From Provencibacterium sp. (GTDB lineage Bacteria > Bacillota > Clostridia > Oscillospirales > Ruminococcaceae), in assembly GCA_022792175.1 (NCBI GenBank), contig JAAWAN010000009.1, positions 92,291 through 156,290 on the forward strand: a DNA stretch of 64,000 nucleotides. Reading direction: 5' to 3'. Shown piece by piece: positions 1 to 64,000 of the stretch. The notes below the pieces were generated by a model that was not told the origin of the DNA, did not search any database, and saw only the letters and a program-made list of their open reading frames with translations. Numbering within the stretch: the first letter of the stretch is position 1; each line of letters begins with the position of its first letter. A program made the translations under genes and the position numbers.

Positions 1-1
1 C

Positions 2-3000
2 CCGATTGTCATCGGGCAGGCGGCAGAATTTGACTATGCGGGAACGCAGGCCTGCCGCGCCCTCAAGGAAGAGGGGCTCGAGGTGGTGCTCATTAACTCC
101 AACCCCGCCACTATTATGACCGACAAGGCGATGGCCGATAAAATCTATATCGAGCCGCTGAACCTCGAAATGGTCAAGCGCATTATCGAGGTGGAAAAGC
201 CGGACAGCGTTCTCTCCAACCTCGGCGGACAGACGGGGCTCACCATCTCGATGCAGCTCGCCAAGGAGGGCTTTCTCGCCTGGAACAACATGAAGCTTTT
301 AGGCTCCAAACCGGATACCATCGATAAGGCCGAGGACCGGCAGATGTTTAAGGACACCATGCAGAAGATAAACCAGCCCTGCATCCCCTCCAAGGTGGTC
401 AATACGGTGGAGGGTGCGCTCGCCTTCGCAGGGGAAATCGGCTATCCGGTCATCGTTCGCCCCGCCTTTACGATGGGCGGCAGCGGCGGCGGCATCGCGG
501 AGGATGAAAACGCGCTCGAGGAGATTGCGCAGGGCGGCCTTCGCCTCTCTCCCATCACCCAGGTGCTGATTGAAAAGTGCATCTCCGGCTGGAAGGAGAT
601 TGAATTTGAGGTCATCCGCGACCGGAAGGGCAACGCCATCACCGTCTGCTCGATGGAGAATGTCGATCCGGTCGGCGTCCACACTGGGGACAGCATCGTC
701 GTCGCTCCGGCCATGTCCCTCTCCCCGAAGGAGATGGGAATGCTGCGCACCGCCGCGCTCGAAATCGTTGAGGAGCTCGATGTCGAGGGCGGCTGCAACG
801 TTCAGTTCGCGCTGCACCCCGATTCGCTCGAATATGCCGTTATCGAGGTCAATCCCCGGGTCAGCCGTTCCTCCGCCCTCGCTTCGAAGGCGACCGGCTA
901 CCCGATTGCCAAGGTGGCGACCAAGATCGCCATCGGCTATACGCTCGATGAGATTGTCAACAAGGTCACCGGCAGCACCTATGCCTGCTTTGAGCCGGCG
1001 GTCGACTACACCGTTCTCAAATTCCCCAAGTGGCCGTTTGATAAATTTGTCTATGCCAAACGCACCCTCGGCACCCAGATGAAGGCGACCGGCGAGGTAA
1101 TGAGCATCGCCCCCTCCTTCGAGAGCGCTCTGATGAAGGCGGTGCGCGGCATCGAGCTCGGGCTCGATACGATGAACCTGCCGAAGCTGCAGGATAAAAG
1201 CGCCGAACAGCTACGGGAGCTGCTGCACGAGTGCGATGATGAGCGGCTGTTTGTTGTCTATGCGGCGCTGAAAACCGGGATAACGGTGGATGAGATTTTT
1301 GATATTACCAAAATTGACCGGCTGTTTTTAGGCAAGCTTCTGCACCTCATCGAGATGGAAAGGGCGCTCGAAAACGAGCCGCTCAGCGATGAACTCTATC
1401 TCGCCGCCAAAAAGCTCGGTTTCCTCGACAGCACCATCCGCCGCCTGTCCGGGCAGGAGATTGCTCACCCCCGCCATGCCTCCTATAAAATGGTGGATAC
1501 CTGTGCGGCCGAATACCCGGCCGAGACCCCCTATTTTTACTCCACCTTCGATGAGGAAAACGAGGCCGCCGAATTTCTGCAGCACAAGGGCAGCTCCCGC
1601 AAAAAGGTGATGGTTTTCGGCTCCGGCCCCATCCGCATCGGGCAGGGAATCGAGTTTGACTACTGCTCGGTGCACTGCGTCTGGGCGCTCAAGGCGGCCG
1701 GCTGCGAGGCGGTCATCGTCAACAACAATCCGGAGACCGTTTCCACCGACTTTGACACCGCCGACCGCCTCTATTTCGACCCACTGACCGCGGAGGATGT
1801 CGACTCGATTCTCGAGACCGAAAAGCCGGATGGGGTGGTCATCCAGTTCGGCGGGCAGACGGCGATCAAGCTCGCCAAATATCTCGACAAAAAAGGGGTG
1901 CCCATCCTCGGCACCGGCTATGACAGCATCGACCGCGCCGAAGACCGCGAGCGCTTTGATGGGCTGCTCGGCAAGTGCGGCATCCCGCGTCCGGCGGGCC
2001 ACACCGTTTTCACCCTGCCCGAGGCGCTCAAAGCGGCGCAGGACCTCGGCTACCCGGTACTGATGCGCCCCTCCTATGTGCTCGGCGGCCAGAATATGAT
2101 TATTGCCCACAACGATAAGGATATTGAAGAGTATATGGCGGTCATCCTCGCCCATAACTCGATGGAGAACCCCATCCTGATTGATAAATACCTGATGGGC
2201 ACCGAGGTGGAGGTGGATGCCCTCTGCGACGGGCACGATTTCCTCATCCCCGGTATTATGGAGCATATCGAGCGCGCGGGCGTGCATTCGGGCGACTCGA
2301 TCTCGGTCTATCCCGATCAGAATCTGAGCGAAAAGACCCGGCAGACGATTATCGACTATACCGGCAGGCTGGCGCGGGCGCTTGACGTAAAGGGGCTTGT
2401 CAACGTACAGTATGTCGTTTATGAAAACGAGGTCTATGTCATCGAGGTGAACCCGCGCTCCTCGCGCACAGTACCCTACATCAGCAAGGTCACCGGCGTG
2501 CCGATGGTGGATATCGCCACCCGGATTATGCTCGGCGAGCGGCTGGTCGATCTGGGCTATGGCACCGGGCTCTATAAAAACGCTGACTATATCGCCGTCA
2601 AGGTGCCGGTCTTCAGCTTTGAAAAGCTGCACGATGTAGACACCCACTTAGGCCCCGAGATGAAATCGACTGGCGAGGTGCTCGGCATTGCCCACACCTT
2701 TGAGGAGGCGCTCTATAAGGGGCTCACCGCCGCCGGCTACAATATGGTGCGCACCGGCGGGGTGCTCATCACCGTGCGCGACAGCGACAAGCAGGAGGTG
2801 CTCCCCATCGCCGCCAAGTTTGACGGCATGGGCTTTGATATCTATGCGACCAGCGGAACGGCACACGAGCTCAACAAGCACATGGTGGCTGCGAATGTGG
2901 TGCGCAAAATCGAGGAACCGGAGCCGAACATCATGACCCTCTTTAATTCCGGAAAAATCGATTATGTCATCTCCACCTCGGCCAAAGGCCGCATGCCCGC

Positions 3001-3148
3001 CCGCCACTCGGTGCAGATGCGCCGCAAGGCGGTGGAGCGGGCCATCGCCTGCTTCACCTCGCTTGATACCGCAAACGCCATGACCAATTCGCTCAAAAAG
3101 CGCCATTCGCTCAAGGATATCGAAATTGTCAACATCTGCGATATCTGA
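2..3148 (+). CDS. carB: Carbamoyl-phosphate synthase large subunit, 5' end truncated by window edge
   Basis: Frame is open from base 2 (PIVIGQAAEFDYAGTQACRALKEEGLEVVLINSNPATIMTD...); duplicated ATP-grasp halves and C-terminal MGS-like domain are recognisable. Confidence 0.97.
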   Translation, partial: PIVIGQAAEFDYAGTQACRALKEEGLEVVLINSNPATIMTDKAMADKIYIEPLNLEMVKRIIEVEKPDSVLSNLGGQTGLTISMQLAKEGFLAWNNMKLLGSKPDTIDKAEDRQMFKDTMQKINQPCIPSKVVNTVEGALAFAGEIGYPVIVRPAFTMGGSGGGIAEDENALEEIAQGGLRLSPITQVLIEKCISGWKEIEFEVIRDRKGNAITVCSMENVDPVGVHTGDSIVVAPAMSLSPKEMGMLRTAALEIVEELDVEGGCNVQFALHPDSLEYAVIEVNPRVSRSSALASKATGYPIAKVATKIAIGYTLDEIVNKVTGSTYACFEPAVDYTVLKFPKWPFDKFVYAKRTLGTQMKATGEVMSIAPSFESALMKAVRGIELGLDTMNLPKLQDKSAEQLRELLHECDDERLFVVYAALKTGITVDEIFDITKIDRLFLGKLLHLIEMERALENEPLSDELYLAAKKLGFLDSTIRRLSGQEIAHPRHASYKMVDTCAAEYPAETPYFYSTFDEENEAAEFLQHKGSSRKKVMVFGSGPIRIGQGIEFDYCSVHCVWALKAAGCEAVIVNNNPETVSTDFDTADRLYFDPLTAEDVDSILETEKPDGVVIQFGGQTAIKLAKYLDKKGVPILGTGYDSIDRAEDRERFDGLLGKCGIPRPAGHTVFTLPEALKAAQDLGYPVLMRPSYVLGGQNMIIAHNDKDIEEYMAVILAHNSMENPILIDKYLMGTEVEVDALCDGHDFLIPGIMEHIERAGVHSGDSISVYPDQNLSEKTRQTIIDYTGRLARALDVKGLVNVQYVVYENEVYVIEVNPRSSRTVPYISKVTGVPMVDIATRIMLGERLVDLGYGTGLYKNADYIAVKVPVFSFEKLHDVDTHLGPEMKSTGEVLGIAHTFEEALYKGLTAAGYNMVRTGGVLITVRDSDKQEVLPIAAKFDGMGFDIYATSGTAHELNKHMVAANVVRKIEEPEPNIMTLFNSGKIDYVISTSAKGRMPARHSVQMRRKAVERAIACFTSLDTANAMTNSLKKRHSLKDIEIVNICDI

Positions 3149-3215
3149 GTTATCCACAAAGGCGGCCGGGAGATGGGGAAAAATTCCCATCTCCCGGCCT
3201 TCCCTGAAAAACCGG

Positions 3216-3248
3216 CAGGGCGTGCGAAAAAGCGCACGCCCTGTTTTT
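3216..3248. terminator. Intrinsic terminator between convergent carB and hsp20
   Basis: cagggcgtgcg-aaaaa-cgcacgccctg followed by ttttt. A second stem (gccgggagatggg/cccatctcccggc) lies just upstream near 3163-3200. Confidence 0.8.
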
Positions 3249-3261
3249 CCTTTGCCAGAGA

Positions 3262-3705
3262 TTACTGAATCGCAATCTGGCGGCTCTCGGGAACCTCCTT
3301 GCCCTTTTTCGGCAGGGTCAACTCCAAAACGCCGTTTTCATACTTCGCGTCAATCTTCGCGGTGTCGATGCCGGAAACATCAAAGCTGCGGGCAAAGCTG
3401 CCGTAGCGGCGCTCGCGGCGGATATAGCGCACCGAACCCTCCTGCGCATTCTCCTGCTTCTCCTCCTTTTCCTCGCTGTGCGAAGCGTGCACCGTCAACC
3501 GGTCGCCGTCAAGCCCGATCTGAATATCCTCCTTCTTAAAGCCGGGCAGCTCGGCCTGCAGCAGGAAGCTGGCCCCTTGGTCGATGACATCGGTCTTAAA
3601 ATCGAGCGCCGTCTGATCCATTCCGCGGAAAAATTCCTGGCTGAAATTATCAAACGCATTCCAAAGTCTTCTCTCATCGCGGCCCCAGGGCATTAAATCC
3701 AACAT
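3262..3705 (-). CDS. Hsp20/alpha-crystallin family small heat shock protein
   Basis: MLDLMPWGRDERRLWNAFDNF...; alpha-crystallin domain ending ENGVLELTLPKKGKEVPESRQIAIQ; RBS aaggaggttttt upstream of the ATG. Confidence 0.93.
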   Translation of the reverse strand: MLDLMPWGRDERRLWNAFDNFSQEFFRGMDQTALDFKTDVIDQGASFLLQAELPGFKKEDIQIGLDGDRLTVHASHSEEKEEKQENAQEGSVRYIRRERRYGSFARSFDVSGIDTAKIDAKYENGVLELTLPKKGKEVPESRQIAIQ

Positions 3706-3847
3706 GATAAAAACCTCCTTATAAAAATCGGCTTGTTTATTTTTCATCCCGGCGCCTTCCCGCCGGTCTGTTCCCTCTTGGAACAATTCTTATTATAAGA
3801 GCCGGATATTTCAAATATACGGATAAAAGTTTATCAAACCGTTAATT

Positions 3848-3874
3848 TTAGCACTCTGATTTATCGAGTGCTAA
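3848..3874 (-). promoter_or_regulatory. CIRCE operator (HrcA binding site)
   Basis: TTAGCACTC-N9-GAGTGCTAA, exact match to the CIRCE consensus, upstream of hsp20. Confidence 0.95.
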
Positions 3875-5261
3875 CAATTTTTAATCTTCTTTTTCTGCTT
3901 CCCTCCTTTTCCCAGTATTCCTCCGCCTCTCCCGCCACCTCGCGGGAAAGCATGCAGACGGCGATGAGATTGGGAACCGCCATCAGGCCGTTGAGGGTAT
4001 CCGCCAGCTGCCAGAGGCCCTCGAGGCGCATGCGCGGGCAGAAAAACATCAGCAGAAAAAAGGCGGAGCGGTAGGCCCGCCGAAAGGCGCGGGCATCTGT
4101 ATGGGCGCGGCCGCGTCCCGTCAGGTATTCCACGCAGCGCTCCCCGTAAAAATACCAGCAGGGAACGCTCGAAACCGCAAACACCATCAGCATCAGCGAA
4201 AGCGCCGCCCCGGAATAGCGGCCGAAGACACAGGAAAAGGCGGCCACTATCAGCTCCATGCCATTTTTCGCATCCATCGAAGCGCCGCTGCACAAAATAG
4301 CGAGCGCCGTTAAAACGGCCATTACCGCCGTATCAAAAAACACCTCAAACGCGCCGCACATCCCCTGGCGCACCGGCGTATTTCCGGAGGCGGCATGAAT
4401 AATCGGAGAAGAGCCCATGCCCGCCTCATTGGAGAAAACGCCGCGCGCAATGCCATATTTCATCGCTGTCAGCATGGTGTAGGCGCCGGCGCCTCCGGCC
4501 GCGGCGCGGAATGAGCAGGCATTGCGGAGAATGGAAAAAAAGGCCGGCCCCAGTCGGGCAGGATTTTTAAGGATGACCGCAAAGGCGGCGGCCATAAAGG
4601 CCAGCGACATCAGCGGGGTCAGCAGCGAAAAAGCCCTGCCGAGCCGTTTGATGCTACCGCCGGTCATCCCCGCGATGAGGAGCACGCAGGCCGCGCTCGC
4701 CCATAGCCCATCTATCCGGAAAACACTCTCCACCGCATCCGCAGCGGTGGCAATCTGGGTGACATTGCCCGTTCCAAAAAGCGCGGAGGCGATGCACAGA
4801 AGGCAAAAAACAGCGGCCATCCCCGGCAGCCCCAGCCCGGCCTGCATATAGTACATCGGCCCGCCTACCGTTTCCCCGCTTTCATTTTTCGTCCGGTAGC
4901 GCATGGCCAGCACCGTTTCAGCAAACTTCACCGCCATGCACAAAAGCGCGCTCACCACCATCCAGAAAACGGTCCCCGGCCCGCCCAGCAGCAGCGCCCC
5001 CGCCACGCCGATGATATTGCCGATGCCCAGCGTTCCGGCCAGCGCCCCCGAAACAGCGGAAAAGGCGGAGAGGCCGCCCTCCTCCCTGCTGCGGCAAAAG
5101 GGGGAGCGCAGAATCTCCCCCAGCCGCCGCAGCTGCAGCCCGCGGGTGCAAATGGTGAAATAGATGCCCGTTCCCAGAAACAAAGCCAGCATCGGCAGTC
5201 CCCAAACGAATGCGCTGACCGCCCCGTTTACCCGATAAAAGCCTTCGATAAACGCCTGCAT
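3861..5261 (-). CDS. Sodium:alanine/amino acid symporter, AGCS family
   Basis: Multi-TM protein with AGCS motifs (SGALAGTLGIGNIIGVAGALLLGGPGTVFWM, RGVFSNEAGMGSSPIIHA). Confidence 0.93.
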   Translation of the reverse strand: MQAFIEGFYRVNGAVSAFVWGLPMLALFLGTGIYFTICTRGLQLRRLGEILRSPFCRSREEGGLSAFSAVSGALAGTLGIGNIIGVAGALLLGGPGTVFWMVVSALLCMAVKFAETVLAMRYRTKNESGETVGGPMYYMQAGLGLPGMAAVFCLLCIASALFGTGNVTQIATAADAVESVFRIDGLWASAACVLLIAGMTGGSIKRLGRAFSLLTPLMSLAFMAAAFAVILKNPARLGPAFFSILRNACSFRAAAGGAGAYTMLTAMKYGIARGVFSNEAGMGSSPIIHAASGNTPVRQGMCGAFEVFFDTAVMAVLTALAILCSGASMDAKNGMELIVAAFSCVFGRYSGAALSLMLMVFAVSSVPCWYFYGERCVEYLTGRGRAHTDARAFRRAYRSAFFLLMFFCPRMRLEGLWQLADTLNGLMAVPNLIAVCMLSREVAGEAEEYWEKEGSRKRRLKIVSTR

Positions 5262-5305
5262 GCCCTTTTCCCCCCTTACTTACCATTCCGATTCAGCATA
5301 TGAAA

Positions 5306-5350
5306 AAGCACGCTGCAAAATGATTCCATTTTGCAGCGCGCCTTTTCATA
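5306..5350. terminator. Intergenic hairpin, probable terminator
   Basis: gcacgctgcaaaatg-attc-cattttgcagcgcgcctttt. Confidence 0.6.
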
Positions 5351-5412
5351 TAAAAAAACTGTCTTTATTTTGCGCATTTAAAAACTTGCTTTGCAACTGC
5401 CTGACAGGCGAG

Positions 5413-6234
5413 CTATCCCCCCGCCTTTACCAACACCCTCGTTCCGTGCGGCCCTATCCAGCAGCGCAGGCCAGGATATTTGGCATCCAGATAGTCGGAA
5501 AACAGCAGCGGGTTTTCGCTGTTCGATAAAAACATATCGTAATGTCCTGGGACGCTGAGGCCCGGCTGCAGCATGCCGCACAGGTCGGCCGCCTCTTGCC
5601 AGGTCATGTTGCCAATGCAGCCGGAGCGCAGGCGTTTGCCATCCCGCCCGTTAATCGGCAGGAAAGCGATGTCCGGACGCCCCAGCGCCCGCAGCTTCCC
5701 ATAAAGCCCTTCATAAATGCAGCAGTCCCCGCTGTGATAAAAGCAGATGCCGTCTGCCCGGACATGGTAGCCCATCTGCAGGTAGTCGCCGTTTTCATCC
5801 TGCTGCAGCAGCTCGTGCGCGGCGGCAACGCCGGTAATCTCCAGGCCGTTCTCCCGAACGGTTTCCCCATCGGCAATGCCGATGAGGCGCTCGGGCGCTG
5901 TGTCCAGCTCAGCGCAGAGCTCCCCTTTCAGCGCGCGCGGCACGACGAATTTTATTCTAGGAAACGCCTTCGCCGCCTGCCGCCAGACCGGCAGGTCGAT
6001 ATGGTCGTCGTGCAGGTGAGTGCCGAAGAGGTAATCGGTCTGCCCGAGCGTGTCCGCCTCGAGAACGGGGGCGAACTGCCGGGTTTCCCGTTCGCTCAAA
6101 AAGGGATCGATCAAAAGCTGCAGCCGCGCGGTGCGCAGCGCATAGCCCAGCTGGCCTAGCCACCAGAAGCAGCATTCCCCCTCGTGCGGGCGTTCCTCCT
6201 CAATCTCTCTCATCAATCTGCTCCCGGTTGCCAT
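5413..6234 (-). CDS. MBL-fold metallohydrolase (UlaG-like)
   Basis: FWWLGQLGYALRT...LLIDPF...FGTHLHDDHIDL...YHSGDC motifs. Confidence 0.85.
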   Translation of the reverse strand: MATGSRLMREIEEERPHEGECCFWWLGQLGYALRTARLQLLIDPFLSERETRQFAPVLEADTLGQTDYLFGTHLHDDHIDLPVWRQAAKAFPRIKFVVPRALKGELCAELDTAPERLIGIADGETVRENGLEITGVAAAHELLQQDENGDYLQMGYHVRADGICFYHSGDCCIYEGLYGKLRALGRPDIAFLPINGRDGKRLRSGCIGNMTWQEAADLCGMLQPGLSVPGHYDMFLSNSENPLLFSDYLDAKYPGLRCWIGPHGTRVLVKAGG

Positions 6235-6258
6235 CGTCCCTTCTCCTTTCCCCGTTTT

Positions 6259-6714
6259 CTATTTGCGGGTGGCGTTTCGCAGCGCCTGGCGGGTGCTTTT
6301 CACATCGCTCAACGAGCGCGCCAGCGATTCCTCTGTTTCCCGCAGGACCTTTTCGGAATAGTCGTTGGCGGCCGCGCGCATCTCGCGGGACTTCATCTGC
6401 GCGCTCTGCATAATCTCCGCCGCGCGCGTCTGCGACTGTTTGACGATATCCTCCCGCGAAATGAGCGCCTTCGCGCGCTCCTCCGCCTTCTGAACGATGC
6501 TCTCCGCCTCCTGCCTGGCCACCGAGATAATCTCCGCGCGGTCGGCAACAATGCTGCGCGCCTGCTTAATCTCGCCGGGCAGGTTTAAGCGCACCTCGTC
6601 AATCAAATCGCGCACCTTGTCCGCATCTACTACACAGCGCCCGCCGGTCAGCGGCAGGTTCCATGCGCGGTCCAGAAGCTCGTCCAGCACATCCAGAATT
6701 TCTTCTATGCTCAT
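6259..6714 (-). CDS. Conserved coiled-coil protein, ATP synthase subunit b-like, next to coaD
   Basis: MSIEEILDVLDELLDRAWNLPLTGGRCVVDADKVRDLIDEVR...; start placed at MSIEE after a ggaagggg RBS. Confidence 0.75.
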   Translation of the reverse strand: MSIEEILDVLDELLDRAWNLPLTGGRCVVDADKVRDLIDEVRLNLPGEIKQARSIVADRAEIISVARQEAESIVQKAEERAKALISREDIVKQSQTRAAEIMQSAQMKSREMRAAANDYSEKVLRETEESLARSLSDVKSTRQALRNATRK

Positions 6715-6737
6715 TCGTTTTTCCCCTTCCAAAAAGC

Positions 6738-7244
6738 TCAGCGCTTATCGCCATCCGCCAGAGGCGGACGCTGCAGTCGCTTTGCAATCGTTTTCACCAA
6801 GCAGCCCGGCACCAGGTCCCGGATATCTCCCCCAAAGCCGGCCACCTGCCGGACCAGGCTGGAGGAAACATACATATTTTCCGCGCTGGTTGTTAAAAAG
6901 ACCGTTTCCGCATAGGGAAGCAGCTTTTTGTTGGTCAGCGCCATCTGGAATTCATATTCAAAGTCGGACATCGCCCGCAGGCCCTTGACAATGGCCTGCG
7001 CGCCCACCCGGCGCACATAGTCGACCAGCAGCCCGTCATAGTGATCCACACGCACGTTTTCCATCCCTGCCGCCGCCTGCCGGATCATTTCGCAGCGCTC
7101 CTCGAGCGAAAAGCTGCAGCGCTTATCCACATTGACCACCACCAGCACGATGACCTCCTCGAAGAGGACGCTGGCACGCTTGATGATATCCAGATGCCCC
7201 TTGGTCACCGGGTCAAAGCTCCCCGGGCAGACCGCTATTGGCAT
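6738..7244 (-). CDS. coaD: Pantetheine-phosphate adenylyltransferase
   Basis: MPIAVCPGSFDPVTKGHLDIIKRA...; SSSLVRQVAGFGGDI. Confidence 0.96.
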   Translation of the reverse strand: MPIAVCPGSFDPVTKGHLDIIKRASVLFEEVIVLVVVNVDKRCSFSLEERCEMIRQAAAGMENVRVDHYDGLLVDYVRRVGAQAIVKGLRAMSDFEYEFQMALTNKKLLPYAETVFLTTSAENMYVSSSLVRQVAGFGGDIRDLVPGCLVKTIAKRLQRPPLADGDKR

Positions 7245-7794
7245 TGTCTTCTTCCCCCTTCGGCATCCGGTAAAGGGTGAGCTTTATCCGCCCATACCGG
7301 TATTCCCTCAAAAGCTGAAAGTCCCCCGCTGTCTGCGGCAGCTGCTCCCCGCGGTCAGATTCACAGAGGATAACGCCACCCGGCTCCATTCGCCCGGCTA
7401 AAAGCGGGAGCGCCGTCTTCAGCAGCCCCTTTCCATAGGGGGGGTCAAGCAGCGCGAGCGAAAAGCGCTCCGTGCCCGCCCGCAGAAATCCCAGCGCATC
7501 GCCGCTCACCAGCCGGGCGCCCTGCTCCAATCGGGTATGCCGCAGGTTTTCGCGAATGACCGCCTGCGCCCGCCGGTCCTGCTCAACAAAGACGCAGCTG
7601 AGCGCCCCGCGGCTGAGCGCCTCAATGCCCAGCTGCCCGCTTCCAGCGAACAGATCGAGCACCGCCGCGCCGCCTATCTCGTTTTGCAGAATGCTGAAGA
7701 CTGCCTCCTTGACCATCTCGCTGGTCGGGCGGGTGGCCAGGCCCTCCGGTGCCTTCAGTCGCGCGCCGCGCGCCGAACCGGTTATGACTCTCAT
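7213..7794 (-). CDS. rsmD: 16S rRNA (guanine(966)-N(2))-methyltransferase RsmD
   Basis: MRVITGSARGARLKAPEG...RPTSEMVKEAVFSIL...VLDLFAGSGQLGIEALSRGA...LDPPY. Overlaps the 5' end of coaD by 32 bp. Confidence 0.95.
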   Translation of the reverse strand: MRVITGSARGARLKAPEGLATRPTSEMVKEAVFSILQNEIGGAAVLDLFAGSGQLGIEALSRGALSCVFVEQDRRAQAVIRENLRHTRLEQGARLVSGDALGFLRAGTERFSLALLDPPYGKGLLKTALPLLAGRMEPGGVILCESDRGEQLPQTAGDFQLLREYRYGRIKLTLYRMPKGEEDNANSGLPGEL

Positions 7795-7864
7795 GGCTTA
7801 AGCTCTTCGTTCCTTTCTTTCCGAAATTTAACATGCCCTATTATGGACGCTTCCACGCCGTTTG

Positions 7865-8443
7865 TCAAGTATCCGCATGGGCGGATGGGGTCCTCCTCCT
7901 GCCCGCCGATATCCCCCAGAGCTGCGCTTCTATATATCCATACTGGCGGTTCGCTTTCAAAATAAACTCCTCGGCCATTCCCGCATCGGTTAGAATCACC
8001 TTCACCAGCATATCTCTGATCAGCATGAGCAACCCTGCCTTTGCAGGGTTGCTCATGCTGTCGCCATAGGTAAAGCTGAGCTGCCCCTTTGCAATTTTAT
8101 GAAGGGGTCTCGTCACCAGGCCGTTGTCAAACCAGTTATCAAGATATTCGCTGCCCTGCAGCACAAAAGAGAGCGGATGCTCCTCCTTTGGCTTTCCCCC
8201 AAGTTTTATAAACTGGCTATATAGCAGCCGGTCGGTTTCCAACCGCCTCGGATAATAATTTTCAAAATCGGCAAAACAGTAAAAGGCCGTTGTCTCCTTA
8301 TTTTCCTGCGCCATCTGCCGCGCAAGCGCAAAGGCCTGCTGTCTCGGCAGGCGCATAATGTTTTTGAGCGGAATGCAGCTGCGGTGACAGTAGTGGACAA
8401 GATACAGGCCTGCAATCTCTTCTTCCCGCTCTGCCGCCGTCAT
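7865..8443 (-). CDS. Conserved hypothetical protein (clostridial family)
   Basis: ORF with YLVHYCHRSCIPLKNIMRLPRQQAFALARQM...; abuts uvrC; contains a perfect palindrome in frame at 8021-8060. Confidence 0.7.
   Translation of the reverse strand: MTAAEREEEIAGLYLVHYCHRSCIPLKNIMRLPRQQAFALARQMAQENKETTAFYCFADFENYYPRRLETDRLLYSQFIKLGGKPKEEHPLSFVLQGSEYLDNWFDNGLVTRPLHKIAKGQLSFTYGDSMSNPAKAGLLMLIRDMLVKVILTDAGMAEEFILKANRQYGYIEAQLWGISAGRRRTPSAHADT
8021..8060. repeat. Perfect 18-bp inverted repeat with 4-nt loop inside a CDS
   Basis: cagcatgagcaaccctgc-cttt-gcagggttgctcatgctg. Confidence 0.95.
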
Positions 8444-10374
8444 ACCTCCCCCTCCCCGTGCAGAAAGGCATAGAGGCTCTTTGCGGCCGCCGCCGTCATC
8501 CCCGGCGCGGCGGCAAGCTCCTGCTCGCAGGCGCTGCGGATGGCTGCCATCGTTTTAAAATGCGAAAAAAGCGCCTTCGCGCGCGCGGGGCCCACCCCCT
8601 GCGCCTTGCAGAGCTCCAGCTGCAGCGCGCCTGTGCGGTGTTTTTTGCGGGAAAAGGAGATGGTGTAGCGATGTACCTCATCCTGTATCTGGGTAATGAA
8701 GGAAAAGACCCGCCGGTTGGCACTCACCACAATCTCCCCGCCGTCCGAGGCGACGGCGCGGGTGCGGTGCCGCTCATCCTTGACCATCCCATAGACGGGG
8801 ATATCGATGCCGAACTGCTCCAAAACCTGTTTGGCCACCGCTACATGGCCCTGTCCGCCGTCGATAAGCCACAAATCAGGCAAACGGGCAAAGCCCTCCG
8901 CCTGCGGCGCCTCCCCATCCCCGGCTTCTCTCTCCCCGTTCGCCTCTTCGGCGGCCTGCGCATCCAGAAACCGCTGCAGGCGGCGGGAGAGCATCTCGTG
9001 CATGCTCGCATAGTCATCCGGCGCGCCGGAAACCGACTTGATCGAAAACTTCCGGTAGGCCCCCCGGCGGGGAGCCGCCCCCTCAAAGACCACCATGCCG
9101 CCCACAATCGTATCCGCGCCGATGTTGGAAATATCAAAGGCCTCGATATACTGCGGGCTTCTGCTGAGCCCTAAAAGCTTGCTGAGCTCATCGAGCAGTG
9201 CGACCTCCCTGCCGCCCGCGCGCATGCGGTGGCTGAGATACTGGGCTGCATTTTCGCGGCAGAGCTCGACCAGCTGGTTTTTCTGCCCGCGCTGGGGAAC
9301 GATAAGCTCCACCTTTCGCCCCGCATTTTCGCTCAAAAACCGGGCAATGAGTTCGGAATCCTCACATTCCCCATCCAGATAGACCCTTTTCGGCAGGTCG
9401 CTGCATTCGGCATAGTAGCGCATTAAAAACTCGGCGCGCACCGTTTCGGGCGCGCTGTCGGTCGAAAGCAGAAAGTCCTTCTTATCGCAGAGCCGCTCCC
9501 CCCGGTAGAGCATAACGCAGGCCCCATACCGGTCGCTGCCGACGGCGATGGCGACGATGTCGCAGTTATCCACCCCGGCATAGATCACATTCTGCTGCTG
9601 GCCGACCCGCCGTATCGCCTGCAGCCGGTCGCGCAGGCGGGCCGCCGTTTCAAAATCCAGCCGCTCGGCCGCCTCGTTCATCTGCCGCTCAATGCTCTCG
9701 CAGACCTCTGCGGTCCCCCCGCGGATAAAGCGCAGCGCGCCCTCAAACGCCTCATTATAGGTTTCCAGCGAAATCTTCCCCGAGCAGACGCCCATACACT
9801 GCCTGATATGATAATTTAAGCAGGGCCGCCCCTTTTTAAAATCCTCCGGGAAGCGGCGGCTGCAGGTCGGTAGCATGAAAATCCGGTTGGCCTGCTCCAC
9901 CGTCTGGCTGACGACGAAGTTGGAGAGGTAGGGACCGATATACCCTTCGGCTGCCTCCTTTTTGTCATAAACGGCGCTCAGCCGCCGCCAGGGTCCCTGC
10001 GAAATACAGATATAGGAATAGCCCTTGTCATCCTTGAGCAAAATATTGTATTTGGGCTTATGCTGCTTAATCAGGCTGCATTCGAGCAGCAGCGCCTCAA
10101 ATTCGCTGCTGGTGAGGATGTAGCTGAAATCCTCCACATTCTCCACCATCGCCAGCACCTTGGGAGTGTGCCCATCCAGCGCGCGGAAATAGCTGGTCAC
10201 CCGGTTTTTTAAATGCTTGGCCTTGCCGATATAGATAATCTCCCCTGTCCGGCCGCGCATCAGGTAAACGCCCGACTGCAGGGGCAGCTCGTTTGCCTTT
10301 TTGCGCAGCCGGGCAATCCGCTCGGTATCTATCAAGCCGCCCGCCTCCTTCCCCGCCCTTTTTGGGTGGAACAA
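8440..10374 (-). CDS. uvrC: Excinuclease ABC subunit C (true start may be slightly downstream, at the LIDTERIARLR region)
   Basis: LPLQSGVYLMRGRTGEIIYIGKAKHLKNRVTSYF (GIY-YIG), UVR motif, RNase H-like region, C-terminal HhH. Confidence 0.96.
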   Translation of the reverse strand: MFHPKRAGKEAGGLIDTERIARLRKKANELPLQSGVYLMRGRTGEIIYIGKAKHLKNRVTSYFRALDGHTPKVLAMVENVEDFSYILTSSEFEALLLECSLIKQHKPKYNILLKDDKGYSYICISQGPWRRLSAVYDKKEAAEGYIGPYLSNFVVSQTVEQANRIFMLPTCSRRFPEDFKKGRPCLNYHIRQCMGVCSGKISLETYNEAFEGALRFIRGGTAEVCESIERQMNEAAERLDFETAARLRDRLQAIRRVGQQQNVIYAGVDNCDIVAIAVGSDRYGACVMLYRGERLCDKKDFLLSTDSAPETVRAEFLMRYYAECSDLPKRVYLDGECEDSELIARFLSENAGRKVELIVPQRGQKNQLVELCRENAAQYLSHRMRAGGREVALLDELSKLLGLSRSPQYIEAFDISNIGADTIVGGMVVFEGAAPRRGAYRKFSIKSVSGAPDDYASMHEMLSRRLQRFLDAQAAEEANGEREAGDGEAPQAEGFARLPDLWLIDGGQGHVAVAKQVLEQFGIDIPVYGMVKDERHRTRAVASDGGEIVVSANRRVFSFITQIQDEVHRYTISFSRKKHRTGALQLELCKAQGVGPARAKALFSHFKTMAAIRSACEQELAAAPGMTAAAAKSLYAFLHGEGEV

Positions 10375-10405
10375 ATACGCCGCCAGCGGTTCTGCTAGCG
10401 GCGTA
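10374..10405. terminator. Probable terminator downstream of ptsH
   Basis: aatacgccgc...gcggcgtatt inverted repeat. Confidence 0.55.
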
Positions 10406-10457
10406 TTCCATCGGTTTGTTTTTCAGCAGCTGCTCTCTGTTTGCTTCGCGCTCTGCC

Positions 10458-10721
10458 CTATTCGGCAAAACCGCTCTCCACAAGCTTCACCAGTTCGGCA
10501 ACCGCCTGCTGCTCATCCGAGCCATCGGCAATAATCTTAATCGTTGCACCGCCAACAATGCCAAGAGAAAGAACGCCCAGAAGGCTCTTCGCATTGACCC
10601 GGCGCTCCTCCTTCTCAATCCAAATGGAGGATTTGAACTCATTCGCCTTCTGAATAAAGAAAGTGGCGGGGCGGGCATGCAGGCCTACCTGATTCTGAAC
10701 GGGAACATCTTTAACAAACAT
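10458..10721 (-). CDS. ptsH: HPr family phosphocarrier protein with canonical His-15 and Ser-46 motifs
   Basis: VGLHARPATFFIQKANEF...NAKSLLGVLSLGI. Confidence 0.9.
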   Translation of the reverse strand: MFVKDVPVQNQVGLHARPATFFIQKANEFKSSIWIEKEERRVNAKSLLGVLSLGIVGGATIKIIADGSDEQQAVAELVKLVESGFAE

Positions 10722-10784
10722 ATTCGCTACTCCCTTACCTAGTTACATGATTTAACTATCTACGAACTTACTCCTGATGTTTTT

Positions 10785-10813
10785 ATTATATACATCCCGC
10801 CCGGCTTCGTCAA
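10785..10813 (-). promoter_or_regulatory. Sigma-70 type promoter for ptsH
   Basis: Minus strand TTGACG-N17-TATAAT. Confidence 0.8.
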
Positions 10814-10962
10814 CGATTATTCCGGCCGTTTTTGGTCCAGAAGGCCGAATTTCTGCTTGTTATCTATCTAACGAACAATTTTTTTGCACACAGTTGTGGC
10901 AGATGCACAAATTTTTTTCCACGACTGCCGGACAGCTGTCAGGGTGCCGGAAGCATTTCCCT

Positions 10963-11754
10963 CTATATTCCGGCATCCGCCCCCGTGTCTTTTCCTGCAT
11001 CAGAGAACCCGTTTTTCTCCTGTATCTCCTGCTGCAGCCGCTGCAGAAAGAGCCTGTCCGCCTTATCCAGTTCGGCCTGCCTCAACATATCCGGGCGGCG
11101 TGCAAGGGTCAGCCGGAGCGCCTCATCCCGCCGCCAGCGGGCAATATTTTTATGGTGCCCGCTGAGCAGCACCTCCGGAACGGCGCGGCCATGCCAGACC
11201 GGCGGGCGGGTATAGTGCGGGTATTCGAGCAGCCCGCCCTGGTGGCTCTCCTCGGTGTAGCAGCTCTCATCGCTCAAAACCCCTTCGCACAGCCGGCCGA
11301 CGGCATCGACCACCACCAGCGCGCCCAGCTCCCCGCCGGTGAGCACATAGTCCCCGATGGAAATCTCCTCATCGACAATCTCATCCAGAATGCGCTGGTC
11401 CACCCCTTCATAGTGCCCGCAAATCAGCAGAAGGTGAGAAAAGCCGGCCAGCTGCGCGGCCTTTTTCTGACAGAAGACCGTCCCCTTCGGGGAGAGATAG
11501 ATAACATGCGGCCGCACCCCGCGCAGCCGCTCGATATACCGAAAGCAGTTATAAATGGGGGTGGGTTCGAGCACCATCCCCATCCCGCCGCCATAGGGGG
11601 AATCGTCCACCCGGCCGTGCTTGTTTTCCGAAAAGCCGCGGATATCGTGGCAGTCCACCTGCAGCTTGCCGGCTGCCCGCGCCCGGCCGATGATGCTTTC
11701 GGAAAGCACCGACCCGCACATTTCGGGAAACAGCGTCGCGATATCAATAATCAT
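10963..11754 (-). CDS. trmD: tRNA (guanine(37)-N(1))-methyltransferase
   Basis: MIIDIATLFPEMCGSVLSESIIGRA...DDSPYGGGMGMVLEP...GDYVLTGGELGALVVVDAVGR. Confidence 0.97.
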   Translation of the reverse strand: MIIDIATLFPEMCGSVLSESIIGRARAAGKLQVDCHDIRGFSENKHGRVDDSPYGGGMGMVLEPTPIYNCFRYIERLRGVRPHVIYLSPKGTVFCQKKAAQLAGFSHLLLICGHYEGVDQRILDEIVDEEISIGDYVLTGGELGALVVVDAVGRLCEGVLSDESCYTEESHQGGLLEYPHYTRPPVWHGRAVPEVLLSGHHKNIARWRRDEALRLTLARRPDMLRQAELDKADRLFLQRLQQEIQEKNGFSDAGKDTGADAGI

Positions 11755-12254
11755 TCGAACAGCCCCCTGAGCGGCCGGATATCCACCCGTCCGCCGGCAA
11801 CATCTACCCCCAGTACCACCTGCGGAATCTTGGGGATCAGCCGCTCGCTCCCATCTGAAAAGCGGATATGCCAGACATCGTTCGCCCCGGTTTTGGAAAC
11901 ATCGCAGAGAACGCCATAGAGCGCGCCGGTGTCTATATCATAGACCCTGAGGCCGAGAAGATCCTGAATCAGGTATTCCCCCGGCGAAATCGGAATCTCA
12001 TCCCGGTGAACGTAAAGGATCTTTCCCCGCAGGGCGGCGGCCGCTTCGACGGTATCCACCCCCGCAAGCTTTAAAATCACCATGTTTTTCTGCACCCGCC
12101 CGCGCTCGAGCGCCACCGGGTTCTCCGGCCTTCCGACGCGCACCTCACAAAGGCCCGCCAGAAATTCCGCTTCATCGCACCAGGGCTGCGCCTTTACCTC
12201 CCCATGCACCCCATGGGTAGAAACAATCTTCCCGGTTTCTATATATTCCTTCAA
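11751..12254 (-). CDS. rimM: Ribosome maturation factor RimM
   Basis: IETGKIVSTHGVHGEVKAQPWCDEAEF...; PRC-barrel; TTG start chosen after RBS ggaggacggcggc. Confidence 0.93.
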   Translation of the reverse strand: MKEYIETGKIVSTHGVHGEVKAQPWCDEAEFLAGLCEVRVGRPENPVALERGRVQKNMVILKLAGVDTVEAAAALRGKILYVHRDEIPISPGEYLIQDLLGLRVYDIDTGALYGVLCDVSKTGANDVWHIRFSDGSERLIPKIPQVVLGVDVAGGRVDIRPLRGLFE

Positions 12255-12339
12255 GCCGCCGTCCTCCTGTAATAAGCAAAAAAGGGGGGCCTGCCGCAAC
12301 AGGCAACGCCGTTTGCAGCAGGCCTCCGCCTTTTAAAGC

Positions 12340-12579
12340 TCAGTCGATTTCCACCATGACCTTCTGGTCGGCCCGGGCCGCGCAGGCGCGCACCACCGTG
12401 CGTATCGCCTTGGCAATGCGGCCCTGCTTGCCGATTACCCGCCCCATATCGTCGGGGGCGACATGCAGATGGTAGATAACGGTTCCCTCTGCATCCGGCT
12501 CGGCGGCCGTCACCGTGACCGCATCCTTCTGGTCAACCAGGCCTCTGGCAATCGTCCCAATCAGTTCTTCCATGCTCAA
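12340..12579 (-). CDS. khpA: KH domain RNA-binding protein (KhpA/YlqC family)
   Basis: MEELIGTIARGLVDQKDAV...MGRVIGKQGRIAKAIRTVVRA; between rpsP and rimM. Confidence 0.92.
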   Translation of the reverse strand: MSMEELIGTIARGLVDQKDAVTVTAAEPDAEGTVIYHLHVAPDDMGRVIGKQGRIAKAIRTVVRACAARADQKVMVEID

Positions 12580-12604
12580 TGCCTGTACCTTTCAAACTGC
12601 CGGT

Positions 12605-12847
12605 TTAAAGAACGCCGTTCTTTTTGAGCAGCGCCTTTACCGTATCGGTCGGCTGAGCGCCGGTCGCCAGCCACTTCTTGGTCTTTTCCGCATCGATGGA
12701 AACAGCCGCAGGATTCTTGGTGGGATCGTAGGTGCCGACCTCCTCAATAAACCGGCCATCGCGCGGATAGCGGGAATCCGCAACCACAATGCGATAAAAC
12801 GGCGCCTTCTTTGCGCCCATTCTTCTGAGTCTGATTTTAACCGCCAT
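12605..12847 (-). CDS. rpsP: 30S ribosomal protein S16
   Basis: [42 protein letters not shown]. Confidence 0.98.
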
Positions 12848-13002
12848 GCCTGTTACCTCCTGTTTTTCTCTTGCTTTTTCCTCTTCAGCCGCCCGGCCGC
12901 AAAAGCCGGCTGCGGCGCTGTATATTGCAGCTCGGTGAGCTCAATATCGTTTCATCCATTCCCGGGCAGAAAAGCGGCCCGCCGAAAACAGGGCCTTTTC
13001 TG

Positions 13003-14355
13003 TCAGGGCAGCATGCCCGGCGGGGGCATCATGCCGCCGAAGGGCATGCGGCGCTTTCCCCTGCGGCCGGTGAGCTGCTTCATCATCTGCTGCATCTGCC
13101 TGAACTGCTTTAAAAGGCGGTTAACGTCCTCCACCGCCGTTCCGCTGCCCGCCGCTATGCGCCGCTTGCGGGAGGGGGTGATGATGTCCGGCTTTTCCCG
13201 CTCGCGCAGCGTCATCGACTGGATAATCGCCTCAATCTTTTTGAGCTCCTTTTCTCCCCGCTCGGTGTCCTCATCCCTGATTTTTCCCGCAACGCCGGGG
13301 ATCATCGAAAGGATCTGGCCGAGCGGGCCTATCGACTGAATCTGTTTCATCTGCTCGAGCAGGTCGCTCATATCGAACTTGTTTTCCTTCAGGCGCTGCG
13401 CCGTTTTCAGGGCGGCCTTCTCGTCGAGCTCGGTTTCCGCCTTCTCAATGAGGGTGAGCACATCCCCCATGCCGAGAATGCGCGAGGCCATCCGGTCGGG
13501 ATAAAACGGCTCGAGATCCTCTAGCTTTTCGCCGGTGCCCGCAAATTTAATCGGCTTGCCGGTGACCGCGCGCACCGAAAGGGCCGCGCCGCCGCGGGTA
13601 TCACCGTCGAGCTTGGTGAGAATCACCCCGTCTATGCCGAGCTGCTCGTCAAACGCCTTGGCGACGTTGACCGAATCCTGGCCGACCATCGCATCTACCA
13701 CCAGCAGAATCTCGTGGGGATGAACCGCCTCTTTAATGCTCTGCAGCTCCTGCATAAGCGCCTCATCAATATGCAGGCGGCCGGCCGTATCGAGAATAAC
13801 CGGGTCATAGCCATAGTCCTTCGCATGCGCGACCGCCTTTTCTGCAATCAGCACCGGGTTCTCCTGCCCCATCTCAAAAACGGGAGTGCTGACCTTTTCG
13901 CCGACCACCTTGAGCTGCTCAATAGCCGCCGGACGGTAGACGTCGCAGGCAGCCAGCAGCGGGCGCTTGCCGGTCGATTTGAAATAGCGGGCAAGCTTGG
14001 CCGAATGGGTGGTTTTGCCCGAGCCCTGCAGGCCGCACATCATCAAAACGGTCGGCTTTTTGGAGGAAAAGTTTATCCTCGCCTGCTCCGAGCCCATCAG
14101 CGCGGTCATTTCATCGCGCACGATTTTAATGACCTGCTGCGCGGGCGTCAGGCTGGAGAGCACCTCGGCGCCGACCGCCTTTTCGGTCACCGCCTTCACA
14201 AAATCGCGGGCCACCTTGAAATTAACGTCCGCCTCGAGCAGCGCCAGACGTACCTCCCGCATCGCCTCGCGGATGTCCTCCTCCTTGAGCTTTCCCTTGC
14301 CGCGCAGCTTTTTAAAAGCCGCATTCAGCTTTTCGCTGAGCCCTTCAAATGCCAT
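13003..14355 (-). CDS. ffh: Signal recognition particle protein Ffh
   Basis: MAFEGLSEKLNAAFKKLRGKGKL...GLQGSGKTTHSAKLA...DTAGRLHIDEALM; C-terminal M domain. Confidence 0.97.
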   Translation of the reverse strand: MAFEGLSEKLNAAFKKLRGKGKLKEEDIREAMREVRLALLEADVNFKVARDFVKAVTEKAVGAEVLSSLTPAQQVIKIVRDEMTALMGSEQARINFSSKKPTVLMMCGLQGSGKTTHSAKLARYFKSTGKRPLLAACDVYRPAAIEQLKVVGEKVSTPVFEMGQENPVLIAEKAVAHAKDYGYDPVILDTAGRLHIDEALMQELQSIKEAVHPHEILLVVDAMVGQDSVNVAKAFDEQLGIDGVILTKLDGDTRGGAALSVRAVTGKPIKFAGTGEKLEDLEPFYPDRMASRILGMGDVLTLIEKAETELDEKAALKTAQRLKENKFDMSDLLEQMKQIQSIGPLGQILSMIPGVAGKIRDEDTERGEKELKKIEAIIQSMTLREREKPDIITPSRKRRIAAGSGTAVEDVNRLLKQFRQMQQMMKQLTGRRGKRRMPFGGMMPPPGMLP

Positions 14356-14384
14356 GCTCTCCCCCCTTTTTCCAAAAAAAACCG

Positions 14385-14750
14385 TCAGTCGCGGCTAAGC
14401 TTTAGAGCCAGCCGCGCAATCTCCCCCGCCTTCGCATAAATGCCTGAGGAGGCGCCCATCCGATCGCTCTCAAACTGGATATCCTTCGCATACTGCGCGA
14501 TTTTGCCGAGGTCCTGCTGCATCTGCCCAAAGCGCCTGGCGAGGCCAAGCCTCTCCTCGAGCTCCAAAAGCGTCGCCTCGGCGCGCTTAATGGAGTCGCG
14601 CACCCCCTGCCGCGTGATACCGCTGTCCGAAGCAATCTCTGCCAGCGACAGGTCTTCGTTGTAGTAGAGGTCAATGACCTCCTTCTGCTTTTCGGTCAGC
14701 ATATCGCCGTAAAAATCGAAGAGCACCGTAATAGTGAGGTCCTTGGGCAT
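14385..14750 (-). CDS. ylxM: YlxM/UPF0122 family HTH protein
   Basis: LFDFYGDMLTEKQKEVIDLYYNEDLSLAEIASDSGITRQGVRDSIKRAE; upstream of ffh. Confidence 0.93.
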   Translation of the reverse strand: MPKDLTITVLFDFYGDMLTEKQKEVIDLYYNEDLSLAEIASDSGITRQGVRDSIKRAEATLLELEERLGLARRFGQMQQDLGKIAQYAKDIQFESDRMGASSGIYAKAGEIARLALKLSRD

Positions 14751-14807
14751 TCGGCGAAGCCTCCCTCTCTGTAAAGTGCATCCCTTTTACACCGCGCGTA
14801 CCTTTGT

Positions 14808-14836
14808 ATTATATCGGGTTCTCCTCCCGCTGTCAA
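14808..14836 (-). promoter_or_regulatory. Sigma-70 type promoter for the ylxM-ffh operon
   Basis: Minus strand TTGACA-N17-TATAAT. A TGTAAA/TTTACA inverted repeat (14770-14791) lies in the leader. Confidence 0.85.
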
Positions 14837-15011
14837 GTGCTTTTTCTTTACAGTCGCAAAATGTCAAAGGGATACCGTCCGCCCGGACAGTCTGTTTTTA
14901 TTATAGTGAGAGAGGATGTTAAAAAGAAGGGAAAAAGGGCCGCCCAGAAAATTCTTTCTCCGGCCCGCTTTCCGCCGCGCCTTTAAACCCCTCCTGCTTT
15001 CCTTCAAAATT

Positions 15012-15053
15012 AAACAGGCGCGGCTGCCGGAAACCGGCAGGCGCGCCTGTTTT
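15012..15053 (-). terminator. Intrinsic terminator downstream of purL
   Basis: aaacaggcgcggctgccgg-aaa-ccggcaggcgcgcctgttttt. Confidence 0.8.
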
Positions 15054-15061
15054 TGCCAATC

Positions 15062-18000
15062 TCAAACCTTAAAATACTCAACTGCGCTTTCGAAGAGGTG
15101 CTGATCCTTGCTACCGGCCACATTGCGGTAGAGACTCTCGCCGAAGCGCTCCGAATGGCCCATCTTGCCGAGGACGCGCCCATCCGGCGAAAGGATGCCC
15201 TCAATCGCCTGCACCGAGCCGTTGGGGTTATAACGGATATCCATCGTCGGGTTGCCGTCCGCGTCCACATACTGGGTGGCCACCTGGCCGTTATCTGCCA
15301 GGCACTGCAGTGTTGTCTCATCCGCGATAAAGCGGCCCTCCCCATGGGAGATAACGATGGTGTGCACCTCGCCGGGCTGGCACTTCTGCAGCCAGGGGGA
15401 CTTGTTCGAGGCGATGCGGGTGCGCACAAGCATCGACTGGTGGCGGCCGATGGTGTTATAGGTCAGCGTCGGGGATTTTTCATCTACCGGGCGAATGGAG
15501 CCAAACGGTAAGAGCCCCAGCTTGATAAGCGCCTGGAAGCCGTTGCAGATGCCGATCATCAGCCCGTCGCGTTCGCTGAGCAGCTTATGCACCTGCTCGG
15601 TCATGCGGGGGTTGCGGAAGAAGGAAACGATGAATTTCGCGCTGCCGTCCGGCTCATCGCCGCCCGAGAAGCCGCCAGGCAGGGCAATCATCTGGCTTTC
15701 CGCCACAGCAGTGGAAAGTCTTCTTACCGACTCCTCAATGTCGCCAGCCGAGAGATTGCGCAAAACGACAATCTCCGCCTGCGCCCCCGCGCGCTCAAAG
15801 GCGCGGGCCATATCATATTCGCAGTTGGTGCCCGGGAAGACCGGGATAACCGCCTTCGGCTTTTTGCAGCCGATGCGGGGGGCAGCGCAGCTGCTCTCCG
15901 GATAAGAAAAAACCTCCGGCCTGCTCTCATCCACCGGGGAAAGGTAGGGATAAACCGGGGAGAGCTTGTTTTCATAGGCGGCCTGAACCGGCAGCAGACT
16001 CACCCGCTCGCCGCCGAGCGAGAAGGAATAGTCGCGCGTTGTCCTGCCGATATGCACCGCGCCGGGAATCTCAGTGTCGCTCTCAAAAAGGAAGCCGCCG
16101 ATAGCCGGACGAAGCAACTCCTCGAGCGTCAGCTTCTCTTCGGCCTTAAAGCCAATATGGTTGCCGAAGGACATTTTGCAAAGCCCTTCAAGTGCGCCGC
16201 CCGCGCCGATCGCCCAGACCGAACGCGCCACCCTTTTGGCAATCAGCCCCTGCATCTGCCGGAAGATTTCATTTACGCTTTCAAAGTCCGGATAGGTCCC
16301 CTCCGGCGTTTCGATATAGCGGGGGAGCAGCAGGTAAACAAAGTTATCCGCCCCCTTGAATTCGGGAGAGGCGATATGGTGCGCGTTCCCCATCGAAACG
16401 GCGAAGGAAACGAGCGTCGGCGGAACATCTATCGATTCAAAGCTGCCGGACATCGAGTCCTTGCCGCCAATGGCGCCCGCATGCAGCGCCAGCTGAGCAT
16501 CCAGCGCGCCGAGCAGGGCGGCCATCGGCAGCCCCCAGCGCTTCGGATCGCCCTTGGTGCGCGGGAAATATTCCTGGAAGGAGAGCCAGCAGCGTCCGGC
16601 GTCCCCACCCGCCGCAACCAGGCGGGCTATCGATTCGGTAACGGCCAGCTGCGCCCCCAGATGGGGGTTCGCCTCGGAAAGATAGGGGTCAAAGCCGTAG
16701 GCCATCACCGAGCAGGAGCTGGTCTCCCCGTGCAGAACGGGGATTTTGGCAGCCATCGCCTGCGTGGGGGTGAGCTGGTAGCGCCCGCCGAAGGGCATCA
16801 GCACCGTGCCCGCGCCGATGGTCGAATCAAACCGCTCGCTAAGCCCCTTCTGAGAGCAGCGGTTGAGGGCGCTCATATGGGAAACGAGCGTTTCGCGCAG
16901 CGAACCGGCGGGCTTTACCGCCGGGCAGGGCTTTCCGGCCCTGACGAGCACATCCGTATCCTTCTCGGCACCGTTGGAATTTAAAAAGGAGCGGGAAAGG
17001 CTGACGATGGTGTTCCCCCTCCACTGCATGCGCAGCCGGGGTTCCTGCTCCACCACCGCTACGCGCACCGCCGAGAGGTTCTCCTCGGCTGCCAGCTCGA
17101 TAAAACGCTCTTCATCTGCAGCGGAGACAACCACCGCCATGCGCTCCTGCGATTCGCTGATGGCAAGCTCGGTGCCGTCAAGCCCCTCATATTTCTGCGG
17201 AACAGCATCCAAGTTAATCGAAAGCCCGTCCGCAAGCTCGCCGACCGCCACCGAAACGCCGCCTGCGCCGAAATCGTTGCAGCGCTTTATCAGCCGGGTC
17301 GCTTCGGGGTTGCGGAAAAGCCGCTGGAGCTTGCGCTCCTCGGGGGGATTGCCCTTTTGCACCTCGGCCGCGCAGGTGGAGAGAGAGGAGAGGGTGTGCA
17401 CCTTTGAGGAGCCGGTCGCGCCCCCGCAGCCGTCCCGCCCGGTGCGTCCGCCGAGCAGCAGCACCACATCTCCCGGCTGCGGACGCTCACGGCGCACATT
17501 TTCTGCCGGGGCCGCGCCGATGACGGCGCCAATTTCCAGCCGCTTTGCCGCATAGCCGGGGTGGTATATCTCATTGACCAGGCCGGTCGCAAGACCGATC
17601 TGATTGCCATAGGAGGAATAGCCGGCTGCCGCCGTCGTCACCAGCTTTCTCTGCGGGAGCTTGCCGGGCAGCGTTTCCGAAACAGGGACGAGCGGGTCGG
17701 CCGCGCCGGTGACGCGCATCGCCTGATAAACATAGCTGCGCCCGGAGAGCGGGTCGCGTATCGCTCCGCCAAGGCAGGTGGCCGCGCCGCCGAACGGCTC
17801 AATCTCGGTCGGATGGTTGTGGGTTTCGTTTTTGAACATCAACAGCCAGTCTTCCTGTTTGCCCCCCTGCTCCACCTTGATTTTTACCGAGCAGGCGTTT
17901 ATCTCCTCGCTCTCATCGAGGTCGGGCAGCAGCCCGCGGGCAGAGAGCGCCTTCGCGCCGATGACTGCAAGATCCATCAGCGTCACCGGGCGGTCCTCCC

Positions 18001-18772
18001 GGCCCAGCTCGGCGCGCAGCGAGAGGTAGTTTTCGTAGCTCTTTTTCGCCTGCTCGCTTTCAAAGCTCACCTTGCCGATGCGGGTTAAAAAGGTGGTGTG
18101 GCGGCAGTGGTCCGACCAGTAGGTGTCAATCATGCGGATTTCGGTCAGCGTCGGGTCCCGCCGCTCCTCCTCGCGAAAATACTTCTGGCAGAAGCGCAGG
18201 TCCGAAAGGTCCATCGCAAGGCCATACTGGCTGCAGAAGCCTTCGAGCGCCCGGTCATCATAATCGATAAAGCCGGTCAGGGTGTCGACCGTCTGCGGCT
18301 TTTCGTAGTCCACCTGCAGCGTCTGCGGCTTTTCGAGGGCGGCCTCGCGCGACTCAACGGGGTTGATGAGATAACCCTTGAGCCGTTCAAAATCCTGATC
18401 GCTTATCCTTCCGCGGATGGCATATACCCGGGCGGAACGCACCAGCGGACGCTCCCCGGCAGTCATCAGCTGAATGCACTGGGCGCAGGAGTCGGCGCGC
18501 TGGTCAAACTGGCCGGGCAGGTATTCCACCGCAAAAACCCGGTAGCCCTCTCCATAGGGGTTTTGGGGATAGGTGTCATCCACCGGCGGCTCGGCAAGAA
18601 TCGAACGGCAGGCCTCCTTAAAGGTCTCTTCGCCGATCCCTTCCAAATCGTAACGGTTGAGAAGGTGCAGCTCCTCGAGGCTGAGCCCGAGCGCCGTGCG
18701 CAGATCCTCGAGCGTTTCGGCGGCGGCAACCGCAAAGGGCTTTTTCTTCTCCACAAAAATGCGATATACCAT
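15062..18772 (-). CDS. purL: Phosphoribosylformylglycinamidine synthase, single-chain with C-terminal glutaminase domain
   Basis: MVYRIFVEKKKPFAVAAAETLEDL...; FKNETHNHPTEIEPFGGAATCLGGAIRDPLSGR; C-terminal KPKAVIPVFPGTNCEYDMARAFERAG...IGICNGFQALIKLGLLP. Confidence 0.96.
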   Translation of the reverse strand: MVYRIFVEKKKPFAVAAAETLEDLRTALGLSLEELHLLNRYDLEGIGEETFKEACRSILAEPPVDDTYPQNPYGEGYRVFAVEYLPGQFDQRADSCAQCIQLMTAGERPLVRSARVYAIRGRISDQDFERLKGYLINPVESREAALEKPQTLQVDYEKPQTVDTLTGFIDYDDRALEGFCSQYGLAMDLSDLRFCQKYFREEERRDPTLTEIRMIDTYWSDHCRHTTFLTRIGKVSFESEQAKKSYENYLSLRAELGREDRPVTLMDLAVIGAKALSARGLLPDLDESEEINACSVKIKVEQGGKQEDWLLMFKNETHNHPTEIEPFGGAATCLGGAIRDPLSGRSYVYQAMRVTGAADPLVPVSETLPGKLPQRKLVTTAAAGYSSYGNQIGLATGLVNEIYHPGYAAKRLEIGAVIGAAPAENVRRERPQPGDVVLLLGGRTGRDGCGGATGSSKVHTLSSLSTCAAEVQKGNPPEERKLQRLFRNPEATRLIKRCNDFGAGGVSVAVGELADGLSINLDAVPQKYEGLDGTELAISESQERMAVVVSAADEERFIELAAEENLSAVRVAVVEQEPRLRMQWRGNTIVSLSRSFLNSNGAEKDTDVLVRAGKPCPAVKPAGSLRETLVSHMSALNRCSQKGLSERFDSTIGAGTVLMPFGGRYQLTPTQAMAAKIPVLHGETSSCSVMAYGFDPYLSEANPHLGAQLAVTESIARLVAAGGDAGRCWLSFQEYFPRTKGDPKRWGLPMAALLGALDAQLALHAGAIGGKDSMSGSFESIDVPPTLVSFAVSMGNAHHIASPEFKGADNFVYLLLPRYIETPEGTYPDFESVNEIFRQMQGLIAKRVARSVWAIGAGGALEGLCKMSFGNHIGFKAEEKLTLEELLRPAIGGFLFESDTEIPGAVHIGRTTRDYSFSLGGERVSLLPVQAAYENKLSPVYPYLSPVDESRPEVFSYPESSCAAPRIGCKKPKAVIPVFPGTNCEYDMARAFERAGAQAEIVVLRNLSAGDIEESVRRLSTAVAESQMIALPGGFSGGDEPDGSAKFIVSFFRNPRMTEQVHKLLSERDGLMIGICNGFQALIKLGLLPFGSIRPVDEKSPTLTYNTIGRHQSMLVRTRIASNKSPWLQKCQPGEVHTIVISHGEGRFIADETTLQCLADNGQVATQYVDADGNPTMDIRYNPNGSVQAIEGILSPDGRVLGKMGHSERFGESLYRNVAGSKDQHLFESAVEYFKV

Positions 18773-18918
18773 ATTGGGTATCCTTTCCTTTCTGGCGGTA
18801 ACGCGTTGTTGTGACAGGGCTGCCCGAGAGCATCCCCCCGGTTTATCTGATTCATGGCTGCAGCCCGGCTGCCGCCATGAAATAAAAAACAGCTTCTCCA
18901 TTCCGGCCTGTCTCTTTC

Positions 18919-20223
18919 TTATGGCTCCAGCTCGCCGGACATTCCCTCTCCCAGAAGCCCGGTGAGCCGGACAAAGCGGATCTGCCCGCCCAGCTCCTCC
19001 TTCATCTTCACCCGCACAGGGGTATAGTTTTCGCTGTGGCCGGTGAAGGAACCATCCGCCGCGCGCTGCTCAAACAGCACGCTGCACACTTTCCCCTGCT
19101 GAGCCGCCAGAAACCGGGCACGGGCCCTGTCTGCAGCCTCGCGCATCTGCAGGCTGCGCCGGCTCTTCTCCTCGGCAGGCACCTGCCCCGGCATCCGGTC
19201 GGCCGGGGTGCCCGGGCGGCGGGAGTAGGCAAAAACATGCATTTTGGCAAAGCCGAGCTGCTCGCAGAAGCGCAGCGACTCTGAAAATTCTTCCTGCGTC
19301 TCCCCGGGGAAGCCCACCATTACATCGGTGGTAAAGGCGGCATCCGGAAAGGCTTCGCGCAGCCTTTTCACCAGCGCGGCATATTCCGGGGCAGTGTAAA
19401 GGCGGCCCATGCGCTGCAGAGTGGCGGTGCAGCCGCTCTGCAGCGAGAGATGAAAATGCGGGCAAAACTGCGAAAGGGAGGAAAAAAGGGCGATATCCGC
19501 TTCATCCAGCCGCTCCGGCTCGAGCGAGCTTAAACGAATGCGCCGTATCCCCGGCACCGAGGCGGCCGTTTGAACGGCATCCCGCAGGCGCAGGCCGCTC
19601 TCCTCCCCATAGGCGGGCAGGTTGATACCGGTGAGCACGATTTCCAGAAAACCGGCCGCTGCCAGCCCCTCTACCTCCTGCTTCAGCTCGGACAGGGGCT
19701 TGGAACGAAACGGCCCGCGCGCCTTCGGAATAATGCAGTAGGCGCAGCCGCGCTCGCAGCCATCCTGTATTTTAATAAAAGCGCGCGTGCGCCCGTAAAA
19801 CGAGCGCACGTTCATCCTTTCGAAGGGCTCTGAGGGGGTATGCGGCGTCACCCGCACAACCCGGCGGCGCTCCTGCAGCGCCTCGGTAACGGCGGGCAGC
19901 AGCGAAGCGCGGTTATAAGAGCCGGTAATAACATCCGCCTCCGGCACAAGCGAAGCAATCTCTGAAAACGCCTGCGCATAGCAGCCGGTCAAAGCGAGCA
20001 GCGCCCCGGGGTGCTCGCGGCGCAGCCGGCGCAAAAGCTTGCGCACCTTCGCATCCCCCTCCGCCGTTACCGTGCAGGAGTTGACGATATAAACATCGCA
20101 CTCGCCCTGCTGCACCTTCGCCCCGGCGAAAACCTCATAGCCCGCGGCAGAAAAGGCATCCATTAAGCAGCGGGTCTCATATTGATTGACCTTGCAGCCA
20201 AAGGTATAAAAGGCAGCGCGCAC
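18919..20223 (-). CDS. mtaB: tRNA (N(6)-L-threonylcarbamoyladenosine(37)-C(2))-methylthiotransferase MtaB
   Basis: MRAAFYTFGCKVNQYETRCLMDAF...VNSCTVTAEGDAKVRK...DGCERGCAYCIIPKARGPFRSKP (radical SAM Cys motif); GTG start chosen. Confidence 0.93.
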   Translation of the reverse strand: MRAAFYTFGCKVNQYETRCLMDAFSAAGYEVFAGAKVQQGECDVYIVNSCTVTAEGDAKVRKLLRRLRREHPGALLALTGCYAQAFSEIASLVPEADVITGSYNRASLLPAVTEALQERRRVVRVTPHTPSEPFERMNVRSFYGRTRAFIKIQDGCERGCAYCIIPKARGPFRSKPLSELKQEVEGLAAAGFLEIVLTGINLPAYGEESGLRLRDAVQTAASVPGIRRIRLSSLEPERLDEADIALFSSLSQFCPHFHLSLQSGCTATLQRMGRLYTAPEYAALVKRLREAFPDAAFTTDVMVGFPGETQEEFSESLRFCEQLGFAKMHVFAYSRRPGTPADRMPGQVPAEEKSRRSLQMREAADRARARFLAAQQGKVCSVLFEQRAADGSFTGHSENYTPVRVKMKEELGGQIRFVRLTGLLGEGMSGELEP

Positions 20224-20433
20224 AGCGTTTCCCCCTTCCGCGGGCGGCTCCAAAAAGGAACGCCCTACAAAATAAACAGCCGTGCGGCTTCCCACATGGC
20301 TTTTAAAGGCTGCTTTCCCCGCCGCTTTCCGGACGGCTGGAAAATCTGACCACAATCTGACCACAAATTGAACAAAGAGCAAAGTCTCTTTATCATCATT
20401 ATAATAAATTCGTTCCTGCAAAACAATTAGCAG

Positions 20434-20462
20434 TTGACTTAAATCGGTTCTGCTGATATATT
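20434..20462 (+). promoter_or_regulatory. Promoter for the HPr-like gene
   Basis: ttgact-N17-tatatt, about 50 bp upstream of the gtg start with RBS aggaggg. Confidence 0.7.
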
Positions 20463-20511
20463 GTAAATATAGGCAATATCCTTAATCTAAGAGTAACAGG
20501 AGGGAAAGACC

Positions 20512-20739
20512 GTGAAAACAGTCAATATTCTGTTGGACACCATTAACGACGTGAAAGTATTTGTCAACGTGGTTACCAAGTATGATTTCGACGTTGACCT
20601 GATTTCGGGCAGATATGCAGTGGATGCCAAGTCCATCATGGGCATCTTCAGCCTCGACCTGTCCAAACCGATCCGTCTGGAAATCCATGCGGATGACTGT
20701 GAGAAGCTGCTTGAGGAGATTAAGCCCTTCATTCAGTAA
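20512..20739 (+). CDS. HPr-family domain protein lacking the phosphorylatable His-15
   Basis: MKTVNILLDTINDVKVFVNVVTKYDFDVDLISGRYAVDAKSIMGIFSLDLSKPI...; Ser-46 region kept, HARPA motif absent. Confidence 0.85.
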   Translation: MKTVNILLDTINDVKVFVNVVTKYDFDVDLISGRYAVDAKSIMGIFSLDLSKPIRLEIHADDCEKLLEEIKPFIQ

Positions 20740-21074
20740 GCCTTTCAGCCCGATGCATTTCAAAACACGCTGCCCCGTAAAACGGGCGGCGTATTTTTTT
20801 TATTCCCTGCGAAGGGCGCAATCCGGACAGCAAAAGTGAAAGGCCGCCGCTCCCTTTCTGCCGCCAAAGCAGCTTATCGCTTCTGGGCGTTTTTGGGCAG
20901 CCCCAAAAAGAGAGTCCGCAAAATAGGAAAGCATTTTATAAACCCTCTTTGCATATCCTAAATACCAACAAACCGTTTCCTATATTTTTATTGGGGCAGG
21001 GCCTTTTACCGCTCTCTCTGCCGCTTCGGCAGATTCCCGGCTGTCTCTTCCCGGGGCCCCGGAAAGGAAAGATA

Positions 21075-22397
21075 ATGGGTATGCGTACCGGTTTCCGGGT
21101 TCTGGGCTTTCTGAGCGCGGCGGGCCTGCTGCTCTCTGCGGCCTGTTTCCCTGCCAAAGCGGCGCAGCAGGAGCAGGCTGTGCCCGCCCTGACTGCCAAA
21201 AGCGCCATTTTAGTTGAGCAGTCCACCATGCAGCCGCTCTTCGAGGCAAATGCCGATGAGCAGCTGGCCCCCGCCTCCATCACCAAAATCATGACCCTGC
21301 TGCTGGTCATGGAGGCAATCGACAGCGGGCGCATCGGCCTGCAGGATATGGTCACCGCCTCGGACTATGCCAGTTCGATGGGCGGCTCGCAGATCTGGCT
21401 GGAACCGAACGAGCAGATGAGCGTACACGAGCTTTTAAAGGCAACCGCCGTTGCCAGCGCGAACGACGCCGCCGTGGCGCTCGCCGAACACCTCTCGGGC
21501 ACCGAAGGGGCTTTTGTCGAGGAGATGAACAAAAGGGCGCAGGAGCTGGGGATGCAGAACACCCACTTTGTCAACTGCACCGGGCTCGATGAGGAGGGGC
21601 ACTACACCTCTGCACGGGATATCTCCCTGATGGCTGGGGAGCTGCTGCGGCACCCGAAAATCACCGAATACACCACCATCTGGATGGACCACCTGCGCCA
21701 GGGGGAAACCGAGCTTGTCAATACCAACCGGCTGATCTACCACTACAAGGGGGCGACCGGTCTTAAAACCGGCTCGACCGATAACGCCGGAAAGTGCCTG
21801 TGCGCGAGCGCGGTCCGGGAGGAGATGGGACTCATTTCGGTGGTGCTCGGCGCTCCGGACAGCAACGCCCAGTTTAATGAGTCGCGCTCGCTGCTCGATT
21901 GGGGCTTTGGCAATTTCGTCTGCGCCAAAATCTCCCTGCCCGAGCCGCTCTCCCCGCTGAAGGTGGAGCATGGCGTTTCCGAAGGGGTTTCTCTCTATGC
22001 GCTGCCGCCTGAGTCGGCCGTCATCCGCCGGCAGGATGAGGAGAAGCTGGCCTATGAAGTTTCCATCTCCGAAAAGGTACAGGCGCCGGTGGAAAATAAC
22101 CAGACGGTGGGCAGCGTTACGGTGCATATCGATGGAGAGGAAGTCTGCTCCTTCCCGATTAAAACGAAAAACAGCGTCGCGCGCATGAGCTTTTTCAGGG
22201 CCTTTTTGCGGCTGGGAAGAAGCCTTTTCTCGATGGGCAGCGTCCCGCTGCCGGCGGATGAGCGCCTGCAGCCCTCCGAAAACTCCGCCGCGGCTGAAGG
22301 GACCCTCGAGCAGAGTGCCCTGAAGGATGAGGAGAGCCTCAAAAACCCTGCCCGCTCATTGCCCGCCGGCGTTGACATTGGCCGCACAATCAGGTAA
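21075..22397 (+). CDS. D-alanyl-D-alanine carboxypeptidase (DacF/PBP5 type)
   Basis: Signal peptide; SITKIMTLLLVMEAI (SxxK), SANDAAVAL (SxN), KTGST (KTG). Confidence 0.94.
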   Translation: MGMRTGFRVLGFLSAAGLLLSAACFPAKAAQQEQAVPALTAKSAILVEQSTMQPLFEANADEQLAPASITKIMTLLLVMEAIDSGRIGLQDMVTASDYASSMGGSQIWLEPNEQMSVHELLKATAVASANDAAVALAEHLSGTEGAFVEEMNKRAQELGMQNTHFVNCTGLDEEGHYTSARDISLMAGELLRHPKITEYTTIWMDHLRQGETELVNTNRLIYHYKGATGLKTGSTDNAGKCLCASAVREEMGLISVVLGAPDSNAQFNESRSLLDWGFGNFVCAKISLPEPLSPLKVEHGVSEGVSLYALPPESAVIRRQDEEKLAYEVSISEKVQAPVENNQTVGSVTVHIDGEEVCSFPIKTKNSVARMSFFRAFLRLGRSLFSMGSVPLPADERLQPSENSAAAEGTLEQSALKDEESLKNPARSLPAGVDIGRTIR

Positions 22398-22461
22398 AAT
22401 AAGGATGGGGAATCGTCAAATTCTGTATTCGTGATAAAATTGAGAGGATGTGTGACAAAAA

Positions 22462-23799
22462 GTGTCTGTTTCTCTGATAAGCAAATATGCAGAAGGGTTT
22501 ACAGCGCCCCATGAGCTGCCGGCTATCGCCCCGCAGGTGCGCGCTGCCCACGAGGCGCTGCACGGCAAAACGGGGCTTGGAAACGACTTTCTCGGCTGGG
22601 TGGACCTGCCGGTTGACTATGATAAAGAGGAGTTTGCCCGCATTGAAAAGGCGGCCAGGTGGATTAAGGAAAATGCTGATATTCTGATTGTCATCGGCAT
22701 CGGCGGCAGTTACCTCGGCGCACGCGCCGCCATTGAGCTGCTGCGCTCCCCTCTGTATAACAGCCTGAAAAAGGATACGCCGGATATCTACTTTGCCGGC
22801 AACAGCATCAGCCCCTCCTATCTGCAGGAGCTGCTCTCCATTTGCGAGGGGAAGGATATTGCCGTCAACGTCATTTCCAAATCCGGAACAACGACCGAGC
22901 CTGCGCTGGCTTTCCGTGTTTTCCGCGCGCTGCTTGAGAAAAAATATGGAGTCGAGGGCGCCAAACAGCGCATTTTCGCTACCACCGACCGCGCACGCGG
23001 CACCCTCAAGGAGCTCGCCACCCGCGAAGGATATGAGACCTTCGTCGTCCCGGATGACGTGGGCGGACGCTACTCGGTGCTGACGGCGGTCGGCCTGCTG
23101 CCCATTGCGGCGGCCGGCATCGATATCCGCGAAATCATGGAGGGCGCTGCAGCGGCGCGGGAAGCCTACAGCGTATGCGACCTCGAAAAAAACGACTGCT
23201 ACCGCTATGCCGCCTACCGGAGCATCTTCCTGCATAAGGGCAAATCGGTGGAGATGCTTGTCAGCTATGACCCGGCCTTTACGATGATGGGCGAATGGTA
23301 CAAGCAGCTTTTCGGCGAGAGCGAGGGCAAGGACCATAAGGGCCTCTTCCCCGCCTCGGCCACCTTCTCCACCGATCTGCACTCGCTCGGCCAGTTCATT
23401 CAGGAGGGTTCGCGCATCCTGTTTGAAACGGTGGTCGATATCAAAAAGCCCAAACAGGATTTCTTCATCGAAGCCGATCCGGAAAACTTCGATGGACTCA
23501 ACTTCCTCTCCGGCCAGAATATGTCAGTGGTCAACGAGAAAGCGATGAAGGGCACCATCCTCGCGCACACCGAGGGCGGCGTGCCGAACCTCGTGCTCGA
23601 GGTAAAGGACTGGAGCCCCCGCAGCTTCGGCTGGCTCGTTTATTTCTTCGAGAAGGCCTGCGCCATCTCCGGCTATCTGCTGGGCGTAAACCCGTTTGAT
23701 CAGCCGGGCGTTGAGAGCTACAAAAAGAACATGTTCGCTCTGCTCGGCAAGCCGGGCTATGAGCAGATGAAGCAGAGCCTTGAGAGCCGCCTTAGCTAG
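22462..23799 (+). CDS. pgi: Glucose-6-phosphate isomerase
   Basis: [21 protein letters not shown]...[19 protein letters not shown]...; C-terminal [27 protein letters not shown] start. Confidence 0.97.
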
Positions 23800-23885
23800 G
23801 AGACATTTCCAGAGGCAGTATGGCGCCGCTTTCGCAGCGCCTGAACGTAACAGGACCAAATAATGATAACAGGGGGACTTGTATT

Positions 23886-24296
23886 ATGATTAAGCTGATC
23901 GTTGGTCACAAGGGCAGCGGCAAAACCAAAAAGCTCGTTGATATGGTGAATAGCGCCGTTAAAAATTCCAACGGCAATGTAGTCTGCGTTGAAAAGGGCA
24001 TGAAGCTGACCTATGACATCGACCATCAGGCCCGTCTTATTGAGTCGGACGCTTATTCCATCAGCGGGTTTGATGCATTTTATGGCTTCCTGACCGGCAT
24101 CCTTGCCGGCAACTATGACATTACCGAGATGTTTATCGACGGTACCTTTAAAATCGGCGGTCGCGATTATGAAGCCTTTGGCAATCTGGTTAAAAAGCTG
24201 GATACCCTTACCCAGAACGGCGGCGCCAACATTACCTTCACCGTCTCCTGCGAGGTAGAGGAACTTCCGGAGGATATCAGAAGCTATATCATCTGA
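23886..24296 (+). CDS. Small P-loop protein of unknown function
   Basis: MIKLIVGHKGSGKTKKLVDMVNSAVKNSNGNVVCVEKG...; Walker A GHKGSGKT. Confidence 0.75.
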   Translation: MIKLIVGHKGSGKTKKLVDMVNSAVKNSNGNVVCVEKGMKLTYDIDHQARLIESDAYSISGFDAFYGFLTGILAGNYDITEMFIDGTFKIGGRDYEAFGNLVKKLDTLTQNGGANITFTVSCEVEELPEDIRSYII

Positions 24297-24415
24297 GCTT
24301 TCAGCAAAAGCGCAGCAAGGGGCGGGCCTCCGACGGGAGGTTCGCCCGCTTCTTTATCTCCTCCCTGTTACGGCCGCTTCCGGCAGGCCGCTCAAAAAGG
24401 ATTGATAAATAAAAT

Positions 24416-25936
24416 ATGAAGAAATGTCTGAAATTTTTGACCAGCCGGATGACCATTGTCACTCTGCTTATTTTAGTGCAGCTGTGCTTCATCCTCTGGG
24501 GGGTTCTCCGGCTGTCGGTCGCCTCCTGGGTCGTCAGCTCCGGATTGGAGCTGTTCGGTGTTATTACTGTTATCTGGCTGGTCAGCAAGCAGGAAAATCC
24601 CTCCTATAAGCTGGCCTGGGTTATCGTTATCCTGGCGCTGCCTATTGTGGGCATCGTCTTTTACTTAACCTTCGGCAACAAAAAAATGCCGAAAAAGCAC
24701 TCCAGCCATATTCTGGAGTACTATGAGAAAATCGCTCCCCACCTGGCGGCGGAGCAGGATGCCCGAGAACTGCTGCGCCGGCGTGACCCGATGCTTGGCC
24801 GCCAGGCGGACTACATTGCGGGAACCTCTGCCTCTGCCGCCTACCAGAACACCGCCTGCACCTATTGCCCGCTGGGAGAGGACTTTTTCGCCCTTCTGAC
24901 CGAAGAGCTGGAAAAGGCCTCCTCCTTTATCTTTTTAGAGTATTTCATCCTCGAGCCGGGGAAAATGTGGGATACTGTTTTTGAAATCCTGCAGCGCAAG
25001 GCGCGCGAGGGGGTGGATGTGCGGGTGATGTATGACGATCTCGGTTCCATTCAGACCCTGCCCACCGGCTACGACCGCACCATTGCGGCTACGGGCATCC
25101 AGGTCTCGGTATTCAATCCCTTCCGCCCGCATGTCAACTCCATGCTCAATTACCGCGATCACCGCAAAATCTGTGTTATTGATGGGAACACCGGCTTTAC
25201 CGGCGGCATCAACCTTGCAGATGAGTATATCAATACCTATCCGAAGCACGGACACTGGAAGGATACTGCCGTTATGCTCAAGGGTGAGGCCGTCTGGAAT
25301 CTGACGCTGATGTTTTTGCAGCTCTGGGGCTTTTCTGCCAATGAAGTGCCGGAATTTGAGCGCTACCGCCCGACCGAACGCTACCCCGGCGATGGATTTG
25401 TTCAGCCCTTCGGCGATTCCCCGCTCGATGACCAGAATGTAGCGGAGGATGCCTATATGCAGATTATTAACGGCGCAACCGATTATGTTTACATCACCAC
25501 TCCCTATCTGATTCTGGACAACGAAATGGTAAACGCCCTCTCGATGGCGGCGCGCAGCGGGGTGGATGTGCGGATTATGACCCCGCATGTGCCGGATAAA
25601 TGGTTTGTCCATCCGGTCACCCGTTCCTTCTATCTGCCGCTCATCCGCGCCGGGGTCAAAATTTATGAATATACCCCTGGCTTTGTCCATGCGAAGATGT
25701 TCGTTGCCGATGATAAGGTTGCCATTGTCGGCACTACCAATATGGATTACCGCAGCTTCTACCTGCATTTTGAGTGCGGAGCCGCCTTTTATTTTTCCAG
25801 CATTGTCGGCAAGGTAAAAAGGGACATTCTCTCCACCCTGCGGCACTGCCAGCTGGTCAGCGAAAAGGAGGCAGCCGCCTCCTTTCTCGTCCGCATTGGG
25901 CGCGCGCTGCTGCGTGTTTTCGCGCCGCTGATGTAA
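24416..25936 (+). CDS. cls: Cardiolipin synthase
   Basis: Two N-terminal TM segments; two HKD motifs (NYRDHRKICVIDG and FVHAKMFVADDKVAIVGTTNMDYRSF). Confidence 0.93.
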   Translation: MKKCLKFLTSRMTIVTLLILVQLCFILWGVLRLSVASWVVSSGLELFGVITVIWLVSKQENPSYKLAWVIVILALPIVGIVFYLTFGNKKMPKKHSSHILEYYEKIAPHLAAEQDARELLRRRDPMLGRQADYIAGTSASAAYQNTACTYCPLGEDFFALLTEELEKASSFIFLEYFILEPGKMWDTVFEILQRKAREGVDVRVMYDDLGSIQTLPTGYDRTIAATGIQVSVFNPFRPHVNSMLNYRDHRKICVIDGNTGFTGGINLADEYINTYPKHGHWKDTAVMLKGEAVWNLTLMFLQLWGFSANEVPEFERYRPTERYPGDGFVQPFGDSPLDDQNVAEDAYMQIINGATDYVYITTPYLILDNEMVNALSMAARSGVDVRIMTPHVPDKWFVHPVTRSFYLPLIRAGVKIYEYTPGFVHAKMFVADDKVAIVGTTNMDYRSFYLHFECGAAFYFSSIVGKVKRDILSTLRHCQLVSEKEAAASFLVRIGRALLRVFAPLM

Positions 25937-25960
25937 ACCGGTCATAAGGAGGAAGTTTCA

Positions 25961-26932
25961 TTGCAAACAGCATTTTCTGTTTTTCTTTCTTTTGGTGTTT
26001 ACAGCTTCCTTGGCTGGGTCTGTGAAACGTTTTACTGCTCGGTGGGGCAGCGGCATTTTGTTAACCGCGGTTTTCTCTTTGGGCCGGTCTGCCCGGTCTA
26101 TGGGTTCGGAGCACTGGCAGTGCTCTATCTGCTCGCTCCCTTTACCCGCCAGCCCATTTTGCTGTTTATCGCAGCAATGGTGGTTACCAGCCTGCTCGAA
26201 TACCTGACCGGCTTTCTGCTCGAAAAGCTGTTTCATACCAAATGGTGGGATTATTCCACCTACCGCTTCAACCTGCACGGACGGGTCTGCCTTAAAAACT
26301 CGCTGCTGTTCGGGCTAATCGCCCTCATCATGGTCCTGTTTATCAATCCGGCCGTGCAGCGGGGGCTCTCCCAACTTTCTCCGCCCGTCTCCGCCGCCTT
26401 TTCCCTGCTGCTGGCCGCTGCCTTTATGGCGGATACGGTGCAGTCTGTGCGCAGTGCCCTTGCTCTCAGCCGGAAGGCGGAGCAGCTTTTTGCCCTGCGC
26501 GCCGAGCTTCGGGAGAAGAGCGCCGCCTACCGGGAGGCACTGCAGCAGTTTATCTCCCTGCAGGCAGCAGACAGCGAAGAGCTGCGCGCCGCTATCCGCG
26601 AAAAGCTGGATGCGCTGCCCCGGTTTGAAGGCAGCGAGGAGCTGCGCGCCGCCATCCGCGAAAAGCTGGATGCGCTGCCCCGCAAAAAGCACAGCGAACC
26701 GGTCTCTGAAGCGCTGCATGCCAGGCTGGAAGAGCTGCGCGCACACACTGAGGCGCTGTACGCCGGCTTTTCACAGCTTTATCAGCGCCGCGAAAGGCTG
26801 ACCGATTCTGCAAACAGCCACCGCCGCCTGCTCACCGCCTTCCCTGGCATGCGCTCGCTGCGGCATGAAGGCATATTGGAAGAGCTGCGCCTGTCGCTCA
26901 AAGAACGAAAAAACCAGCGGAATGCAGAATAA
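25961..26932 (+). CDS. Multi-TM protein of the putative ABC-transporter type IV (CmpB-like) family with C-terminal coiled coil
   Basis: FLSFGVYSFLGWVCETFYCSVGQRHFVNRGFLFGPVCPVYGFGALAVLYLL; TTG start. Confidence 0.8.
   Translation: MQTAFSVFLSFGVYSFLGWVCETFYCSVGQRHFVNRGFLFGPVCPVYGFGALAVLYLLAPFTRQPILLFIAAMVVTSLLEYLTGFLLEKLFHTKWWDYSTYRFNLHGRVCLKNSLLFGLIALIMVLFINPAVQRGLSQLSPPVSAAFSLLLAAAFMADTVQSVRSALALSRKAEQLFALRAELREKSAAYREALQQFISLQAADSEELRAAIREKLDALPRFEGSEELRAAIREKLDALPRKKHSEPVSEALHARLEELRAHTEALYAGFSQLYQRRERLTDSANSHRRLLTAFPGMRSLRHEGILEELRLSLKERKNQRNAE
26573..26692 (+). repeat. Two tandem 60-bp in-frame repeat units
   Basis: 26573-26632 and 26633-26692 each encode SEELRAAIREKLDALPR plus a 3-aa spacer; nearly identical DNA. 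Confidence 0.93.
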
Positions 26933-26996
26933 AAAAGGGAAGCTGCTGGATATCCGGCTTAAACTGCAGCAATTTATACAGGGAGGACCGCAAAAT

Positions 26997-28004
26997 ATGG
27001 ATCAGCCAATCGATTTTGTCATTCTCTGGGTAGACGGGGAAGATAAGGAGTGGCGGCATCAGCGGCAGCGCTTTCAGCATACCTGTGCGGGGGAGGATGA
27101 CTCGGAAGAAAGATACCGGGACTGGGGGCTGCTGCGTTACTGGTTCAGAGGCGCCGAGCAGTTCGCCCCCTGGGTAAGGAAAATCCATTTCGTCACCTGC
27201 GGCCATCTTCCGCCATGGCTGAATAAAAAGCATCCCCGCTTGCACATTGTGAAGCACGAGGACTATATTCCCGAAGAGTTTCTGCCGACCTTCAGCAGCC
27301 ATGTGATTGAAAACCATATGCATCGCATTCCGGGACTTGCGGAGCATTTTGTCTATTTTAATGACGATATGTTTATTCTCCGCCCGCTGCGGCCATCTGA
27401 TTTTTTTAAAGAAGGAAAGCCCTGCGATCTGCTGGCCTTTCAGCCAATCGTTGCCAATCCCTTAAGCCCGGTGATGCCCTACATATTTTTAAACAACATG
27501 TCCATCCTGTGCAAATATTTCAATAAGCGGGAGAATGTGCGAAAGCACTGGAAAAACTATTTCTGTTTTACCTATCCGCCGCTGTATTTCGTTTACAATC
27601 TTCTTGAACTGTTTTTCCCCTTATATACCGGGCTATACACCGTTCATGGTCCTTCCCCCTTTTGCAAAGAAACCTTCCGTGATGTCTGGGCGAGAGAGGA
27701 GGAAGTTTTAACGCAGATATCCGCCAATCGATTCCGGAGCAAAAACGATACCAGTCAGTATCTTTTCCGGGAGTGGCAGAAGCTTTCCGGAAACTTTCAT
27801 CCCCAGAATATACTGAAAAATCTCTGCTATGCGGAAGTGCAGGATGACAACGCCCGGCTGATCCATGCTATTGAAACGCAAAAAAAGAAAATCATCTGCA
27901 TCAATGATGCGCCCATCCTGAAAAACCCGGAGGCGGCTCAAAAGGAATTGCAGATGGCTTTCGAAAAAATTTTACCGCAGCCCTCCGCCTTTGAAATCGA
28001 GTAA
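26997..28004 (+). CDS. Stealth family sugar-phosphate (capsular polysaccharide) phosphotransferase
   Basis: IDFVILWVDGEDKEW (CR1), RYRDWGLLRYWFRGAEQFAPWVRKIHFVTCGHLPPWL, SSHVIENHMHRIPGLAEHFVYFNDDMFI (CR2/CR3). Confidence 0.88.
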   Translation: MDQPIDFVILWVDGEDKEWRHQRQRFQHTCAGEDDSEERYRDWGLLRYWFRGAEQFAPWVRKIHFVTCGHLPPWLNKKHPRLHIVKHEDYIPEEFLPTFSSHVIENHMHRIPGLAEHFVYFNDDMFILRPLRPSDFFKEGKPCDLLAFQPIVANPLSPVMPYIFLNNMSILCKYFNKRENVRKHWKNYFCFTYPPLYFVYNLLELFFPLYTGLYTVHGPSPFCKETFRDVWAREEEVLTQISANRFRSKNDTSQYLFREWQKLSGNFHPQNILKNLCYAEVQDDNARLIHAIETQKKKIICINDAPILKNPEAAQKELQMAFEKILPQPSAFEIE

Positions 28005-28007
28005 ATA

Positions 28008-28048
28008 AAAAAGGACGCGAAGCCTTTCCGGCTTTTGCGTCCCTTTTT
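28008..28048. terminator. Intrinsic (bidirectional) terminator
   Basis: aaaaaggacgcgaagcc-tttcc-ggcttttgcgtccctttttat. Confidence 0.8.
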
Positions 28049-28051
28049 ATG

Positions 28052-28128
28052 TGGCGTCCCCGGCGCGATTCGAACGCGCGGCCTTTCGCTTAGGAGGCGA
28101 ATGCTCTATCCTGCTGAGCTACGGAGAC
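28052..28128 (-). tRNA. tRNA-Arg (anticodon CCT), CCA encoded
   Basis: GTCTCCGTAGCTCAGCAGGATAGAGCATTCGCCTCCTAAGCGAAAGGCCGCGCGTTCGAATCGCGCCGGGGACGCCA folds as a cloverleaf. Confidence 0.95.
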
Positions 28129-28250
28129 AGACAGGCTGCCGCTTCAGCCGAAGCACAGGCTGACATAAGCCCCGCCTGCCTCTCCCTTTTGCGGCAACAC
28201 CCTTATTATAAAACAGAAACCTGCCCTTGTCAATCTCTGCAGGAAGATGC

Positions 28251-28799
28251 CTAGTAGCCCACTACGCTAAAGGGTCCAAAATCCTTTTCCATCAGCGCGC
28301 CGCTCTCCTCAGGCCGATAGACCGGCCTGCTCGGATAAAGGCAGCCAAAATGCGGAGGCATTCCGCCGCCGGTATCTGTTTTAAAGATATTCCCGTAAAC
28401 CGTATCCCCCGGGCAAAGCTGCCGCCCAAGCGGCCCCTCCAGCCAAATGCGCGGCAGGGTGCACTCTGCCCCCCAGAAAATTCCCTGCAGATCCTCCCCC
28501 GCTATCCGGTTCTGCTGCACCCCTTTCGCTTCGGGCAAAAGCTGCATCTGCCCATCTGCCCCTATCGAGAGGCAGGCGCAGCCCTTTTGCAGCCAAAAGA
28601 GGAGCATCATCCGGCTCTGCGGGCCGGGATGGGTTTCAAAGGCGATCATCCGCACAAACAGCGCCGAAGGCCCCAGCGCCAGCTGCGCCTGCGCAAAGGG
28701 CCGGTAGTCCCGCTTCTCCAGCGGATAGTCGATAATTTTAGCCGCAGGAAGCGCGCCATAGTCCGGCTCCTGCTCCACCCGGTTGATATAAACCGCCAA
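28251..28799 (-). CDS. Hypothetical protein, carbohydrate-binding CBM9-like fold suspected
   Basis: ORF MAVYINRVEQEPDYGALPAAKIIDYPLEKRDYRPFAQAQLAL...FGPFSVVGY; downstream of ruvX on the same strand. Confidence 0.6.
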   Translation of the reverse strand: MAVYINRVEQEPDYGALPAAKIIDYPLEKRDYRPFAQAQLALGPSALFVRMIAFETHPGPQSRMMLLFWLQKGCACLSIGADGQMQLLPEAKGVQQNRIAGEDLQGIFWGAECTLPRIWLEGPLGRQLCPGDTVYGNIFKTDTGGGMPPHFGCLYPSRPVYRPEESGALMEKDFGPFSVVGY

Positions 28800-28832
28800 G
28801 TCCGTTCCCCCGTTTCTCCGTGTACTCTCCGC

Positions 28833-29279
28833 CTAGGGCTGCACCGAGGGCGCCGCCTCTGTGGGATGGTTGCGCCGCCAGGCCATAAAGCTTTCCAGAA
28901 TCAGCGCAGCCGCCACCTCATCCACCGTATCTTTGCGCTTTTTCCCATAAACGGCGTTTTCGCTGAGAATGCTGTGCGCGGAAACGGTGGTCGAACGCTC
29001 ATCCCAGAGAACGACCGGAATAGCCAGCCGCGCCTGCAGCTGCCGGGCAAACTCCTCGCATTTCTGCGCGCGCTCGCCGGCTGTCCCGTTCATGTTGAGA
29101 GGGTGGCCGACCACCACCATCTGTACATCATATTCTGTCGTTGCAATCGCTACCTTATTCAATATGCTCTCCATCACCCGGTCATGCAGAACGCCGATGG
29201 GTGAAGCCAGAAATTCTGTCCGGTCGCAGACGGCAAGGCCGGTGCGCGCATCCCCCAAATCGACCGCCATGATTTTCAT
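28833..29279 (-). CDS. ruvX: Holliday junction resolvase-like YqgF/RuvX
   Basis: MKIMAVDLGDARTGLAVCD...VVVGHPLNMNGTAGERAQKCEEFA...LWDERSTTVSAH. Confidence 0.94.
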   Translation of the reverse strand: MKIMAVDLGDARTGLAVCDRTEFLASPIGVLHDRVMESILNKVAIATTEYDVQMVVVGHPLNMNGTAGERAQKCEEFARQLQARLAIPVVLWDERSTTVSAHSILSENAVYGKKRKDTVDEVAAALILESFMAWRRNHPTEAAPSVQP

Positions 29280-29304
29280 TATCCTTTCCCCTCTCCTTTT
29301 CCGT

Positions 29305-30216
29305 CTACCAGGGCTGCACCGTCCCGGTAATATCCGATATTCGTTCGATCTGGTGGCTGTCCAGCCATGCGTTCATTCCTTCAATGATTTTAACCGGCGC
29401 ATAGGGGTCATGAAAGCAGGCCTCCCCCACCTGAACGGCCGAGGCCCCCGCCATCATCATCTCAATAGCATCCTCCGCGCTGGCAATGCCGCCAAGGCCG
29501 ATAACCGGAATAGAGACCGCCCGGGCAGCCTGCCAGACCATCCGCACCGCTACCGGGAAAATCGCCGGGCCGGAAAGCCCGCCGGTGTTATTGTGCAGCA
29601 CCGGCCGGCGGCGCTCAATATCAATGCGCATACCGAGCAGTGTATTGATGAGCGAAATCCCATCCGCCCCTTCGCTCTCCACCGCTTTGGCGATAGAGGC
29701 AATATCGGTTACATTCGGCGAGAGCTTGACAATCACCGGCTGGCGCGCCGCCTGCCGCACCGCCCGGGTAACGGCGGCCGCCCCCTCGCAGCTCGCGCCG
29801 AAGGCCGCCCCCCCCTCCCGCACATTCGGGCAGGAGATGTTCACCTCCAAAAGGTCCACCGGCGCCTCCTGCAGCCGCAGAGCAAGCTCCCGGTAATCCT
29901 CTGCCGTTTTCCCGGCAATGTTGGCAATTCGCACGACATCCTGCCCAGCAATTTTGGGCAGCTCCTTATCAAGGAAATCATCCACCCCGGGATTCTGCAG
30001 CCCGACGCTGTTGAGCATGCCCGCCGGGGTTTCCGCAATGCGCGGCGGCGGGTTGCCGGGACGCTTTTCGAGCGTCAGCCCTTTGAGCGAAACGCCGCCG
30101 AGGCGCTCGAGCGGATAAAAGTCCTCATATTCCAGTCCGAAGCCATAGCAGCCCGAGGCGGCAATCACCGGGTTTTTAAAGGGTATCCCTGCTATCTTTA
30201 CTGAAAGGTCAGCCAT
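29305..30216 (-). CDS. pyrD: Dihydroorotate dehydrogenase, class 1B catalytic subunit
   Basis: IAGIPFKNPVIAASGCYGFGLEY...EVNISCPNVREGG...VKLSPNVTDI...GLGGIASAEDAIEMMMAGASAVQVG. Confidence 0.95.
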   Translation of the reverse strand: MADLSVKIAGIPFKNPVIAASGCYGFGLEYEDFYPLERLGGVSLKGLTLEKRPGNPPPRIAETPAGMLNSVGLQNPGVDDFLDKELPKIAGQDVVRIANIAGKTAEDYRELALRLQEAPVDLLEVNISCPNVREGGAAFGASCEGAAAVTRAVRQAARQPVIVKLSPNVTDIASIAKAVESEGADGISLINTLLGMRIDIERRRPVLHNNTGGLSGPAIFPVAVRMVWQAARAVSIPVIGLGGIASAEDAIEMMMAGASAVQVGEACFHDPYAPVKIIEGMNAWLDSHQIERISDITGTVQPW

Positions 30217-30243
30217 CTTCGCGTTTCATCCTTCCCTGTTGAT

Positions 30244-30819
30244 TTAAAGGCCTTCTGCCCGGAAAAGCGCCTTTGGCCTAGCCGCCCCGTTTCCCGCCGT
30301 CCTTTCATAAAAGCGGTAAAAAACGGGCTTTTCATCGTTTAAATCCCGGTAAAGCCTCTTTTCGGTCAATAAAAAACCTGCCTTCTCGACCACCCGCCAG
30401 GAGGCTTTGTTCTCCTCCCTCACGGTGGCTATCAGCCCGGACAGAGAATAGTGCGCCAGAAAGAATCCGGCATAGGCCACGGCCGCTTCCGCCGCATATC
30501 CCCTGTTTCTGTAAGCCTCCCCGATAAAATAGGTGATACCGGTCTTTTGCAGATCCTCATAATAGGAGCAGCCCACCGAACCGATAACCGTCTGTGTATC
30601 CTTTAGCATTACCGCATAGGCCAAATAGTCTGCAGCCGGGTTATCCCTTTTTGTCAGCGTCTGCGCCTGCGTTACCCATTTTTCCATCCATCCGCCGCAG
30701 TCTTTACCAAAGCCGATATCCGTCAGGCTTCCGTCTGCCGCCATTTGGGCGAAAGCAGGTGCATCCCCGGCGCACAGCTCCCGAATGCGCAGCCGTTCGG
30801 TCTCTATGAGCATAAACAT
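30244..30819 (-). CDS. GNAT family N-acetyltransferase (RimJ/RimL type)
   Basis: MLIETERLRIRELCAGDAPAFAQ...YFIGEAYRNRGYAAEAAVAY. Confidence 0.85.
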   Translation of the reverse strand: MFMLIETERLRIRELCAGDAPAFAQMAADGSLTDIGFGKDCGGWMEKWVTQAQTLTKRDNPAADYLAYAVMLKDTQTVIGSVGCSYYEDLQKTGITYFIGEAYRNRGYAAEAAVAYAGFFLAHYSLSGLIATVREENKASWRVVEKAGFLLTEKRLYRDLNDEKPVFYRFYERTAGNGAARPKALFRAEGL

Positions 30820-30856
30820 CCCCTCAAAATTTTATCCCTTTGCGGAACAGTGCCAT

Positions 30857-31315
30857 TCAAATTCCCCTCTGCAGCTGCCTTACATATACCCGGGAGTCTT
30901 CCCCATGCATATCCTTCATCATTTTAAAAAACGCATACCCATATTTTTCATACAGCCCCTGATGGTTGGTTGAAATATAGATATTTTTCATTCCGGCCTC
31001 TTGGGCCAGCGTTTCCGCATAGCGCAGCAGCTTCCCCACATAGCGCTTCCCCCTGTAAGCGGGAAAGGTATAGATCCATCCAATCCAGGGGGTCAAATCT
31101 GTCGGCTGAATGTCATCCTTCTCCGCAAATGTGCAGAATGAAACCAGATTCTCCCCATCTGCCAGCAGAAGGACTCTGGCCTCCCCCACCAGCGAGCGAA
31201 GCTTTTGACTTTTCAGCAGATCATATAAATACCGGCCGGCTCCCCAATCGCTTTCTTTGATCTTGGAAAGCCAGTGCTCCCTATTTTCCGTGCTGAAGTA
31301 TTCGATAATCTCCAT
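30857..31315 (-). CDS. GNAT family N-acetyltransferase
   Basis: WIGWIYTFPAYRGKRYVGKLLRYAETLAQEAGMKNIYISTNHQGLYEKYGYAFF. Confidence 0.85.
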   Translation of the reverse strand: MEIIEYFSTENREHWLSKIKESDWGAGRYLYDLLKSQKLRSLVGEARVLLLADGENLVSFCTFAEKDDIQPTDLTPWIGWIYTFPAYRGKRYVGKLLRYAETLAQEAGMKNIYISTNHQGLYEKYGYAFFKMMKDMHGEDSRVYVRQLQRGI

Positions 31316-31389
31316 GCTGCCTACCCCGCAGATTCTGTAAATGGACCGGCCGCCTTTTCCTTCGCATAGCCGCGCCGTTTCAAAAAATG

Positions 31390-32151
31390 TCAGAAGACAA
31401 CATCCGCCCCGTTAAAGACCGGTCCATCCTTGCAGACGTGCAGATACTCCTCCTGCCCCTCCCGACGGATGCGCACCGCGCAGCCGAGACAGGCTCCGAC
31501 GCCGCAGGCCATGCGTTCCTCAAGCGAGAGCTCACAGCGAACGCCATAAAACACCGCCAGATCCCGTACCGCCTGCAGCATCGGTTTCGGGCCGCAGGCA
31601 TAGAGAATATCCAGCCGGCAGCCCTGCAGCAGCGCCTCTACCGCCGGCAAAACGGTGCCGGGAACCCCCCAGCTCCCATCGTCGGTGCAGACGATGGTGT
31701 CGCAGCAGGCGGCAAAGTCGGTGTCCAGCAGCATCTGCTGCTGGCAGCGAAAGCCCAAAATCGCATTGCAGTTATTCCCGTAGTACCGGGCAAGCTCATA
31801 AAGCGGCGGCACGCCGATGCCGCCTCCCACCACTGCCGCATGGCTCTCTTTCGACAGCAGGGTAAAGCCATGGCCGAGCGGAGCGAGAAGGTCGAGCGAA
31901 TCCCCCTCCTTTAAGGCAAAAAGGGCCCTTGTCCCCTCTCCCCGCGCCTGCAGCACCAGGCGCAGCTCCCCCTTTTCCCGGTCAATTTCGCAGAGCGAAA
32001 TAGGGCGGCGCAGCGAAAAACCCGGCACGCCGATGTGCGCAAACTGGCCCGGCACCGCTTCTGCGGAAATCTCCGGACAGAGAACGCGCAGGCTGAGAAT
32101 ATCCCCGCTTATCTCCTCGCGCGAAACGATGGGGCAAAGCTGACATTTCAT
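31390..32151 (-). CDS. pyrK: Dihydroorotate dehydrogenase electron transfer subunit
   Basis: PGQFAHIGVPGFSLRRPISLCEID...GGGIGVPPLYELA; C-terminal CGVGACLGCAVRI [2Fe-2S] motif. Confidence 0.92.
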   Translation of the reverse strand: MKCQLCPIVSREEISGDILSLRVLCPEISAEAVPGQFAHIGVPGFSLRRPISLCEIDREKGELRLVLQARGEGTRALFALKEGDSLDLLAPLGHGFTLLSKESHAAVVGGGIGVPPLYELARYYGNNCNAILGFRCQQQMLLDTDFAACCDTIVCTDDGSWGVPGTVLPAVEALLQGCRLDILYACGPKPMLQAVRDLAVFYGVRCELSLEERMACGVGACLGCAVRIRREGQEEYLHVCKDGPVFNGADVVF

Positions 32152-32282
32152 AAAAAAGCCTTCCTTTCCGCCGCGCCAGAAAACAGGAAACGGGCACAGC
32201 CGGATAAATTTAAAAAACGCCAAGCGGCTCTCTGCCGCCTTTTTTTACAGCTGCCTGCGGCTGCCCAAAAGGCCGCCGGAGC

Positions 32283-32960
32283 CTACCGCTCCCTCTGTTT
32301 TTTCAGTAGAGCTTCCATATATCGGTAGTCCTCCTGCAGGCGGGGATTATTCCACCTTTTTTGGGCGCCTTCAAGCAGGCCTTCCGCCTCGTCATACCGC
32401 CCCTTTTCGACTGCCGCCAGCATTTCCAGCACCGCCAGATTCCCGCCCAGGGAAGAATTTTCCCGAAAGCGGGCAAAGTCCTTTTTGCCCGCCTCATAGA
32501 GCGCGAGCGCCTTCTCCCCCTGCCCGGTATAAAAACAGCAGAGACAGAGGTTCAAGCAGTGAACTGTTTTCATGATTCCAAAAAGCCGCTCGCCCGAAAG
32601 CCCCTCCAAAATTTCGAGCGCCCTGTCAAACTGCTTCTGCTCGCAGTAGCCCGCGGAGAGGTTCAGGCGCAGCAGGTTTTGAAGGGCCCTGCCTCTGGCA
32701 CAGGCAAGCAGCTTTTCTACCGCCTCGGTATACTCCTGCGCCCTGCCCTCCTCCAAAAGAACCAGCGCCTGCCGCATCTTTTTTTGATAGCTGCCGGTAT
32801 ATAAAAGGCTTATCAGCGCCGCCCCGGCCACTATGGCTACGCCGGCAATCAGATAAAAGCGCATGAACGCCGCCTCATCTATCTGAAAAAACGCCCGAAT
32901 GGCAGCCAGCAAAAGCCCCAGGCATATCCCGGCCACGACTACTTTAGCAAAATGCTTCAT
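32283..32960 (-). CDS. Membrane-anchored TPR-like hypothetical protein
   Basis: MKHFAKVVVAGICLGLLLAAIRAFF...; two N-terminal TM segments then helical repeats. Confidence 0.65.
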   Translation of the reverse strand: MKHFAKVVVAGICLGLLLAAIRAFFQIDEAAFMRFYLIAGVAIVAGAALISLLYTGSYQKKMRQALVLLEEGRAQEYTEAVEKLLACARGRALQNLLRLNLSAGYCEQKQFDRALEILEGLSGERLFGIMKTVHCLNLCLCCFYTGQGEKALALYEAGKKDFARFRENSSLGGNLAVLEMLAAVEKGRYDEAEGLLEGAQKRWNNPRLQEDYRYMEALLKKQRER

Positions 32961-33008
32961 AAACCTGTCCCATCTGTTTTCCTGTTCTGCTATCCCGCAT
33001 CCATGGTA

Positions 33009-33072
33009 TGCCATGCCCATAGGGCGGCCGAATAATGGAGGTAAATAGCTGCTTTCAGCTATTATATCATAC
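33009..33072 (-). repeat. Dispersed palindromic element, copy A, with embedded promoter
   Basis: Minus strand TATAATAGCTGAAAGCAGCTATT...ATTATTCGGCCGCCCTATGGGCATGGC; ATGACA lies 17 bp upstream of TATAAT. Compare copy B at 53101-53164. Confidence 0.8.
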
Positions 33073-33146
33073 TTTCATCCCTCTGTCATGAGCCTTCCCC
33101 CTCCGCGCCGAAAATTATTACCTATGACGAAATTCTTCTCCCCATC

Positions 33147-33175
33147 TTGCAGGAACTCCCCGAAGATTGTATGAT
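33147..33175 (+). promoter_or_regulatory. Candidate promoter for queT
   Basis: ttgcag-N17-tatgat, about 75 bp upstream of the queT start. Confidence 0.6.
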
Positions 33176-33250
33176 AGAAAAGCGGGATTTTCCCGCAGTC
33201 AGTCGCAAGCTCCTGACTTAAAACCATACTACGAAAGAAGGACTACAAAA

Positions 33251-33817
33251 ATGAAAAGCAAAACCCATCAGCTGGCGAGCGCCGGCCTTATTGCCGCGCT
33301 CTACACCGCCCTGACCGTCGCGCTCGGGCCGCTCAGCTATCTGGCGGTGCAGGTGCGCATCTCGGAAGCGCTGACGCTGCTGCCCATCTACTCGCCCGCA
33401 GCGCTCTGGGGGGTAACGGTCGGATGTCTCATCTCCAACCTCATCGGCGTACTGCTCGGCACCAACATCATCGGCGTGTTCGATGTACTCTTCGGCACTG
33501 CCGCCACGCTGCTGGCCGCCCTCTGCAGCCGGGCGCTGCGAAATCTCCGCCTGCGCTGGCAGACAAAAGAGGGAAAAGAGCTTTCGCTGCCCATCGCCTC
33601 GGCCATTCCCCCGGTTATCCTCAACGCCCTTGTTGTCGGGCTGGAGCTCTGCTATGTACTATCCGGCGGCTTTCAGCTGAAAATCTTTCTGATTCAGGCC
33701 TTTTGGGTCGGGTTCGGCGAGCTCATCTCCTGCCTTGTGTTCGGCATGGCCCTCTGCTTCTCGCTCGAGCGCACCGGGCTTGACAAAAAGCTGTTCGGCC
33801 AGCAGGCAGCCGTATAA
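33251..33817 (+). CDS. queT: QueT family queuosine-precursor transporter
   Basis: LASAGLIAALYTALTVALGPLSYLAVQVRISEALTLLPIYSPAALWGVTVGCLISNLIG. Confidence 0.9.
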   Translation: MKSKTHQLASAGLIAALYTALTVALGPLSYLAVQVRISEALTLLPIYSPAALWGVTVGCLISNLIGVLLGTNIIGVFDVLFGTAATLLAALCSRALRNLRLRWQTKEGKELSLPIASAIPPVILNALVVGLELCYVLSGGFQLKIFLIQAFWVGFGELISCLVFGMALCFSLERTGLDKKLFGQQAAV

Positions 33818-33910
33818 AAACCCTTTGAGGGCTCATAGCTATTAAGATCCTCTGCCGGATTTACCTGTACTGGGTGCAGGCAAACAGGAGCAAACGATCA
33901 AAACATGCTG

Positions 33911-33962
33911 AATCCCCTTCGCCCCCTCCTGCTTGCGACAGGAAAGGGCGAAAGGGGATTTC
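33911..33962. terminator. Hairpin downstream of queT
   Basis: aatccccttcgccc...gggcgaaaggggatt inverted repeat. Confidence 0.6.
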
Positions 33963-34066
33963 TTTATTGGGAAGAATAGCAGCCCGGGGGGAAAGGGCAG
34001 TGCCTGCAGGCGGCAGGAAGAGCACCGTTCGATTTTCCCATCCGGGCTTTTTCTCATAAACACGCC

Positions 34067-34100
34067 AAAGGCGCCATGCGGTTTCGCATGGCGCCTTTGA
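34067..34100. terminator. Hairpin downstream of the ABC solute-binding protein gene
   Basis: caaaggcgccatgcg-gttt-cgcatggcgcctttg, perfect 15-bp stem. Confidence 0.65.
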
Positions 34101-34116
34101 GGATTTAAGGAGAAAA

Positions 34117-35796
34117 CTAACGGGCATTGTAACGGTCGAGGGCCGCCTGCCGCAGCTCGAGAGCGCGGTCAATATCCATACCCTGAACGGTGGGTACAAA
34201 CTCGTTTTCAAAGGCATCCTCGGGAACCTGACCCATGATGTACTTAACGGCAAATTCTTTATAGTAGTCATCAACAGCGGTGTAAATCCGGCTGTACTCG
34301 CTGCCTTCATCAACCGACTGGGTGACGGGGGGCAGGAGGGTCTTGTCGCGGTCGTTGTCCCAGATTTCGCCGGCTTCGATCTGCTCGGGGAGAACCAGCA
34401 GCTGCTCCTGGTATTCCCGGCGCTGAATCATAACGCCATTGTAGGGAGAACGGGCCCAGTAGCTCCACTCGGCCTTGTTGTCGGCAGCCTTGGCAATCTC
34501 GTCCTTCATCTTCGGATAGCCATCGACCATGTCATAGGACTTGCCTTCCTGGCCATAGTTCATGTACAGGTCGCCCTCTTCGGTGTAGCCGTAGTTGAGC
34601 AGCTTGACGCAGGCCTCCAGATTCTTCGACTTCGGGCTGACGGTAGCGCAGATATAGTTCTGGTAGAAATCCTGCTCCTTCTGGCCGAACTGCGGCTTCT
34701 CGCCCTTGTTCAGCGTCGGGTAGGGAGCGGCAACCAGATGTCCATCCGGTACGCTTTCCTTCAGAACGGGGGTCCAGGCGCCGATGCCGCCGCCAGTGTT
34801 GCCGATGGTCGCAGCCGCGCGGCCGCCGCCCATCAGGTTGTTGAGCTCGGTGGAGGTGTTGGTGGCAAAGTTCTTGTCAAGCAGGCCGTCGGCATACCAG
34901 CCGCGCAGCAGCTGCAGAACATTCTTAAAGCCATCCTGAATCGGGCCGTAGACGCACTTGCCGTCTACCTGGTAGATGCCGGGCATCGCACCCCAAGCGC
35001 AGAACGGGCCGTCACCCAGGAAGTTGTTGATGTCGTTGACAGAGAACGGGAACTCAATGCCCATCTCCTTAAAGGCGGTGAGCGCAGCCGTCCACTCGTC
35101 AATCGTCTCCGGAATGGCAAGGCCAGCCTGGGTCAGCAGGTCTTCGCGGATGACCGGGCCACGCCATACGCACAGCTCAGGATGCTCGGGATCGCGGATG
35201 AAGCCAAAGCACCAGTAGCGGCCAGAGTCGGTCTTGAACTTTTTGTCAAGGTCAGCGTGGGTGGTGATGTACTCATAGAAATCCGGGGCCCACTGCTGAA
35301 TAGTGTCGGTCATGTCATAGACCAGCTGCTTTTTGATCGCGTCATCGGGACCGGAGGGATAGTCGTTGAGCCATGCCTTCTCGATGATGTCCGGCAGATC
35401 GCCCGAAGCGAGCAGCAGGTTAAACTGTTCGTTTTCCTGGCCAACGGCGGGGTTGATGAAGTCGAGCTGAAGCCCGGTGCGCTCCATCAGTCCGTTCACC
35501 CATTCGGTGCCGTTATCCTGAGAAACGCCCTCTTTGCGGATCAGATCGCCCGAAACCGGCTTCCAGTATCTGATAACGCCATCCTGCTGAATATCCAGCG
35601 GATAGGTTACCGAACCGGCGCCGGCCGCCTCAGCGGATGCAGCCTCAGAGGATGCCGCAGAAGCGGCAGAAGAAGCCGGAGCAGCAGAGGACGCAGGGGC
35701 AGCAGAGGAAGCGTTTCCGCCGCCTCCGGCGCAGCCCGCCGCCGTTACACCAATCACCATGGCGGCCAGGAGCGCTGAAACAATTCTCTTGTTCAC
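34117..35796 (-). CDS. ABC transporter extracellular solute-binding lipoprotein (LplA-like)
   Basis: Lipobox VTAAGCAGGGG followed by an Ala/Ser-rich linker; LplA-like body; last gene after two permeases. Confidence 0.9.
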   Translation of the reverse strand: MNKRIVSALLAAMVIGVTAAGCAGGGGNASSAAPASSAAPASSAASAASSEAASAEAAGAGSVTYPLDIQQDGVIRYWKPVSGDLIRKEGVSQDNGTEWVNGLMERTGLQLDFINPAVGQENEQFNLLLASGDLPDIIEKAWLNDYPSGPDDAIKKQLVYDMTDTIQQWAPDFYEYITTHADLDKKFKTDSGRYWCFGFIRDPEHPELCVWRGPVIREDLLTQAGLAIPETIDEWTAALTAFKEMGIEFPFSVNDINNFLGDGPFCAWGAMPGIYQVDGKCVYGPIQDGFKNVLQLLRGWYADGLLDKNFATNTSTELNNLMGGGRAAATIGNTGGGIGAWTPVLKESVPDGHLVAAPYPTLNKGEKPQFGQKEQDFYQNYICATVSPKSKNLEACVKLLNYGYTEEGDLYMNYGQEGKSYDMVDGYPKMKDEIAKAADNKAEWSYWARSPYNGVMIQRREYQEQLLVLPEQIEAGEIWDNDRDKTLLPPVTQSVDEGSEYSRIYTAVDDYYKEFAVKYIMGQVPEDAFENEFVPTVQGMDIDRALELRQAALDRYNAR

Positions 35797-35866
35797 AAGC
35801 AATAACCTCCTACAATTTGAGTTGACTTATTTCCATATCCGTGCCAGGCACGGAGAATGGCCGTTT

Positions 35867-36763
35867 TCATCCTTTTACGGCGCCGACCAGCACGCCCTTC
35901 GTAAAGTACTTCTGCAGGAAGGGGTACAGGCAGAGAATCGGGAAGGATACGACAACGATGAGCGCATATTTAATCGTTTCGGCAATGAGCGTAAAGTCCG
36001 CCGAGGTGTTTGCCATCGAAGAGGTATCATTGCTGATGAGGATTTCGCGCAGCAGCAGCTGCAGCGGGAATTTGCTGCGGTCCTGTATGTAGAGCATCGC
36101 GGAGAACCAGGAGTTCCAGTGGGCAACACCATAGTAGAGAACCAGCACAGCGAGCACTGCCTTGGAGAGCGGAATATAAATGCGGAAGAGGATGGTGAAC
36201 TCACTCGCTCCGTCGAGTCTGGCGGATTCCTCCAGGCTCTCCGGCAGGCCGAGGAAGGAGGTACGCAGAATGATGCAGTTGAAGGTGTTGATGCTCGCCG
36301 GGATAATCAGCGCCCAGAGCGAGTTATACAGCCCCAGATCGCGCACATTGAGGTACTCCGGAATCATGCCGCCGCCGAAGAACATGGTGAACATGATCAT
36401 CATCATGACATATTTCGCGAGGAACTGGTTTTTGCGGGTAACGAAGAAAGCCGCCAGCGAGGTCATGATAATATTGACGGTGGTGCCCACGATAACGACG
36501 AACAGCGTTACCATATATCCCTGCGGGATAGCAGGGTTGCGGGCCACATACCGGTAGGCCGCCCAGGAGAAGCCCTCCGGCCAGAAGAGAAGCCCCCGAT
36601 GGGTCATCAGCAGATTGGATTCGCTGACCGAGGCCATCAGTACATGCCAGATCGGGTAGAACATGATAAAGGCGATAAAGAGCATAAACAGAATGTTGAA
36701 AACATTGAAAATGCGCTCGCCGGTTGTAACCTGAATCTTGTTTTTCGGATTCGTTTTTTCCAT
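35867..36763 (-). CDS. Carbohydrate ABC transporter permease (LplC/YtcP-like)
   Basis: FNILFMLFIAFIMFYPIWHVLMASVSES...EESARLDGASEFTILFRIYIPLSKAVLAVL (EAA motif). Confidence 0.93.
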   Translation of the reverse strand: MEKTNPKNKIQVTTGERIFNVFNILFMLFIAFIMFYPIWHVLMASVSESNLLMTHRGLLFWPEGFSWAAYRYVARNPAIPQGYMVTLFVVIVGTTVNIIMTSLAAFFVTRKNQFLAKYVMMMIMFTMFFGGGMIPEYLNVRDLGLYNSLWALIIPASINTFNCIILRTSFLGLPESLEESARLDGASEFTILFRIYIPLSKAVLAVLVLYYGVAHWNSWFSAMLYIQDRSKFPLQLLLREILISNDTSSMANTSADFTLIAETIKYALIVVVSFPILCLYPFLQKYFTKGVLVGAVKG

Positions 36764-36794
36764 TTTGGCCTTTCCTCCTTTTCTGAAATACCGG

Positions 36795-37769
36795 TTACCA
36801 GAGCGCCGTATCGGTCAGCTTGCTGCTGATCTTGTTGGAAATCAGCAGGATGATGACGTTGATAACCGAGTTGAAGAGTCCTACCGCCGCGCTGTAGCTG
36901 AAGCGCGCCTGCTGCAGGCCGGAGCGGTAGACATAGGAGGAGATAACGTCGGCGGTCTCATAAACCTGCGGGCTGTAGAGGAGGATGATCTTTTCATAGC
37001 CGACCGTCATCGCGTTGCCCATGCGCAGCAGCAGCATGGTGATGATGGTGGGCAGAATACCCGGCAGCGTTACATGCCAGACCTGCTTCCAGCGCCCGGC
37101 CCCATCCACGGTGGCCGCCTCATACAGCTCCTGGTTAACGCCGGTCAGCGCCGCCAGATAAACAATTGAGCTGTAGCCCACCGTCTGCCAGATGTCGGAA
37201 ACGACATAGATGGGAACGAACATGCTCGCATAGTTTAAAAGCGAGGCCTTTTCCTCCGCAAAGCCGAGGGAGGAAATAATCTGGGCAATGAACCCATCCG
37301 CCCCGACAAAGGTACGGATAAGACCGCAGATAACGACCAGGGAGATGAAGTGCGGCAGGTAGCTGATCGTCTGCATCACCTTGGAGAAGCGCGCATTCTT
37401 CAGCTCATTTAAAAGCAGCGCGAAGATGATGGGCATCGGGAAGCCGAAGATAATCGTGCTCAGGCTGATGGTAAGGGTATTTTTAAGAACGCGCCCGAAG
37501 TCCTTGCTGGTGAAGAAATCGGTAAAGTTGCGAAAGCCCACCCAGCTGTCGAAGTCAAGGATCGGCGCGCCGGGATAGTAATCCGTAAAGGAAATAAACA
37601 GGCCATACATCGGCTTATAGCGGAAGAGTATGTAGAAAGCAATAACCGGCAGAACCATCAAATACAAAATGGGGCTGCCCTTGATATCCCGGGCAATCTT
37701 TTTGTAGAAGGGCAGCTGCTCATAGGGTACGCGCGGCTTTTGAGCGGTGGATACAGCTTTTGTCACCAT
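36795..37769 (-). CDS. ABC transporter permease (LplB-like)
   Basis: GSPILYLMVLPVIAFYILFRYKPMYGLFISFTDY...ELYEAATVDGAGRWKQVWHVTLPGILPTI. Confidence 0.93.
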   Translation of the reverse strand: MVTKAVSTAQKPRVPYEQLPFYKKIARDIKGSPILYLMVLPVIAFYILFRYKPMYGLFISFTDYYPGAPILDFDSWVGFRNFTDFFTSKDFGRVLKNTLTISLSTIIFGFPMPIIFALLLNELKNARFSKVMQTISYLPHFISLVVICGLIRTFVGADGFIAQIISSLGFAEEKASLLNYASMFVPIYVVSDIWQTVGYSSIVYLAALTGVNQELYEAATVDGAGRWKQVWHVTLPGILPTIITMLLLRMGNAMTVGYEKIILLYSPQVYETADVISSYVYRSGLQQARFSYSAAVGLFNSVINVIILLISNKISSKLTDTALW

Positions 37770-37898
37770 GTAAACTCTCCCTTTTCAAAAATTCTGACAG
37801 GGGCTGCATCATCGCTTTCCCTGCACCAAAACCATTCCCGGCCCGAATGACTTAAAAGTATACATTTTGCTACAGAGCAAACAGCGGAAAAAGGGACG

Positions 37899-37946
37899 AA
37901 AAAAGCTGCCTTTTTATCCGTTTGGCCGGAAAAAGGCAGCTTTTTT
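37899..37946. terminator. Strong bidirectional intrinsic terminator inside the ABC operon leader
   Basis: AAAAAAGCTGCCTTTTT-14 nt-AAAAAGGCAGCTTTTTT, perfect 17-bp arms ending in a T run. Confidence 0.9.
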
Positions 37947-37971
37947 GATTTGGATGGAATGTATAGCTTTA

Positions 37972-38049
37972 TCAACTATCGGGCAGTCCAAGGCAGCAAT
38001 TCTTTGGATTCTGCGAATGTTCAGGCCGGAGGGCGAAAAAAGAAAACAT
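37972..38049 (-). CDS. Candidate leader peptide/uORF (25 aa)
   Basis: ATG...TGA encoding MFSFFALRPEHSQNPKNCCLGLPDS, RBS GGAGAGG 7 nt upstream, about 30 nt after the predicted TSS. Confidence 0.5.
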   Translation of the reverse strand: MFSFFALRPEHSQNPKNCCLGLPDS

Positions 38050-38086
38050 CCGATTTCCTCTCCGCAGGTTTTATCCTGTGTTACCC

Positions 38087-38115
38087 AGTATAACGCACTA
38101 AAACTTTATTGTCAA
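38087..38115 (-). promoter_or_regulatory. Near-consensus sigma-70 promoter for the ABC operon leader
   Basis: Minus strand TTGACA-N17-TATACT. Confidence 0.9.
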
Positions 38116-38166
38116 TACATTTTACTGGTTTCTAGCAAAATCTTTTGTAGATATAGCATATACAAA

Positions 38167-38203
38167 AACCCGGAGATGGCTGAAAAAAGCCATTTCTCCG
38201 GGT
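38167..38203 (-). terminator. Terminator downstream of the hydrogenase gene
   Basis: aacccggagatggct-gaaaaa-agccatttctccgggtt. Confidence 0.65.
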
Positions 38204-38231
38204 TCCTTGCACAAAAAAGGGAGTGAAAAAG

Positions 38232-39737
38232 TCAGTGTTCTTTTTTCAGCTCGCCAATGTAGCCGCTCTCGGTAGCAAGCGGCTGCCTGGAGTCGCGGGC
38301 GAACTTGGTGACCGCCGTCGCGGCCTTCTTGAGCGGCTCGAGCGTACCCGCGCCGCCAATGCAGCCGCCGGGGCAGGCCATCCCCTCAAGGATATAGCCG
38401 TTGCGTTTGCCTGCCTTGGCAAGGGTGAGCATCTTGCGGCAATCAGCGAGTCCCTCCGCCCGGTCAATCTTCACCTCGTGGCCGGGGTAAAGCTCCTTGA
38501 CGCAGGCCTCGATAGCCGAGGCAACGCCGCCCGCAACACCGTAGCCGCGGCCGCTGGCGGTTGCCTCATCGCGCATCTGCCCATCCTCATAAGCGCCGAA
38601 TTCAATCTCCTTGGCGGCGAACATGCCCATCAGCTCTTCATAGGTGATGACGAAGTCGACGTCGCTGCGCACCGTCCGGCGCAGCGCCTCCAGCTTTTTG
38701 GAGGTGCAGGGGCCGATAAAGACCACCCGCGCATCTGGATGCTCCTTTTTGATAATGCGCGCCGTGGCGACCATCGGCGTCAGCTCGGTGGAAACGCAGT
38801 GAGCAATCGTTGGGAAGAGGGTTTTGGCCATAACCGACCAAGAGGGGCAGCAGCTGGTCGCGAGAAACGGCTGCTTCTCCCCAAGCCCGTTGACATAGTG
38901 GTGCGCCTCGGAGACCGCGCCGAGGTCCGCGCCTACCGCGACCTCATAAACATCGGCAAATCCCAGGTCAAGAAGGGCCTTACGCACCCGCTCGGGCGTT
39001 GCCAGCGGACCAAACTGCCCAACAAAGGAAGGAGCTATTTCCGCAATAATGTTCTCCTTTTCGCGCAGCGCATGGCAGAGCTGCAGAATCTGCGATTTAT
39101 CCGCAATGGCAGCAAACGGGCAATGAACGAGGCACTGCCCGCAGGCAACGCACTTGTCGTGGTTAATCTTGGCGCGCCCGAGATAGTCGCTTTCAATCGC
39201 ATCCACCCCGCAGCTGGAGGCGCAGGGACGCTCATATTTCACAATCGCGCTGTAGGGGCAGACCTCGGCGCAGCGCCCGCATTTGAGGCACTTGTCCTTA
39301 TCGATTTGGCTGTGCCCATCCACCATTGAGGTGGCCTGCACCGGGCAGACGCTCGTGCAGGGGTGCGCCAGGCATCCGCGGCAGTTGTCCGTCACATAAT
39401 ACTGCTTGGGCGGGCAGGCCTCGCAGGCAAAGGGAATAACGTTGATAAGCGGCGGCTCATAGACCAGCCGGTCGATGGCGGCCGCCTCAATGCCCTCGGA
39501 AACCGGGGCATGCTTGTCCGCCGGACGCACATCCAGTCCGCAGGCCAGACGCAGCCGCTCGCCGACGATAGCGCGCTCCTTAAAGACGCTGTCGCGGTAA
39601 CTGGCCACCTCGCCGGGAATAATCTTATAGGGCAGCTCCTCCATGCGCGAATAGTCGCCGCCCTCAAATGCCAGTCGGGCAATCTCCTGAAAAACCTGGC
39701 GGCGGATCTTGGTTACAGGCGTATAAATACCTTTCAT
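38232..39737 (-). CDS. Monomeric [FeFe]-hydrogenase-type protein with N-terminal 4Fe-4S ferredoxin repeats (group B-like)
   Basis: CxxCxxCxxxCP clusters; H-cluster motifs TSCCPSW, IGPCTSKKLE and EGMACPGGCIGGAG. Confidence 0.85.
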   Translation of the reverse strand: MKGIYTPVTKIRRQVFQEIARLAFEGGDYSRMEELPYKIIPGEVASYRDSVFKERAIVGERLRLACGLDVRPADKHAPVSEGIEAAAIDRLVYEPPLINVIPFACEACPPKQYYVTDNCRGCLAHPCTSVCPVQATSMVDGHSQIDKDKCLKCGRCAEVCPYSAIVKYERPCASSCGVDAIESDYLGRAKINHDKCVACGQCLVHCPFAAIADKSQILQLCHALREKENIIAEIAPSFVGQFGPLATPERVRKALLDLGFADVYEVAVGADLGAVSEAHHYVNGLGEKQPFLATSCCPSWSVMAKTLFPTIAHCVSTELTPMVATARIIKKEHPDARVVFIGPCTSKKLEALRRTVRSDVDFVITYEELMGMFAAKEIEFGAYEDGQMRDEATASGRGYGVAGGVASAIEACVKELYPGHEVKIDRAEGLADCRKMLTLAKAGKRNGYILEGMACPGGCIGGAGTLEPLKKAATAVTKFARDSRQPLATESGYIGELKKEH

Positions 39738-39779
39738 TGCTCGTCCCTCCATTCATCTTTGGGAAAGCGCCGGCCGGCG

Positions 39780-40049
39780 CTAGTTCGCGCGCTGGCCCTG
39801 CGAAATAATTTTGGCCATCACCGTTTCACTGCTGGCCTTTTCGATGATTTCGCCGTTGATGCGCACCACCGGCGAGATGTCGGAGTGCTTGCCTTCCACC
39901 AACGACGGGGTGGGGACGATGGCAATCTGCGCGTTCATGCGCAGCTGCACCTTGAGCTTCTTTAAGCTTTCAATCGATTCGATGATATGCATGGCGCCAT
40001 TTAAGACACACTGAGTGCAGGCGCACACCTCCACAGTAATCTTCTTCAT
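39780..40049 (-). CDS. Thioredoxin-like ferredoxin-fold protein (NuoE-like), hydrogenase partner
   Basis: MKKITVEVCACTQCVLNGAMHIIESIESLKK...; immediately upstream of the hydrogenase. Confidence 0.7.
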   Translation of the reverse strand: MKKITVEVCACTQCVLNGAMHIIESIESLKKLKVQLRMNAQIAIVPTPSLVEGKHSDISPVVRINGEIIEKASSETVMAKIISQGQRAN

Positions 40050-40147
40050 CTTTTCTGTGAGCCCCCTCGTTTTTATCTGTCCCTCCAGGCGGGGGACGGG
40101 ACGGCCGAACGCGCGGGAAAGCCTTCTCCCGCGGATTTTCCTGTCCT

Positions 40148-40177
40148 ATTATACTAAATAGCCCCGTGCCCTGTCAA
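40148..40177 (-). promoter_or_regulatory. Promoter for the hydrogenase operon
   Basis: Minus strand TTGACA-N18-TATAAT. Confidence 0.85.
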
Positions 40178-40254
40178 ATAAATCTTGCCCTTTTCACGGA
40201 GATTTTACGCGTTTTCCTGCCGCAGGGGGAAAGCCGCTGCTTTCCTTTTTCCAA

Positions 40255-41190
40255 TCAGATAATTGCCGCTATCTGCGCATGGAAAAAATCGATCATTCCA
40301 TTTACATCATCCATATCATAGTAGCCCTTTTGCCTGAGCTGCACAGCGCCGCACAGATTTCCTAGGCAATGCCCGATATGATAAAAATGCATCCTGTGTT
40401 CGTCAAGCGTATCTTCCGGTTTCCCCAGCATGCTATGAAAGCGCATATCTAAAAAGCTGCATTCTTCTTCCACATCATCATATCTTGCACCTTCAATATC
40501 AATGAGATACGCATGATTGTCCCCGTCTACCATCACGTGATTCGGGCCCAGCTCGCCATGTATAAACGTATACGTGTTTCTTTTTTCTAGCCTGTCCGCA
40601 TATTCTCTTGCCTTTTCTTCAACCCGGGCATAAGCGTACGCATAATCCTTATCTTCCTTTTGCAGATATTGGACGTTTTTATGCATGTCCTCTAACGCAA
40701 ATGCAAGAATGTCAAAATCAGGACCCTGCAGCCGGCCTATCTGCCCGGCCGCTTCGCTTTTTATACTATGCAGCCTGCCAATACTCTCTTTTAATGATTC
40801 TAAAACCGCCTGCTGTCTTTCCGGCTCCTTTTCCATGATGTAATCCATATCGCGACCCTCTATATACTCTACAAAAGCATATTCATAGTCACAGTCACTT
40901 CTGCTCCTATCCATGTAAAACAGCTTTGGCGTTAATATGCCGTGCTTTCTCATCCATTCATTGTTGTTTTGGAACAGAGCCGCACTGTTGGAGCTAAACC
41001 ACTGGTTTTCGTCATCATTTTCAAAACAGGTGGTGCTTTTGTCCCATTGATAGAGGACAAACTGAAAACCATTGACGCATTTTGCAAGATACGTATGCTT
41101 TTGTGCGCCGCCTAACAGGCGCTTTACAGATTGCAGCGCATACTCTGTCCCAAATATCTGCATAGCCTTTTCCGACATCCATTCTTTCAT
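40255..41190 (-). CDS. Aminoglycoside phosphotransferase (APH)/choline kinase-fold family protein
   Basis: YTFIHGELGPNHVMVDGDNHAYLIDIEGARYDDVEEE, matching the kinase catalytic and DxD-like regions; AT-richer than neighbours. Confidence 0.82.
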   Translation of the reverse strand: MKEWMSEKAMQIFGTEYALQSVKRLLGGAQKHTYLAKCVNGFQFVLYQWDKSTTCFENDDENQWFSSNSAALFQNNNEWMRKHGILTPKLFYMDRSRSDCDYEYAFVEYIEGRDMDYIMEKEPERQQAVLESLKESIGRLHSIKSEAAGQIGRLQGPDFDILAFALEDMHKNVQYLQKEDKDYAYAYARVEEKAREYADRLEKRNTYTFIHGELGPNHVMVDGDNHAYLIDIEGARYDDVEEECSFLDMRFHSMLGKPEDTLDEHRMHFYHIGHCLGNLCGAVQLRQKGYYDMDDVNGMIDFFHAQIAAII

Positions 41191-41294
41191 GAGCGCTCCT
41201 TCCCAAAATCCGCCTGTACGATACGCTGCCATTTATGATACGGCTAATTTTTTCCGTATCCGCCCGGCCTGCGGGCCGGATGCCCCCAAGGGCA

Positions 41295-41332
41295 CCATAC
41301 ACAGGCAGCGGATTTCCGCTGCCTGTGTATGG
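41295..41332. repeat. Perfect 18-bp inverted repeat with 2-nt loop
   Basis: ccatacacaggcagcgga-tt-tccgctgcctgtgtatgg. Confidence 0.95.
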
Positions 41333-41348
41333 AAAGGAGAATCTGAGA

Positions 41349-41390
41349 AAACATGGCCCCACATCTTACGATGCGGGACCATGTTTTTAT
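41349..41390 (-). terminator. Terminator downstream of ppdK
   Basis: aaacatggccccacatc-ttac-gatgcgggaccatgttt hairpin with U-rich tail on the minus strand. Confidence 0.7.
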
Positions 41391-41453
41391 TTAAGACTAA
41401 GCATCGGTGCCCTCTACAGGACAAATCCCGTTGCCCTGCAACGATAAAGGCTT

Positions 41454-44081
<2,628 letters not shown>

Positions 44082-44595
44082 GGGAATTACCTCCTGTTTC
44101 TTAAAATACACTTTATCCTTCGAAAATCCGTCTGCCGTGCCGCCGAGCGGCACGGGCTGCCCCGAAAATCTTCTGCCGGGGCGCGGCGGAATTTTCCCGT
44201 TTTTTAAAAGGCAAAAAGAGGCACTGCGCCTGCCCTGCTCAAAGCTCTTTTTCTCAAAGCTTTCTTCCGGCTGCAGCGCGCCGCCTCCCCGCATTTCCCA
44301 GCGGAAACGGAGGCCTTTTTTCAATTATAACAAACCTGCGGTTTTTTTACCATATTTTAGACAAAAAAAAACCGGAAATGTTGCGATTTGAAAGAAATGT
44401 AAAAATTGAAACGGGGAGACTTGCAAACTATCATAAAAAAAGTCATAATAATTGAAGGATTGGCAGTCCTTTAAAGCGGCCGCAGGGGGATTTTCCCTGC
44501 TGCTGCAGCTGAGTCTGCCGCATATTCTCAAAAAACAGGTTGGGCGGCCTTCCTTTAAAATATGCTGCCCGGCGCAAAATATGGAGGTGTTCTTT

Positions 44596-45999
44596 TTGAA
44601 CGGGCAGCAAAGCGGCGGCCTGTCGGCCCTGATTCTGGCCGCAGGAAACGGGAAACGGATGCGTTCGAAAAAACCGAAGGTTCTCTGCGAGGTACTTTTC
44701 AAGCCAATGATCTGCTGGATTCGCGACTGGTGCCTGCAGGCAGGCATTTCGGATCAGTGCGTCGTCATCTCCCCGGAGGGGGAGGAAATCCGCGGGCACT
44801 TCCCGCAGGGGACGGCCTTCGCCGTTCAGCAGGAGCGGCGCGGCACCGGCCATGCGGTCATGCAGGCGCTGGACTTTTTAAAGGCACATGCGGGCGGGGA
44901 TGTCCTTGTCCTCAACGGAGATGCCCCGTTTATCGACGGCGAAACGATTCAGAACGCGCTCACACTGCACCGCCGGGAGCAGGCCGCCATTACGGTGGTC
45001 ACCGCCGAGGTGGAGGACCCCACCGGCTACGGGCGCATTGTGCGCAGCCGCAAAAACGTATCCGCCATCGTTGAGCATGCCGACGCGGACGATGCGATAC
45101 GCGCCATCCATGAAATCAACTCCGGCACCTTCTGGTTTAAGGTGGATTTTCTGATGGATGCCCTCTCCCGCCTTGGCTGCGACAATGCGCAGGGCGAATA
45201 CTACCTGACCGATACCGTCAAGGTGGCAACGCGCGCAGGTGCCCGGGTCCGCGCCTACTGCTCGGAAAACTGTGACATTGTCTTAGGCGCCAACGACCGC
45301 CGGGGGCTTTTGAAACTTAATGAAATCGCCCGCCGCCGGGTGTTTGACCGCCTGCTCGATGCGGGAGTCAACCTCCTCTCGACCGATGGGCTCATCGTTT
45401 CGCCCGATGCGCGCATCGAGCCGGATACCACCCTCTATCCCGGCGTTATCATCAAGGGGAAAACAATGATCGGCTCCGGCTGCACCATCACCAGCGGCTC
45501 GGTGATTGAGGACAGCATCATCGGCAGCAGCGTCACCGTCAACTGCTCGCAGATTACCCGCTCCACCGTCGGGGATGGGGCAAGAATCGGCCCCTTCTCC
45601 CAGCTGCGGCCGGACAGCCACCTCGCACCCGGCGTTAAAATCGGCGATTTTGTGGAAATCAAAAATTCCACCATCGGGGAGAAGACGAGCGTCGCCCATC
45701 TGAGCTATATCGGGGATTCGGATGTGGGCGCGCGCTGCAACTTCGGCTGCGGCGTCGCCGTCGCCAACTACGATGGGCTGCATAAAAACCGCTGTGTGAT
45801 TGGGAACGATGCTTTTATCGGTTGCAACACCAATCTGGTTGCTCCCGTTTCACTTGGGGACGGGGCCTATACCGCCGCAGGTTCGACCATTACAGAGGAT
45901 GTACCGGGCGACGCGCTCGCCATCGCCCGCGCCCGGCAGGTTGTAAAGCCGGACTGGTCGGCCCGTTTCCGGGGCAGCCGGATAAATCCGGAAAAATAA
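44596..45999 (+). CDS. glmU: Bifunctional UDP-GlcNAc pyrophosphorylase / glucosamine-1-phosphate N-acetyltransferase
   Basis: LSALILAAGNGKRMRSKKPKVL...; C-terminal left-handed beta-helix hexapeptides; TTG start after RBS ggaggtg. Confidence 0.95.
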   Translation: MNGQQSGGLSALILAAGNGKRMRSKKPKVLCEVLFKPMICWIRDWCLQAGISDQCVVISPEGEEIRGHFPQGTAFAVQQERRGTGHAVMQALDFLKAHAGGDVLVLNGDAPFIDGETIQNALTLHRREQAAITVVTAEVEDPTGYGRIVRSRKNVSAIVEHADADDAIRAIHEINSGTFWFKVDFLMDALSRLGCDNAQGEYYLTDTVKVATRAGARVRAYCSENCDIVLGANDRRGLLKLNEIARRRVFDRLLDAGVNLLSTDGLIVSPDARIEPDTTLYPGVIIKGKTMIGSGCTITSGSVIEDSIIGSSVTVNCSQITRSTVGDGARIGPFSQLRPDSHLAPGVKIGDFVEIKNSTIGEKTSVAHLSYIGDSDVGARCNFGCGVAVANYDGLHKNRCVIGNDAFIGCNTNLVAPVSLGDGAYTAAGSTITEDVPGDALAIARARQVVKPDWSARFRGSRINPEK

Positions 46000-46025
46000 G
46001 TTCCCGCCCATCTCCTTTTTGAATC

Positions 46026-46060
46026 ACCCCTGGCGCACCCTGTCCGGGCACGCCAGGGGC
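46026..46060 (+). terminator. Hairpin between glmU and pth
   Basis: cccctggcg...cgccagggg. Confidence 0.5.
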
Positions 46061-46137
46061 ATTGCCCTGTTCCCGGCATTTTTGCTATCGGAAGCAGGGC
46101 AGAAAATAAACGGCAAAGGAGCCCCGGCTTAAAAATT

Positions 46138-46755
46138 ATGTTTCAGAAGATGAAAGAGTTTTTTTCAGAATACCAGCCCGCAGGCCCGATTGAATACATG
46201 GTAGTCGGCCTTGGAAACCCCGGCCCGAAATATGAGGGCACCCGCCACAACGCCGGATTTATGGCGCTCGATCTGCTTGCAGGGAAAACCGGCGCAAGGG
46301 TGGATAAGCTCAAATTCCGCGCTTCGCTCGGCGACTGTATGATTTGCGGCAAACGCACGCTTCTTTTAAAGCCCTCCACCTTTATGAACAATTCCGGCGA
46401 GGCGGTGCGCGATGCGATGCAGTTTTACAAACTGCCGCCCGAGCGGGTGCTTATCCTGCTCGACGATATCAGTCTTCCTGTCGGGCGCCTGCGTATCCGC
46501 CGCAAAGGGAGCGATGGGGGGCAAAACGGGATGAAAAATATTATCTACCTCTCCGGCTCCGACCAGTTCCCGCGGATAAAAATCGGCATCGGCAACAAGC
46601 CCCATCCGGACTATGACCTGGCCGCCTGGGTACTCAGCCGCTTCACCGAGCAGGAAAGGGCCCCGCTTTCCGAAGCGCTCGCCCATGCGGCGGAGGCGGT
46701 CCCGCTCATTGTTTCCGGAGAGATAGATGAGGCGATGAACCGCTTTAACCACTGA
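46138..46755 (+). CDS. pth: Peptidyl-tRNA hydrolase
   Basis: YMVVGLGNPGPKYEGTRHNAGFMALDLLA...LLKPSTFMNNSGEAV...LLDDISLPVGRLRIRRKGSDGGQNGMKNI. Confidence 0.96.
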   Translation: MFQKMKEFFSEYQPAGPIEYMVVGLGNPGPKYEGTRHNAGFMALDLLAGKTGARVDKLKFRASLGDCMICGKRTLLLKPSTFMNNSGEAVRDAMQFYKLPPERVLILLDDISLPVGRLRIRRKGSDGGQNGMKNIIYLSGSDQFPRIKIGIGNKPHPDYDLAAWVLSRFTEQERAPLSEALAHAAEAVPLIVSGEIDEAMNRFNH

Positions 46756-46876
46756 TTTCCCCATAATTTTTTCCCCTCTACTGCTATCATGAAAAAAGCA
46801 GGATGCTGAAACTCCGGCAGGGAGGGCAGCTTATCCGCGCCGGCAAAGCGCAATAACCATAAAAGGAGCGATCCTG

Positions 46877-49800
46877 TTGTCCACCTTTCGAAGCGGCAGC
46901 ATCCTCGAGCAGCTGGAGGCCTTCCACACCCTGCGCGAGGCTATCGAATACGGCAATTTCCCGGCCTGCGCCGTCGGGCTCTCCGGCATTCACAAGGCGC
47001 ATTTTATCAGCGCCCTCTCCGGCGAAGAGGGTGCCTCCCCCGCTGTCGTGATTACGCCGGACGAGGGCGGCGCCACCCGCCTGTGCGAGGACATCAACAT
47101 TCTTTGCAAAGAGCGGGTGGCCGCTGTTTTCCCGGCGCGGGAGCTGACACTGCGCGATGTGGAGGGCGCTTCCCCCGAATATGAGCATGCCCGCCTCGCG
47201 GTGCTCTCCGCCATCCAGACCGGGCAGGTGAAAATAACGGTCGCTTCCATCGAGGCGGCGCTGCTGCACACCCTGCCGCCCGGCGAACTGCGCCGGCACA
47301 CCATGGAAATTGCAGGCGGGGAAAAATATGAGATTGCTGAACTGGCAAGCCGGCTTACCGCCTGCGGCTATGCACACACCGAGCAGGTGGAGGGGGTCTG
47401 CCAGTTTTCACTGCGCGGCGGCATCCTTGATATCTTTGCCCCGCTCTATCCCGACCCGCTGCGCATTGAATTCTGGGATGATGAGGTGGACAGCATCTAC
47501 ACCTTCAAGGTGGATACCCAGCGCCGCGAAACGCCGCTCGAGAGCGTTTTCATCACCCCCGCGCGCGAAACGCTGCTGCCCGACCCGGGCGCGCTCGTTT
47601 TAAAGCTGACGGAGGCCGCCAAAGCGCTGCGGGGGAAATATGCTCCCCGCCAGAAGGAGCAGCTGCTTGCTGCCGCCGACCGGATTGCCGGCGGCGCCTT
47701 TCTCCCCTATCTGGACCGCTATCTCTCGCTCATCTATCCCGAAAGCGCCAACCTTTTCTCCTATTTTAACCGCCCGGCCATCTTTCTGTGCGAGCCGGTC
47801 AGCTGCGCGCAAACGCTAAAAAACGCCCTCTGGCAGCACCAGGAAGATGTAAAGGCCCTGCTCGAGGAGGGGCTACTCTATCCGGGAATCTGTAATTTTT
47901 ATGACGATTTTGCCACGCTGACCGCCCAGCTCACTGCCTCCCCCTCGATTGTGATGGATACCTTCGCCCGCTCGGCGGCCGACATTCCGCTGCGCGAGCT
48001 GCAGAATGTCACCGCCGTTCAGCTCTCCAGCTGGGGCGGGGAAACCGAGGTGCTGCTCGATGACCTGCGCGCCTATCTGCAGTCGGGCTACTGCATAAAA
48101 ATTTATGCCGGCACCGAGCGCGCCGCAAAGACCCTTGCCGCCGATCTCTCCCGCGAGGGAATCGGCGCGGCCTTCGCCGAACAGCCGGGGGAGTACCGGG
48201 CAGGCAGCGTAACGGTTGTTGCCGGCACCCTCTCGGCCGGAATGGACTATCCGGAGATAAAGCTCTGCTTTCTGACCCACCAGAAACACCGGCAGCAGCC
48301 GCAGAAAAAAAAGCCCCGCCACAAAAAGGGCGAGGCTCTTAAATCCATCTCCGACCTGACGCCGGGGGACCATGTGGTACATGTCTCTCACGGCATCGGC
48401 ATTTTCGAGGGGATTATCAAACGGGAAATCCATGGTATTACCAAGGACTATATCAAAATCCGCTATGCCGGCACCGATACCCTTTTTGTCCCGGTCAACC
48501 AGCTGGATATGGTTTCGCGCTATGTTGCCGGCTCGGAGGACAAGGCGGTGCGGCTCAATAAACTGAATTCGGTCGAATGGCAGAAGACCCGCCAGCGGGT
48601 GAAAAAGGCGGTCGACGAGATGGCGGGAGAGCTCATCAAGCTCTATTCCGAGCGCATGCACACAAAGGGCCATGCCTTCCCGGAGGACGACGACCTGATG
48701 CACGACTTTGAAAGCCGCTTTGAATATGAGGAGACGGATGACCAGCTGCGCTGCATTCAGGAAATCAAAGAGGATATGATTCGCCCCGCCCCGATGGACC
48801 GGCTGCTCTGCGGCGACGTTGGCTTCGGCAAAACCGAGGTGGCGCTGCGCGCCGCCTTCAAGTGCATTGAGGATGGCAAGCAGGTCGCCGTGCTGGTGCC
48901 GACCACCATCCTCGCCTGGCAGCACTATCAGACTATTCGCCGCCGGTTCGAGGGCTTCCCGGTGAAGGCGGAGCTGCTCTCGCGCTTTCGCAACCAAAAG
49001 CAGCAGCAGGAGATTGTCGGCGAGCTGAGAAAGGGGCTTGTAGATATCGTTGTCGGCACCCATCGGGTGGTGCAGAAGGATGTGCAGTTCAAGGACCTGG
49101 GGCTGGTGATTATCGATGAGGAACAGCGTTTCGGCGTCGCCCACAAGGAGCGCTTTAAGCAGCTGCGCGCAAATGTGGATGTGCTGACCCTCTCGGCCAC
49201 CCCCATTCCCCGAACCCTTAATATGGCAATGAGCGGCATCCGCGATATGTCCACCATTGAGGAGGCACCGGTCGACCGGCACCCGGTGCAGACCTATGTG
49301 CTCGAGCACGACTGGGGGGTGATTGCCGAGGCGGTAAAGCGGGAGCTGCGGCGGGATGGGCAGGTATTCTACCTGCACAACCGGATTGACTCGATTCATT
49401 CCACCGCCGCAAAGCTCCGCGAGCTGTTGCCGGAGGCGCGCATCACCATCGCCCATGGGCGGATGAACGAGGAGGAGCTTTCCCGCATCTGGGGCCAGCT
49501 CATCGACCATGAAATTGATATTTTAGTCTGCACCACCATCATCGAAACGGGGGTGGATGTTGCCAACTGCAACACCCTCATTATTGAGGATGCTGACTAT
49601 ATGGGCCTCAGCCAACTCTACCAGCTGCGCGGGCGGGTCGGGCGCAGCAGCCGCCGGGCCTATGCCTATTTCACCTTCCGTCCCGGCCGGGAGCTGACCG
49701 ATGTCGCTCAGAAGCGGCTTTCGGCCATCCGGGAGTTTACCTCCTTCGGCTCGGGCTTCCGCATTGCGATGCGCGACCTCGAAATCCGCGGCGCGGGCAA

Positions 49801-50347
49801 TATTTTAGGCTCTGCCCAGCATGGACACATGGAGGCAGTCGGCTATGAGATGTACTTAAAGCTTCTGTCGGATGCCGTCGCCGAGCAGCGCGGCGAAAAG
49901 CCGGAAAAGCGCAGCGAGGAGTGCATGATTGACCTGCGTATCTCCGCACATATCCCGGAGGAGTATATCAGCAGCCTTTCCCAGCGCATTGATATTTATA
50001 AGAAGATCGCCGCCATCTCGGGCGATGAGGATGCCAGCGACGTGACCGATGAGCTTATCGACCGCTTCGGCGAGCCGCCGGCGGCGGTGCTCGGCCTTAT
50101 CGATGTTTCGCTGCTGCGCGGAATGGCGGCGGAGCTCGGCATCAATGAAATTCAGCAGCGGGAGGAGGCGGTGCTCCTCTATCAGGACCCGCCGGATATG
50201 AAAGCTATCGGCCTGCTCGCCAGCCGCATGAAAGGGCGGGTGATGGTCTCGGGCGGCAAACGCCCATATATCACCGTGCGTTTAAAGGGCAAGGAGGACC
50301 CCATCGAGCTCATTCGCCAGGTGCTATATAATATGAAGGAGGAATAA
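46877..50347 (+). CDS. mfd: Transcription-repair coupling factor Mfd
   Basis: RID region (PGDHVVHVSHGIGIFEGI), helicase motifs GDVGFGKTEVALRAAFK, DEEQRFGV, TLSATPIPRTLNMAMSGIRDMSTIEEAP. Confidence 0.97.
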   Translation: MSTFRSGSILEQLEAFHTLREAIEYGNFPACAVGLSGIHKAHFISALSGEEGASPAVVITPDEGGATRLCEDINILCKERVAAVFPARELTLRDVEGASPEYEHARLAVLSAIQTGQVKITVASIEAALLHTLPPGELRRHTMEIAGGEKYEIAELASRLTACGYAHTEQVEGVCQFSLRGGILDIFAPLYPDPLRIEFWDDEVDSIYTFKVDTQRRETPLESVFITPARETLLPDPGALVLKLTEAAKALRGKYAPRQKEQLLAAADRIAGGAFLPYLDRYLSLIYPESANLFSYFNRPAIFLCEPVSCAQTLKNALWQHQEDVKALLEEGLLYPGICNFYDDFATLTAQLTASPSIVMDTFARSAADIPLRELQNVTAVQLSSWGGETEVLLDDLRAYLQSGYCIKIYAGTERAAKTLAADLSREGIGAAFAEQPGEYRAGSVTVVAGTLSAGMDYPEIKLCFLTHQKHRQQPQKKKPRHKKGEALKSISDLTPGDHVVHVSHGIGIFEGIIKREIHGITKDYIKIRYAGTDTLFVPVNQLDMVSRYVAGSEDKAVRLNKLNSVEWQKTRQRVKKAVDEMAGELIKLYSERMHTKGHAFPEDDDLMHDFESRFEYEETDDQLRCIQEIKEDMIRPAPMDRLLCGDVGFGKTEVALRAAFKCIEDGKQVAVLVPTTILAWQHYQTIRRRFEGFPVKAELLSRFRNQKQQQEIVGELRKGLVDIVVGTHRVVQKDVQFKDLGLVIIDEEQRFGVAHKERFKQLRANVDVLTLSATPIPRTLNMAMSGIRDMSTIEEAPVDRHPVQTYVLEHDWGVIAEAVKRELRRDGQVFYLHNRIDSIHSTAAKLRELLPEARITIAHGRMNEEELSRIWGQLIDHEIDILVCTTIIETGVDVANCNTLIIEDADYMGLSQLYQLRGRVGRSSRRAYAYFTFRPGRELTDVAQKRLSAIREFTSFGSGFRIAMRDLEIRGAGNILGSAQHGHMEAVGYEMYLKLLSDAVAEQRGEKPEKRSEECMIDLRISAHIPEEYISSLSQRIDIYKKIAAISGDEDASDVTDELIDRFGEPPAAVLGLIDVSLLRGMAAELGINEIQQREEAVLLYQDPPDMKAIGLLASRMKGRVMVSGGKRPYITVRLKGKEDPIELIRQVLYNMKEE

Positions 50348-50368
50348 AGCCGGCAAAAAGGAGGCCTC

Positions 50369-51016
50369 CTATAAAAGCCCCTCCCATTCATCCAGAAACT
50401 CTCGGAGATATTCCCGCATAAACTGCTCCCTGTGTTCGGCTATCTGCCTGGCGGAGCGGGTGTTCATCCGCTCTGCGAGATTAAACAGCTTCTCATAAAA
50501 ATGATTGACAGAGCTGGAGATGTGCCGTTGGTACTGCTCCCCGCTCATCTGCAGTCTGGGCTTGATCTCGGGGTCATGGATAGCCCGGCCGTGGCTGCCG
50601 CCATAAGCAAATGCCCTTGCGATTCCGATAGCGCCTATCGCATCCAAACGGTCCGCATCCTGAACACATTTTCCTTCTATCGTTTCGGGGACCACCGAAT
50701 CCGTTCCGGAATAGGATACCTCGCCGATGATTGTACATATCGCTTCTATCCTGCGCACACAGACGCCCTGCGCGCGCAGAAAGGCGGTGGCCCTGTCCTT
50801 GTGTGCATGGGTTTGAGGCGAAAGCTTCCTGTCATCCACATCGTGCAGCAGCGCCGCCAGCTGCACGACAGTTCTGTCCGCAGCCTCCTGTTGCGCAATC
50901 CTTTCCGCTGTCTTAAATACCCGCAGGCTATGGAAATAATCATGTCCGCTGTAATCGTTCTGAAAGACCTCCCTGATATAGGCCTGCGCAGCGGCGATAA
51001 GTGCATCTTCCTCCAT
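50369..51016 (-). CDS. HD domain phosphohydrolase
   Basis: HDYFHSLRVFKTAERIA...LAALLHDVDDRK...DADRLDAIGAIGIARAF. Confidence 0.9.
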   Translation of the reverse strand: MEEDALIAAAQAYIREVFQNDYSGHDYFHSLRVFKTAERIAQQEAADRTVVQLAALLHDVDDRKLSPQTHAHKDRATAFLRAQGVCVRRIEAICTIIGEVSYSGTDSVVPETIEGKCVQDADRLDAIGAIGIARAFAYGGSHGRAIHDPEIKPRLQMSGEQYQRHISSSVNHFYEKLFNLAERMNTRSARQIAEHREQFMREYLREFLDEWEGLL

Positions 51017-51044
51017 CGGATAAATTCCCCTTCCTTCGAATAAA

Positions 51045-51088
51045 AGCCCGGCTCTGTCTCCTCTCTAAAAAGGAGACAGAGCCGGGCT
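51045..51088. terminator. Intrinsic terminator downstream of pckG
   Basis: agcccggctctgtctcct-ctctaaaa-aggagacagagccgggct, perfect 18-bp stem. Confidence 0.85.
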
Positions 51089-51107
51089 GCTGTTTTCTGT
51101 ATCAGGC

Positions 51108-52874
51108 TTATTTGAGGTTCGCCTTGAGGGTTTCGAGCTCTTCGGAAAGCTCCTTCGGGAGCCGGTCGCCGAACTGCTTGTAGAAGTCCTCAATGCCAGC
51201 GGACTCTTCCCGCCAGAGGTCCTTATCAACATCCAGCAGACCCGCGACGGTATCGGTGGTAATATCGAGCCCTTCAATGTTGATATCCTCCGGCTTCGGT
51301 TCATAGCCGATCGGGGTCTCAACCGCATCCACCTTATCCTCACAGCGGGCAAGAATCCACATCAGAACGCGCATGTTGTCGCCAAAGCCCGGCCAGATGA
51401 AGTGTCCCTCGTCATCGGTGCGGAACCAGTTGACGTTAAAGATCTTCGGGGCCTTGTTGCCGAGCTTTTTGCCCATCTCCAGCCAGTGGCCGAAATAGTC
51501 GCCCATGTGGTAGCCGCAGAAGGGGCGCATAGCCATCGGGTCGCGGCGCACAACGCCAACGGCGCCGGTCGCAGCGGCAGTGGTCTCAGAGGCCATGATC
51601 GAGCCGACGAAAACACCGTGCTGCCAGCTGCGGGACTGGTAGACCAGCGGAGCCGTCTTCGCACGGCGGCCGCCGAAGACGATGGCGGAAATCGGAACGC
51701 CGAGCGGGTCGTTAAACTTATCGCTGATGCAGGGGCAGTTCTTGGCAGGCGCGGTGAAGCGGCTGTTGGGGTTGGCACCCTTCTCGGTGGAAGTCTTGCC
51801 GTTCCAGTCGTTGCCCTTCCAGTCCTTCGCATGCTCAGGCGGGTTCTTGTCGAGCCCCTCCCACCAGACGGTGTTATCGTCAAGATTATGCGCAACGTTC
51901 GTAAAAATGGTGCCGCGCTTGGTGGTGGCCAGCGCGTTCGGGTTGGATTTCTCGTTGGTGCCGGGGGCAACGCCGAAGAAGCCGGCCTCGGGGTTAATCG
52001 CCCAGAGCCTGCCGTCATCGCCTATGCGCATCCAGGCTATATCGTCGCCGACCGTCCATACCTTGTAGCCCTGCTTTTTGTAGACCTCAGGCGGAATGAG
52101 CATCGCGAGGTTGGTCTTGCCGCAGGCAGAAGGGAAAGCGGCCGCGATATATTTCGTTTCACCCTGCGGGTTCTCGACGCCGAGAATGAGCATATGCTCG
52201 GCCATCCAGCCCTCGTTCTTGCCCTGGTAGGAGGCAATGCGTAGCGCAAAGCACTTTTTGCCGAGCAGAACGTTCCCGCCATAGCCGGAGTTGATGCTCC
52301 AGATGGCGTTATCCTCCGGGAAGTGGACGATATAGCGCTTCTCCTCGTCGACATCCGCCTTCGAGTGCAGGCCGCGCACAAAGTCGTTGGAGGTGTCGCC
52401 GAGATGCTCGAGCGCCTGTTTGCCCATGCGGGTCATAATGTCCATGTTGAGCACAACATAGATAGAGTCGGTCAGCTCAACGCCGACCTTCGAAAGCTTG
52501 GAGCCGATGGGGCCCATGCAGTAGGGGATGACATACATCGTACGGCCCTTCATGACGCCGTCATACATCTTTCTGAGCCGGTCATACATAACAACCGGAT
52601 CCTCCCAGTTGTTGATGGGGCCCGCATCCTCTTTTTTGCGGGTGCAGATGAAGGTGCGGTGCTCAACGCGCGCAACATCGTTGACAGCGGTGCGGTGCAA
52701 ATAGCAGCCGGGGAGCTTCTCCTCATTGAGCTTAATCATCTCGCCGGTTGCGCAGGCCTCGTCGCGAAGGGTCTGCAGCTGCTCCTGGCTCCCATCCAGC
52801 CAGACCACCTTGTCCGGTTTGCACAGTTCGATCATCTCGTCCACCCAGGACAGTACGTTCTGATTTTTGGTCAT
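51108..52874 (-). CDS. pckG: Phosphoenolpyruvate carboxykinase (GTP)
   Basis: MTKNQNVLSWVDEMIELCKPDKVVWLDGS...FPSACGKTNLAMLIPP...GVPISAIVFGGRRAKTAPLVYQSRSW. Confidence 0.97.
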   Translation of the reverse strand: MTKNQNVLSWVDEMIELCKPDKVVWLDGSQEQLQTLRDEACATGEMIKLNEEKLPGCYLHRTAVNDVARVEHRTFICTRKKEDAGPINNWEDPVVMYDRLRKMYDGVMKGRTMYVIPYCMGPIGSKLSKVGVELTDSIYVVLNMDIMTRMGKQALEHLGDTSNDFVRGLHSKADVDEEKRYIVHFPEDNAIWSINSGYGGNVLLGKKCFALRIASYQGKNEGWMAEHMLILGVENPQGETKYIAAAFPSACGKTNLAMLIPPEVYKKQGYKVWTVGDDIAWMRIGDDGRLWAINPEAGFFGVAPGTNEKSNPNALATTKRGTIFTNVAHNLDDNTVWWEGLDKNPPEHAKDWKGNDWNGKTSTEKGANPNSRFTAPAKNCPCISDKFNDPLGVPISAIVFGGRRAKTAPLVYQSRSWQHGVFVGSIMASETTAAATGAVGVVRRDPMAMRPFCGYHMGDYFGHWLEMGKKLGNKAPKIFNVNWFRTDDEGHFIWPGFGDNMRVLMWILARCEDKVDAVETPIGYEPKPEDINIEGLDITTDTVAGLLDVDKDLWREESAGIEDFYKQFGDRLPKELSEELETLKANLK

Positions 52875-53100
52875 CTTGTGCCTCCTGTTCCGCCGGACAC
52901 AGCCGGCTTTATTTTTTGTGCCCCTGCAGGATTTTGCCTCCTGCTTATACCGGGAACCGAAATTTCCCACATATATCATTATAGTCCGGGCTTTCGGTCT
53001 TTTCAAGGGCTTTGTTAAATTTCAGGCAAATATTCATGGAAAATTAACCGTCCTCACTGGAAGCGCCGGATAAAACAGGTGCATGCACCCTGCTGCCGTG

Positions 53101-53164
53101 GTATAATAGCCGCAGAGCGGCTATTATACGCCAAATTTATTCGGCCGCCCTACGGGCATGGCCA
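53101..53164 (+). repeat. Dispersed palindromic element, copy B
   Basis: GTATAATAGCCGC-AGA-GCGGCTATTATAC perfect palindrome followed by TTTATTCGGCCGCCCTACGGGCATGGC. Confidence 0.8.
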
Positions 53165-53199
53165 ATGAGAGTACAGACGCTGTGCGTCTGTACTCTCAT
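53165..53199. repeat. Perfect 16-bp inverted repeat with 3-nt loop
   Basis: atgagagtacagacgc-tgt-gcgtctgtactctcat. Confidence 0.95.
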
Positions 53200-53242
53200 C
53201 CCCGCAGAAGCGGCTACTATCCCCTATTTATTTGGCAATATT

Positions 53243-53266
53243 CCACCGGCCGGGTATGGCCGGTGG
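53243..53266. repeat. Perfect 9-bp inverted repeat
   Basis: ccaccggcc-gggtat-ggccggtgg. Confidence 0.85.
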
Positions 53267-53311
53267 TACGCGGCAGATTCATCATAATATTGATTAAGGA
53301 GGCTGTTCTGC

Positions 53312-53848
53312 ATGGGTTCCAACGAAAGCCATGGATTTTTGGAGCTGGCTGCCAAACGTTATTCCGTCCGCAAATTTCTGGACCGGCCGGTCCGGCAGGA
53401 GGATATCGACCGGATTCTGGCGGCCGGCCATCTTGCGCCGACCGCCTGCAACCGCCAGCCGCAGCGCATTTTGGTCATTAACAGCAAAGAGGGCGCGCTG
53501 AAGCTGCGCAAATGCACCGAATGCCACTTCGGCGCGCCGGCTGCACTGCTCGTCTGCTATGACCGGGATGACTGCTGGCAGAGGAAATATGATGGAAAAA
53601 AGAGCGGGGAAATCGATGCCAGTATCGTTGCAACGCATATGATGCTGCAGGCCGCCTGCCTGGGGGTCGGCATGACCTGGGTGATGTATTTTCTCCCCGA
53701 GGCCTTTAAGGAGGAGTTCGGTATCCCCGAGCATATCGAGCCGGTCGCGCTGCTTCTGATGGGCTATCCTGCGGAAGATGCCCGGCCTGCCCCGGGGCAT
53801 TCGGAATTTAAGCCCATGAGTGAGCTGGTTTTTTATGGCGGGTTCTGA
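53312..53848 (+). CDS. Nitroreductase family protein
   Basis: FLELAAKRYSVRKFLDRPVRQEDIDRILAAGHLAPTACNRQPQRI...; RBS aaggagg upstream. Confidence 0.9.
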   Translation: MGSNESHGFLELAAKRYSVRKFLDRPVRQEDIDRILAAGHLAPTACNRQPQRILVINSKEGALKLRKCTECHFGAPAALLVCYDRDDCWQRKYDGKKSGEIDASIVATHMMLQAACLGVGMTWVMYFLPEAFKEEFGIPEHIEPVALLLMGYPAEDARPAPGHSEFKPMSELVFYGGF

Positions 53849-53962
53849 TTTTCCCCAGGGGAAAGCCCGGCCTTCTTAACCGCACCTCTTCCTTTTGTCC
53901 GCAGTAAACAGCAGCCCGCATCTGCTTAGAAACCGGCCGTTTAAGAAAACCGCGAATCGGTC

Positions 53963-53981
53963 AACATCCTACAGATGTTGG
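53963..53981. repeat. Intergenic hairpin
   Basis: caacatc-ctaca-gatgttg. Confidence 0.6.
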
Positions 53982-54071
53982 TGGTTTCGCCCAAAAATCC
54001 CCCTATTATTTTCCGTGTATTCGCTGTATTGATGGAGTGCACTCAAGCCCCCTAAATATTTACAAAATCGC

Positions 54072-54100
54072 TTGACAAAGATATTCTTTTGCTATAATAT
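54072..54100 (+). promoter_or_regulatory. Promoter for the sigma-factor gene
   Basis: ttgaca with tataat at 15 bp, or taatat at 17 bp spacing. Confidence 0.75.
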
Positions 54101-54136
54101 ACAAGAGAATCACGAATGGCTTCTTTGAGGGTAATC

Positions 54137-54730
54137 ATGGACAGTATCGACTCTCCCCTTCTTCCCGGCCCGCAGTCAGACGAGGTGTATATTGAACTCA
54201 TCCGCAGCGGCGATGAGCAGGCTTTCAGCAGCCTGTATGCGCGTTATCTGCCCATTTGCCGTCTTTTAGCCCGCCGCTATGCCGGCTCAGGGCTGGAGGA
54301 GGAGGATCTGACGCAGGAGGGAATGATTGGACTGATGGAAGCCGCCCGCCGTTTTGATCCTCAAAAGCGGGTGCCCTTTGAAGCATATGCACGCAAATGT
54401 ATATTATCCAAAATTCTTTCCGCGCTTAATGCCCTGTCTGCCCAGAAACGTAAAGCGGATCTTGACAGTCTGCCGCTGGATGAGCAGAAGAACTGCTTCA
54501 TTCCACATACGCCTGCGCCGGATGAGCTTTTTATAGAAAACGAGGAAAACCAGCGGCGGAGTGAACAGATTTTTTCTCTGTTGTCGCCCTCCGAAAGCGA
54601 TACATTAAGGCTCTATCTTTGCGGTTATTCTTATGTGCAGATCGCAGCCAGGCTCGGCCTGCCGCAAAAATCGGTCGATAATGCCCTGCAGCGGGTGCGG
54701 CGGAAGCTGAGGTCCGCCCTTGATTTTTAA
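54137..54730 (+). CDS. Sigma-70 family RNA polymerase sigma factor (SigH-like)
   Basis: EEDLTQEGMIGLMEAARRFDPQKRVPFEAYARKCI (region 2), region 4 YSYVQIAARLGLPQKSVDNALQRVRRKL. Confidence 0.92.
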   Translation: MDSIDSPLLPGPQSDEVYIELIRSGDEQAFSSLYARYLPICRLLARRYAGSGLEEEDLTQEGMIGLMEAARRFDPQKRVPFEAYARKCILSKILSALNALSAQKRKADLDSLPLDEQKNCFIPHTPAPDELFIENEENQRRSEQIFSLLSPSESDTLRLYLCGYSYVQIAARLGLPQKSVDNALQRVRRKLRSALDF

Positions 54731-54886
54731 GAATTGCCCGCCGTGTTTTACCCCTTTTTTCGGTTAGCGGCCGGAAATATTCCCGGCTTCTAAATTCATA
54801 AAAGTGCCTTACCTGACGCAGCGCAATTGTTCCACAATGGCAAACGGACTAGGAGAGGTAAATATTTATCAAGTGAGGGAGAAAAA

Positions 54887-55162
54887 ATGTACGAAGACAA
54901 GACCTTAGTGTGCAAGGAATGCGGCTCCGAGTTCGTCTTTACTGCCGGCGAGCAGGAGTTCTATGCAGAAAGAGGCTTTGAAAATGAGCCCCAGCGCTGC
55001 AAGGCTTGCCGCGACGCCCGCAAGAACAACAAGCGCGAGAGAGAAATGTTCACCGCTGTCTGCGCCGGCTGCGGCAAGGAAGCGCGTGTTCCCTTTAAGC
55101 CTCGTGAGGATCGCCCGGTTTACTGCAGCGAGTGCTTCGCGAAAATGAACGACAGAGCCTAG
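54887..55162 (+). CDS. Zinc-ribbon domain protein
   Basis: LVCKECGSEFVFTAGEQEFYAERGFENEPQRCKACRDARK...CAGCGKEARVPFKPREDRPVYCSECF. Confidence 0.9.
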   Translation: MYEDKTLVCKECGSEFVFTAGEQEFYAERGFENEPQRCKACRDARKNNKREREMFTAVCAGCGKEARVPFKPREDRPVYCSECFAKMNDRA

Positions 55163-55198
55163 AGTCTGCTTGGTTCTGAACGGTGAAAAAATGTCTGA

Positions 55199-55245
55199 TA
55201 ATACCGCCTGGAAACGGCAAGGCCGGTTTCCAGGCGGTATTTTTT
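55199..55245 (+). terminator. Intrinsic terminator
   Basis: aataccgcctggaaac...gtttccaggcggtatttttt. Confidence 0.88.
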
Positions 55246-55355
55246 ATGCTGAAGCAGTGATAAAAATGTAATCCCTATATGGAAATAATTAAAAATATCA
55301 GCTATAGCAGAACACATTTTTTTGATACTCGGCTTCCCGCGGAAAAACAGCGGCT

Positions 55356-55988
55356 TTAAAAGAATTCCGCCTCCAGCATGGCGCACAGCGCATGATAAAT
55401 AGGGAGATGCTTCTCCTGCACTTTCGGCGTCGAACGGGCGGGTGCCCGGATGCAGACATCGCATAGCCCGCGCATCGCTCCCCCATCCTCCCCGGTTAGC
55501 CCTATTGTGTGCAGTCCGGCCGCGCGAGCGGCATGAAGCGCAAACAGTATATTTTCAGAATTTCCCGAGGTGCTCAGTGCAAGCAGCGTATCCCCTGGCC
55601 TTCCGTAGCCAACCACCTGCTGGGCAAAGACCAGCTCGGGCTCGGCATCATTCATGTAGGCGCTTGAGAGCGCCGGCGCACCGCTCAGTGCCAGAGCGGG
55701 CAGCGCCCCCTGCAGTCCCTCTGCCAGCCGCTCCCCTCGCACTCCCTCTGCCCGCAGCCGCCGCATAAGCTCCTCCGGCAGCGGGCGGCGCTTCATAAAC
55801 TCCTTCATTAGCTCGCCGACGATATGCTCGCTGTCCGCCGCGCTGCCGCCGTTGCCGCAGATGAGCAGCTTTCCCCCATCCCGATAACAGCTGCAAAGAA
55901 GAGAAAATGCCCGGCGGATTTCCGGAGCGCATGCCGCAAGCTCCGGCCGCTCTTCTATCAGTTCGCTCAAAAAATCCCGTTTTTCCAT
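55356..55988 (-). CDS. SIS domain protein, phosphoheptose isomerase (GmhA)-like
   Basis: GGKLLICGNGGSAADSEHIVGELMKEFMKRRPL...LALSTSGNSENILFALHAARAAG. Confidence 0.88.
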   Translation of the reverse strand: MEKRDFLSELIEERPELAACAPEIRRAFSLLCSCYRDGGKLLICGNGGSAADSEHIVGELMKEFMKRRPLPEELMRRLRAEGVRGERLAEGLQGALPALALSGAPALSSAYMNDAEPELVFAQQVVGYGRPGDTLLALSTSGNSENILFALHAARAAGLHTIGLTGEDGGAMRGLCDVCIRAPARSTPKVQEKHLPIYHALCAMLEAEFF

Positions 55989-56230
55989 CGTTGTCTGGCC
56001 TCCAGAAGATGGTTTTCCGGATTTTACCCGGCAGTATGAAAAAGGAAACCGGTCGGCCTGCGGCTACCTGCCCGCAGAACAGGTTTCTGCCGCCTGAAAA
56101 GCCGGCTGCCCGATAAACCGGGGGCATTTCCCGGACTGGCTCCGGAAATTTCCGGGTGCACCGGCCTGTAGCGGGGGCTTGTGGGCGGCTCTGTTTCTGC
56201 TGAACCTGCGCTCCTGCGCGCAGTTAATAA

Positions 56231-56267
56231 AAACACAGCCTGCCAGTGAAACCGGCAGGCTGTGTTT
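56231..56267. terminator. Terminator downstream of tRNA-Thr
   Basis: aaacacagcctgcc-9 nt-ggcaggctgtgttt. Confidence 0.75.
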
Positions 56268-56287
56268 CTCCCGCCTTTGGGCAGGAA

Positions 56288-56363
56288 TGGAGCTGGAAAC
56301 GTGACTTGAACACGCGACCTGCTGATTACGAATCAGCTGCTCTACCAACTGAGCTATTCCAGC
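56288..56363 (-). tRNA. tRNA-Thr (anticodon CGT), CCA encoded
   Basis: GCTGGAATAGCTCAGTTGGTAGAGCAGCTGATTCGTAATCAGCAGGTCGCGTGTTCAAGTCACGTTTCCAGCTCCA. Confidence 0.95.
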
Positions 56364-56658
56364 AAAGGCTTTTTAAAATATCCGGCGCCTGCAGGAAAGA
56401 AACCTGCGGGCTGAAAGAAAAGCAAACGCATACCGCAATCGTTTATGCAGATATTATTATAGCGGCAAACCCCGGTAAAGTCAATAACTATTTGCAGGAT
56501 AACAGAAAATTGATATGGACAGCTTTCGCTTTTGGGTGTATAATATTTTAGTTATAATTTGCGGACAGCCGCCAAAGGCCGCCGCAAAGGAGCAAAAAGA
56601 AAAAGGGCCATTTGCAGAGGGAAAAAACGAGGGCCCTTTTCGTACAGGAGGACAACAG

Positions 56659-57789
56659 ATGATGAATGGTAAAAAGCGGGTGCTGGCTCTCATCACCAGT
56701 GCGGCAGCGGCACTTTCCCTGACTGCCTGCGGAAGCAGTACCGGCTGGGCTGCGCGCAGCGAACAGGTCAGCATGCCTGCAGGCGTCTATATTCTTAACC
56801 AGATTGATGCATATTATGATGCACAGGAGGCACTCAAAGAAGCCGGTGTGGAGTGGGACAGCGCCTCTACAAAGCCGAACGATGTGAAAAAGCTGGTCCT
56901 TAAAAATCAGATAAACGGGCAGCCTGCTGAGACTTTTATCACCCAGAAGACTGAGGAATATGTCCGTGCCTATTTTGCGGCGGAAAAGCTGGCGGCCGAT
57001 CGCGGCATCACCCTGAGCGAAGAGGATGAGGCCGCAGTGAAAAACAATGTTGACTTTATCTGGCAGTACTCGGAGGAGTTTTATACGCAAAACGGCATCT
57101 CCAGGGATTCCGTTTCGCTGATGACCAGAAACTACCTGCTGCAGAACCAGCTTTTTAACGCCCTTTATGGTGAAGAGGGCGAGCGCGCCGTCAGCGAAGA
57201 GGAATATCAAAACCACTATACCGAAAGCCGCATCCGGGTGCGCTATCTGCCCATTTCGCTCTCCTCGGCGCTGAGCGATGAGGAAAAGGCCGCGCTTGAG
57301 GAAAAGGCAAACGGCTATCTGGAGCGCGTTCAGAAGGGTGAAAGCCTGACGGATATCATTCAGGAATATCAGGACGAGCTGTACGACGAGGCACAGAAGG
57401 CTGCCGGGGAAAACGCCGAAGAGGGCTCCTCCTCCCAGAGCGAGCCTGCCGAGCCTCCTACCATTACCGAAGGGGAATATGACCTGATTCTGACGAAGGA
57501 TTCCTCCTCCCCCTCAAAGGCGCTGACCGATGAGATGTTTGCCGCGCCGCAGGGAGAAGCGCGGCTGGTGAAGGATAACTATGCTCTCTATATTGCCGTG
57601 CGCGTCGACCCGATGTTCAGCACCGAGGACTATGAGGCGCTCAAGCCCACCCTCCTGCGGGAGATGAAGGAGGAGGAATTTAATCAGTGGCTGGCCGAGC
57701 AGGGCAGCGCGCTGAATATCACCTATAATGAAGATGCTCTGAGGCGCTTTACCCCGCAAAAGCTCAATTTTAAGACCTCCGCGGACTAA
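56659..57789 (+). CDS. SurA/PrsA-like foldase lipoprotein
   Basis: Lipobox LSLTACGSS; helical SurA_N-like region and a degenerate peptidyl-prolyl isomerase-like region. Confidence 0.7.
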   Translation: MMNGKKRVLALITSAAAALSLTACGSSTGWAARSEQVSMPAGVYILNQIDAYYDAQEALKEAGVEWDSASTKPNDVKKLVLKNQINGQPAETFITQKTEEYVRAYFAAEKLAADRGITLSEEDEAAVKNNVDFIWQYSEEFYTQNGISRDSVSLMTRNYLLQNQLFNALYGEEGERAVSEEEYQNHYTESRIRVRYLPISLSSALSDEEKAALEEKANGYLERVQKGESLTDIIQEYQDELYDEAQKAAGENAEEGSSSQSEPAEPPTITEGEYDLILTKDSSSPSKALTDEMFAAPQGEARLVKDNYALYIAVRVDPMFSTEDYEALKPTLLREMKEEEFNQWLAEQGSALNITYNEDALRRFTPQKLNFKTSAD

Positions 57790-57798
57790 GCAGAAACC

Positions 57799-57843
57799 AA
57801 AAGGCACGTTGCAAAACGAAGGTTTTGCAACGTGCCTTTTTTC
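57799..57843. terminator. Bidirectional intrinsic terminator
   Basis: aaaaggcacgttgcaaaac-gaag-gttttgcaacgtgccttttttt-like; perfect 19-bp stem. Confidence 0.9.
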
Positions 57844-57868
57844 GTCCCTTCCGGGAAGCTCCAAAAAC

Positions 57869-59620
57869 CTATTCCACCCGCAGGCGGATATCTGTCTGCT
57901 CCCCCGCACGCAGGCGCAGCAAAAGCGGAACGCTCAAAAAGCCGCCAACCGGATTGAAAACGCGCGGCTGCGGCAGCGTGCGCAGCTCGATGGGAGAGGA
58001 TGCCTCTATAACGAGCGTTCCCCGCCCGCGGCCAATGCGTGCACATCCCCCCTCTATTTGTACAGGGTCGTTCGCCCGGGCGATGACCGGCAGGCAGTAA
58101 ACGGCATTTTCCGCTTCGGCTGAAAGGGCCAGGTGAAACACCTCGCCGGCCGCCTCATAGCGGATGCGGTAGGCGCAGCTGCCATTCTGTGCCCCATCCC
58201 GCAGGATTCCCTCTGCCTGTACAGCAGGCGTCCCCTGCTCCGGCTGCATGCAGGCTGAGCGGTCGTTTACCGAGCGATACCACCGGCCGTTTTCCTGATA
58301 CTCAATGCGCGGGGTCTGGCAGATATCCTCAAAATACTGCGGCAGCTGCATGTTGTTTGCTTCTACCAGCTGATATTCGGTCATGCTCGCGGCGCAGACC
58401 GGACCAACCGTCCTGTGCCAGAGCATCGTCAGCGCGCCGCCCATGGCATGTCCGCTCTGCAGATAGTCGATATCGTGGTCGGCCACCGTCGCGCGCCAGG
58501 GGCCGCCTGCCAGCAGCGCCACCCGGGGGGTGGGATAGTAGCGCAGCCCCTGTGCCGTCTCGCGCGGAAGGGGAAGGCGGGGAGAGGGCGGGGCAAAGCC
58601 GCATTCGCACATGGCAGTCAGCGCCTTGGCATGGCAGAAGGTGTGGTGAACGCAGGGGGGCTCGCCCGCCTCGGCATACATTGGCCCGCCGTGCAGCAGC
58701 CCGTTATGGGTGCAGGCGCGGTAGAGTTCAAAATTCCTCTGCGCCGCCTCACCGAAAAGGGGGCTCCCCTTCGCGAGCGGCGCATATCCCACCTGGCAGC
58801 CATCCGAGGTGCGGCTGCCCCAATAGGTCCATTTGTTGCTGCGGTTGCCCCAGCTGTTGTCCCAGGCGCCGTCCGGCAGCATAAACTGCAGGTGCTCCTG
58901 CATCGAAGCCATCACCTTTTCCAGAATCCTCTCATCACCGCTGTGCTCGGCGTAGCTGTAAAGCCCGGGAAGCGACTCCTCCACATTGTATCCCAGATCC
59001 ACCGGCCGGCAGCCCTTCGGGGAAACCTCGCCGGTCGAATGTCCCTCGCCGAAAATCAGCCCGTCGGGTGCAAAAAATTCCAGGGCCCTGTCCGCCAGCT
59101 CCCTGGCCTGCGCCAGGTAGCTTTCCTTCTGAAGGACCCGCCCGGCCACCGCCAGCGCCGCCGTACAGGTGATGGGATAGTTTACATTGGCGTTCGCCCT
59201 AGGGATGAAGTCCGCCAGAAAGGCGGCGCAGCTGTCCAGCCGCTCCCGCCAGCGGCGGTGGGTGAGCGGGTCGAGCAGCTCCCCATAGTAGAGCAGGGCC
59301 TCGCCCAGCTGGATGGTGAAGAAAACGGTAATCCCCCGCCAGGAGGAGTTGGTATCGTTGACAAGGCTGCCGTCCGGGCGGGACATGTTATTTTCCGCCC
59401 AGTTAAAAAGGAGCTTTGCGCTCGTAAGATACTTCTCCTCCCCCGTTTCATGATAGAGGTACATCATGGGGTGAATGGCATCGGCGCACCGGCCGTGGAT
59501 GCGCGCGCAGGAGGGGCAGAGGATTCCACCATAGAGGGCAGGCGCCTTCTTTTCGGTCACCTGCAGCTCCAGCAGGGTATCGCACCACTCTTTAAGCAGC
59601 GCAAAATATTCGTTAGCCAT
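57869..59620 (-). CDS. (alpha/alpha)-barrel carbohydrate-active enzyme-like protein (six-hairpin / alginate-lyase-like)
   Basis: DAIHPMMYLYHETGEEKYLTSAKLLFNWAENNM...WDNSWGNRSNKWTYWGSRTSDG; adjacent to an lplC-like permease remnant. Confidence 0.65.
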   Translation of the reverse strand: MANEYFALLKEWCDTLLELQVTEKKAPALYGGILCPSCARIHGRCADAIHPMMYLYHETGEEKYLTSAKLLFNWAENNMSRPDGSLVNDTNSSWRGITVFFTIQLGEALLYYGELLDPLTHRRWRERLDSCAAFLADFIPRANANVNYPITCTAALAVAGRVLQKESYLAQARELADRALEFFAPDGLIFGEGHSTGEVSPKGCRPVDLGYNVEESLPGLYSYAEHSGDERILEKVMASMQEHLQFMLPDGAWDNSWGNRSNKWTYWGSRTSDGCQVGYAPLAKGSPLFGEAAQRNFELYRACTHNGLLHGGPMYAEAGEPPCVHHTFCHAKALTAMCECGFAPPSPRLPLPRETAQGLRYYPTPRVALLAGGPWRATVADHDIDYLQSGHAMGGALTMLWHRTVGPVCAASMTEYQLVEANNMQLPQYFEDICQTPRIEYQENGRWYRSVNDRSACMQPEQGTPAVQAEGILRDGAQNGSCAYRIRYEAAGEVFHLALSAEAENAVYCLPVIARANDPVQIEGGCARIGRGRGTLVIEASSPIELRTLPQPRVFNPVGGFLSVPLLLRLRAGEQTDIRLRVE

Positions 59621-59715
59621 TGTAAAACATCCTTTCAGCAGATATTGGGGTCATGGGCGGCAAACGCCCGCCTTATGTCTCTATTTCCGACTGCCGTTTT
59701 TGGCGGCCGGGCCTT

Positions 59716-60063
59716 TCATCCCTTGATAGCGCCGATCATAACGCCCTTCACAAAATATTTCTGCACAAAGGGGAAAACCACCATCAGCGGCAGGCTGAAA
59801 ATGCTCATCACCGCGTACTTGAGCGTCAGCAGATAGAGGGAGCGTTCGGCTCCCGCCCCCGGTCATCATATCCATCGACTGGTTTTCAATCAGCATTTCG
59901 CGCAGGAATATCTGCAGCGGATACCTATTGCGGCCGCGCAGGTAGATCATGGCGCTGAACCAGGAATTCCAGTGGAATGAGGCATAAAACAGCGTAATCA
60001 CTATAATAATCGGCATGGACAGCGGTAAGACAATCTGCCAAAAGGTGCGGTATTCCCCCCGTT
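59716..60063 (-). pseudogene. 5'-truncated, frameshifted carbohydrate ABC transporter permease (LplC-like)
   Basis: EYRTFWQIVLPLSMPIIIVITLFYASFHWNSWFSAMIYLRGRNRYPLQIFLREMLIENQSMDMM, then after a frameshift near 59850-59865 ERSLYLLTLKYAVMSIFSLPLMVVFPFVQKYFVKGVMIGAIKG. No N-terminal half is present. Confidence 0.85.
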
Positions 60064-60245
60064 TGCAGATTTGGCCATTACCTTATAACGAGAGCCATTT
60101 TAACGTTTTTTAAGCAGATGATAGGGCTGCCGCCCGGAACATACCGCTGCCTGTTTCCGCAGCCGCAACGGCCAGCTGCAGAACCTTTCCAAAGAGGTTG
60201 AGCAGGATGTCAGCCAGCTTGTTCTGACAGACACCCGATAAAAAG

Positions 60246-60286
60246 GCAAAGGGCGCAGGCCCTGTAAAAGCCTGCACCCTTTGCCC
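60246..60286. terminator. Terminator downstream of the Cys-rich small gene
   Basis: ggcaaagggcgcaggc-9 nt-gcctgcaccctttgcc. Confidence 0.7.
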
Positions 60287-60302
60287 TTTCTGCCGGAAGA
60301 TG

Positions 60303-60506
60303 TCAGCAGCCGCAGCCATCGTTGCAGCAGCAGTTGTTGCAGCCACAGCCGTTGTTGCAGCAGCAGTTGTTGTTGCAGCCGCAGTTATTGTTGTTGTTGC
60401 AGCCACAGCCGCTGTTGCAGCCGCAGCCATTGGAGCCCCAGCCTCCGCAGCCACAGAGAAGAAGGACGATAATAAGTATCCACCAGCAGCCATTGAATCC
60501 ATTCAT
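60303..60506 (-). CDS. Small membrane-anchored Cys/Asn/Gly-rich repeat protein
   Basis: MNGFNGCWWILIIVLLLCGCGGWGSNGCGCNSGCGCNNNNNCGCNNNCCCNNGCGCNNCCCNDGCGC; RBS aggagg 9 nt upstream; terminator downstream. Confidence 0.8.
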   Translation of the reverse strand: MNGFNGCWWILIIVLLLCGCGGWGSNGCGCNSGCGCNNNNNCGCNNNCCCNNGCGCNNCCCNDGCGC

Positions 60507-60538
60507 TGAGAAATTCCTCCTAAATTGAGATTTCAACA

Positions 60539-60567
60539 TATACTATGCCCTGTGGATAAAATTGGTT
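60539..60567 (-). promoter_or_regulatory. Candidate sporulation (sigma-K/E-like) promoter
   Basis: Minus strand AACC-N15-gCATAGTATA, resembling mACm-N16-gCATAnnnTA. Confidence 0.35.
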
Positions 60568-60770
60568 CCAGCGAAAACCGGGAATAACCTTTTGACAGGG
60601 CGGCCATAATGGATAAGGATTCTATCGCCCGCAGAGCATCGCTGAAAGCCTCATCTGCAGCTGACTGCGCCTGTTTTGATGGAAACGCATGCGCGAATGC
60701 GGCGGCCCTGTCAGAAAGGCGGCCATTTTAAAGGACGGATTAGGCAAACGCAGGCGGCGCTTCGCATAAA

Positions 60771-63212
60771 GTGAATCACAATCCATTCCGGTTTGGAGGC
60801 TATGACTTGTACAGATTTTCATCCCTCACCCCCAAGGCCAACGAGGCACTCAACGCCGCAATCACCGAGGCCGGCGAGTTCGGCCACACCTATGTGGGCA
60901 GCGAGCATCTGCTGCTGGGCATCCTGCGGGATGAGACCAACGTCTGCCGCCTTGCCTTTCCCGATAAAAAGGTGAGCTTCCCCCGGCTGCATGGGCTGAT
61001 TGCCGAAGCGGTCGGGCGCGGGGTTCCCTGCGTTCTCTCCCCCAATGACTTTACCCCCCGGCTGCGCCGAGTTCTGGAAATGTCCACCATCTATTCCAAG
61101 GTATGCGGCCAGCCGGGGATCGGAACCGACCACCTGCTGATGGCCATTCTCAAGGAAAACGGCTGCTATGCGCTGCGCTTTTTAAAGCTGATGGAGGTAG
61201 ACACCGACCGCCTCTACCGCACGCTGACTGCCTCCACCGCAGGCGCAGGCTCTTCTGCCCCCGAAAAGGGAAAAGGGGGCCCGGGGAAGCGGACGCTGCT
61301 CGAGCGCTACTGCCGCAATCTGACGGCGCTCGCGCACGCGGGAACGCTCGATCCTGTAGTAGAGCGGGAAACAGAGCTGCAGCGCCTCATACAGATTCTC
61401 TCCCGCCGCCAGAAAAACAACCCCTGCCTGGTCGGCGAGGCCGGCGTCGGCAAAACGGCCGTCGTAGAAGGGCTGGCCCAGCGGATTGCGGATGGCGACG
61501 TTCCCCCACGCCTCCTTTATAAGCAGATTTACAGTGTGGATATTGCGCTGCTCGTAGCCGGCACCAAATACCGCGGCGAGTTCGAGGAGCGCTTTAAAAA
61601 GCTGCTCGATGAGGTCGCCGAAGCGGAAAACATCATCCTGTTTATCGATGAGGTGCATACCATCATGGGGGCGGGCGCCGCCGAGGGCGCCGTAGATGCC
61701 GCCAACATTCTAAAGCCTCAGCTTGCCCGCGGAGAGCTGCAGCTCATCGGCGCTACCACTCTCAAGGAGTACCGCCAGCATATTGAAAAGGACAGCGCGC
61801 TTGAAAGGCGCTTTCAGTGCGTGCGGGTAGAGGAGCCCACCCCGGAGCAGGCGGTGCGCATTCTTCAGGGGGTGCGCGAAAAATATGAGCAGCACCATGG
61901 CATGCTCATTCCGGATGAGGCGATCGAAGCGGCCGTTTCCCTCTCCCGGCGGTATCTGCCCGAGCGGTATCTGCCCGACAAGGCGCTTGACCTGATTGAT
62001 GAGGCCTGCGCCATGGCGCTTATAGAGAGTGATCCGGCGGAGGATGCCGGGCGGGAACGCCGAAAGCGCCGGGACAGCGCCCTTTCCACCGGAAATTTTG
62101 CTCTGGCTGCCAGCCTGGAGCCCCGGGCGCTCGCGGGGGACCGCTCCGGCCGCTACCAGATGCAGCTGCTCAGCCAGACGACCAGCACCCCCTGCCGCAG
62201 CCTGACACCGGAGGATCTGAAACGGCTGATAGCCCTTTCCACCGGCATTTCTGCCGATAGCAGCGGCGAAGAGGCGCTGAGCGCCGAAAAGCTCTCCTCC
62301 CAGCTGAAAAAGCGCATTAAGGGACAGGACTCAGCCGTGCAGGCGGTAGCGCGCGCCATTGCCCGGGCCAAGAGCGGCCTGCAGGATGAGCACCGCCCTA
62401 TCGGCTCCTTCATCTTTCTGGGGCCAAGCGGCGTCGGCAAGACCGAGCTGTGCAAGGCGCTTGCAGAGCTGCTTTTTTCCGATGAACACAGCCTTATCCG
62501 CATGGATATGAGCGAATATATGGAAAAACATGCCGTCTCCCGCCTTATCGGCGCGCCCCCCGGCTATGTCGGCCACGATGACGGCGGCCTGCTGACCGAC
62601 CGGGTACGCACCCATCCCTACAGCGTAGTGCTGTTTGATGAGATTGAAAAGGCGCACCCCGATATCTTCAACCTCCTTCTGCAGATTCTGGAGGAGGGAG
62701 AGGTAACCGATTCGCAGGGACGGCGCGTCAGCTTTCGCAATGCGGTGATTATTCTCACCTCCAACCTGGGGGTACGCCAGAATGGGGCGGCTCTTGGCTT
62801 TCGCAGCCGTTCGGACGGAGGCTATGCCGCCAGCGAGGCCATTTGTGAGCTGCGCCGCTTTCTGCGCCCGGAGCTTCTCAACCGCATGGATGAAATTATC
62901 ACCTTTTCTCCGCTGTCGGATGCGGTCATTTGCAGCATCGCCCGGGAGGAGCTGCAGAAGCTGGCCGGGCGGCTGCAGCGCAGGGGGATTCACGCCTCCT
63001 TTTCCGAGCCGCTCATTGCAGAAATTGCGCGCAGGGGCTTTCAGCCGGAAAGCGGCGCGCGCGGGCTGCGCAGGGCTATTGCGCGCGAAATCTCCGATCC
63101 GCTCTCCGACCGGATTCTGTGCGGGGAGCTGGGGGCAGACTGCGAGGTGCTCTGCGACTATGCGCAGGGCAGGACTGTCTTTCATATCCAGCAGGCTGCT
63201 GCCGTTTCCTGA
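60771..63212 (+). CDS. clpC: ATP-dependent Clp protease ATP-binding subunit (ClpC/ClpA type)
   Basis: Clp_N repeats; two AAA+ modules ([37 protein letters not shown]); GTG start. Confidence 0.92.
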
Positions 63213-63286
63213 ACTACAAAACCATGCCATAAAATCTTCTATAAAGATGTCAAAGAACTGTAAAAAAACGGATTACCGGTTTGCTG

Positions 63287-63327
63287 AAAGAGGTTGTAAA
63301 AACGCTTGAGTTTTTTACAACCTCTTT
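63287..63327 (+). terminator. Intrinsic terminator downstream of clpC
   Basis: aaagaggttgtaaaaa-cgcttgag-ttttttacaacctcttttt. Confidence 0.88.
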
Positions 63328-63378
63328 TTATAGATTTGAGAGATCGGTCTTTGTCTTTTTTGATGGCTTGCTGTGTTT

Positions 63379-63518
63379 CGTGCCCATTGGATATCTGGGT
63401 GATTAGTCACCCGACCAGGTGGGGGCACGATTTACTCTTTGCGCGCGCAAAGGAGTACAAAGAACCAGCGGTTCTTACGAAAAGCGCTTAGAGGGGAAGC
63501 GCCTCCTCCCCTCTAAGT
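63379..63518. repeat. Hairpin-dense non-coding stretch
   Basis: Nested or serial inverted repeats: cgtgccc...gggcacg enclosing gggtga/tcaccc; ctttgcgcgcgcaaag; aagaacc/ggttctt; cttagagggga/tcccctctaag. Confidence 0.7.
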
Positions 63519-63775
63519 ACTCCCCTCCACCGGTATTTGAATAGCGTTTTCTATGGTATTTTCCATGCTTTTTATTGCGGAAGACAGCGCAAAATCGTTG
63601 TTTTTGTGTGGAGTATTTTTATTTACATGATTTCTTGGCACCGTTTTGGCACCAAGACCACCATTCCCTTTAACTGCTTTATTTACATGGTGCTAGCACC
63701 ATGTAAAAAGAACATAAACAAGAAAAATGTCAATTCATTGCTCTTCACTACTCTAATCAACAAACTGAAATTTGT

Positions 63776-63901
63776 CTATTTGCTTTTCCGCTTTACGTCG
63801 TCCATCTCTGCAATAAGTTCAGCTAACGGACGATATTCACCGCCCCACCATTCAAAGATGTGCATGCCTTCATCTTCAAGTACTGATTCTGTAAGTGTCA
63901 T
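63776..63901 (-). other. Possible 41-aa ORF or 3' remnant of an accessory gene
   Basis: MTLTESVLEDEGMHIFEWWGGEYRPLAELIAEMDDVKRKSK; protein-like composition but no clear RBS; AT-rich surroundings. Confidence 0.3.
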
Positions 63902-64000
63902 AACAGTCTTGTAGGTTCATCTACCTAGCGCACCCCGTTCTTTTCCTCGGATGCTTTTACCCAGTATTATGATACTCCCGATTCGAGTATTTCTATTCTC

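Follow-up and report, generated by a model that had tools for sequence, protein, structure and literature searches.

Two copies of a hairpin-forming repeat of gut Clostridia, about 75 to 115 bases in length, lie in the window (the whole 64-kb stretch of DNA analyzed here), and members of this repeat family sit directly behind the −10 box of a promoter, reading in the direction of the downstream gene. We regard this position as practically certain. The same promoters occur without the element in related species, and it therefore resembles a small mobile element with promoters as its landing sites, one that keeps the −10 box intact. On balance, we favor the explanation that it is a small, non-autonomous mobile hairpin repeat, inserted directly 3′ of sigma-A −10 hexamers in a fixed orientation; mobility itself appears likely from the comparison of sister species.

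A sequence-only reading of the window had claimed two copies of a dispersed palindromic element, and both exist, copy A on the minus strand and copy B on the plus strand. Their 26-bp cores differ at a single base (shuffle expectation within the window, 0.00), and the paired T-A to C-G change between their palindromes is real. The symmetry claimed for the first palindrome (P1) is perfect in copy B, where GTATAATAGCCGC-AGA-GCGGCTATTATAC has 13-bp arms (GTATAATAGCCGC/GCGGCTATTATAC; positions 53101 to 53129, plus strand), but is eroded in copy A, where AATAGCTG-AAAG-CAGCTATT (33044 to 33063, minus strand) retains arms of ~8 bp (AATAGCTG/CAGCTATT), followed by TTACC, and has lost its outer pairs. 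On the minus strand, copy A also has the ATGACA described earlier, a −35-like hexamer at 33089 to 33084, separated by 17 bp from a TATAAT at 33066 to 33061 on the 5′ edge of P1, which we assigned as the −10 hexamer via the family-wide −35 peak at 17 bp. Behind it are the core (33010 to 33035), with the hairpin GGCC-GCCC-TAT-GGGC-AT-GGC, and ATACCAT (33003 to 33009), a remnant of the left arm of the second palindrome (P3) without a terminal TATAAT. The 225-amino-acid gene downstream (32283 to 32960, minus strand), previously called a TPR protein, has no Pfam match at 1e-5. Copy B, all on the plus strand, begins with the extended −10 TGG-TATAAT (53099 to 53107, with TATAAT at 53102 to 53107). 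Its core and hairpin (53137 to 53162) are followed by the P3 hairpin ATGAGAGTACAGACGC-TGT-GCGTCTGTACTCTCAT (53165 to 53199), in which the sequence is replaced and the 16-bp pairing perfect, and, by eye, by a degenerate second P1 (CCCCGCAGAAGCGGCTACTATCCCC; 53200 to 53224). The downstream gene (53312 to 53848) matches PF00881, as expected for the nitroreductase named earlier.

Elsewhere in the window, the leader between copy A and a divergent gene (33150 to 33250, plus strand; gene start near 33252) contains CAGTCAGTCGCAAGCTCCTGACTTAAAACCATACTA, which recurs nearly unchanged on the opposite strand in L300 of the sister genome G011. This is possibly a riboswitch-like leader; Rfam gave no match for it at 33150 to 33250. 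A 54-bp direct repeat (94% identity, copies 60 bp apart) lies at 26569 to 26682, and a run of GTTGTTGCAGCAGCAG-type repeats spaced by 15 to 24 bp, likely a coding repeat, at 60300 to 60432.

On the sense strand, a unit consists of P1, which is the −10 box palindrome, the core hairpin, and P3, which ends in a new TATAAT. If GGTATAAT is designated T, then P1 is T plus AGCCGC-AGA-GCGGCTATTATAC, followed by the linker ATTTATT; the core hairpin is CGGCC-GCCC-TAC-GGGC-AT-GGCCG, with a bulge of 2 nucleotides (nt); and P3 is ATTATACCAT...ATGGTATAAT, its right arm being the next T. Units are often in tandem, forming arrays of the type T-unit-T-unit-T with a period of 90 to 91 bp in the source genome of the window and 110 to 112 bp elsewhere. 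The ends of the element are direct TATAAT repeats, and the inverted copies of ATTATACC are internal. The predicted fold is very stable (z = −5.7). Double changes were found at 7 of 23 pairs within the source genome and, across 135 distinct rows from many genera, at 21 of 23 pairs of P1 and core in an alignment that was fitted to the structure and leans toward it; none of 500 shuffles reached any of the measures, and in slid controls the paired fraction dropped to 50% or less, compared with 93%. P3 stems are perfectly or near-perfectly paired in many copies despite varied sequence (for example, ATGAGAGTACAGACGC/GCGTCTGTACTCTCAT in copy B), and the 2-nt AT bulge is conserved across the class. 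P1 is imperfect in some copies (G048 L243, G078 with a C-C mismatch, and copy A).

Rfam searches of the window's own and related loci, at gathering and relaxed thresholds, revealed no family that reached its gathering score on the element, and the two 6S hits obtained were away from it. One genus has two species in which a 6S RNA is close to an array of the element (L110 305 to 496 and L111 761 to 952, minus strand). The cores of L104, L107, L110, L117, L238, L306, and L311 have a conserved asymmetric internal loop (CTC... / ...AACCG) beside the AT bulge; its conservation in several families suggests that this loop may have a specific binding partner.

The source genome (3.05 Mb in 43 contigs) contains 28 matches to the core within 3 mismatches, compared with 0 for the reversed control, and P1 also recurs at further places. 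A covariance model gave 51 hits at an E value of ≤0.01, of which about 35 are real units, grouped into about 30 arrays; the remaining hits are reverse-strand shadows of the palindrome. At least 28 to 32 matches were present in each of the sister genomes G130 and G011. Among named records, the exact core occurs in one Provencibacterium metagenome-assembled genome (MAG) and one uncultured Oscillospiraceae MAG. Pattern R1 matched in 39 of 149 genomes of the family, and pattern R2 in 25 of 295 sampled genomes of the order and 11 of 291 of the class, with R2 matches in eight further families. Across families, the sequence varies while the architecture, AT bulge included, is constant, and each genome has its own element consensus. 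Copy numbers are underestimated because many contigs end in or beside element arrays (C24, C37, and C42 of G000; C28, C29, C36, C45, C51, and C61 of G130; C36 of G011), and the element therefore breaks assemblies of these genomes. With Provencibacterium-type queries, which would miss divergent forms, viral contigs (IMG/VR) gave 0 matches to the core pattern and 0 to the P1 pattern, and BLAST against plasmid and phage records also gave 0; on this basis, a phage, plasmid, or viral origin was rejected.

To the left of the element lies a host promoter. Of the 92 array starts, 85 have TATAAT as the hexamer and 84 have TG before it (−15/−14), and the mean match to TTGACA is maximal at a spacer of exactly 17 bp (2.31, versus a mean of 1.53 and a standard deviation of 0.21), 3.7 standard deviations above the mean of other spacers. 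Thus, the leftmost T is a real sigma-A −10. On the 3′ side of the element, a ribosome site and a start codon come next, usually within 30 to 400 nt of the core; orientation was judged from such ribosome-site starts, Pfam matches, and orthologs. The genes downstream are unrelated housekeeping genes and form no regulon: they encode Lyase_1 (purB), RF-1 (prfA), DHH (recJ), acetolactate synthase (ilvB), Tex, NUDIX, YfhO, mechanosensitive channel, nitroreductase, Mur ligase (folC), and HlyD proteins, among others. An earlier suggestion that the palindrome is a regulon-specific operator is not supported, since a fixed operator would not change its sequence while pairing persists, and these palindromes swap sequence and keep pairing. 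The parallel suggestion that the element carries a promoter has to be amended: the first −10 is the host's, as is any −35, and both occur in element-free sisters; the element adds a second TATAAT at its far end.

To compare occupied and empty sites, orthologous promoters were located by using the downstream-encoded proteins as anchors. For most Provencibacterium sites, at least one sister lacks the element and has the same −35/−10 spacing, with a TATAAT at the point where the element starts. Empty sister sites include those of prfA, folC, yqeG, recJ, ilvB, an acyltransferase gene, fba, miaB, a trmH-like gene, and others; for fba and miaB, which did not pass when the joined flanks were aligned locally, the comparison was visual. 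At prfA, the occupied site reads ATCTGGTATAAT followed directly by AGCCGC..., versus ATCTGGTATAATGATGGG in the sister; at folC, TTTGTGGTATAAT is common to occupied and empty promoters; and at recJ, GGCATGGTAGAATAG stands against GGCATGCTAAAATAG. Six sites are shared with G130 (rumA, NUDIX, tex, comM, hflX, and one more), and the consensus is homogenized genome-wide even at shared loci (tex, rumA, and nudix). A sister-species search found no second species for G078.

The junctions are exact in another genus, g131, whose species are closer to one another. When the flanks were joined at both TATAATs, the sequence across the junction became that of the sister at iscS, a response regulator, an rlmI-like gene, a sigma factor, a methyltransferase, an EF-G-like gene, and other loci, as determined by local alignment of the joined flanks; global alignment placed promoter flanks poorly at some loci. 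The inserts are 106 to 111 bp or 220 bp, that is, one or two whole units, and the number of units at one HD-domain locus varies among four species (3, 1, 2, and 2). A fifth species, G212, is absent from the list of matching genomes and lacks the element at most of the sites that were compared, and gain is therefore favored over loss; we infer that the polarity is one of gain by insertion. A precise deletion between two TATAATs would give identical empty sites. The promoter of the EF-G-like gene at L333 and L360 (g131) is empty except for a single P3 hairpin with TATAAT at its end; the loss of one whole unit from an array would leave such a remnant. Dispersed, palindromic, tandem, present or absent at the same site between sisters, and with a genome-specific consensus, the element agrees in kind with its earlier description as REP/MITE-like.

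In the mechanism that we propose, a unit (about 90 bp in this genus and 106 to 111 bp in another) would enter immediately 3′ of an existing −10. Ending in its own TATAAT, it would leave the −10 both retained and duplicated, so that the promoter keeps a −10 and the native 5′ leader resumes after the second one. Repetition of this step, or unequal crossing-over, would generate tandem arrays. In the open complex, the non-template strand of the −10 is single-stranded; this would account for the choice of target as well as for the orientation. Each unit contains two segments complementary to the −10, and these arms (ATTATA...) may pair as guides with the exposed strand, with a putative single-strand-acting enzyme carrying out the insertion. 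We favor such base-pairing to the −10 by analogy with IS200/IS605, whose member IS608 inserts precisely 3′ of TTAC and recognizes it by guide pairing (PMC5934647), and hold the single-stranded-DNA or guide step as a tentative proposal.

Local agreement between arm and target was seen at three loci. At rlmI, all four species have TACAAT as the native −10, and each of the three arms in the inserted copy agrees with it (ATTGTA/TACAAT); a PTS-like gene has TAAAAT with arm ATTTTA; and recJ has TAGAAT with arm ATTCTA. Arm-target matching is suggestive only, because other copies do not match: a dnaN-like locus has native GCTATAAT versus GATATAAT in the element, and L282 has TACAAT with arm ATTATA. 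A general rule that the element copies the local −10 into its arms was dropped since several copies mismatch. The −10-complementary arms are separated from the core foot by ~12 nt, whereas the guides of IS608 adjoin the foot of the hairpin. Still more speculative is a Clostridia-wide mobile class of hairpins inserted by a putative enzyme into the single-stranded −10 of open complexes through hexamer pairing. The effect on the host, an extra −10 and a structured 5′ leader, is probably near-neutral.

Other explanations account for part of these observations. The element could be a cis-regulatory 5′ leader RNA, riboswitch-like or composed of mRNA-stability hairpins, that is kept by selection, as its invariably sense placement before a gene, strong covariation, stable fold (z = −5.7), and class-wide 2-nt AT bulge would suggest. 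We consider this unlikely given the unrelated genes, the missing element at most orthologous sister promoters, the genome-specific consensus, and a P1 5′ arm that lies upstream of the expected start site. Departures from pairing in P1, by approximate tallies, are A-C (about 40) more often than G-U (about 17), which is not the bias of a sense-RNA helix; as proof regarding an RNA role, this bias was not conclusive, overall counts being 57 G-T versus 75 A-C. P1 is also centered near the expected +1 and contains the −10, and a palindrome spanning −10 to about +20 could act as a promoter DNA switch, extruding a cruciform or binding a dimeric repressor to control open-complex formation. The retention of pairing through sequence change is consistent with this idea, but a fixed operator should conserve sequence and not symmetry alone, P1 is imperfect in the copies named above, the genes are unrelated, and the core, P3, and arrays are left unexplained; such a switch is highly improbable.

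Two further alternatives concern how the element spreads. It may have moved without transposition: promoters that have TATGGTATAAT in common could pass the repeat to one another through recombination or gene conversion, and slippage could add or remove tandem units. The extended −10 direct repeats at both ends, the unit-wise copy changes, and the consensus homogenized even at tex, rumA, and nudix fit this account; the shared homology, however, is only about 8 to 12 bp, and dozens of events per genome would be needed, so we give it a low probability. Alternatively, the element may be a true member of REP/RAYT or IS200/IS605, mobilized by a Y1 transposase. Its bulged hairpin and its insertion in a single orientation 3′ of a short target, between a retained TATAAT and the native leader, parallel those families (PMC5934647, PMC8266576). 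Against this, the Y1 transposase domain (PF01797) is absent from the element-rich sisters G130 and G011 and shows no association with the element over 149 genomes (16 of 39 with the element versus 45 of 110 without), and the GTAG tetranucleotide of REP is found neither at P1 nor at the core foot in the consensus. Membership is thus very unlikely, and a Y1/RAYT transposase as the driver was rejected on the lack of association. Insertion of a small mobile hairpin repeat 3′ of the −10 remains our preferred reading.

Known small bacterial repeats mostly avoid promoters or supply them, and we know of a safe-harbor strategy of this sort for eukaryotic elements only. For this element, the −10 box itself seems to serve as the address and to be restored when a unit inserts. 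Through it, many genes of gut Clostridia acquire another −10 and transcribed hairpins in varying number; therefore, promoter annotation, expression variability, and assembly breaks in these genomes may trace to it. If the open-complex reading is true, such mobile elements would find their sites through the activity of RNA polymerase itself.

Dispersed palindromic repeats and promoter-bearing MITEs are already known, as exemplified by Correia, BOX, and REP (PMC10969869, PMC3049150, PMC8266576). In the open-access literature, we found no repeat that targets and duplicates the −10 hexamer; a description in a closed journal is possible. Like the element, Correia elements of Neisseria lie before genes as small repeats, provide a sigma-70-like promoter sequence, and yield a transcribed structure (PMC10969869). 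However, Correia elements bring their own promoter sequence, whereas the element uses the host −10 as a landing site and duplicates it, and no TA-type terminal inverted repeat was seen in it. Pneumococcal BOX is likewise modular, tandem, and variable in length between strains, with transcribed hairpins, but pneumococcal repeats are reportedly enriched downstream of genes (PMC3049150), whereas the element lies at −10 boxes. Yeast Ty3-type retrotransposons, which land at transcription starts and spare the gene (PMC5911963), are alike in working only and unrelated to an element that is bacterial, about 100 bp long, and without coding capacity. REP/BIME with RAYT (TnpA-REP) shares short dispersed palindromes, a functional bulge, high copy number, and arrays, but REP has a GTAG foot and is described as mostly intergenic (PMC8266576), whereas the element is at promoters, in the sense direction only, with no RAYT in two rich genomes. 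IS200/IS605 (IS608) resembles it in precise 3′ insertion, a sequence kept as the left flank, fixed orientation, hairpins, and pairing-based target recognition (PMC5934647). Here, in contrast, there is no Y1 association, the guide position differs, the target is the −10 hexamer, and one core hairpin is combined with two −10 palindromes in tandem units.

Follow-up and report, generated by a model that had tools for sequence, protein, structure and literature searches.

A predicted terminated leader before a lineage-specific lpl-type ABC operon of Provencibacterium sp. carries an element shared with a second transporter operon

Does the DNA in front of an lpl-type (sugar-type) ABC transporter operon of Provencibacterium sp. 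encode a conditional attenuator, or a transcript that simply ends ahead of the transporter genes? The question was raised by a first-pass annotation of a 64,000-nt window (the whole stretch of DNA that we analyzed; GCA_022792175.1, contig JAAWAN010000009.1, positions 92,291-156,290 of the forward strand), which described on the minus strand a promoter (TTGACA-N17-TATACT, 38115-38087), the RBS GGAGAGG with a uORF (38049-37972), and a perfect 17-bp-arm terminator (37946-37899). All of these features were found where that annotation had placed them, and its observation is confirmed. Its interpretation held in part: a terminated transcript ahead of the transporter is a well supported reading of the sequence, whereas conditional termination through the uORF or through pairing of GCTGCCTT was not supported, and an RNA switch in the leader is not supported. 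The features, in the direction of transcription, are the following.

38165-38206, minus strand: terminator that ends the upstream hydrogenase-like gene and sets it apart from P1
38115-38139, minus strand: weak related sequence, TTTGCT-N7-AGTAAAATGTAT, abutting the P1 -35
38087-38115, minus strand: sigma-A-type promoter P1, TTGACA-N17-TATACT, 11/12 consensus, TSS expected near 38080
37972-38049, minus strand: uORF of 25 codons, MFSFFALRPEHSQNPKNCCLGLPDS, with an ATG start and the SD GGAGAGG
37958-37979, minus strand: element C, ATAGTTGATAAAGCTATACATT, dyad ATAG-N9-CTAT, lying across the final uORF codons and the stop, and common to a second lpl-type leader
37899-37946, minus strand: intrinsic terminator with 17-bp perfect arms and U6 at the 3' end, recognized by arm complementarity and folding
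37857-37881, minus strand: weak operator-like dyad, TTTGCT-N4-AGCAAA then ATGTATACT, with a possible -10 (TATACT, 37862-37857) and no good -35
36795-37769, minus strand: lplB-type permease
35867-36763, minus strand: lplC-type permease
34117-35802, minus strand: solute-binding lipoprotein (SBP, LplA-type), which closes the operon and owes its assignment to position, lipobox, and paralogues

Only 11 sites in the 64-kb window, P1 among them, matched the consensus at 11 or more of 12 bases. The hydrogenase-like gene is followed by a separate terminator (38206-38165), so the leader hairpin must belong to a transcript that begins downstream of that terminator. The arms of this hairpin (37946-37930 and 37915-37899) were complementary at 17 of 17 positions, and it folded at -26.6 kcal/mol (z -7.3), with a pair probability near 1 across most of the stem and a 5' arm that was not sequestered by RNA upstream. 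It thus combines the stable stem and the U-run of an intrinsic terminator. One terminator scan missed the hairpin, the outer loop of which is probably beyond the limit of that scan; a second, custom scan found it. From the hairpin to the lplB ATG there are 129 nt (earlier given as about 130 nt).

The sequence GGAGAGG sits seven nt 5' of the uORF ATG. When the leader was dinucleotide-shuffled, 4% of the shuffles contained an SD-led ATG ORF of 15 or more codons; a uORF start with a good SD is therefore fairly rare by chance. The codon statistics of the uORF were those of non-coding sequence, its codon log-odds being lower than that of every 24-codon stretch sampled from the confident genes of the window, and two Cys codons were the nearest thing in it to a run of regulatory codons. 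No relatives of the uORF were found in the host's own genome or in the genus or family genomes searched. We measured 25 nt between its stop and the hairpin, one fewer than the 26 nt first reported, and, given the established size of the ribosome footprint, a ribosome halted at the stop would not be expected to cover the stem. With a ribosome that would not reach the hairpin, and a uORF that looks non-coding and for which no relatives were found, the earlier proposal of translation-coupled termination is not supported.

The hydrogenase-like gene was conserved in two genomes of the same genus, G001 (79%) and G002 (91%). In G001 (locus L136), queT and the hydrogenase-like gene were direct convergent neighbors with no transporter operon between them; in G002 (locus L135), both genes were present and another gene followed the hydrogenase-like gene. 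In this comparison, which took in positions 33817-38232, the lpl operon and its leader were missing at the site in both genomes, which makes them lineage-specific at this site: the operon between queT and the hydrogenase-like gene is a lineage-specific gain or loss, and the leader either came with it or arose later. The SBP (34117-35802) had no Pfam or NCBIfam match. Elsewhere in the window, at 59681-60109 on the minus strand, there is an lplC-type permease fragment, the C-terminal part only, before a gene at 57869-59620, which looks like a decayed transporter operon. Also on the minus strand, 60303-60506 encodes a small protein rich in Cys, Gly, and Asn (MNGFNGCWWILIIVLLLCGCGGWGSNGCGC...); the gene has a good RBS and its own terminator (60243-60287).

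Leader DNA had no match in 100 relatives or in plasmids and phages, and among 397 other genomes of the family there was a single match of 37 nt (G200), to the terminator region only. The first-pass annotation had offered a lack of conservation in close relatives as grounds against itself; that lack was found for DNA in the genus and family genomes, a comparison that is not a fair test as it includes no close orthologous operon. The lplB permease has many paralogues, and its closest homologues were 60-61% identical. The promoter-uORF-terminator layout was present at 0 of about 109 homologous loci, many of which instead carried an SBP gene and then, 20-90 nt ahead of the permease, a terminator-like hairpin. 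A hairpin between an SBP-type gene and the first permease recurred at loci L009, L013, L015, L021, L022, L025, L026, L069, L070, and L117. This recurrent hairpin of lpl-type operons probably sets how much SBP is made relative to permease. In the closest operons (60-61% permease identity) the order is SBP-hairpin-lplB-lplC, and a hairpin before lplB is therefore ordinary among lpl-type operons. Permease-first operons of the genus had promoter-like leader sequence and no terminator except those of upstream genes, which indicates that the leader terminator described here is not a conserved device.

A weak BLAST match within the host's own genome (expectation 0.007) revealed a 21-nt motif, ATAGTTGATAAA[G/T]CTATACAT, at 37979-37959, within element C. 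This motif occurred exactly twice in the 3.05-Mb genome. The second copy (G000:C37:231908-231929) lies on the same strand as a further lpl-type SBP gene, 37 nt before its ATG, and the two leaders were identical at all 20 specified bases. When two or fewer mismatches were allowed, the element was found in three other genomes of 398, which is about the reversed-control rate. Because the second copy falls just 5' of one among about twelve SBP genes of the genome, and in the same orientation, a coincidence of match, place, and orientation is much less likely, about 1e-6 jointly by our estimate. The same element thus stands upstream of both lpl-type operons beyond what chance would give. Its position is about +101 from the putative TSS here and about +119 on C37, where, in addition, the putative -10/TSS carries a 10-bp dyad overlapped by a 14-nt inverted copy. 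We read element C from its sequence as a candidate operator for a shared regulator; no regulator gene was recognized beside either operon. The C37 leader (L182, G000:C37:221500-241000; SBP gene C37:230137-231870) also contains a 21-bp perfect palindrome, AGATCTGATATTTTTGGTGTATACACCAAAAATATCAGATCT, between inverted copies of element C.

Weaker repeats were seen at both promoter-like sites. In the whole genome, AGYAAAATGTAT occurred exactly only at 38126-38115, abutting the P1 -35, and at 37871-37860, after the terminator and over the TATACT; both sites are preceded by TTTGCT. Considered within the leader alone, a repeat of the AGYAAAATGTAT type was not beyond shuffles. The AAAATGTAT repeats at the two sites were rejected as an operator, as the repeat by itself scored within shuffles. 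The putative promoter downstream of the hairpin matched only about 7/12 consensus bases.

The explanation that we prefer, although with slightly less than even confidence, is that the operon is preceded by a terminated, largely constitutive leader, and that the transporter genes are reached by read-through or transcribed from a weak downstream promoter, with control by a DNA-binding regulator that recognizes element C. Transcripts from P1 would mostly end, after about 190 nt, at the strong intrinsic terminator regardless of the uORF, and the transporter genes would receive only read-through from P1, transcription from the weak promoter after the hairpin (TATACT, 37862-37857), or both. Substrate control, if any, would act on DNA, with a putative regulator binding element C (37979-37958) as at the C37 operon, and possibly also the related half-sites at 37881-37857 and 38139-38115. 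In this scheme we infer the efficiency of termination, the downstream promoter, and the regulator with its direction of action; the promoter, RBS, and terminator are of recognizable quality in the DNA itself.

A conditional attenuator would work differently, with uORF translation or a ligand choosing between terminator and antiterminator so that read-through occurs only under the right condition. The order of promoter, RBS-led uORF, terminator, and structural genes suits such a device, as does the 8-nt copy of the first terminator arm within the uORF (GCTGCCTT, 37997-37990). That copy is present, as the first-pass annotation had noted; however, an 8-mer of the arm recurred in 4.7% (leader) and 6.7% (uORF) of shuffles, and the repeat is not clearly above chance. 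The uORF copy repeats the first arm itself and not its complement; its only possible partner is the second arm, for which it must compete against the 17-bp stem formed by the closer arm. The fold with this pairing was 12.8 kcal/mol worse than the terminator fold, with a pair probability of about 1e-8, and we rejected a GCTGCCTT antiterminator, and with it the earlier suggestion of alternative pairing, on both energy and chance. The leader had no match among Rfam covariance models, and all matches from a permissive scan were far below gathering scores; a known riboswitch, T-box, or leader RNA was rejected on these grounds. With the uORF stop 25 nt 5' of the hairpin and no conservation as well, we regard an attenuator as decidedly unlikely. 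A layout of promoter, uORF, and terminator can arise in one lineage without a conserved switch, and such layouts on their own should not be taken for attenuators; we found nothing on point in the literature. Element C, over the uORF stop and 12 nt 5' of the hairpin, is placed where an RNA element could also be, and a putative protein bound to it, on RNA or as a roadblock on DNA, could make termination at the hairpin depend on regulator occupancy, which would be a new kind of regulated termination for sugar-transporter operons of this lineage. On C37, element C comes after a long hairpin, not before, and we consider this coupling highly improbable.

Two further explanations were weighed. The segment from P1 to the terminator could be a gene in its own right, for a small RNA or a small protein, lying by chance before an operon with its own promoter; the segment has its own promoter and terminator, is about 190 nt long, and follows a separately terminated gene. 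Nevertheless, it had no relative in the genomes searched, and none in plasmids or phages, the uORF codon statistics were non-coding, and leader and operon were both missing at the site in G001 and G002, and we find an independent gene unlikely. A little less unlikely is a relic of rearrangement, in which the SBP of an ancestral SBP-hairpin-lplB-lplC operon was lost or moved to the operon end, while promoter, short ORF, and the old intergenic hairpin remain. The hairpin would then be the one that once stood between SBP and lplB, of a kind that probably reduces permease output compared to SBP in the family, and the uORF would be a scar. In favor of a relic, the closest operons, G410 and G424, place the SBP before hairpin, lplB, and lplC, compared to leader-lplB-lplC-SBP in the window, and most paralogues are also SBP-first, often with a hairpin 20-90 nt before the permease. 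Four tests for a decayed SBP (C-terminus profile and free, anchored, and chained alignment) gave mixed results, and we kept the idea as a rival. Anchored at the 3' ends of the G410 and G424 SBP genes, the leader alignment beat about 98.5% of shuffles (p about 0.015 for each in this junction-restricted form, and nothing for the others), but this anchored test was chosen after looking. The unanchored alignment was not significant (216/500 and 108/500 shuffles as good), the profile of SBP C-termini found nothing in the leader, and two chained alignments (0.014 and 0.08) were in disagreeing registers.

Compared to known systems, the leader that we propose to be terminated and largely constitutive resembles trp/his-type leader-peptide attenuators in having a short ORF with an RBS between promoter and terminator; in contrast to them, it has no competing antiterminator, only two Cys codons, and a stop codon too far from the hairpin. 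It is like intrinsic (Rho-independent) 5'-leader terminators in its perfect GC-containing stem and U-run 3' of a consensus promoter, but the U-run here makes up the stem base, and no antiterminator, ligand domain, or protein-binding RNA motif was recognized. The terminator-like hairpin shortly before the first permease is also that of the SBP-hairpin-permease junctions of lpl/mal-type ABC operons, including the nearest relatives, although this operon opens with a 25-codon ORF as its first cistron and has its SBP gene last. Two operons of one class that share a dyad, one of them with an inverted partner as well, recall the two-site operator arrangements of transport operons; here there are two loci only and the regulator was not recognized. 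What is new is the 21-nt element shared with a second transporter operon, the rest of the leader being of an ordinary kind. Genomes of the host's family hold many parallel lpl-type importers with substrates and regulators to be found, and element C, common to just two importers, offers a small handle toward a regulator and a co-regulated pair.
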